A DNA stretch of 27,741 nucleotides, taken from a virus. Numbering within the stretch: position 1 is the first letter of the stretch; every line of letters starts with the position of its first letter. Both the position numbers and the translations under genes were made by a program. Of this stretch, positions 1-27,741 are shown piece by piece. The notes under the pieces are model-generated. The model ran no database searches. It had not been told where the DNA came from and saw nothing but the letters and a program-made list of their open reading frames with translations. Location: positions 1 to 27,741 of the IMG/VR virus record IMGVR_UViG_3300028844_004098. The stretch is one strand, 5' to 3'.

Positions 1-483
1 AATAAGATCAGCCTTAGGAACGCCAACCTTGGGAACGCCAACCTTGGGAACGCCGACCTTGGGAACGCCTACCTTAGGAACGCCAACCTTAGGAACGCCA
101 ACCTTTGGAGCGCCAACCTTGGGAACGCCGACCTTTGGAACGCCGACCTTTGGAACGCCAACCTTGGGAACGCCGACCTTTGGAACGCCGACCTTAGGAA
201 CGCCAACCTTTGGAGCGCCCGCCTTGGGAGCGTTCATGGCGTCAACGATTACATTAAGACTCTGCACCTCGAAAAATGGTCAATCAGCTACACGAGCCAT
301 GTGATCCAAATTGGTTGCGAAAGACATTCGATTGATGAGTGGCGGGAATTTGATGACGCTCGAATTTCGAGAATGGACAGAACCCATGCATTGAATTTTT
401 GGCAAAAGTACAAGGGCCACGTATTCGCGACCATTGAGCTTTCCCCGGCCAAGCCGACCAGACAAGACGAGGCTGCGGAATGA
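1..483 (+). CDS. Pentapeptide-repeat protein, C-terminal part (5' end outside window)
   Basis: This frame is open from base 1 to the stop at 481-483 with no start inside the window, so the N-terminus lies upstream. It encodes fourteen consecutive A(N/D)LXX pentapeptides (19-228), such as NANLG, NADLW and NAYLR. Leu is fixed at the central position and a small residue two before it, the signature of the right-handed quadrilateral beta-helix. A non-repeat C-terminal domain of about 85 residues follows, with the segment IGCERHSIDEWREF. Pentapeptide-repeat proteins of this general type are often phage or bacterial proteins of unknown role; some (Qnr, MfpA) mimic DNA. Function here is unknown. It is followed by an ATGA overlap with the next small gene. 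Two other frames across the repeats are also open (GTPTL on +, KVGVP on -), but only this one matches a known fold and runs on into a coherent domain. Confidence 0.85.
   Translation, partial: NKISLRNANLGNANLGNADLGNAYLRNANLRNANLWSANLGNADLWNADLWNANLGNADLWNADLRNANLWSARLGSVHGVNDYIKTLHLEKWSISYTSHVIQIGCERHSIDEWREFDDARISRMDRTHALNFWQKYKGHVFATIELSPAKPTRQDEAAE
19..228 (+). repeat. 15-bp tandem repeat array (14 units)
   Basis: Fourteen 15-bp units with consensus GGAACGCCAACCTTG (phase arbitrary) are tandemly repeated without interruption. Variation is confined mainly to the Asn/Asp codon (aac/gac), the last codon (ggg/tgg/agg) and Asn/Ser (aac/agc). The array encodes the pentapeptide-repeat coil of the surrounding gene. 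The near-identity of units at the DNA level suggests recent expansion by slippage or unequal recombination. Confidence 0.9.
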
Positions 484-587
484 AGGCCCGCATCGAAAAG
501 CTGGAGGCAGAGAATGCCGTGTTGCGAGAAACAGTATCCAAGCTAACAGCCGCTTTCGAACGGGGGCCTGATTGGGCCACTTCATGA
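480..587 (+). CDS. Small coiled-coil protein (35 aa)
   Basis: An ATG at 480 overlaps the stop of the pentapeptide-repeat gene (ATGA), and a GAGG-like sequence lies about 8 bases upstream. The product starts MKARIEKLEAENAVLRETVS and has hydrophobic residues at heptad positions, a short leucine-zipper-like coiled coil of about 25 residues. Function is unknown. It could be a small dimerising regulator or simply a co-translated accessory peptide. The ATGA coupling and the clean coiled-coil pattern are the support. Confidence 0.5.
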   Translation: MKARIEKLEAENAVLRETVSKLTAAFERGPDWATS

Positions 588-640
588 AAGACCACGGGGA
601 ATCCCCCAACGACATCTTCGATAAACAAAAGGATATGTAA
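584..640 (+). CDS. Very short ORF (18 aa), tentative
   Basis: The ATG at 584 overlaps the previous stop (ATGA), giving an 18-residue hydrophilic peptide that ends three bases before the next start. No independent ribosome-binding site or recognisable motif is present. It is listed because of the coupling only, and may be non-coding. Confidence 0.25.
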   Translation: MKDHGESPNDIFDKQKDM

Positions 641-642
641 CC

Positions 643-819
643 ATGGTCTCGAAGATAATTGCAACCGTGATAGGCGTCGTTTTTTTTGGCTACCTTTTCA
701 TAGGAATGCCTATCCAACTCCACAAACAGGAAGATGCCAGAATTTCACATCAACTGCACACTGCCTGCCTGCAAGGCGGAGGGACATGGAATGGGCAGCG
801 ATGCAAGCAAAAACAGTAA
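643..819 (+). CDS. Small membrane-anchored protein with Cys pair (58 aa)
   Basis: The ATG at 643 is preceded by AAAGGA at a suitable distance. The product starts MVSKIIATVIGVVFFGYLFI: residues 5-22 form one hydrophobic helix with a positive N-terminus, then a soluble tail ends in a CLQGGGTWNGQRC segment. The C-x(n)-GGxW-x(n)-C pattern suggests a disulfide-linked hairpin in the periplasm. Function is unknown. It could be a superinfection-exclusion or other lysogeny membrane protein by size and topology, but nothing in the sequence shows that. Confidence 0.6.
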   Translation: MVSKIIATVIGVVFFGYLFIGMPIQLHKQEDARISHQLHTACLQGGGTWNGQRCKQKQ

Positions 820-960
820 CCTACAGTATAAAAAGTAAATCACCATAAATCCCAGCAAGATCAATTACTTAGCGCCGAATCCAAGGCGTAAGGGAATCGA
901 CCAACGGTACCTCGCCGACTGACCCCCTCTTGCTGATCAAGGATTGAACGATGGAACGCC

Positions 961-1182
961 ATGAAAGGGAAAGAGATGACACACCGCATGCTAGTTGAGG
1001 CGATTGACGCTGACGCTGGGGATATCATTCAGGGCACCCCAGACGAGGTGCGCGCTATCGCACAGCAAGGCTTTTTTGATGGCATCAGAATGGCGGCAGC
1101 AATCATTGATGACCCCTTGGTGAAAGCAAAGCTTTGGGCGTTGATGCGGGGCGCGCCAAATCCATCACCATCCGTCACTTAG
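961..1182 (+). CDS. Small phage protein, unknown function (73 aa)
   Basis: The reading frame encodes an acidic, mostly helical protein with the segment TPDEVRAIAQQGFFDGIRMA. A second ATG at 976 has a purine-rich GGGAAAGAG directly upstream and may be the true start. The 141 bases before it (820-960) show no gene and only a weak TATAAA-like element. It lies four bases before the HTH gene, so the two are probably co-transcribed. No family is recognised. Confidence 0.6.
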   Translation: MKGKEMTHRMLVEAIDADAGDIIQGTPDEVRAIAQQGFFDGIRMAAAIIDDPLVKAKLWALMRGAPNPSPSVT

Positions 1183-1186
1183 CCCC

Positions 1187-1384
1187 ATGCAACTCGCCGT
1201 AAAGCACTCCAACGCAGCAAAGATGCTGGACATGCAGCCAAGGGAATTTTCCCGGTTGGTGTCTATGGGCTGCTTGCCGCCGCCTGTAAAGCTGGCGGAT
1301 GGGGTGGAACGGTGGCGTGTTGAAGACTTGCAGGCGATACTGTCGGGGAAGATGGCCCGACCGGATGAAGGAATGGAGGTGTAA
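1187..1384 (+). CDS. AlpA/excisionase-like HTH protein (65 aa)
   Basis: A 65-residue protein with a MerR/AlpA-type winged-helix pattern. The segment NAAKMLDMQPREFSRLVSMG resembles the first helix-turn-helix, and PPPVKLADGVERWRVEDLQA resembles the wing followed by the W-x-x-x-(D/E)-L element typical of phage excisionases and AlpA regulators. It sits upstream of the integrase on the same strand, the usual place for a recombination directionality factor. The excisionase role is inferred from fold and position; a general transcription regulator is the alternative. Confidence 0.75.
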   Translation: MQLAVKHSNAAKMLDMQPREFSRLVSMGCLPPPVKLADGVERWRVEDLQAILSGKMARPDEGMEV

Positions 1385-1392
1385 GACTGGAT

Positions 1393-1560
1393 ATGAAGCA
1401 TTGGATCGTGACAGTCCCGGGATTTCCACCAGTTACCATCAAGGTCAGCACGCGCCCTGCGGCGAAATACGAAGCCTGGAAACGCTATTCCGAGGCTGGG
1501 TATCGTTGTTCTTTAATTGACTTTCAAGCGCGTGTTACGCGCCTAACGAACCCTGTTTAG
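1393..1560 (+). CDS. Small protein upstream of integrase (55 aa)
   Basis: The frame begins MKHWIVTVPGFPPVTIKVST and ends about ten bases before the integrase start. A GGAGG lies 14 bases upstream of the ATG, a rather long spacing. The protein alternates beta-like and helical stretches, with aromatic and Cys residues (KYEAWKRYSEAGYRCSLIDF). Coding is supported by the uninterrupted packing of genes from 961 to 2623 on this strand. Function is unknown. Confidence 0.6.
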   Translation: MKHWIVTVPGFPPVTIKVSTRPAAKYEAWKRYSEAGYRCSLIDFQARVTRLTNPV

Positions 1561-1570
1561 GCGTGCGCAG

Positions 1571-2623
1571 ATGACCCGCCGCAAGCCCCCAAAGCCCCGC
1601 ATACAGAAGCTGCGCCTCCGGTGGGTGTGGCGACCCAATAAGCGGGCGTGGGAGCCTCAGCACCGCACCACATGGCACGTGGGCGGCAAGCGGAAAGAAC
1701 GGATCATCACCTTAAAGTGGGGAGGAGATTCCGAAGAACTGGACCGGCTGTACTGGGCTTGTGAACGCGGGCAACACGAACAGCAAATGGTGCCGTCGCG
1801 ATATTCATGGAAAGCGATTGTTGTTTTGTGGCGGTCAGATCCCCGCATCCAGGCCAACTTGGCCGATGGCACAAAGCGAAGCTATCGCCGGGAAATGGAC
1901 GATCTACTTACGAACAACGCAGACAAGGACATGCGGCGCACCACACGTCAGGATTTGCGCAAGGTCCATTCACTCATGGCCGAAACCCCACGCAAGGCGG
2001 ACTGGCGAATTCAGATATCCTCCCTCCTGTGGAACTACGCCAAGAACAAATGCGACTGGCCACTAGGCGAAAACCCAGCCGCCGGATTCGACAAATACGG
2101 GGTGCAAAATCCGTTTGAACCGTGGCCAGAATGGATGGTAGAATACCTGAAAGACGCCCCAGAAACAGTTCGTTGCGCGGCGGAGTTAATTCTTGGAACC
2201 GGGCAAAGGCCCGGCGCGGCAATCGGAATGCGGAAGGACCAGTTTCGGGGCGACTGGATGATTGTCACCGATGAAAAAAGCGACGAAGAATTTGAAGTGT
2301 TTTGCCCCGACCGGCTGCGCAGCTTCATTGCAAACCGACCGTCAACCGGCAAGCACGTCTTAGCCAAGAACCTGACACAGCCCCTCGGATATGGGGCGAT
2401 AGAAAAGCGGTTCAGCGCATGGCGCAAAGGGATGGGCAAAGAGGCTCAGCGGTATTCCCTGCACGGCCTGCGCAAGTTGGCGATTATCCAACTGGCCGAA
2501 TCCGGCGCGACCGATGCAGAGATCCAGGCAGTCACCAATCAGAGCATGGAAACGATTGCCTATTACCGGCAGAAGGCCGACCGAAAGCGGTTGAGCCGAA
2601 GTGCACAACGCCGCCGGAAGTGA
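1571..2623 (+). CDS. int: Tyrosine-type site-specific integrase
   Basis: A 350-residue phage integrase that catalyses recombination between attP and the host attB. The N-terminal basic part (residues 1-60) resembles an arm-binding domain, and about residues 75-165 form the SAM-like core-binding domain. The catalytic domain shows Arg213 (GTGQRPGAAIGM), the HxxR pair His298/Arg301 (LHGLRK) and the nucleophile in TIAYYRQKADRKR (Tyr331 or, more likely, Tyr332). The usual His of the GHxxxxxT box is replaced: the local sequence is TNQSMET. The stop is about 110 bases from a half tRNA-Leu sequence that is the likely attachment core, which fits the function. Confidence 0.95.
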   Translation: MTRRKPPKPRIQKLRLRWVWRPNKRAWEPQHRTTWHVGGKRKERIITLKWGGDSEELDRLYWACERGQHEQQMVPSRYSWKAIVVLWRSDPRIQANLADGTKRSYRREMDDLLTNNADKDMRRTTRQDLRKVHSLMAETPRKADWRIQISSLLWNYAKNKCDWPLGENPAAGFDKYGVQNPFEPWPEWMVEYLKDAPETVRCAAELILGTGQRPGAAIGMRKDQFRGDWMIVTDEKSDEEFEVFCPDRLRSFIANRPSTGKHVLAKNLTQPLGYGAIEKRFSAWRKGMGKEAQRYSLHGLRKLAIIQLAESGATDAEIQAVTNQSMETIAYYRQKADRKRLSRSAQRRRK

Positions 2624-2648
2624 GTCGGAACGGAACGAAAACGAAACA

Positions 2649-2661
2649 TGAAAGTGGGACT
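2649..2661 (+). repeat. Arm-type repeat, copy 1 (exact)
   Basis: The 13-mer TGAAAGTGGGACT lies between the integrase stop and the tRNA core. It is repeated exactly at 2858-2870 on the other side of the core, the arrangement expected of integrase arm-binding sites. Confidence 0.65.
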
Positions 2662-2662
2662 A

Positions 2663-2674
2663 GAAGGTGGGACT
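2663..2674 (+). repeat. Arm-type repeat, copy 2 (one mismatch)
   Basis: GAAGGTGGGACT directly follows copy 1 in the same orientation and differs from it at one base. A tandem pair on one arm with a single copy on the other is common in tyrosine-integrase attP sites. Confidence 0.55.
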
Positions 2675-2732
2675 CGCCAAAACCGACCCAATCAACCCAT
2701 CCGCACAACGCCGCGTAACTCATTGTTTTCTC

Positions 2733-2788
2733 TGGTACCCAAGGCCGGACTCGAACCGGCACGACCGTTAAGTCGGGGGATTTTGAAT
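2733..2788 (-). other. att core: 3' half of tRNA-Leu(CAA)
   Basis: Read on the minus strand, this is the 3' part of a class II tRNA. It starts at the anticodon loop TTCAAAA (anticodon CAA at 2785-2783), then has the 3' strand of the anticodon stem, a long variable arm with stem CGAC/GTCG, a perfect T-arm (GCCGG TTCGAGT CCGGC), the acceptor strand CTTGGGT and an encoded ACCA. Sequence beyond 2788 does not complete the anticodon stem, D-arm or 5' acceptor, so it is not a functional tRNA gene. Integration at this core would restore the 3' end of the host tRNA gene. Confidence 0.88.
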
Positions 2789-2857
2789 TCTATCGACATG
2801 CCCTAAGTTCAAGAGCTTGCGCCAATCCAAATACACGGACATACCGGAAACGTATAG

Positions 2858-2870
2858 TGAAAGTGGGACT
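2858..2870 (+). repeat. Arm-type repeat, copy 3 (exact)
   Basis: An exact copy of TGAAAGTGGGACT, 70 bases beyond the tRNA core and in the same orientation as the copies on the integrase side. Confidence 0.65.
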
Positions 2871-2887
2871 TAATAGTTTTCCGCCTG

Positions 2888-2919
2888 AAACTATAAACTG
2901 ACCATCCAGATTATAGTTT
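2888..2919. repeat. AT-rich inverted repeat
   Basis: AAACTATAA (2888-2896) and TTATAGTTT (2911-2919) are perfect 9-bp inverted copies separated by 14 bases. They lie just downstream of the stop of the leftward gene cluster and beside the third arm repeat. They may be a weak terminator, or a protein-binding site (Xis or a regulator) within attP. There is no T-tract, so a protein site seems likelier. Confidence 0.4.
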
Positions 2920-2931
2920 GGTTGGGTTTCG

Positions 2932-3087
2932 CTAAAATAGAACGATTAGCTTTACGACACCGCCCAAAATGAGAACCAGCATCGCGGCGATATAGCAAGC
3001 GACAGGAAATCTCAGGTTACCTCCGGCATGGCGTTCCGTCTCTTGGTTCTCATGCCACTCGCGAGAATACCTAGGCTTCCGAGGCAT
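2932..3087 (-). CDS. Small C-terminally anchored membrane protein (51 aa)
   Basis: The ATG at 3087 follows a strong AGGGAGG ribosome-binding site located just after the stop of the upstream gene. The first 28 residues are hydrophilic (MPRKPRYSREWHENQETERH), and residues 29-51 form one hydrophobic helix (segment YIAAMLVLILGGVVKLIVLF) running to the C-terminus. It is the last gene of the leftward cluster. Topology suggests a tail-anchored inner-membrane protein; function is unknown. Confidence 0.65.
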   Translation of the reverse strand: MPRKPRYSREWHENQETERHAGGNLRFPVACYIAAMLVLILGGVVKLIVLF

Positions 3088-3103
3088 CGGTCAGGCCCTC
3101 CCT

Positions 3104-3187
3104 TTATCGGTTAATCCAAATAACTAAGGCCAAGAGAAACAACCAACTCACCAGGATCAGGTAAATTGCAGCTTCACCACCTGTCAT
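3104..3187 (-). CDS. Single-helix membrane peptide (27 aa)
   Basis: The ATG at 3187 overlaps the stop of the upstream gene (ATGA). The peptide is almost entirely one transmembrane helix: MTGGEAAIY then LILVSWLFLLALVIW then INR. It is followed by a strong ribosome-binding site for the next membrane protein. Size and composition fit a small phage membrane peptide (toxin-like, exclusion or regulatory); which of these cannot be told. Confidence 0.55.
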   Translation of the reverse strand: MTGGEAAIYLILVSWLFLLALVIWINR

Positions 3188-3447
3188 CCCTCAAGCCCTC
3201 CATCAGGAGAGATAGAAGCCTCCCACTCCCGGGGCTTGGGTGGATCACGGTGTTCCTTGAGGACGCGGAGGGCGACAACGAGGTCACGACCAGGCAAATC
3301 GCTGAGAAACCCCCATTCGACACCTCGGGCCGCGCCTTCCAAAGAATCTCTGGGCCCCTTAAAGGCCACCTCTACTATCGTCCCTGGATGCACCGGACAT
3401 TCGCCGCCATTCCAACCGTGCCATTCGCCGTCGTTGTAATCGGTCAT
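3184..3447 (-). CDS. Conserved-type small phage protein (87 aa)
   Basis: The start at 3447 is preceded by AGGGAGA at good spacing. The protein begins MTDYNDGEWHGWNGGECPVH and continues with a TIVEVAFKG stretch, suggesting a small beta-rich domain. This N-terminus (short acidic segment, then GxWHGWNGGxCPVHP) resembles small accessory proteins that I recall from many proteobacterial phages, but I cannot name a family. It is coupled by ATGA to the membrane peptide downstream. Confidence 0.75.
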   Translation of the reverse strand: MTDYNDGEWHGWNGGECPVHPGTIVEVAFKGPRDSLEGAARGVEWGFLSDLPGRDLVVALRVLKEHRDPPKPREWEASISPDGGLEG

Positions 3448-3458
3448 TCAGAGTCTCC

Positions 3459-3680
3459 CTATCGTGAAGTTGAAAGAACAGAACGTTCCGGGTAGATCGG
3501 GCCAAACCCTGCAGCCAACGGCCCAAGATAAATGGCACCGCCGCGCCTATATTTTTCCACACCCACCGCGAAAAGCCAGGGCTTCCACATCAAAACGCAT
3601 CCAAGATTTCGGACTACCCGAAACGTTGCGAAGCCGCGAAAACCCGCATGGCGAAAATTGGTCTCATCACTCCACGCCAT
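3459..3680 (-). CDS. Small protein of unknown function (73 aa)
   Basis: The frame lies between two better-supported genes of the leftward cluster, and its stop sits just before the next gene's ribosome-binding site. The C-terminal half (MWKPWLFAVGVEKYRRGGAI followed by YLGPLAAGFG) looks like a compact beta-rich or membrane-associated domain. The start is uncertain: 3680 (MAWSDET) has only a G-rich run immediately upstream, and an internal ATG before WKPWLF would give 43 residues. Confidence 0.5.
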   Translation of the reverse strand: MAWSDETNFRHAGFRGFATFRVVRNLGCVLMWKPWLFAVGVEKYRRGGAIYLGPLAAGFGPIYPERSVLSTSR

Positions 3681-3690
3681 CCACCCGCCC

Positions 3691-4239
3691 CTACTTGTGT
3701 CCGTTGAAGTTGAAAGCCAATTTCCCCGGGTCAGCCGGATCGCGCTTAGTGTTGCCGGTCCACTTCTTCACCCAATCACGCGGCACGCGATGAGGTAGGT
3801 CCTTCTCATCCAGCATCTCTTCTATCTTTGGCATGAACTCGCGCGGCGGCATTGACCCGTGCCAATAGCCGACGATCACTTTGGCCTGCTCTTCGTTCGG
3901 CTGGTTGTACCGAATGTTCCCACCTTTGCGCGGTTCAAGAGTTGCATCAGCCATAGGCGTGAGCCCCCGCACCTTGTCCAGGTCGCTCGACTTTGACGCA
4001 TCTAAGGGTGCATGACCCAGAACCTCGAACGATGGTGTCAACGCGCTCAGCCTCCGCATATCGACGGCGGTCAGCAGCTTCGGTTGCACCATGACAATCG
4101 TGTCTTCGGGTCGGAACGCCAGCGGTGCGATCTGTTTGTCTGGCAGCAGCGCAACGACTTGGCCGGGCGTCCAGAGACGATCCGCCCCCGCCGCCAGAAG
4201 GACGCCGCTTTGCGCTTCTGTTCCGATTCCATGTCGCAC
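3691..4239 (-). CDS. Protein of unknown function, first gene of leftward cluster (182 aa)
   Basis: The frame is open from a GTG at 4239, immediately after an in-frame stop, to 3691. The C-terminal third (NEEQAKVIVGYWHGSMPPRE onward, then PHRVPRDWVKKWTGN) has convincing protein character. The N-terminal half contains ordered hydrophobic segments (QVVALLPDKQIAPLAF). No family is recognised. The GTG lacks a clear ribosome-binding site and two other frames are also open over 4071-4276, so the start is uncertain. As the gene nearest the operator cluster on this strand, it is probably regulated from there. Confidence 0.55.
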   Translation of the reverse strand: MRHGIGTEAQSGVLLAAGADRLWTPGQVVALLPDKQIAPLAFRPEDTIVMVQPKLLTAVDMRRLSALTPSFEVLGHAPLDASKSSDLDKVRGLTPMADATLEPRKGGNIRYNQPNEEQAKVIVGYWHGSMPPREFMPKIEEMLDEKDLPHRVPRDWVKKWTGNTKRDPADPGKLAFNFNGHK

Positions 4240-4258
4240 TTATGTGTGTCTGCACGAT

Positions 4259-4344
4259 CAAATCTATAATTTCCATCCAAATCTATACTTTCGCCGTTGA
4301 CTATAGATTTAAAACTATAGAATATAGATTGGCAAGTATAGATT
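4259..4344. promoter_or_regulatory. Divergent operator cluster (five AAATCTATA-type sites)
   Basis: The spacer between the - strand gene ending upstream at 4239 and the + strand gene starting at 4361 holds five related motifs. AAATCTATA lies at 4260-4268 and 4279-4287; the inverse TATAGATTT at 4302-4310; and TATAGATT at 4323-4330 and 4337-4344. Opposed copies form inverted repeats, and the cluster overlaps candidate promoters in both directions. This is the layout of a phage operator bound cooperatively by a dimeric repressor. Which protein binds is unknown. Confidence 0.7.
4297..4325 (+). promoter_or_regulatory. Candidate promoter for the + strand gene at 4361
   Basis: TTGACT at 4297-4302 is a good -35 element. 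TAGAAT at 4318-4323 is a near-consensus -10 but with a short 15-base spacer. The elements overlap two of the TATAGATT sites, so binding there would block transcription. On the other strand, TTGCCA followed 17 bases later by TTAAAT could serve the leftward cluster. Confidence 0.4.
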
Positions 4345-4360
4345 CAAAAGGGACCGACCA

Positions 4361-4882
4361 ATGCGCATCGCCAGCCAGCACAAGTGGAAAGACGCAGAGT
4401 ACCGTCCGCAATTTGAGTGGCCCGGCGAAACGCTTGTACAGTGGGGCGGCAAGGGGGTGGTCTTGGGCCTTAACTCTTACACGACAGCATTCTTCGAAGC
4501 GTTCCCCGAAGACAAAATGAATGCTGGCGGCTTCATTCGCGGCGAAGGAAAGACCATAGCCGACGCAGAAAGCGACGCATGGACAAAGTTCGAACGGCAG
4601 AGCAATTGCCAGCACCTTTGGGGCCGGGAGAACTACCGCAATGGTGGCCAGCTTTGTCGGCACTGCAGAGCCTTTCAGAGTGGCGTTCTCAAGCCCGTCT
4701 CCACCCTCGGATCGTGGCGCACGCCAATCGAGTATTTCGAAGAGCGCATGATCTATGGCCCGGAGGGAATTGCCGAGTACGAGGCGCTGATGGAAAGGCC
4801 ATATGTCGAAAGCAAATATGTGAAAAAGCTGCGCTTAAGGCGCTCCGTGTTTGGAGTTACCGAGCGCCCCAATGAAACCTGA
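4361..4882 (+). CDS. Zinc-ribbon-like phage protein (173 aa)
   Basis: The ATG at 4361 follows AAAAGGGA at good spacing. Residues around 60-70 (GFIRGEGKTIADAESDAW) form a helical segment. They are followed by a likely metal site, NCQHLWGRENYRNGGQLCRH with the next residue Cys, giving a C-x-H ... C-x-x-C arrangement. The remainder is basic. It is the only + strand gene in this part of the window and is controlled by the divergent operator region, so it is probably expressed in a different phase from the late genes. A regulatory or nucleic-acid role is possible but not shown. Confidence 0.75.
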   Translation: MRIASQHKWKDAEYRPQFEWPGETLVQWGGKGVVLGLNSYTTAFFEAFPEDKMNAGGFIRGEGKTIADAESDAWTKFERQSNCQHLWGRENYRNGGQLCRHCRAFQSGVLKPVSTLGSWRTPIEYFEERMIYGPEGIAEYEALMERPYVESKYVKKLRLRRSVFGVTERPNET

Positions 4883-4903
4883 CGAATAGGACGCCTCATG
4901 TGG

Positions 4904-6022
4904 CTAGGAGGCCACTCCAACACGGGCGCGGGATATCTCGCCATCCTCGCGGTGGTGAACGATTGAAACAAGCGAACGCCCACCACTAAAGGCGCTTGTG
5001 TACGCAAATGCGTCTCGGGGAATAATGGTCCCGACGCTCTCAAATCTCATCCCGCCGATTTCTTTGACCACCTCATGGTGGACGTGTCCCGATAGGGCGA
5101 TGCGGTGTTTTGTTCTTCCCCAAATCTCAGGAAACTCCGCAGCGGCGAAATGCACGAGGCGGTCGGGCTTAGCCCTGTCTCCGTGGTGCAGAAATATCAT
5201 GTTCGCGCCGAACTCATGCACGTAAAAGTCGGAGGCGTCCTGGACAACAGTCACGTCGTCCGTATCAGCGTAATATTCCGATAGCGCCAAGGTGACTGCG
5301 TGATGAGCGGTCATGTCGTGGTTTCCCCGGCATCCGCGATAGATGACATGGTTGTACTTCTGTCGGAGTGTTTCGATAGCCCACTTCATCACCGCCACAG
5401 CGCGGCGCAAAATCATGAAGAACCGGCTGTCAACGTCCAGTTGGTGCCCGCTCTGGGGTGTAACGTTCCGCTGATCGTCGTTGTGCGTCAGGTCGCCCAG
5501 CTGGGCTAAAAGCGCAGTGCCAGCATCCGGCGTGATGGACACGAGCCGTCCAAAGGTTTCCTGAAACACCTTCTGGGCCTTCTTCGTGTCCCAGTCCTCC
5601 CCAACCTCCTCTTGGTCTGTCAAAAGACCCATGTGCAAATCCGCAACCGTGAATGTTGCCATGATGTCCATCGGCGGTTGTTTTGGGGCGGATAGAATGG
5701 GCGGTGGAACTGTTTTGATAGCGGCCCTGATGGCCTCCGCGTATTCGTCAGGGTCAGGCAGGGCGGGCTTGGTGGAATGCATGACGCTATGCGTCACGGT
5801 TCCGTCGCGGTGGGTCTTTGTCCAAACAACGCTTGCGGGAGTATCAGCCCCGATGGCGTTCGCCCCCGACCCTAGTGCGCTATCTGCCCTATCCCACTTC
5901 CGGGCGCGCTCTAGTAGGGACTTGACGCCCGAAGCCGATCCCCCCATCGCGCGGGCTACTTCATCGCGCGTCATGCCCTGCTGCTGTAAGCGTTGCGCCT
6001 CGGCCTGCTTTTCGGTCTTCAT
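4904..6022 (-). CDS. Calcineurin-like metallophosphoesterase with N-terminal HTH-like segment (372 aa)
   Basis: The metallophosphoesterase motifs appear in order: DLH (128-130), GDL (176-178), GNHD (233-236), HHGD (279-282) and GHVHH (312-316). All the usual metal ligands are present. The first ~45 residues (QRLQQQGMTRDEVARAMGGS onward) look like a helix-turn-helix of the type seen in phage and transposon proteins, joined by a flexible linker. The substrate is unknown; such enzymes may act on nucleic acids, nucleotides or phosphoproteins. It is the last gene of the late strand, after the lysis genes, and converges with the + strand gene at 4361. Confidence 0.9.
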   Translation of the reverse strand: MKTEKQAEAQRLQQQGMTRDEVARAMGGSASGVKSLLERARKWDRADSALGSGANAIGADTPASVVWTKTHRDGTVTHSVMHSTKPALPDPDEYAEAIRAAIKTVPPPILSAPKQPPMDIMATFTVADLHMGLLTDQEEVGEDWDTKKAQKVFQETFGRLVSITPDAGTALLAQLGDLTHNDDQRNVTPQSGHQLDVDSRFFMILRRAVAVMKWAIETLRQKYNHVIYRGCRGNHDMTAHHAVTLALSEYYADTDDVTVVQDASDFYVHEFGANMIFLHHGDRAKPDRLVHFAAAEFPEIWGRTKHRIALSGHVHHEVVKEIGGMRFESVGTIIPRDAFAYTSAFSGGRSLVSIVHHREDGEISRARVGVAS

Positions 6023-6033
6023 TGCCCGCCCCC

Positions 6034-6327
6034 CTATGCCGGGTCACCTTCAGGGGGCAGGGCGTCTTGAATGTTCTGGAACTCACGGCCCACGCTGACC
6101 ACGCAAGATTCAGCCCGAGGGCCGGTAATCAATATCGTCCATGTTCCAGTTTCCGCCGAACCGAATACCTCCAGCAACCTTTGGTCGCTGGTAAGGCCGA
6201 TAATCTGCTGGGATTCCCCGTATTTCTCAGTCAGTCGCGAAATGACCATATCGCGCGGGGCGCAGTTTGATGCATGCGCGCACGTCGAAAATACCGCCAG
6301 AATGGCGGCGAGTATCACGGTTTTCAT
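6034..6327 (-). CDS. Small exported protein (97 aa)
   Basis: It starts after a GGAGG site. Residues 1-19 (MKTVILAAILAVFSTCAHA) form a Sec signal peptide with an A-x-A cleavage site. The mature domain begins SNCAPRDMVISRLTEKYGES and continues with a predicted beta-rich part (EVFGSAETGTWTILITGP) and a second Cys, so one disulfide is likely. Proteins of this pattern occur in alphaproteobacterial genomes and prophages; their role is unknown. Here it follows the lysis cassette, so a periplasmic function during lysis or lysogeny is possible. Confidence 0.85.
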   Translation of the reverse strand: MKTVILAAILAVFSTCAHASNCAPRDMVISRLTEKYGESQQIIGLTSDQRLLEVFGSAETGTWTILITGPRAESCVVSVGREFQNIQDALPPEGDPA

Positions 6328-6359
6328 GGTGGGGGCCTCCTTGAGGCTGGGCAGTGGCG

Positions 6360-6629
6360 TTATTGCCTCTGCTTGGGCGGGCCGAGTGACATGCTGTCCT
6401 TGTCGGCCTGCATTTTTTCATGCCAAATCGTCAGAAACGCGCTACTGGTCACTTCAACCATCTGAAACATCGCCTCGATGCCACGGGCGACCGCTTTATC
6501 ACCCTCAACGCCTCGCGCCCAACGGTCGGACGGAATGTCTTTTTTCGAGAGGCGCACATAATTGATAGCCGCCTGAATGTCGGCTTCGTTTTGTTCGGCA
6601 AACGCGTCAATGTCTTGTTGTGTAATCAC
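6360..6629 (-). CDS. Small helical late protein (89 aa)
   Basis: The GTG at 6629 is preceded by GAAAGG at good spacing. The product is a soluble, largely helical protein (ITQQDIDAFAEQNEADIQAA and later VARGIEAMFQMVEVTSSAFL). It lies between the Rz1 neighbourhood and the exported protein on the late strand. No family is recognised. Confidence 0.7.
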   Translation of the reverse strand: MITQQDIDAFAEQNEADIQAAINYVRLSKKDIPSDRWARGVEGDKAVARGIEAMFQMVEVTSSAFLTIWHEKMQADKDSMSLGPPKQRQ

Positions 6630-6792
6630 TCAAATACCTTTCTGAACTCGCCCGGCAATGCTGCCTGCCCCACACGGCCACCCACAGGCGGCACCAGGGC
6701 TTATCGCGATTGCCCCATGCGTAGGCGCACCAGGACATATCCCGGCCCGTAAGGTGCTTGAACGTCATGCGGGAAATGTCATCACTCAGCAT
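6607..6792 (-). CDS. Trp/Cys-rich small protein (61 aa)
   Basis: The ATG at 6792 lies inside the end of Rz1, and the frame ends inside the start of the next gene, so it bridges them by short overlaps. The product is rich in Trp and Cys (MSWCAYAWGNRDKPWCRLWV then WGRQHC), ending in a charged tail. It may bind metal or form disulfides. A longer in-frame start at 6879 would overlap Rz1 extensively and is less likely. Function is unknown. Confidence 0.55.
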   Translation of the reverse strand: MLSDDISRMTFKHLTGRDMSWCAYAWGNRDKPWCRLWVAVWGRQHCRASSERYLSDYTTRH

Positions 6793-7018
6793 CGACAATT
6801 TGCTTGATTGCAACCAGCTTGGCGTTCGCCCGTTCCCGGCCTGTCTTTTCGGCTGCGGCGGCTTCCGCAAATTCCCCATCCGTTCGGGGGCGTGGGCCGC
6901 GCCAACCGGGTTCAGTGGTTAACAGGTCAGCGGGGATATACGTTTGTGTGTGTGTTGCCGGTTCATTCCGGCCACAGGATGCCAGAAGCACCACGAAGAT
7001 GATCGGATAAAGGCGCAT
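6782..7018 (-). CDS. Rz1: Rz1-like outer-membrane spanin lipoprotein
   Basis: The ATG at 7018 follows a G-rich ribosome-binding site. The N-terminus MRLYPIIFVVLLASC is a lipoprotein signal with lipobox LLASC (Cys15 lipidated). The mature part contains Pro/Thr-rich and helical segments, as in o-spanins. The gene overlaps the 3' end of the Rz gene in another reading frame, the classic Rz/Rz1 layout. Together with Rz it should fuse the inner and outer membranes at the last step of lysis. An in-frame start at 7036 is possible but would spoil the signal sequence. Confidence 0.85.
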   Translation of the reverse strand: MRLYPIIFVVLLASCGRNEPATHTQTYIPADLLTTEPGWRGPRPRTDGEFAEAAAAEKTGRERANAKLVAIKQIVDAE

Positions 7019-7277
7019 CGCGGCCCCCCAGTTCACGTAGTTGGTTTAGACGTTCCTGTTGCGCTTGGCCTTCGGCCTGCATTCGCTCGATATGTGCGCG
7101 GTGAACGGCAAGGGCCTCGTTTCGCTGCTCTATGGTGCGCTCAAACGCCACCACAGACGCCCGCAGAGTGGCATTGCGGGATTTCAGGCTGGAGAGGTTC
7201 CACATCGCTACCGCAAGCGCCACAGCAAGCCCCAGAGCCGCCATGAGCGCGGCCTTGGTTATAGGTCCGCCAAACAA
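6963..7277 (-). CDS. Rz: Rz-like inner-membrane spanin
   Basis: A 104-residue protein with an N-terminal transmembrane helix (AALMAALGLAVALAVAMW, about residues 9-26). A long charged coiled coil follows (RNATLRASVVAFERTIEQRN and beyond), then a short C-terminal tail. This is the i-spanin architecture. It starts inside the end of the lysozyme gene and overlaps Rz1 at its 3' end, so the lysis cassette order is holin, lysozyme, Rz, Rz1. Confidence 0.85.
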   Translation of the reverse strand: MFGGPITKAALMAALGLAVALAVAMWNLSSLKSRNATLRASVVAFERTIEQRNEALAVHRAHIERMQAEGQAQQERLNQLRELGGRDAPLSDHLRGASGILWPE

Positions 7278-7729
7278 AGCGCATGCTCCGCTGCACGTCT
7301 GTTCACAAGGCCGGGGATGGTAACTCTCCGGCCTTTGATTGTCCCTTTATTCCACCACGTCACCGCATCACAACCGCCCCGGAATTCTCCTGCATTAAAG
7401 CGACGAACGGCGGTTGACCGGCAGGCCCCGCCAACCCCTACATTGTAGGCCCATGAAACCAGCGAGATCCGGGTTTTGACTGGCAGGCGCTCCCACGGCT
7501 GAATGCACGCCGATATGCCGTTTTCAAATTCTTCCAGGCGCGAGGCAAGCATGGTGTCACATTCCGCCTTGGTGGCCGTGTCGCCCATCTGAACGCCCTT
7601 GGTTTCACCATAGCAAATCGTTTCCTGACCAACCACGTCGCTGTATGCCTCAAGGCGCAAGCCCTCCCAGCCGCCCACGAATGTGATGGTTGCGGCCATG
7701 CCTGCCACGCTGCGCGATACCCAATTCAT
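7259..7729 (-). CDS. Endolysin, GH24 lysozyme (T4/P21 type)
   Basis: A 156-residue muramidase that cleaves the glycan backbone of peptidoglycan. The E-8aa-D-5aa-T catalytic triad is intact: Glu22 (GGWEG), Asp31 (AYSDVVG) and Thr37 (ETICYG). The N-terminal 20 residues (RSVAGMAATITFVGG) are weakly hydrophobic and might act as a signal-arrest-release segment, but they are short. It starts within the holin stop (ATGA) and overlaps the Rz start. Confidence 0.95.
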   Translation of the reverse strand: MNWVSRSVAGMAATITFVGGWEGLRLEAYSDVVGQETICYGETKGVQMGDTATKAECDTMLASRLEEFENGISACIQPWERLPVKTRISLVSWAYNVGVGGACRSTAVRRFNAGEFRGGCDAVTWWNKGTIKGRRVTIPGLVNRRAAEHALCLADL

Positions 7730-7977
7730 TTGCTTTCCCCGTATCTGCGGGCTTCAATTTCAACCTCGCGTTCGCGCAATTCTCTCATGGCAGTCTTGTG
7801 TTCTGCGTCCTGTCGGCGGATGGCGCGTTTGTGAATTATGTTTGCGATGAAACTCAGAAGGGTGACGAGGAAGCCCCCAATCAAAAGCCACTCTGAAAGA
7901 GAGTACCCCACAAGGGTGCCGGTCAGTCCGCCGATTAGTCCGTTGTTAATGGACTGGTCAATTTGCTCGTTTGTCAT
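7726..7977 (-). CDS. Putative holin (83 aa)
   Basis: A small protein with one or two hydrophobic helices (GLIGGLTGTLVGYSL and EWLLIGGFLVTLLSFIANII) and a highly charged C-terminal tail (RAIRRQDAEHKTAMRELRER). Size and topology fit a class II-type phage holin. It directly precedes the lysozyme gene (ATGA overlap) and follows the tail spike stop (TGATG), with GGAGGG as ribosome-binding site. Holin assignment rests on topology and position. Confidence 0.8.
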   Translation of the reverse strand: MTNEQIDQSINNGLIGGLTGTLVGYSLSEWLLIGGFLVTLLSFIANIIHKRAIRRQDAEHKTAMRELREREVEIEARRYGESK

Positions 7978-10817
7978 CAGAAGAACCCTCCCGATGAAAC
8001 ATAGACTTCGGTATGTTGGATCACGAATGCATCCCCAGTTGTGATAGTTGGGTCGAGCGACAGTATCTTGCCGCCATCGGTTTCCAAGCTGGTTGCCGTG
8101 TTGTCCCGCGCTCGCCCCCTAACAACCCCTGTTGCACTCGCCGCATTGTCTGTGGCGGTCGTTTTATAAAGGGATGTGTAGGCCGTGTCGGATGTGATGG
8201 AGAAAGTCAGGTCAACGTCTATGTAATTGTCGCCCGAAGCCACGTCGAACTGGTCATCAAGGTTGCCAAGTGTTTCGTGACGCCATGTGGCTGCGGCGGT
8301 AGTCCCGGTTTTCTTAGCCCGTTGTCGGACGTGGATTTCGCCCCCACCTCTTGCCCCCATGTGCTTGCGCACATTTTCAAGATTGTAATCATAGACGCCA
8401 TTTTGCATCGTCGGTCCCGCGTTTCCGTTCACCGTGGTTTCCGTCTGGTCGCCGTAGAGGCGATGCATTTTTCCATTCGGATCATGCGCGAACCAATTGA
8501 TTGTGCTGTCTTCAGCCCACACGCGGGCGTCCTGCCCGATTAAATTGTGGTCGTTCGCGTTATCCGCTGCGCCGTCCAGTTCGACAATGAATCCTCCGCC
8601 GTGCTCGGTGGCAAATGTACCCGTGCTGCTGAACAAGTTGCCGTCCGATGGCAGCAAGAACTTCAGACGGCCCCGGTTCACGAATGTTACATCGTTATGG
8701 TCGAGGTCGATGCCGAAGATGCCTGTCGATGTGGTATTGGATACGTCAATGTCCAAATCGGTCCCGGCCAACACCTCAATGGTCGTGGTCGGATAGGCGG
8801 TTGTGTCGGAGGATTGTGTCGGCTTCTCGAAGTCAAAGATACCTGAAGCATTCTCTGCCACATACGACATGGCACCATCAAAGTCTGTTACTTTGAAGTC
8901 GCCCTGCACATTCAGAATGATGGCACCCCTGCTCCCATCGCCGTCGCCGCGTTGGAAGAGCTGGTGCGTTGCAGAGCGCAAGCGAGCGCGCCCGTGAACT
9001 TCTAACCGCGAAACATCAACCCGGAAGCAGCTATCTTCGGTCTCGATGTCAGGATCGGTGACATAAACCGATGTGAAGCTGTCGGCAGTTTTATCCGATA
9101 CGCGCTTATCGTCGTTGGCCTGATCGTTGTCCCATTCTGTCTGTGCATTGATGCCGTGCAGACAGTTACGGATGAACGGGGCCTCAACCCGAATCCTCGT
9201 GCCCCGCAAGGAGAAGGCATTAGTGGCGCAATCCTTTGCGACACAGCTTCGGAACGTGATGCCCCGCCCGTCGTGGTGTGTGTTGAATGGAGAGTTGGCG
9301 GGAAACCCATCAGCATAGCACCGATCAACAAGGCAATCCTCTGCACCAGGCACACCGTACAAGGCGTCAACATTGCTGTCGTCTGCTTCGGTTTGGGTGG
9401 CTCCTGTGGTATAGCCATGGCGGCAGTTTCGCCACGAAGATGCCTCCACGATGGTTCCATAACCGCCATCGCTAACGCCATAACCGAGGCGACCGTTGCT
9501 CGTGTCATTGTCTAGGTTTTCGGCGTGGCAGTTCCTAATCAGCGCCCAATGCGTGCCCTTGGCGCGAATGCTTGCATCGTAACCCCTGGTCTGACGGATA
9601 TTTTCGATCAGGGGTTCTACATATCCAATCACACTCAAGAAGGTGCCCCCCCACGGGTCGGCGTCACCCGTGCTGTGACCGTCCTCGTAGCCGCCGCTGA
9701 AGTTCTTGAAGACAAAGCGCTCACTGGCGTCCGGCACAACAAGGCGCGCGTTATAGGCAGTCGTGTACGCATCGACTCGCGCCTCATCCCCGGCGGTTGA
9801 GACTGGGTTGATGCCCTTCACTTTCCGAAGCGGGCGCACTAGGTTGATGGTTGTTGTGGTGTGACCTGCCCCGAGTAGGGGAAACTCCCCAATGCGATAC
9901 TGCGAGTCCTCGCTGCCACGATCCCGATTTTGCAGCGCATTGGCGTCACAAACGATTAGGGATGGCTGATTGTCGGCCAAGGCCGTTCCGGTATCCGTGA
10001 CGGATAGGGTTGTCGCGCCAAGGGTGTAGTCCGCAGATAGGTCATGAGTTGCGGTTGTTGCGGAAAACTTGAACGCATTGCCGGTGGTTGTTTTCGTCCA
10101 CCTTGCAAAGCACCAGTCAATCAGTGCCGCACCGGTCTTTGTGATGTTGCTTGTTAGCTTGTATGTATCTGCTGGATGTCCGTAGACCCACACGCCGTTG
10201 TCTATGCTAAAATCAATGGTCTCACTAATCGCGGACGTATCATCCGTGCTTCCGTCACCTACAGTGCCGAAGTGCCGAAAGAGAGCATTGCCATACGGGA
10301 CGCACCCCAGCATATCAGCAATACCCCGGTCGGTGTTCGACCCGTCATATTCCCACGCCACGCTTAAGTCTGTCGCGACAACGATACCGGGGGTTACCCC
10401 CAGCGTGGTCAGCGCCGTGATCGCCGCCCCCCGCGTTGCAGCCTGGATAAAGGCATACCCATTAACGACCGCGTGCCCGAAAATTGGCGCGACGAAGGTC
10501 GGGCTATCCGTAGTGGCCAGCCCTTGATTGATAGCCTTTACGGCGGTCTCGTCGGTGAGTTCGCTCTTCATAAGCGAGCCTGCCGCCGTCACGTTGGCCG
10601 TGTCGGTTACGTCTGCGCTGGCCTCGATGCCATCAAGCTTGGAATGGTCAGCGTCTGTAAATGCGTTCGTATCCGCCTCGGCTTCATATAGCGCCTTGAT
10701 TTCCGCGCCGGTCTGGTCGCCTGTTGCGCCCTCTTCAACGCCGTCTATCTTGGTGATGGCCGTGTTGATTTTGGACCGAATCGAAGACCCGACTTCGCCG
10801 TTGTCAAATGTCGGCAT
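7977..10817 (-). CDS. Tail spike with pectate-lyase-type beta-helix (946 aa)
   Basis: The start at 10817 (MPTFDNGEVGSSIRSKINTA) overlaps the upstream stop (TGATG) and follows GGGGACG. The N-terminal ~120 residues look like a virion-attachment region with the module FTDADHSKLDGIEASADVTD. At about residues 185-225, FGTVGDGSTDDTSAISETID is the hallmark entry of pectate-lyase-fold spikes. A long parallel beta-helix follows with many Asp/Gly/Asn turns, then a beta-rich C-terminal part that may trimerise. It likely binds and possibly degrades surface polysaccharide of the host. Its position just before the lysis cassette is usual. Confidence 0.9.
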   Translation of the reverse strand: MPTFDNGEVGSSIRSKINTAITKIDGVEEGATGDQTGAEIKALYEAEADTNAFTDADHSKLDGIEASADVTDTANVTAAGSLMKSELTDETAVKAINQGLATTDSPTFVAPIFGHAVVNGYAFIQAATRGAAITALTTLGVTPGIVVATDLSVAWEYDGSNTDRGIADMLGCVPYGNALFRHFGTVGDGSTDDTSAISETIDFSIDNGVWVYGHPADTYKLTSNITKTGAALIDWCFARWTKTTTGNAFKFSATTATHDLSADYTLGATTLSVTDTGTALADNQPSLIVCDANALQNRDRGSEDSQYRIGEFPLLGAGHTTTTINLVRPLRKVKGINPVSTAGDEARVDAYTTAYNARLVVPDASERFVFKNFSGGYEDGHSTGDADPWGGTFLSVIGYVEPLIENIRQTRGYDASIRAKGTHWALIRNCHAENLDNDTSNGRLGYGVSDGGYGTIVEASSWRNCRHGYTTGATQTEADDSNVDALYGVPGAEDCLVDRCYADGFPANSPFNTHHDGRGITFRSCVAKDCATNAFSLRGTRIRVEAPFIRNCLHGINAQTEWDNDQANDDKRVSDKTADSFTSVYVTDPDIETEDSCFRVDVSRLEVHGRARLRSATHQLFQRGDGDGSRGAIILNVQGDFKVTDFDGAMSYVAENASGIFDFEKPTQSSDTTAYPTTTIEVLAGTDLDIDVSNTTSTGIFGIDLDHNDVTFVNRGRLKFLLPSDGNLFSSTGTFATEHGGGFIVELDGAADNANDHNLIGQDARVWAEDSTINWFAHDPNGKMHRLYGDQTETTVNGNAGPTMQNGVYDYNLENVRKHMGARGGGEIHVRQRAKKTGTTAAATWRHETLGNLDDQFDVASGDNYIDVDLTFSITSDTAYTSLYKTTATDNAASATGVVRGRARDNTATSLETDGGKILSLDPTITTGDAFVIQHTEVYVSSGGFF

Positions 10818-11098
10818 CAGTACGTCCCCATCCAACTGCGGAAAGCGTCGAACCCACCGCTTAAGATTTTCTTGCGTATAACCTCCTGTCGGGCATGGAT
10901 GTCATCGAGGCGTACCCCGGCCTCCTTGCACCACATTTCGATAAGCCACGCGGGGAACCGGCCAATATGCCGGTAATCGCCCTTCTGGTCGTACTGCCGG
11001 ACCAGTTCGGCACTCCTCAAAGACGGGTTAGGGTCGAACGTATTTCTGACGTGGAATTTATCCCCGTCCCCATCAATAAACTTCTCGGAAATCTTCAT
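10817..11098 (-). CDS. Small late protein between capsid and spike genes (93 aa)
   Basis: The ATG at 11098 follows a run of G residues serving as ribosome-binding site. It is the first gene after the terminator at 11111-11140. The product starts MKISEKFIDGDGDKFHVRNT and includes ELVRQYDQKGDYRHIGRFPA, a soluble mixed alpha/beta protein. It overlaps the spike start. An upstream in-frame extension to 11233 would read through the terminator and is rejected. It could be a chaperone or adaptor for the spike, inferred only from position. Confidence 0.75.
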   Translation of the reverse strand: MKISEKFIDGDGDKFHVRNTFDPNPSLRSAELVRQYDQKGDYRHIGRFPAWLIEMWCKEAGVRLDDIHARQEVIRKKILSGGFDAFRSWMGTY

Positions 11099-11110
11099 GC
11101 CGCACCCCCC

Positions 11111-11140
11111 AAAAGAAAAAGGGAGGCCCGAAAGCCTCCC
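11111..11140 (-). terminator. Rho-independent terminator after capsid/decoration genes
   Basis: On the minus strand the hairpin GGGAGGC-TTTCGG-GCCTCCC (11140-11121) is followed by TTTTTCTTTT (11120-11111). The 7-bp GC-rich stem plus T-tract is a clear intrinsic terminator. It sits 24 bases after the stop of the decoration-protein gene and would reduce expression of the spike and lysis genes relative to the capsid. Confidence 0.88.
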
Positions 11141-11163
11141 CCTCGCGTCGTAATGTAGTGCGG

Positions 11164-11601
11164 TTAGGAAACAGCCGCAGAGAACGGCGTCGCCTCGGCC
11201 CCGGTCGAAACCAGAAAGCCGCTGACCCGCCAAGTGTCCGCAGCAACGTCCTTCAGAACGACATGCGAACCCTTGACGCCTCCGGTGGTGGTGCCGTTCA
11301 TTGTAATCGTGTCAGTGGTTGCCGCAGTGGGCACAGCGATTCCGCTAGTATCGGTTGCCACGGTAACGCCGCCTTGAATCACATCGTCTCCGACAACTTG
11401 GATAACCAAATCGCCGGTTTTCGTGATTTGAACGTAAACCTCGTATTCATTCCCGGAACCGGTTGCCGCCGGAAGGGTAAAGGTTTGCGTTGCAGCAAGG
11501 TTGCTGACAATGGTTTGCCCCGCATAGGCATCTGCGGTGACGGAAAGCGCTGCAGCCGTAACAGCAACAGCGCCATAGTTGGTCTTGTACGGTGAAGGCA
11601 T
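11164..11601 (-). CDS. Putative capsid decoration protein (145 aa)
   Basis: It begins MPSPYKTNYGAVAVTAAALS after GGGGAG, 14 bases downstream of the major capsid gene. The whole protein is Ala/Thr/Val/Gly-rich and predicted beta (TQTFTLPAATGSGNEYEVYV; TITMNGTTTGGVKGSHVV). Such beta-rich proteins directly after the capsid gene are often decoration or head-stabilisation proteins. The call rests on position and composition, as no specific family was recognised. Confidence 0.65.
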   Translation of the reverse strand: MPSPYKTNYGAVAVTAAALSVTADAYAGQTIVSNLAATQTFTLPAATGSGNEYEVYVQITKTGDLVIQVVGDDVIQGGVTVATDTSGIAVPTAATTDTITMNGTTTGGVKGSHVVLKDVAADTWRVSGFLVSTGAEATPFSAAVS

Positions 11602-11615
11602 ATTATCAACTCCCC

Positions 11616-12578
11616 TTAGCTGGTCGTGTTGTCAAAGATACCGCCGCTTGCCTTCTCGTTTTTGGAAACGAGAGACAGCTCACACAGAACTTGACGCTTG
11701 GTGTTGTCGCCGGTTTTGGCCAGCGGCGTGTTTTTCATCGGGCGGAGATTTGCAATCTTCCACATATCCGATTGCATGACGAACACGTCCCGGGACCGGT
11801 TTTCACGGATCGGACGGAACTCGATGCCCCCCCAAGGGGTCATGTACACGTCAATGTCATTGATGACCTGATTGCGGCCACTCTTTGCGGCAACGGTCGA
11901 ACGCTGGTTGTTGTTCCCCGTGAAGTCCAGCGCAACATCCATCTGAAAGGCCGACAGATACACCGTATCTGGCTTGCCACCAGAGACCCAAATCGCTTGC
12001 ATGGTACTGTCAAGCTTGGCCTGCGAAAACGCCGTAGGCGAACCGTCATCCGTGCGCGCATCCGTTCCGTCTCCGGTCGGGTCTGCGCCACTGGAACCGC
12101 TTTGAAAGTCGGTGTTCGTGGTCAGCCACGCTGGCACGCCAGCAAGGCGTCGCCCTGCCGTGCTGCTGCCTGCGGAACGGGCCTGATTGTCAAGCAGAGC
12201 CTTTTCGATATCGAGTTTTTGCGCTTTGCCGATTTTCAGCACCTCAAAGGCAATCTCCTTGCCTCGCCCGGCCTTATTGATGCCTTCGTCAGTGTCGGGG
12301 ATAACAACCGCGTTCTTGAAGATTTGGGTATAGTTTCCCAAACGAACGGTCGGCGTGGCCGCGTTCGCAACGGTGTCGTCACCTTCAATGTGGTAGTTGT
12401 CCGCTGACGAACGCAGGCTATCAGTCTGCCACTCGTGGAGCGTGTTGGATGCCTTGGTTTTCCCGCAACGGGAAGTGAAAGGCGTTTCTTCGGGGCTGAT
12501 GTTGGTAATGATGTCCGACAGGTCCTCGCGGATACCAACTTGACTGTAACTGTCGTACGTATTGACTGGCTGTGCCAT
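11616..12578 (-). CDS. Major capsid protein, SU10/DUF5309 type (320 aa)
   Basis: It begins MAQPVNTYDSYSQVGIREDL after a GGAG site and continues DIITNISPEETPFTS, the N-terminal pattern of the DUF5309/SU10 family of HK97-fold capsid proteins. The segment HEWQTDSLRSSADNYHIEGD is also characteristic. Later features are the beta-rich NQVINDIDVYMTPWGGIEFR and the C-terminal LCELSLVSKNEKASGGIFD. Length fits the family. It follows the scaffold gene and precedes the decoration-like gene. Confidence 0.92.
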   Translation of the reverse strand: MAQPVNTYDSYSQVGIREDLSDIITNISPEETPFTSRCGKTKASNTLHEWQTDSLRSSADNYHIEGDDTVANAATPTVRLGNYTQIFKNAVVIPDTDEGINKAGRGKEIAFEVLKIGKAQKLDIEKALLDNQARSAGSSTAGRRLAGVPAWLTTNTDFQSGSSGADPTGDGTDARTDDGSPTAFSQAKLDSTMQAIWVSGGKPDTVYLSAFQMDVALDFTGNNNQRSTVAAKSGRNQVINDIDVYMTPWGGIEFRPIRENRSRDVFVMQSDMWKIANLRPMKNTPLAKTGDNTKRQVLCELSLVSKNEKASGGIFDNTTS

Positions 12579-12587
12579 GTCATTCTC

Positions 12588-13553
12588 CTATTCAAACATG
12601 AGGTCAACAGCGTCCTCAAGACTTCCTGTCTCGTGGAACCGCTGCATTTGCTTTTCACGCTGAACTTTCGCCGGGTCTTGCTTTTGCCGGGCCTTCGGCT
12701 TGAGCGCAGGACGGGATTTCTCCGCCTTCTGTGCCGCCGTAGACTTCCGCAGTTTCCGGTACTTCATGGCATCATTGAGAACCACCAATGCCCGGTGATC
12801 GAGCGTCTTGGTAATTTCTTCCGCCGTGAAGCCGTAAGCCCCACCCGCTTCAACCAATTCCCGGCCCGCTGCGGTTCCCTTTTCAGGGTCGGCAAGGTCC
12901 GGTATGGCGTCGTGCAGAAGTTTGGTTTGCTCGCGCGTATACGCCTGCAAGGCTTGCCTCTGCGCTTCGGTCTGCTGTGACTGAGCGCGCTGTAGTTCCT
13001 GTTGCTGCTGGTCGTACTGCTGACGGGCCGAGTCGTATGCCGCTTTCTTTTGCATGAAGCCGATAGGATCGGTTTCAAGCAGTTGAGGGTCCGGCAATTT
13101 CGGCTCCTGAACAAGCCCCTCCGTCTGGAGGTTCTGCATAAATTGCGAAAATTGTTCGCGTTCCTGTTGGAGTTGCTGGAAGACTTGTTCCGCTTCGCGC
13201 TTTTGCGTTGCGGCTTCCTGCATCCCCTTCTGGATGTAGCCTTGACCACTGTAAGAACGCTTGAGGTCTTCGAGGGTGACTTGTTTTTCTTGACCGTCCA
13301 CCTTGACGGTAACAAATTCCTCAAGACCGGCATCTTCCTGGTCTTCGTCATCCTGGTCTTCGACTGTATCGCCGTCGTCCGCGTCATCCGTTTCCTCTTC
13401 AACCTCTTCCGCGTCGTCCAATTCAGCATCAGGTGCCTCTTCGGTCTGATCTTCCTCGGGTTCCTCGTGTTCGGTCTCGGTTTCTTCGGATTCTGTTGCC
13501 CCGGTCAGGAGGCTTGCCGCATCTTCCAGCGACATTCCGTCAGTCGTTTCCAC
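12588..13553 (-). CDS. Putative scaffold protein (321 aa)
   Basis: The likely start is GTG at 13553 (then ETTDGMSLEDAAS), with AAAGG upstream. An extension to 13604 is possible. About residues 20-85 are extremely acidic (Glu/Asp runs), followed by a Gln/Glu-rich coiled coil (QVFQQLQQEREQFSQFMQNL and QYDQQQQELQRAQSQQTEAQ) and a basic C-terminal stretch (KSRPALKPKARQKQDPAKVQ). An acidic N-terminus, coiled coil and basic C-terminus just before the major capsid gene is the standard scaffold plan; the basic end usually contacts the capsid. Confidence 0.85.
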   Translation of the reverse strand: METTDGMSLEDAASLLTGATESEETETEHEEPEEDQTEEAPDAELDDAEEVEEETDDADDGDTVEDQDDEDQEDAGLEEFVTVKVDGQEKQVTLEDLKRSYSGQGYIQKGMQEAATQKREAEQVFQQLQQEREQFSQFMQNLQTEGLVQEPKLPDPQLLETDPIGFMQKKAAYDSARQQYDQQQQELQRAQSQQTEAQRQALQAYTREQTKLLHDAIPDLADPEKGTAAGRELVEAGGAYGFTAEEITKTLDHRALVVLNDAMKYRKLRKSTAAQKAEKSRPALKPKARQKQDPAKVQREKQMQRFHETGSLEDAVDLMFE

Positions 13554-13791
13554 GGTGCTGACCTTTCTTGTTTTCGACGGACTCGTCAGCAATTGCCGAT
13601 TCAAGCGTCCCGTCTATTTCTGCCAATGCACGCAAAAGTGCGTGCGCCTCTTCGCGGGCGGCTACTTCGTCCGCTCCGCTTTCCGTGAATCGAGCAATCG
13701 CCCCATCCCGAACCTCCTGCATGAACTCCTGAAACGCCTCATCGGCCCGCAACCGTTTGGCGCGGGATGCTTTCTCAGCAATCTTGGACAT
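13540..13791 (-). CDS. Small helical protein between portal and scaffold (83 aa)
   Basis: It starts immediately after the portal stop and overlaps the scaffold start by 14 bases. The product (MSKIAEKASRAKRLRADEAF; EEAHALLRALAEIDGTLESA) is charged and wholly helical, probably a coiled coil. Position between portal and scaffold suggests a head-assembly role, perhaps as an assembly cofactor. No family name can be given. Confidence 0.75.
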   Translation of the reverse strand: MSKIAEKASRAKRLRADEAFQEFMQEVRDGAIARFTESGADEVAAREEAHALLRALAEIDGTLESAIADESVENKKGQHRGND

Positions 13792-15882
13792 TTACGGGTA
13801 GTCTCGCTGCTTGTTCTGTTCTGCCTGGATGCCCGCAACGTTGATCTGGGCACCGTACTGGCCTGCGATTTTTGCGGCCTCTATGAACAACTCCTGGATC
13901 ATCCGGTCGCGCTCCAGGTCGTTGTCTCCGGCGGCTTCGGCGCGTTTGCGCACTTCCTCGGCCATGGCCTTCTTGGTTTCCGCCTGCATTTCAAAAGCCT
14001 TGAACTGGCCTTCCTGCTGCAACTTCGCCATATCGGTTTGCATCTTGGCCTGCGCCTTGACCTGCTCGGCCTGAACAAGCGGATTCGCCTGCTCCGCGCC
14101 CTGCGCCTTCTGTGCAGCCTGGGCAAGCATTTGCTGCTCCGTCTCCATGTCCATCGGCATGTAGAACCGATCTGCATTTTTGACGCCCATCAGGCCCAGA
14201 TATTCGGCGCGCGTGTTTCGCATCTGAGTCATGGTCACAAGGCCATTCGTTGGGCCGTAAGCCTGCCAGATCATGTTTTGATCCTGCATGACCATCTGCA
14301 TGGCGACGATGCGCTCTTCTTGCTTTCCCGTTCCCAGCCCGACATTCGCTACGCAATCCATATCTGCGTTCCATGAGCGCGGATCGACCGGCACAAACCT
14401 TCCATTCAGCCGCATATGCTCCGCTGCCGTCGCGTGCTTTCGTGTAAGCCTGAGAAGAAGCCGGAACAACTGCCGCATGCCGCCCTCGGCAAGGTTGCGC
14501 GCGATAACCTCCGATTGGCCCTGTGACGCCTGCACGGTGGCGTTGACGCCCGCTGCGGTGGTGGATTGCAGCGCGTCCGGGTTAAGGCCCACCGACGCCC
14601 GCGTTACACCCGTCTTGTTTTCGATTTCCTCGTTGTAATGCTGAAGCGCCGGGAGAACCGCCATTCCGATAGGCGGAACCTGAATTTCCCGGATCGCGTC
14701 CATGTTCTTTGTGCGAATGATGCCGCCGATCTCATTGTTGAGAACGTCGTCCATTTTCGCGCCGTTCGGGCCGTCTAAAACAATGGTTCGCGGCGTATTG
14801 ATCAGGGCCACATTGTCCAGAAGGCCGCGTATCAGTGATGTAGCCGCATCCTGATCCGTCAGTAGAAGGTCAACCAGCGACCGGCCAAAGAAGGCGTGCG
14901 GCTCCGGGTCCACCTCGAACACGGCAAACGGCACGTCATCGCAAAGCTCGTGGTCCAGAACCTCGTGTTTTGTGCCGCCGAGAATGAAGCGATACATGCG
15001 CGGAACGCCCGTGCCTTCGATGTCCATCTTCATGTAGGCTTCAGTGACCAGCACCTTTTTCATCGACGGGTCTAGCGCATTCTCGTCATCATCCCGGCTG
15101 GCATAATCCCGGCGGGCGTATTCCTCTTCGTTGTCGCTGATATCCTCTTCGCCGCTGTCCAGATCCACAACTTCCGAGAAGTCGAAACCCATCTGCACAA
15201 GGTCACCCACGCGCATTTGCGATGAATGGCCACAGATGTAAGCATCCTCGATGCACGTCGCGTTTGTATCAACAAAGAAGTCTTCCGGCGGGATGGAATC
15301 CAGGCAAATCTTTCCGCCCGGCTTTTCGCGCGACACCTTCGCGCTATAGGCGCGACCATCCGGCCCGTCCTCATATTCCAGTTCCAGTATTTCAATTTCC
15401 GGGTCAGACTCGACAAAGGCCAACCCCTCTTCAGTCAGGCCAGAATATTCGTCAATTTCAACGTCAGCGTAATCTTCATGGTACGCCTTGATGACGCCCA
15501 CCTTCTTGACCAGGGCGTCGTGGATTGCGTCGTTCAGGATGCGAAACCCGTTTTCCGCGTTGAACTTCCATTGCGCGTAGGTTGTGGCCTGTTCCGCCCC
15601 GGCAACGTCTTCTTGTGTGCGCGGGATAAACTCCACCGGCTTGTCGGTCTGGAAAAACACCCGCATAAGCGACGGCTTGATGGCGCGAACGATATCGCGG
15701 CACTTCGTGGAAACGACTTTGGACCGGCCCTCTTCGTGGCCTATATCTACTTCGCCATCAAAGTACCGCTGCGCTTTAATGCGGTCTTCGGCTATTTCTG
15801 ACCGGATAAAATCCACAGCTTCATCGACCGCAGTCTTGATGACGCTTTGAATTTCGTCCTTTGTCATCTTCTTGGGTTGCAT
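13792..15882 (-). CDS. Portal protein (P22/SU10-like podovirus portal)
   Basis: A protein of about 696 residues, in the size range of large podovirus portals. The N-terminus KDEIQSVIKTAVDEAVDFIR is followed by a wing-like beta region and a central EPHAFFGRSLVDLLLTDQDA segment, as in portals where the clip and stem follow. Then come NKTGVTRASVGLNPDALQST and a long Gln/Glu/Lys-rich C-terminal coiled coil (about the last 140 residues), comparable to the P22 portal barrel. ATG at 15882 (MQPKKMTKDE) is preferred; 15894 and 15948 are in-frame, but the latter begins inside a terminator. The gene precedes the scaffold and capsid genes. Confidence 0.9.
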   Translation of the reverse strand: MQPKKMTKDEIQSVIKTAVDEAVDFIRSEIAEDRIKAQRYFDGEVDIGHEEGRSKVVSTKCRDIVRAIKPSLMRVFFQTDKPVEFIPRTQEDVAGAEQATTYAQWKFNAENGFRILNDAIHDALVKKVGVIKAYHEDYADVEIDEYSGLTEEGLAFVESDPEIEILELEYEDGPDGRAYSAKVSREKPGGKICLDSIPPEDFFVDTNATCIEDAYICGHSSQMRVGDLVQMGFDFSEVVDLDSGEEDISDNEEEYARRDYASRDDDENALDPSMKKVLVTEAYMKMDIEGTGVPRMYRFILGGTKHEVLDHELCDDVPFAVFEVDPEPHAFFGRSLVDLLLTDQDAATSLIRGLLDNVALINTPRTIVLDGPNGAKMDDVLNNEIGGIIRTKNMDAIREIQVPPIGMAVLPALQHYNEEIENKTGVTRASVGLNPDALQSTTAAGVNATVQASQGQSEVIARNLAEGGMRQLFRLLLRLTRKHATAAEHMRLNGRFVPVDPRSWNADMDCVANVGLGTGKQEERIVAMQMVMQDQNMIWQAYGPTNGLVTMTQMRNTRAEYLGLMGVKNADRFYMPMDMETEQQMLAQAAQKAQGAEQANPLVQAEQVKAQAKMQTDMAKLQQEGQFKAFEMQAETKKAMAEEVRKRAEAAGDNDLERDRMIQELFIEAAKIAGQYGAQINVAGIQAEQNKQRDYP

Positions 15883-15895
15883 GGTTGATCCCATT

Positions 15896-15922
15896 AAAAA
15901 AGCCGCCCAAAAGGAGCGGCTT
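15896..15922 (-). terminator. Rho-independent terminator upstream of portal
   Basis: On the minus strand AAGCCGC (15922-15916), a nine-base loop and GCGGCTT (15906-15900) form a 7-bp stem followed by a run of T (15901-15896). It lies between the ejection-protein gene and the portal start, so it would separate the tail/ejection genes from the portal-capsid unit. A promoter for the portal unit must then lie at or after it, or antitermination must operate. Confidence 0.8.
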
Positions 15923-15955
15923 GAAAATCTGTCGGAGAAAGGCCACATTCAGAGA

Positions 15956-16183
15956 ATGTTCAATCTCGTTTTTTTTGCGTCTTTCAGTGGGGCTGCGGCG
16001 GCTCTTTGCTTATTTTGGGCCATGTCCTACGGGCACAAACTTGAACAAAGCGGCCAGAAAGTCCCGCTTTGGGTTTTTGCAACAATATTTGGTTTGCTGG
16101 CTGTCGCCGCTATCGCGTTTCTAACGAGTCCAGAAGACTTAAACCCGCTGGCACGGCCCCGCGCCGCGTCGATAGGCCGGTAG
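15956..16183 (+). CDS. Opposite-strand two-TM membrane protein (moron candidate, 75 aa)
   Basis: This is the only + strand gene inside the late region. ATG 15956 (MFNLVFFASFSGAAAALCLF) has GGAGAAAGG upstream at a long spacing. Two hydrophobic helices are seen, about residues 2-22 and 37-57 (VPLWVFATIFGLLAVAAIAF), separated by a charged loop. A hydrophilic tail ends at 16183. An in-frame start at 15872 would run back through the terminator hairpin and is unlikely. Its 3' end overlaps the convergent ejection-protein gene by 74 bases. Placement next to a terminator and opposite orientation are typical of morons. Function is unknown. Confidence 0.65.
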   Translation: MFNLVFFASFSGAAAALCLFWAMSYGHKLEQSGQKVPLWVFATIFGLLAVAAIAFLTSPEDLNPLARPRAASIGR

Positions 16184-18032
16184 CAGTAGAGGCCCGTTTT
16201 AGAACGTCATCCGCAATCCTTAAAACCACGTCCGACGATCCACCCTCCAAGGCGCGCTGGAATGCCTGTGGATTACTTTCTACCATCATCTTGGCGACCG
16301 CCTGCATATCCTCTGGCGACAGGCCGCGCTTGAGTGATTTTAGCGCGTCCGTTGCAAGCCGGATTGCTGCGATAGGGCTTCCGGTGACGGCCTCCAATCC
16401 ATCTTGGAGTAGGCCGGGGGAAACTTGCTGCATTCGCCCCTGCGTGATGGCTGTTTCCGATCCGTGCAGGATTCTGCTAGACGCCTCTTGTGAACGCGCG
16501 CCACGTTCAGCCCTCGCCACCATTTCTTCAAGCTGATCCTGCGGGAACACGGTTCGCAAGATGGCCCCCTCTTTACGCTCTTCGCTTGCTAGAAGGCGCG
16601 GCAGCGACGCGTTCGCGCCTGTCGCGGCCTTGCGCCGGTAAGCATCCACAACGCCCGCTCGATAAGCCTCCACCGCTTGCCGCCCTTTCCGCGTCACCTC
16701 TTCGAACTCGATGGCCGCTTCATCCGGGCTGCGGGCTAGAGCTTTGCGCCCCGCGTCGAACGCATCTCGGGCGGTTTCAATCTCGCTCCAGCCAGTGCGT
16801 GTTTTTTTCAGTTCTTCAGAAAAATCATCCAACTGATTTCTGACATTCCGTTCAATACTGCCAATTTCCCCGCCCAATGGCCCCGCGCCTTCACGGTATG
16901 CTTTGCCCTTGGCTGTGCTTAACGCTCGGCGCATAATCTCAGCCTCTTCAAGCGTGGGGTTGCGCGTAAACTCAATGCCCTCATCCGTTACCTTGAAGAA
17001 AGGGTTTCTGCCTGTTTTCGCTCTATACAAGCTGTCCAGTTCTTTTGTCGCAGACGGAACCCGGCGAAATGCATCCACTAAAAGCGATGTTGTTTCATCG
17101 TCCACATTCCCGGCCTGCGCAAAAATCCGGTTGTAGTCCGCGCCTTTCGTCGCGCGGGCCGCATCATCCGACATATTAAATGCCTTTAATGCGTTCCCCT
17201 CGGCCCCCATCGTGGATTGCAGGTATTCCATGATTTGCTCACGCATCTGACCCGGGCGTTCTTCGTACACATCCGACAAGAGGCGCGCGGCACCACGGTC
17301 TTTTGCGTAGAACCCCCTTGCTGCGGTGCGTAATGTTGGGTTGAGTTCCGCAAGCAAGTCCCCACTTTCAATCCGCTGCATAGCCTCTTCGGGCGAGATG
17401 TCCGCGTCCGCCATAATGCGCCGCATTTCACGCTCCGCAGCCTTCCCGACGCGGGGGCCGAACCTGCGATTGACGTGATCAAGAAACCCAGTAAATGCCT
17501 TGGACGTTCCCCGCGCTGCGCCATATCCAAGCGGCCCGCCAACAGCCCCGACAGCCAACCCGCCCGGAACACGCTTCACCCGGTTTTCTATACCGTCTTC
17601 GCCAGTCAGGAAGGCATAAGTGCCACCCTCAACCGCCCCAAGACCCACCATTTTTGCAAGATTAGGGAGAAGCCGCGAGGTTGCGCCCCCCACACTAGCC
17701 CCACCCGAAACGAAAGCCGCCGCAATCGCGGGCAGTGCGGCTCCACCTATTTCATCAAAAAGGGCGCTGCCAGGGTTGCTCTCCCGATATTTTTCCAACC
17801 GCCCGCGAACGTCTGCAAGGGCTTCGTCGTACCCTTCATCATTCAACTGCGACCTTATCCACGCCTCGGCCTCATCAGCGCCGCCAAACGTCAAGCCTTG
17901 TGCCATTGTGCGCAAGCGCTCGGTCGGGCCTATCGGCCCGTTAGAAGTCGGAATCGCCTGCTCTGGCGGCATGTCTTGCGCAAAGCGCTCTCCCAGCCGA
18001 CGAAGGAGTTCCTCTTTGGTCATTTCGGTCAT
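16110..18032 (-). CDS. Putative internal virion (DNA ejection) protein (640 aa)
   Basis: A large, mostly helical protein with an N-terminal region containing Gly/Ala-rich hydrophobic stretches (GGAALPAIAAAFVSGGASVG; VPGGLAVGAVGGPLGYGAAR) that could insert into membrane. It continues with long charged helices (RTGWSEIETARDAFDAGRKA and onward). This composition, and its place between the transglycosylase gene and the portal, fit the internal core or ejection proteins of podoviruses. It overlaps the transglycosylase gene by ATGA. No specific family was recognised. Confidence 0.75.
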   Translation of the reverse strand: MTEMTKEELLRRLGERFAQDMPPEQAIPTSNGPIGPTERLRTMAQGLTFGGADEAEAWIRSQLNDEGYDEALADVRGRLEKYRESNPGSALFDEIGGAALPAIAAAFVSGGASVGGATSRLLPNLAKMVGLGAVEGGTYAFLTGEDGIENRVKRVPGGLAVGAVGGPLGYGAARGTSKAFTGFLDHVNRRFGPRVGKAAEREMRRIMADADISPEEAMQRIESGDLLAELNPTLRTAARGFYAKDRGAARLLSDVYEERPGQMREQIMEYLQSTMGAEGNALKAFNMSDDAARATKGADYNRIFAQAGNVDDETTSLLVDAFRRVPSATKELDSLYRAKTGRNPFFKVTDEGIEFTRNPTLEEAEIMRRALSTAKGKAYREGAGPLGGEIGSIERNVRNQLDDFSEELKKTRTGWSEIETARDAFDAGRKALARSPDEAAIEFEEVTRKGRQAVEAYRAGVVDAYRRKAATGANASLPRLLASEERKEGAILRTVFPQDQLEEMVARAERGARSQEASSRILHGSETAITQGRMQQVSPGLLQDGLEAVTGSPIAAIRLATDALKSLKRGLSPEDMQAVAKMMVESNPQAFQRALEGGSSDVVLRIADDVLKRASTATGLSTRRGAVPAGLSLLDSLETR

Positions 18033-19606
18033 TCAATGACGCCCTTAGCCTTAAGGAAGGAAATGATCCCCGCCGCCGACGAATTACTTTCGACCATGCT
18101 CCTAAGAACCTCGCGGTCGATGTCATCCAACTTATCAATGGCGACTCCAAGCTGCTCCTGAGAATATCGCGGGACGGGTGCCTTGTATTCCCTGCTCGGA
18201 TCGGCCTGCGGGCGCGCTGATGTCGGCGGCGCGCCCTCTGGGCGATACCGGAAATCGGGGATTGTCCGCCCGGTGTCATATCCGTAATCTGTCGCTGTCA
18301 GTTCGTATTGCGAAACAAGTTGCGAGTGGTCCGTTTCGGCCTGCTGGTAAATCATTGCCGACCGGCCAACAAAATCTTGGCGCTGGCCTTCACTCAAGCG
18401 CTCGCCCGCCATGACGCGCCTGTACACGTTCCGCACCCGCTCTGGCACACCCGCAGCGTTCTGCGCCGTGGCAAATTCGCCTTCTCGAACAACCGATCCG
18501 GGATCGAGCAACTTCATATAGTTGAAAATCAACGCAAGATCACCAGCGGCAGATGGGTCGCGGGAAGACGCCACTATTCGCCCATATGCCTGCGCTTGCT
18601 TCTGGAACTCCTTTACCGGCTGCATGCCAATAAATTCCTTCCGTAACGACTCTTCGCCCTTCACATTGGCTGTCTCAGGAACTTCAAAGCCCGGAATATC
18701 CACCGCCCCGGCGGAAGGATTGTAAGGATCGACATAACCCCCAAGGTCTTTGTTGTATTCGTACTTAGTGCGTTCGGGTTGGCGCATCGCTGCCTGCGCG
18801 GCTGCATTCCCCGACAGGGCCCCGGTTTCAACCGCTGATGCCAAATCTTCCCGGCCACGGCTGCGCAACCAATCCGCTGTCTTGTTCCTTGCGGCGGTTT
18901 CACGCTTGGTCTCACGGCGGTCTTTCGTGCGCTCCGTCGCCTGCGCCATCAGCGCCCGGTTCGGGTTCAACGTCATGCCCTCAAGCGCCGTAATCAGGTG
19001 ATCGCGCTTGTCCTCGGACAGCAACCCACCCAAAAGCCGTTTCTCCTCATCCGGTGCGCTTGGGCTGTTAAACAGGTTGCCAAGCAATGAGGGCGTTTGC
19101 GCTCGTGTGGTCATATCGTTCCCTTTCGGTTCTCTGCCCAGTGCCCGCATAGTGTCACTCGCCACCTGATACTTGCCCCCGAGAAGATCCGCAGCTTTGC
19201 GCTTATGGCCGCTCATCTGAAAGTTGACCTTATCGGCCACAGTTCCCCACGCCCCGCCATTATGTTCATCAGAAGCGTTGTAGCGACCCACACGGCCCGC
19301 GTTGACCGCAGAATACAGGTCCAGAAGGCCCATGCCCGGCTGAACCCCGGCGTTACGCATGTAGCTGGCAATCGCCCCATCGGCCCCAAGCTGGGACACC
19401 GCTGCGTTGTTCCAGTCTACGCCGTGCTCAACCGCCTGCGGTTCGCCAAACTGGATGAGGCCACGATGCTGTCCAAACTGTGTTGTGGGGCCGGGTTGAG
19501 CCGGGTCAAATGTGCCCCCGGTTTCATAGGAGATTACCGTTGCCAAATCGACCGGGGACACGCCGAGCGCTGTAGCCGTGTCGATAATCCCCTGCCGGAT
19601 TTCCAT
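18029..19606 (-). CDS. Virion lytic transglycosylase-like protein (525 aa)
   Basis: The N-terminal ~110 residues look like a lysozyme-like transglycosylase: a helical start (MEIRQGIIDTATALGVSPVD), then ISYETGGTFDP with likely catalytic Glu28, then RGLIQFGEPQAVEHGVDW (the GLxQ element) and DLYSAVNAG. The remaining ~400 residues are hydrophilic and helical, as in internal virion proteins that carry a peptidoglycan-cleaving domain. It would open a channel through the cell wall at DNA entry. It is flanked on both sides by other putative ejection proteins, coupled by ATGA and TAATG. Confidence 0.85.
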   Translation of the reverse strand: MEIRQGIIDTATALGVSPVDLATVISYETGGTFDPAQPGPTTQFGQHRGLIQFGEPQAVEHGVDWNNAAVSQLGADGAIASYMRNAGVQPGMGLLDLYSAVNAGRVGRYNASDEHNGGAWGTVADKVNFQMSGHKRKAADLLGGKYQVASDTMRALGREPKGNDMTTRAQTPSLLGNLFNSPSAPDEEKRLLGGLLSEDKRDHLITALEGMTLNPNRALMAQATERTKDRRETKRETAARNKTADWLRSRGREDLASAVETGALSGNAAAQAAMRQPERTKYEYNKDLGGYVDPYNPSAGAVDIPGFEVPETANVKGEESLRKEFIGMQPVKEFQKQAQAYGRIVASSRDPSAAGDLALIFNYMKLLDPGSVVREGEFATAQNAAGVPERVRNVYRRVMAGERLSEGQRQDFVGRSAMIYQQAETDHSQLVSQYELTATDYGYDTGRTIPDFRYRPEGAPPTSARPQADPSREYKAPVPRYSQEQLGVAIDKLDDIDREVLRSMVESNSSAAGIISFLKAKGVIE

Positions 19607-20241
19607 TACAGAAGCCCAAGCCCCAGGCTGAGATAGTTAAACAGGCCCGGATTCTGTTCCGTGGTCTGTGTGGATGGATGCGGAACACCGCCGATTGCGG
19701 TCAGCGGGTATTGCAGGCTGTCGCCCGGCGCTGCCTTGAACTCGCCGAACCGTTGCCGCGCGGAATCAATTAGTTGCTGGTTCAATCCCTGCGTAAACAA
19801 GCCTTGCTGAAACTGCTGCTGGTTGATGTCGTTCGCCATGTCGAAGCCCTGACCAGACAGCCCGCCCAACATGCCTGCCGCGCCCAGTTGGGCATTAGCA
19901 TTCTGGAACGTGTTGTTCATCGCAGTGTCGAAGCCTTGCGAACGAAGACCAGCGGCAAGATTACCCGCCCGGTCGGCAAAGCCACGGTTTGTCTCCGCCT
20001 CAAGGGCACCATGACGAGACCCCCCAAACGCACCTGCCGCCTGCGCCGATGCCCCGATGTTGTCCGTCTGCATCAGCCGCGACCGCTCAAGGTCCTTCAG
20101 TGATCTGTTGACAACTTGGTTAGTATGCGGGTTCTGGAACTGCGAAAAGCTGGCCATTGGGTTTCCGGCCTGTGTCGCCAGATTACCCGCCGTCTGCATG
20201 CCGCCTGCGGATTGCTCATATGCGTTGCCCCCAGCCATCAC
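19606..20241 (-). CDS. Putative internal virion protein, Gln/Ala/Gly-rich (211 aa)
   Basis: Composition is Gln-, Asn-, Ala- and Gly-rich with few acidic or basic clusters. Segments such as NPHTNQVVNRSLKDLERSRL and AQAAGAFGGSRHGALEAETN recall a common phage virion-protein pattern (NPYxxxVV ... AGAFGGSR). It sits between the transglycosylase gene and a Gly/Pro-rich neighbour and overlaps the latter by ATGA. The ejection role is inferred from neighbours. Confidence 0.75.
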   Translation of the reverse strand: MMAGGNAYEQSAGGMQTAGNLATQAGNPMASFSQFQNPHTNQVVNRSLKDLERSRLMQTDNIGASAQAAGAFGGSRHGALEAETNRGFADRAGNLAAGLRSQGFDTAMNNTFQNANAQLGAAGMLGGLSGQGFDMANDINQQQFQQGLFTQGLNQQLIDSARQRFGEFKAAPGDSLQYPLTAIGGVPHPSTQTTEQNPGLFNYLSLGLGLL

Positions 20242-20774
20242 AGCCCCCTTAAAATGCTTTGCAGTGAACCGCCGCTCGTGGGTGCAGGGCGCGGATCACC
20301 GAGACCGGTGTATGGCCTGTCCTGGGGAGAACCAAAATACATACCGACGCCCGGCTGTTCCACGGGCGGAGCGGGCGGAGCGGGCGGAGTCGCGCCATTG
20401 AGAGGATCAACAAACAAGCTGTCGTACAACGCGGCCTGCCCCGGCCTATCCTTGCGGAAGTCGTCAATCAACTGCTCAACAACGGGTGCAGCACTATAAC
20501 CCTGAATACCGCCCGCATAGGTCTGCGCCTCCGGCAGGTTTGCCATGGGATTTGCTTGCGGCAATCCGAATGCCATAGCCGCCGATTGCGTGCCTTCCAT
20601 TGCCGCAGTTTGCTGCGGCGACAGGGCAGCAACATCCGGCCCCTCATACGGAATATATCCGATTTTCGATATATCCTCACCGCGCTGAATCGCCCGCTTG
20701 GCAGGCTCAACAACCCACGGAGGATAGGTTACGGACGTTTCTTGCGACCCGCCCTTTCCGCCACCACCTGACAT
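20238..20774 (-). CDS. Small virion-associated protein, Gly/Pro-rich ends (178 aa)
   Basis: It begins MSGGGGKGGSQETSVTYPPW, then VVEPAKRAIQRGEDISKIGY, a segment often seen at the start of phage internal proteins that precede the Gln-rich protein. The C-terminal part contains a Pro-rich stretch (PPAPPAPPVEQPG). It is coupled to both neighbours (TAATG upstream, ATGA downstream). It is probably part of the ejection set; exact role unknown. Confidence 0.7.
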   Translation of the reverse strand: MSGGGGKGGSQETSVTYPPWVVEPAKRAIQRGEDISKIGYIPYEGPDVAALSPQQTAAMEGTQSAAMAFGLPQANPMANLPEAQTYAGGIQGYSAAPVVEQLIDDFRKDRPGQAALYDSLFVDPLNGATPPAPPAPPVEQPGVGMYFGSPQDRPYTGLGDPRPAPTSGGSLQSILRGL

Positions 20775-21160
20775 TAGCCAAACTCCTTTTCTAGCGTCTG
20801 ATACAGCGGTTTCCAGCCGTACTTAGCGAACTCACGTCGCCATCCATCGCGACCACTTAAGCGCGCCGCAGTGCAGCCCTGTGTCTTGGACCAATCAATA
20901 ATGTTGTCGTGTTGTGCGGCCAGTTCGGCCATATCCCCGCCGCCAAGGAATACATTCACAACCTTCCTGCGCGGGTAGGTTAGAATCTCTGTCACAAGCG
21001 CCCCGTTTTCCATGGGCCACAACTGCAAATGTCCGGCAGTGACGCCCTGAACAATGTCGTACCAGTCATGCGTGCCGCCGGAATACTTCAGCGCCGGTTC
21101 AAGGAACTTCCGGCACCTGTCCAGTTCATCAAAGAGCGGATGCCGTGATAGTGCCTGCAT
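20774..21160 (-). CDS. Gp13/GNAT-like phage protein (128 aa)
   Basis: The ATG at 21160 has GAGG upstream and is preferred to the in-frame ATG at 21190. The sequence shows HDWYDIVQGVTAGHLQLWPM, then VTEILTYPRRKVVNVFLGGG, then GCTAARLSGRDGWRREFAKY. This pattern resembles the GNAT-fold proteins found among podovirus tail and internal genes (T7 gp13-type). Whether it acetylates anything is unknown; in such phages it is thought to help assemble internal proteins. Confidence 0.75.
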   Translation of the reverse strand: MQALSRHPLFDELDRCRKFLEPALKYSGGTHDWYDIVQGVTAGHLQLWPMENGALVTEILTYPRRKVVNVFLGGGDMAELAAQHDNIIDWSKTQGCTAARLSGRDGWRREFAKYGWKPLYQTLEKEFG

Positions 21161-21335
21161 TATCGACCTCGATTGACCATCGCGCGCCATTTGGGCTTTG
21201 CATGACTAGCCTGCCCTGCCCTACTTCAACGTCACGGTTTCGCTTGTGGTTTTGCCTGTCCGCCAATTCTATTTGACGTACAATTTCAATTTCCCGGCGT
21301 TTGTCATACTGCGGACCAGGCATAGGTAGCTTCAT
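21129..21335 (-). CDS. Small protein between nozzle and Gp13-like genes (68 aa)
   Basis: It starts MKLPMPGPQYDKRREIEIVR, has a charged helical middle and a beta-like C-terminus (NGARWSIEVDNAGTITASAL). It overlaps the upstream gene by ATGA and the downstream gene by about 32 bases. Small proteins of this look are common next to podovirus tail genes; function is unknown. Confidence 0.75.
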   Translation of the reverse strand: MKLPMPGPQYDKRREIEIVRQIELADRQNHKRNRDVEVGQGRLVMQSPNGARWSIEVDNAGTITASAL

Positions 21336-22822
21336 CGACCGCCCCCATCCCGCACGATCAGCCGAGGTAGTCCGACACGCCAGTCGTTATTGCTGGCCTC
21401 TGTTATGCGCAACTTCACCTCACGCCCGGCAAAGCGCACGCTGGTGGGCGCTGACATGGTGTAAGGACCGTATTCCCTTTCCGTGTCGTTCGAATATTGT
21501 CGCGTTTTGAATGTCGCGGTCACATCGCCCTGCGTCTTTTCATCCGGCCACATCTCCACAACATGCATTGTGTTCTGGCCTAGACTGAACGGCCCAGATT
21601 CCGCATACGGCGTATCTGCCTCGTGATCCGTTCCGGTCTCCTGATTGTAAATCAGACCCCCGCTTGTCAGCCAGACCGGATAGCGAAACACGCCCCGGTC
21701 AAAGCCGCAGGTCCGGTCCATCTCACCAATCAGCCAGTAGTTTTCGCGGTAGTTGAACGCCACATAACGGTCACACTCAAGTGATCCGCCGGACGGATAG
21801 AACCACCAGACTTCTCCGAAAGAAGAATTGGCAACGGCATAAACCTTAGACACCTGCGACTGGTTAATGTCCGTGAACACGTAATCAGCAACATCGCTTT
21901 GAAGTTCCTGCACGGCACCGCCCGAATAGGCGAAGAACGCCCTGTTCCCCATCCAGAAGGCACCGTCATGCGCGGCGACAAGCGCCCGGCGGGACGATAT
22001 CCCGCAACTCGTACCGACTCGCTCGAACCCATAGACAAACGGCGGACCAACATAGGTCATACTATAGGCGTCAACCTCGGTCAGGACGAGCGATTGGCCC
22101 CGGACGTTCACGCCCGACATAATGCTAACGCCGGATTGGAGCGTAAAATCCCCTGCCTCATTTGTGGCGGCGGCGGTCCATGTCGTGTTGTCCTCTTTAT
22201 CCGACCATTGCACTTTTAGCGGCTCACCCCCCGCCCTGAGAGCCACCAGAAACCTTTCGGGCGTCACAAACAAAGCAGAGCAATCCGTTGGCGCGTTTGT
22301 AATCGCCGCCGCGTTTGCTCCGGTATTCAGTTGCCATTCCCACAATGTCCCGTCATCGGGCGTGCAGCCCACAAGGTATTCGCCCCATGTGTCCAGCGAC
22401 CACGTAGTGGCTTCTGAAAGCGTCCCCGTGTCAGGTCGCGGCGTGCCAAATAGGCCCTTGCCGAAGAACCCACCACCGAAGCCCACGTTCACCGCTGCGT
22501 CCGTCCTGCCGGACGTGAGAGACCCCGGCGTGATACTCGTGATAGTCCCACTTGATGTCATGACCTTCAGGGCGTCGTGCGACGCCACTGCAATCCACCG
22601 GCCACCAGAATTATCTTGCCACCCGATAGCTCCGCGCGGCGGATTTGACGTAATCGCGGACAGTTTACTTCCGCCTGCGTCTTGCCTGCGCACCCATCCC
22701 CCGACCGGCTGCATTGTGTTGTCGCGCCAGCGTACTAGGTTCCCGGCCCGCCACCGGCCCGCTGATTCAAGCTCTGTCCCATTCCGATAAAATCCAGGGG
22801 GAAGGTCAATCGGTATAAGCAT
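21332..22822 (-). CDS. Nozzle-like tail protein (P22 gp10-like), 496 aa
   Basis: The true start is ATG 22822 (MLIPIDLPPGFYRNGTELES), overlapping the upstream stop (TAATG). The frame continues upstream but overlaps the tail-fibre gene. The protein is rich in beta segments with repeated Trp/Gly motifs (AGRWRAGNLVRWRDN; GAIGWQDNSGGRWIAVASHD), consistent with a beta-propeller. That is the fold of the P22 gp10 stabilisation protein and of T7 tail tubular protein B. It likely forms the lower tail tube below the adaptor. The assignment is from fold-like features and gene order, not a strict motif. Confidence 0.8.
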   Translation of the reverse strand: MLIPIDLPPGFYRNGTELESAGRWRAGNLVRWRDNTMQPVGGWVRRQDAGGSKLSAITSNPPRGAIGWQDNSGGRWIAVASHDALKVMTSSGTITSITPGSLTSGRTDAAVNVGFGGGFFGKGLFGTPRPDTGTLSEATTWSLDTWGEYLVGCTPDDGTLWEWQLNTGANAAAITNAPTDCSALFVTPERFLVALRAGGEPLKVQWSDKEDNTTWTAAATNEAGDFTLQSGVSIMSGVNVRGQSLVLTEVDAYSMTYVGPPFVYGFERVGTSCGISSRRALVAAHDGAFWMGNRAFFAYSGGAVQELQSDVADYVFTDINQSQVSKVYAVANSSFGEVWWFYPSGGSLECDRYVAFNYRENYWLIGEMDRTCGFDRGVFRYPVWLTSGGLIYNQETGTDHEADTPYAESGPFSLGQNTMHVVEMWPDEKTQGDVTATFKTRQYSNDTEREYGPYTMSAPTSVRFAGREVKLRITEASNNDWRVGLPRLIVRDGGGR

Positions 22823-23682
22823 TACCGAAGTTCTGACCAGAGCAGAATCGAAGATGTGGTTGCGCGATAATAATGGCCGTCTGGAACAACGAATGAACAA
22901 ACTTGAGTTGCCAGCCCGACAGACACCCACGTTGAATCATCGTCGGATACTTCTGCCGATATATTCGTCCACAACGTGACCTGAATTGGCCTGCCCGTGG
23001 TGTTTTGGTATGATGTGCCGGAGGTCCGACTGCCTGAGACATCCTGCCACGTCTGGTCAACGCCAACATATTTGTGATCCCGCCAACTTCCCCGCGTACC
23101 GTCAGACTGGAACAGTTGTCCGCTGGTGCCAATCGCCCTGATCGTTAGGCCACTTGCCCCCTGGAAGATGATGTCGCCCTGCGAAAGCGTCAGGTCTGCT
23201 ATCTCCTGCAAGGCCGTATTTTGTGCCTGCACATCAGTGCCGACAGCAAGCCCAAGATCCGAGCGGATTGCGCTAGCATTGCCGACGCCCGAAAGGTCAG
23301 GGTCTCCCGAAAAGACGGGGTTGCCCGACAATGTGGGGTCACCTGTGAATGTTCCCGCGCTTACCGTTGGGCTGGTCAGCGTCTTGTTTGTCAGCGTTTC
23401 AGTGCCCGCGACAGTCGCCACCGTGCCGTTGTAATCCGGCCAAATGAACGCGCGGGTTTCCGCCGGGGTGATGCCGGACACTTGAAACCGCACAGCCTTC
23501 GAATTGTCGAGGTTGTCCACAATCAAAAGTTTGTCGTCTATCATAGGGCTCTGGATAACGGTTGTGCCGTCCAAAAGGTCGTCAATGTCGTCCCAGTTAT
23601 CGTTAAGAAACCCACCCCAAGTGTCATCATCCCCGCCGACAACCGGCTTATTGAAGCTGTAAGTTGTGGTCGATGCGGGCAT
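22822..23682 (-). CDS. Tail fibre-like protein (286 aa)
   Basis: The N-terminus MPASTTTYSFNKPVVGGDDD followed by TWGGFLNDNWDDIDDLLDG is a typical phage tail-fibre virion-attachment segment. A Thr/Ser/Gly-rich repetitive stretch follows (TLTNKTLTSPTVSAGTFTGD; TLSGNPVFSGDPDLSG). The C-terminal domain (about residues 200-286) is beta-rich with Trp residues and may be the receptor-binding tip. It starts within the stop of the preceding small gene (TAATG) and precedes the nozzle gene. With the large spike it makes two potential host-recognition proteins. Confidence 0.85.
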   Translation of the reverse strand: MPASTTTYSFNKPVVGGDDDTWGGFLNDNWDDIDDLLDGTTVIQSPMIDDKLLIVDNLDNSKAVRFQVSGITPAETRAFIWPDYNGTVATVAGTETLTNKTLTSPTVSAGTFTGDPTLSGNPVFSGDPDLSGVGNASAIRSDLGLAVGTDVQAQNTALQEIADLTLSQGDIIFQGASGLTIRAIGTSGQLFQSDGTRGSWRDHKYVGVDQTWQDVSGSRTSGTSYQNTTGRPIQVTLWTNISAEVSDDDSTWVSVGLATQVCSFVVPDGHYYRATTSSILLWSELR

Positions 23683-23873
23683 TATTGCTCACTCCATGTT
23701 GTTGATTGTGTGGCGGCTGATGTCCAGTCGCCCGTGTCCTGCCATGTCAGGCTGTCGAACCATTCGCCTTGGTCCTGCCAAACACCGTCGAAGACCACCC
23801 ACCGAACCTCGGCAGCGTCCTCTAAGTCAGTCCATGTTGTCGATTGGCCGGACGTATCGTTCCAGATTGTCAC
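23682..23873 (-). CDS. Trp-rich small protein (63 aa)
   Basis: The product MTIWNDTSGQSTTWTDLEDA (and onward) contains eight Trp in 63 residues, spaced about every five to ten residues. Short echoes of (S)TTW occur at both ends (QSTTWTD, QSTTWSEQ). It overlaps the adaptor gene by ATGA and the tail-fibre gene by TAATG. Short Trp-rich repeats of this kind occur in tail-associated proteins; role unknown. Confidence 0.75.
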   Translation of the reverse strand: MTIWNDTSGQSTTWTDLEDAAEVRWVVFDGVWQDQGEWFDSLTWQDTGDWTSAATQSTTWSEQ

Positions 23874-24487
23874 GACATGCCTCTGCGGCGCAGTCTCAGG
23901 CCGGTTCCGCCGTGACGATAATCCCTGTCCTCGCCCGCCAGCCCGGCCAACGCTCCCTCAAGTAGTGCCCGCCAAATCTGCAAGCGCGGATCATCTTTCA
24001 GATATGGGGCGGAATGAACAAGCGTCCCGTACAGGTAAACGTCGGGGTGATAGCTTAGAAGCCAGTTGCTCGTGTTGCTGTCCGACAGCGCCTCAATCCG
24101 GGAGTAATAGACAATCTCCCCGGTGTATGACGCATCGGGCGTCGGCCACAGTTCAATTTCGCCCGCTGTCATTGCGTAAAGACGCGGCTCGCCTGCCGTG
24201 TTGTTAAACTGGCGGCGCTTCTCGATGATCTCCGCAACGGACGCTAATTCAATCTGCCGCTCGGTCTGGATGTTGATGCGGATGGCCTCAAGGAAATCAG
24301 AGGGCAGGCTTTCGTATTGGCTGTCGAACGTTGCCGTGCTGCGCTTCTCCATGCGCCAGTGACGGATGCGCCGGTTAAAGTCGGCCTCGGCCAGGTCAAT
24401 GAATGTGGTCTGCACTGTCGTCAGGTCGTCCCGGTTCAGGAAGTCCCCAACGGCTGTTTGCAATTCACTGTAGGTTGTGATCGCCAT
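23870..24487 (-). CDS. Head-tail adaptor-like protein (205 aa)
   Basis: It begins MAITTYSELQTAVGDFLNRD, then TFIDLAEADFNRRIRHWRME, the N-terminal pattern of phage adaptor (tail tubular A-like) proteins. A beta region follows with ELWPTPDASYTGEIVYYSRI, and a helical C-terminus (SYHPDVYLYGTLVHSAPYLK). The family connects the portal to the tail tube in podoviruses. The start abuts the preceding stop. Confidence in the family is high; naming as T7 gp11-like or P22 gp4-like is not settled. Confidence 0.85.
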   Translation of the reverse strand: MAITTYSELQTAVGDFLNRDDLTTVQTTFIDLAEADFNRRIRHWRMEKRSTATFDSQYESLPSDFLEAIRINIQTERQIELASVAEIIEKRRQFNNTAGEPRLYAMTAGEIELWPTPDASYTGEIVYYSRIEALSDSNTSNWLLSYHPDVYLYGTLVHSAPYLKDDPRLQIWRALLEGALAGLAGEDRDYRHGGTGLRLRRRGMS

Positions 24488-24664
24488 TTATTTGATGCAC
24501 TTCCTGCGGATGTCTTCCAGACACTCATCCGGCTTGGAATTGGCAAACTCGCGGAAGTTCAATGCCGCCTTCATGATTTCCCTTTCGCCCTTCACGCCGG
24601 ACAGAATGGTAAACTCAAGGCATTTAAGGTTAAGTTCCACGTCGGTCATCTTACGTGTCGCCAT
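24488..24664 (-). CDS. Small protein between adaptor and terminase genes (58 aa)
   Basis: The stop at 24488-24490 directly abuts the adaptor start. Two in-frame starts are available: 24664 (MATRKMTDVE) and 24649, the latter overlapping the upstream stop by ATGA and giving 53 residues. The product is soluble and helical (MTDVELNLKCLEFTILSGVK; LNFREFANSKPDECLEDIRR). Function is unknown. It fills an otherwise empty gap in a tightly packed operon, which supports coding. Confidence 0.7.
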   Translation of the reverse strand: MATRKMTDVELNLKCLEFTILSGVKGEREIMKAALNFREFANSKPDECLEDIRRKCIK

Positions 24665-25017
24665 TTTCTTTCTTGCTCCGCGATTTTATCCATCCATTCC
24701 AATACAGGCCCCGCGTCATCCGCCCGCCCCATTGCGAGGCGAACGCTGCCCTTCAAGAGTTTCGCCAACTTGCCGGGGCACCCGTCACGCTTGGACGCAG
24801 GATGGTCACGCACAAGGCCAACTTTGATCGAGTGCAAGCCGCCTTCACGTTTGGCACACACATCCAATAGCTGCAGCTCTCGGCGAATCCTTTTGGCCCG
24901 CACATGCCAGCCCGGAGCATGCGTCGCACGCTCAAGCTCGACCTCCGCCATTCCTCGAACATCTGGGGGCAACACCGCCGCATGCACCCATCGCGGACGC
25001 ATCAGGTAGTTTGTCAT
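24646..25017 (-). CDS. Small basic protein after terminase (123 aa)
   Basis: It starts MTNYLMRPRWVHAAVLPPDV with an ATGA overlap of the TerL stop. The protein is basic, with helical segments (MAEVELERATHAPGWHVRAK; CPGKLAKLLKGSVRLAMGRA) and three Cys. No family is recognised. A DNA-packaging accessory role would suit its place, but nothing specific shows it. Confidence 0.7.
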   Translation of the reverse strand: MTNYLMRPRWVHAAVLPPDVRGMAEVELERATHAPGWHVRAKRIRRELQLLDVCAKREGGLHSIKVGLVRDHPASKRDGCPGKLAKLLKGSVRLAMGRADDAGPVLEWMDKIAEQERKWRHVR

Positions 25018-26321
25018 GCGATGCCCTTCAAATTCCTGCGCAGCGGGCCATCCCAGCCCGTCGTGGCCGGGTTTGCAAGCCGCCAGATTGCCATCAGACC
25101 GAACGCATCAGACGCATGCGATGACCAGTCATGATCAGGGCCAAGCCCGATTGCACGCGCCTCATCTTTGCGCTCGTGATACCAGCCAAGAGCTTCACGC
25201 CCGCCCCTGGTCGGCTCCCGGTTGAACCACAGGCTACCGAAAATCCGGCGCACAGCGTCGATCCTTTGTAACGCCGCGCCCCTGCCTTGGTTCGGCACCA
25301 CATCAGCACTGAAGCCCGCCTGCCCCAACGCTAGTTGAGGCGTGATGCTGTAAACCGTGTCGTGCTTCTTGCCGTCATGCGGCAGCACGCAATAAACGTC
25401 CTCGTAGCCATTGCCGCGCAGCCAATTTACATGTGCCTCAAACGGCTGGCCCACAGCCTCGTAATAGTCCAGCACCCGAACCTGTTCGCCATTGAACTGC
25501 ACAATCCAGATTGCGGTTGCGTCCGACTTGCCCGACGTGCCGCCGATATCCCAGAAGGCGTATCGTTTGACCAATGGGTCGGCAGAAACCTCGCCAATCC
25601 GGCCCTCTTGCTCCGCGACTGTCAGGTGTCGCGCGAAATATGCCCCCTCCCAAACGGCTGCATAGTCGCCGTTCCAGATATGCTCATATCGTTCCGGGTC
25701 GTTCTTCAGGCAATCCAGACGCTCTTGTTCGAGAACCTTCGGGAACCATTTGTTATCTGACCAATTGGCGTTGACCACTGCGGCGTCAGTCGGCGTGTTT
25801 GAACTGCGCAGCAGCTTATCAATCGGGTCTGTTGGCCTTGACGGATTCCAGCTAAACCAAAGTTCGGAATCTTCGGCCCGGATTGTTGGCCTGAGAAGCG
25901 TCAGCGATTTATCTGACAGGCTGTGCGCCTCCTCGCCCCATGCCCTGTGAAATCCCTCGTAAGACTTAACGCTGTCCGCCGTGTGATCCTTCATGCCGGT
26001 GAAAACCGCCAGGCCGTCGCCGGGAAGCTCGATAACCTCCCTGAAGACCTTGAAGCCCTGCGCTTCCGTCAGGCCGAACTTTTGTATCTTCTGCTCGATA
26101 AGAACCTTGGCAGATTCCTTTAGCGACTTCTGATGCTCGCGCACACACAGCCACCGCAAACCTTCGCCATGATCGCCCGGAAACCTTAGTGCGTCCTCTA
26201 CTCCAAGCTCCGCGAAGAAATGAGACTTGCCAGAACCCCGGCCACCCCATGCGCCTTTGTATCGCCTCGGCCCAAGAAGCGGGATGAAGACTTCAGGAGT
26301 CGGGATCTGAAGGTTTGACAA
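25014..26321 (-). CDS. terL: Terminase large subunit
   Basis: A 435-residue packaging motor ATPase/nuclease. Walker A is GGRGSGKS at residues 26-33. A Walker B-like acidic segment is FHRAWGEEAH (124-133), and the coupling motif is WFSWNP (155-160). The nuclease domain shows Asp258 (AFWDIGG), LPHDGK near residue 316 and a C-terminal HASDAFGLMAIW with a further Asp. Size and motifs fit the Terminase_3/PBSX-like group. The only plausible start is a TTG at 26321 that lies inside the small-subunit gene, 29 bases before its end. No ATG is available upstream of Walker A, so expression probably relies on coupling. Confidence 0.95.
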   Translation of the reverse strand: MSNLQIPTPEVFIPLLGPRRYKGAWGGRGSGKSHFFAELGVEDALRFPGDHGEGLRWLCVREHQKSLKESAKVLIEQKIQKFGLTEAQGFKVFREVIELPGDGLAVFTGMKDHTADSVKSYEGFHRAWGEEAHSLSDKSLTLLRPTIRAEDSELWFSWNPSRPTDPIDKLLRSSNTPTDAAVVNANWSDNKWFPKVLEQERLDCLKNDPERYEHIWNGDYAAVWEGAYFARHLTVAEQEGRIGEVSADPLVKRYAFWDIGGTSGKSDATAIWIVQFNGEQVRVLDYYEAVGQPFEAHVNWLRGNGYEDVYCVLPHDGKKHDTVYSITPQLALGQAGFSADVVPNQGRGAALQRIDAVRRIFGSLWFNREPTRGGREALGWYHERKDEARAIGLGPDHDWSSHASDAFGLMAIWRLANPATTGWDGPLRRNLKGIA

Positions 26322-26556
26322 TGATACGTTCGATTGATGTTACGACATTCAGCGGGTTTTCACTGTCACCCGCATGCTGAATCGCTTGCAGGTCCGGTAA
26401 TACCTTGGACAGCAATGTTTTTGCCGAACTGACTTGAGCCGTCGTTAGGTCAACCCTTCCCATTACGTGGCCATGCAGGCGATTGATGATTTGCGCCGCC
26501 TGTATCTTTGCTCTGGTTTCGTCGTCGTGCTTAATTTTTCTTGTTCGTGCTGCCAT
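26293..26556 (-). CDS. terS: Terminase small subunit (putative, 87 aa)
   Basis: The product begins MAARTRKIKHDDETRAKIQA, a basic N-terminus followed by helices (AAQIINRLHGHVMGRVDLTT; VSSAKTLLSKVLPDLQAIQH). This pattern is common in short alphaproteobacterial phage TerS proteins, whose DNA-binding helices precede an oligomerisation segment. It immediately precedes and overlaps terL, the standard order. The assignment rests on position and this pattern. Confidence 0.8.
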   Translation of the reverse strand: MAARTRKIKHDDETRAKIQAAQIINRLHGHVMGRVDLTTAQVSSAKTLLSKVLPDLQAIQHAGDSENPLNVVTSIERIIVKPSDPDS

Positions 26557-26596
26557 GATTCAACCTGTCCGCTCTCGCGGGTCCAAGCCCTCTTGT

Positions 26597-26923
26597 TTAT
26601 GCTGCCTTTTCACCAGTTCGCCACTCGGCAACCTGGGCTTTTATTTTGCGCATCGCGTCAGCGCCTTCCGTGTCCCACCAGTCAGACCATCTTTGCGACC
26701 TCTCATCGTGCACACGGATAAACTCGGCGCGGCGCTCATCATCTTCCTCGATAGTCGAGGGGCAACCGCATACATCCAACGTTTTCCCACACGCGCAGCA
26801 AGAGAACACCTTGCTATTCGCCGGAACATGGGACTTGAGAAACGCCTTACCCGTGGTCCTTGATGCGGGAGTTGTGCAGACCTCGAACGGGTAGTAATAA
26901 ACTGTTTTTGTCAGGTTGGTCAT
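26597..26923 (-). CDS. Cys-rich zinc-ribbon-like small protein (108 aa)
   Basis: The ATG at 26923 (MTNLTKTVYYYPFEVCTTPA) overlaps the preceding stop by ATGA and is preferred to the longer frame at 26962. The middle contains SCCACGKTLDVCGC, a CxxC plus CxC cluster likely to bind zinc. A charged helical C-terminus follows (DDERRAEFIRVHDERSQRWS). It lies just ahead of the terminase genes. A nucleic-acid or packaging accessory role is possible. Confidence 0.7.
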   Translation of the reverse strand: MTNLTKTVYYYPFEVCTTPASRTTGKAFLKSHVPANSKVFSCCACGKTLDVCGCPSTIEEDDERRAEFIRVHDERSQRWSDWWDTEGADAMRKIKAQVAEWRTGEKAA

Positions 26924-27231
26924 GCTACGTCGATGATGCTGACCTTGCCGGACTCGCTGCATTCGTATTCGCGAGTTTCTCCCGCCGGAATGTAATGGCC
27001 CGTTGATGTTGTTGCGGCTGTGCCGCCGAAGCGGATGCGCATAGCCTCACTTGCGTGGACCTGAATAACCTCGCCAACCGCAATCGCGATGTCGACGGAT
27101 GCAGCCTCTACATACGATGCGGTGCCACTGGTCGTATGTGCGCCGGACGTGCCGACATAGGTTGCAATGATTTGCGGCGACTGGCCGCGCGCCTGTCCGT
27201 ATCGTCCGACTGAAAAGCTTGCTGTGCCCAT
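26920..27231 (-). CDS. Small beta-rich structural-type protein (103 aa)
   Basis: The ATG at 27231 (MGTASFSVGRYGQARGQSPQ) follows GAGG at good spacing. An upstream frame extension to 27333 would overlap the previous gene and is rejected. The protein is Ser/Thr/Gly/Ala-rich and predicted beta (IATYVGTSGAHTTSGTASYV; GGTAATTSTGHYIPAGETRE). It may be a virion or tail-associated protein; no family is recognised. Confidence 0.7.
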   Translation of the reverse strand: MGTASFSVGRYGQARGQSPQIIATYVGTSGAHTTSGTASYVEAASVDIAIAVGEVIQVHASEAMRIRFGGTAATTSTGHYIPAGETREYECSESGKVSIIDVA

Positions 27232-27241
27232 ATTGATGCCT

Positions 27242-27741
27242 CTATTCGCTTGATGCTGATGTGATTGCCGAAGCGCCGATGTCCTCATGCCACATGGCAA
27301 ACTGCTCCATGGTGAAAACACCCTTAAACCCAAGCTCCATCACAACCGTGGATAACGAGGGCATTGCATCGGGCGTTGCGTCCAGTGAAAGGAGAGTGCC
27401 GTTTACTGCGGCCTGGAGAACACCCGCGCCGTGCCGGGTTGCAATACTGAACGGGATATCAGAACCGGGCGTGAACATCTCTGACATAATTTTCGTGGAA
27501 ACAGTGTCATCATCGTGCTGGGTGATAAACAGACCATCTGTTGGGTTGTTGTCAATTTTGGTCAGTAGGTAACGCGACCAGTCGGTTTCACGCCAACGCC
27601 AGAATGTTACCCTGTTGTTGTGCGCCACGGCGTCATAGGTGAACGTTCCCTTGATCCAGATGCTCATGGCCGACGCATAAGGCAGATTTGCCGCAGCAAT
27701 GGTGAGCGTGTCCGTGGTGCTGTCCATAGACCAGCCGCCTG
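27242..27741 (-). CDS. LamG/concanavalin-like structural protein, C-terminal part (5' end outside window)
   Basis: The frame is open through the right edge (upstream residues GGWS precede the internal Met at 27727), so this is the end of a longer protein. The visible ~165 residues are predicted beta-sandwich: IAAANLPYASAMSIWIKGTF, then VTFWRWRETDWSRYLLTKID, then FSIATRHGAGVLQAAVNGTL, then TVVMELGFKGVFTMEQFAMW. This alternation resembles the laminin-G/concanavalin-like domains on phage tail or head proteins that bind carbohydrates. It is the first late gene in the window in transcription order. Confidence 0.75.
   Translation of the reverse strand, partial: GGWSMDSTTDTLTIAAANLPYASAMSIWIKGTFTYDAVAHNNRVTFWRWRETDWSRYLLTKIDNNPTDGLFITQHDDDTVSTKIMSEMFTPGSDIPFSIATRHGAGVLQAAVNGTLLSLDATPDAMPSLSTVVMELGFKGVFTMEQFAMWHEDIGASAITSASSE

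Follow-up and report, generated by a model that had tools for sequence, protein, structure and literature searches.

A probable operator of six half-sites beside a predicted resolvase-like gene in a temperate phage, with counterparts in Rhodobacterales genomes

Background

In Tn3, resolvase bound at res autoregulates both tnpR and tnpA (PMC7157771). The half-site recognised by a protomer of the gamma-delta resolvase measures about 12 bp, and the BPs intergenic region carries divergent promoters with operators (PMC4557955). Here we describe a cluster of short half-sites between two divergent phage genes, one of which encodes a predicted resolvase-like protein (g182) and for which Tn3 resolvase acting at res between divergent genes is the nearest working model. 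The window that we analysed comprises an entire IMG/VR virus record (27,741 bp).

Results

The record represents part of the genome of a temperate tailed phage. The genes for the large terminase, portal, major head and tail fibre proteins are encoded on the minus strand together with a metallophosphoesterase-like exonuclease (4904-6022), and a tyrosine integrase is encoded on the plus strand (1571-2623), convergent with the g182 operon. The probable attP core (2737-2800, minus strand) corresponds to the 3' part of a tRNA-Leu; ARAGORN detected no complete tRNA in the record, and a relative of the integrase adjoins a complete tRNA-Leu. Repeats of GTGGGACT flank the core at about 2653, 2667 and 2863, and these repeats, lying to either side of the tRNA-Leu segment (2653-2873), are candidate arm sites of the integrase. 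Because the integrase and attP lie in one piece, the record suggests a non-integrated form of the phage. Relatives of the integrase are found in genomes of Rhodobacteraceae (Ruegeria, Phaeobacter, Roseivivax and others), so that the host probably belongs to this family. Phages recorded from Microcystis and Pseudanabaena (L216, L217 and L218) encode integrases that share 57-58% identity with this integrase of Rhodobacteraceae type, and alphaproteobacteria that live alongside the cyanobacteria may be their true hosts. At the left end of the window (1-239), 15-bp tandem repeats form the start of a leftward ORF whose product contains pentapeptide repeats of the PKVGV type. An array of 15-bp repeats likewise terminates a related contig (L004, 16081-16201), where it adjoins a homologue of ORF 301-483.

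The segment from attP to the exonuclease (2932-4882) differs in the relatives with the nearest exonuclease. It contains leftward small genes headed by g182 (3691-4239, minus strand; 182 aa, GTG start) and one rightward gene (4361-4882, plus strand). Downstream of g182, three small ORFs on the minus strand span 2932-3680 (3459-3680, 3184-3447 and 2932-3087), two of which have no Pfam match; judging from spacing and strand, they presumably form one operon with g182 as its first gene. The divergent gene encodes an accessory hypothetical protein of 173 aa with conserved Cys and His residues, whose homologues are hypothetical proteins on megaplasmids (Acetobacter, Bosea, Variovorax and Vibrio) and in a 462-kb jumbo phage.

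Between the divergent ORFs 3691-4239 and 4361-4882, the motif TATAGATT is present five times in both orientations, all within 4261-4344; 0.13 copies are expected in the record, and none of 100 shuffles reached five. In a local control of 3000 dinucleotide shuffles of 4259-4344 or 4240-4360, any 8-mer reached at most three copies. Exact counts and shuffles thus confirm the five copies in 86 bases reported in an earlier note on this DNA, and a scan for further copies, as it proposed for the complete genome, found none outside the cluster in the 27,741-bp record. With a weight matrix, the best site elsewhere (13.0) is far weaker than those in the cluster (17.6-20.7). The count of operator sites in the note holds for the exact copies, and the full set is six half-sites in a fixed layout, completed by a degenerate copy, TATAGAAT, that was missing from its list. 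Read on the minus strand towards g182, the cluster (4259-4344) consists of six 8-bp half-sites in the order + + + + - -, with steps of 14, 7, 14, 22 and 19 bp. In the coordinates and strands of the record, these are half-site 1 (4337-4344, +; AATCTATA in the direction of g182), half-site 2 (4323-4330, +), the degenerate half-site 3 (4316-4323, +; ATTCTATA towards g182), half-site 4 (4302-4309, +) and the two inverted half-sites 5 (4280-4287, -) and 6 (4261-4268, -). Half-sites 4 and 5 form a central dyad of 32 bp, AAATCTATA-N14-TATAGATTT (4279-4310). An Rfam search gave no match. The candidate promoters that the earlier note placed over the copies are not established, as a consensus promoter scan identified no sigma-70-like promoter at the element.

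Elsewhere in the record, between attP and the last leftward gene, an inverted repeat AAACTATAAACTG/CAGATTATAGTTT (2888-2919) is one base off the operator motif; it may function as a terminator, as an accessory site of attP or as a weak operator.

The motif does not appear to belong to a widespread operator. Scans of viral contigs for three copies yielded, for the most part, loci that were AT-rich or made of tandem repeats, plus a few unrelated clusters in phages of balanced GC content, and no three-copy direct cluster was detected in 394 Rhodobacteraceae genomes. It was also absent upstream of the homologues of the divergent 173-aa gene, and with the homologues on megaplasmids and in the jumbo phage lacking the motif, the product of 4361-4882, named in the earlier note as a protein to test for binding, is not likely to be the regulator. 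A tie to the integrase or excisionase was rejected because the motif is absent at the loci of their relatives.

Three full-length homologues of g182, 23-35% identical, were found in Rhodobacterales genomes. Two of them, at loci L233 (31%) and L234 (25%), were detected in a search of 394 Rhodobacteraceae genomes, and the third, L253, when the family profile was later searched at the level of the order (E 4.6e-35). No new member was found in 385 alphaproteobacterial genomes or by genus searches, and the family sample comprises only four full-length members. The order-level draw also gave a relative that lacks the N-terminal part (L254) and, in other Rhodobacterales genomes, weak or broken fragments with stop codons (L255-L258).

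The only convincing gene common to the window and the L233 and L234 loci is g182. At all three, the g182 operon is convergent on the integrase, which is of a different kind in each, and this arrangement suggests a role in the control region of temperate phages. The upstream neighbour is divergent from the g182 homologue in the window and L234, as well as in L253 (ORF 2252-2833 on the plus strand, the homologue on the minus strand). In L233, an ORF runs across both ends of the 38,070-bp contig (L233/L239, G237 contig C4), which is therefore probably circular and also encodes a large serine recombinase; given this circularity, the neighbour is probably divergent there too. The earlier view of an operator cluster in a divergent region that looks like a control switch is supported, the switch being that of the operon adjoining the integrase.

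All four full-length g182 genes adjoin an AT-rich divergent intergenic region with a common operator layout. In the direction of g182, this layout consists of four direct copies (steps of 14/15, 7 and 14/15 bp) followed by two inverted copies with a step of 19/20 bp. The motif differs by locus (TTTMTAC in L233 and TCTACA in L234) but the layout is unchanged, with steps of 14, 7, 14, 22 and 19 bp in both the window and L233, and of 15, 7, 15, 18 and 20 bp in L234. The L233 counterpart of the central dyad, TTTTATAC-N16-GTATAAAA, is also 32 bp long.

Using a motif-blind architecture score, which measures the mutual similarity of six 8-mers at set offsets and orientations, we scanned 559 kb on both strands, and the top three places were the regions upstream of the three g182 homologues of the window, L233 and L234. 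With a fixed template of the window spacing (14, 7, 14, 22, 19), L233 scored 66.8, the best of its 12-kb locus, a value reached by none of 5.1 million background positions (maximum 49.0). L234 does not fit the exact vector of the window (31.1) and scored 66.2 with a template allowing small jitter, where none of 2.9 million background positions reached 66 (maximum 59.6, a tandem-like repeat). The jitter ranges were set after L233 and L234 had been seen, from which only the fixed-template test of L233 and the test of L253 are exempt. In L253, used as a hold-out, the best architecture hit on either strand of the 3.5-kb locus directly precedes the g182 homologue, with steps of 15, 7 and 15 bp followed by two inverted copies 19 bp apart and CTACA/CTACG cores. 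Its score of 52.6 was reached by none of 1000 shuffles of its own stretch and is below the large-background maximum of 59.6, and the hit counts by its position and by own-sequence shuffles, not genome-wide. The layout was not found at L254, the relative without the N-terminal part. On these sequence comparisons, the operator is very likely tied to the g182 family.

A different explanation of the repeats is that a host silencer or nucleoid protein of low specificity covers an AT-rich promoter island (28% GC in a genome of 56.5% GC) and that the repeats are a by-product. This is extremely improbable, since the exact repeats are far above composition-matched shuffles and the spacing is kept between loci with different motifs.

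In systems with excisionase-regulators of the P2 Cox and TorI type, a promoter close to attP carries several short boxes in either orientation. The half-sites might be boxes of this kind or replication iterons, as the phage encodes an excisionase-like protein of 65 aa (1187-1384, with a weak PHROG match) and has the related motif TATAGTTT beside attP at 2888-2919. We give this hardly any weight: loci with a 43-57% identical excisionase have no TATAGATT and almost no TATAGTTT, and the layout tracks g182, whose relatives adjoin other integrase types.

The tie to the family would also be expected if g182 were merely a conserved target gene and another phage protein, for example a repressor outside the window, read the operator; a strictly linked second regulator could do so, and the record is incomplete (27.7 kb) with no repressor seen in it. 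This we consider unlikely, as the loci represent different phages with different integrases and no other convincing gene is common to the window and L233 or L234. In addition, a drifting motif in a constant layout is what would be expected of a reader co-evolving with its site, and g182 is itself predicted to resemble resolvases, which bind arrays of half-sites.

The kind of protein that g182 represents was approached through alignments and structure models. None of the four members has a Pfam match up to E 10, PF00239 included, g182 has no PHROGs match, and neither g182 nor its profile gave a convincing match to the sequences of solved structures. The four-member alignment shows M-x-x-G-x-G at the start, G18, D46 and G75-H76-x-P78 among the conserved positions. 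AlphaFold models, built from three-sequence alignments, reached a mean pLDDT of 63.6 for g182 and 71.9 for the L233 protein, and both have an N-terminal part of alternating strands and helices and three C-terminal helices, predicted in g182 at 116-127, 132-142 and 154-161 with low to moderate confidence. For each model, the top 11 PDB chains in VIA-align are serine recombinases (gamma-delta, Tn3 and Sin), with Z scores of 5.1-6.4 over 82-86 residues for g182 and 6.5-7.1 for the L233 protein, the tool being confident from 8; alignments of the L233 model that cover both domains exist with large rmsd. The best viral match in Foldseek is a resolvase (prob 0.87, E 0.14). Against PDB, Foldseek gave no match below E 0.001 for either model, and the fold claim therefore leans on the VIA-align ranking and on a profile comparison, in which the four members align collinearly with four resolvases (E 9.8e-5, probability 58%). 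Taken this way, the predicted resolvase-like fold of g182 has moderate support.

The catalytic-serine motif RVS of resolvases and DRLxR are absent from all four members, whose N-termini read MRHGIGTEAQ, MKMGIGTPAQ, MIVGLGEAED and MKWGFGHKRY against the resolvase GYARVST. Because GYARVS and DRLxR are missing in every member, g182 would act at most like a resolvase without chemistry, and we do not classify it as a recombinase. This also bears on the idea that g182, or a recombinase partnering it, acts on the element as a recombination site (a res, resolution or inversion site). The presence of six half-sites between divergent genes, with a resolvase-like gene beside them and a central 32-bp dyad, does recall Tn3 res, but with the loss of both motifs, the order ++++-- in place of three inverted pairs and a single site copy in the record, such a function is very unlikely. 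The best reading of the models and alignments is that g182 represents a small, previously undescribed family of phage proteins in which a serine-resolvase-like domain at the N-terminus is followed by a helical (HTH-like) part at the C-terminus. A literature search of incomplete coverage did not find an inactive resolvase-like phage regulator described.

Discussion

Our results suggest that the 86-bp element is probably the operator of g182, which would be a catalytically dead resolvase-like autoregulator. That g182 reads the operator is quite probable, and the statement in the earlier note that no recognisable repressor is encoded next door is then probably wrong, as g182 is predicted to be resolvase-like with a C-terminal helical DNA-binding part. 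Several g182 protomers would probably bind the six asymmetric half-sites, and the bound protein may wrap or bridge the DNA by analogy with resolvases at res. The conserved 14-7-14 spacing, the 19-bp step and the central dyad point to a defined multi-protomer complex. With divergent promoters presumably overlapping the half-sites, g182 would set transcription of its own gene and the downstream small genes, and also that of the divergent gene 4361-4882. Repression is marginally the likelier effect.

A broader scenario is speculative, and we would sooner doubt it than adopt it: an undescribed family of dead resolvase-like proteins could serve as switch regulators of Rhodobacterales temperate phages, the six-half-site array folding into a synaptosome-like repression complex, while motif and recognition part co-evolve and so keep related phages from regulating each other (immunity groups). 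Should g182 act as proposed above, phages would have converted a serine-recombinase scaffold into a regulator of transcription alone, and a protein without Pfam or PHROGs recognition would gain a function. A natural series of matched protein and operator pairs would also be at hand, allowing tests of how the specificity of the resolvase DNA-binding part changes under a fixed higher-order assembly.

Among the known systems, the locus is similar to the L5-type mycobacteriophage repressor with its stoperators and to the BPs repressor in having a probable phage regulator with asymmetric or variant half-sites. Unlike here, those repressors belong to other protein families and their sites are scattered genome-wide, whereas this phage has a single cluster. 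Short boxes in both orientations are shared with the P2 Cox and TorI systems; in contrast to these, the excisionase-like gene is separate here and its relatives lack the motif, and g182 is not an excisionase. The resemblance to Tn3 and gamma-delta resolvase (TnpR) at res lies in the predicted resolvase-like protein and in half-sites placed between divergent genes. It differs in that g182 lacks the catalytic motifs and heads a phage operon instead of belonging to a transposon, and in that Tn3 res is built of three subsites that each consist of two inverted half-sites, while the array described here has four direct and two inverted half-sites.
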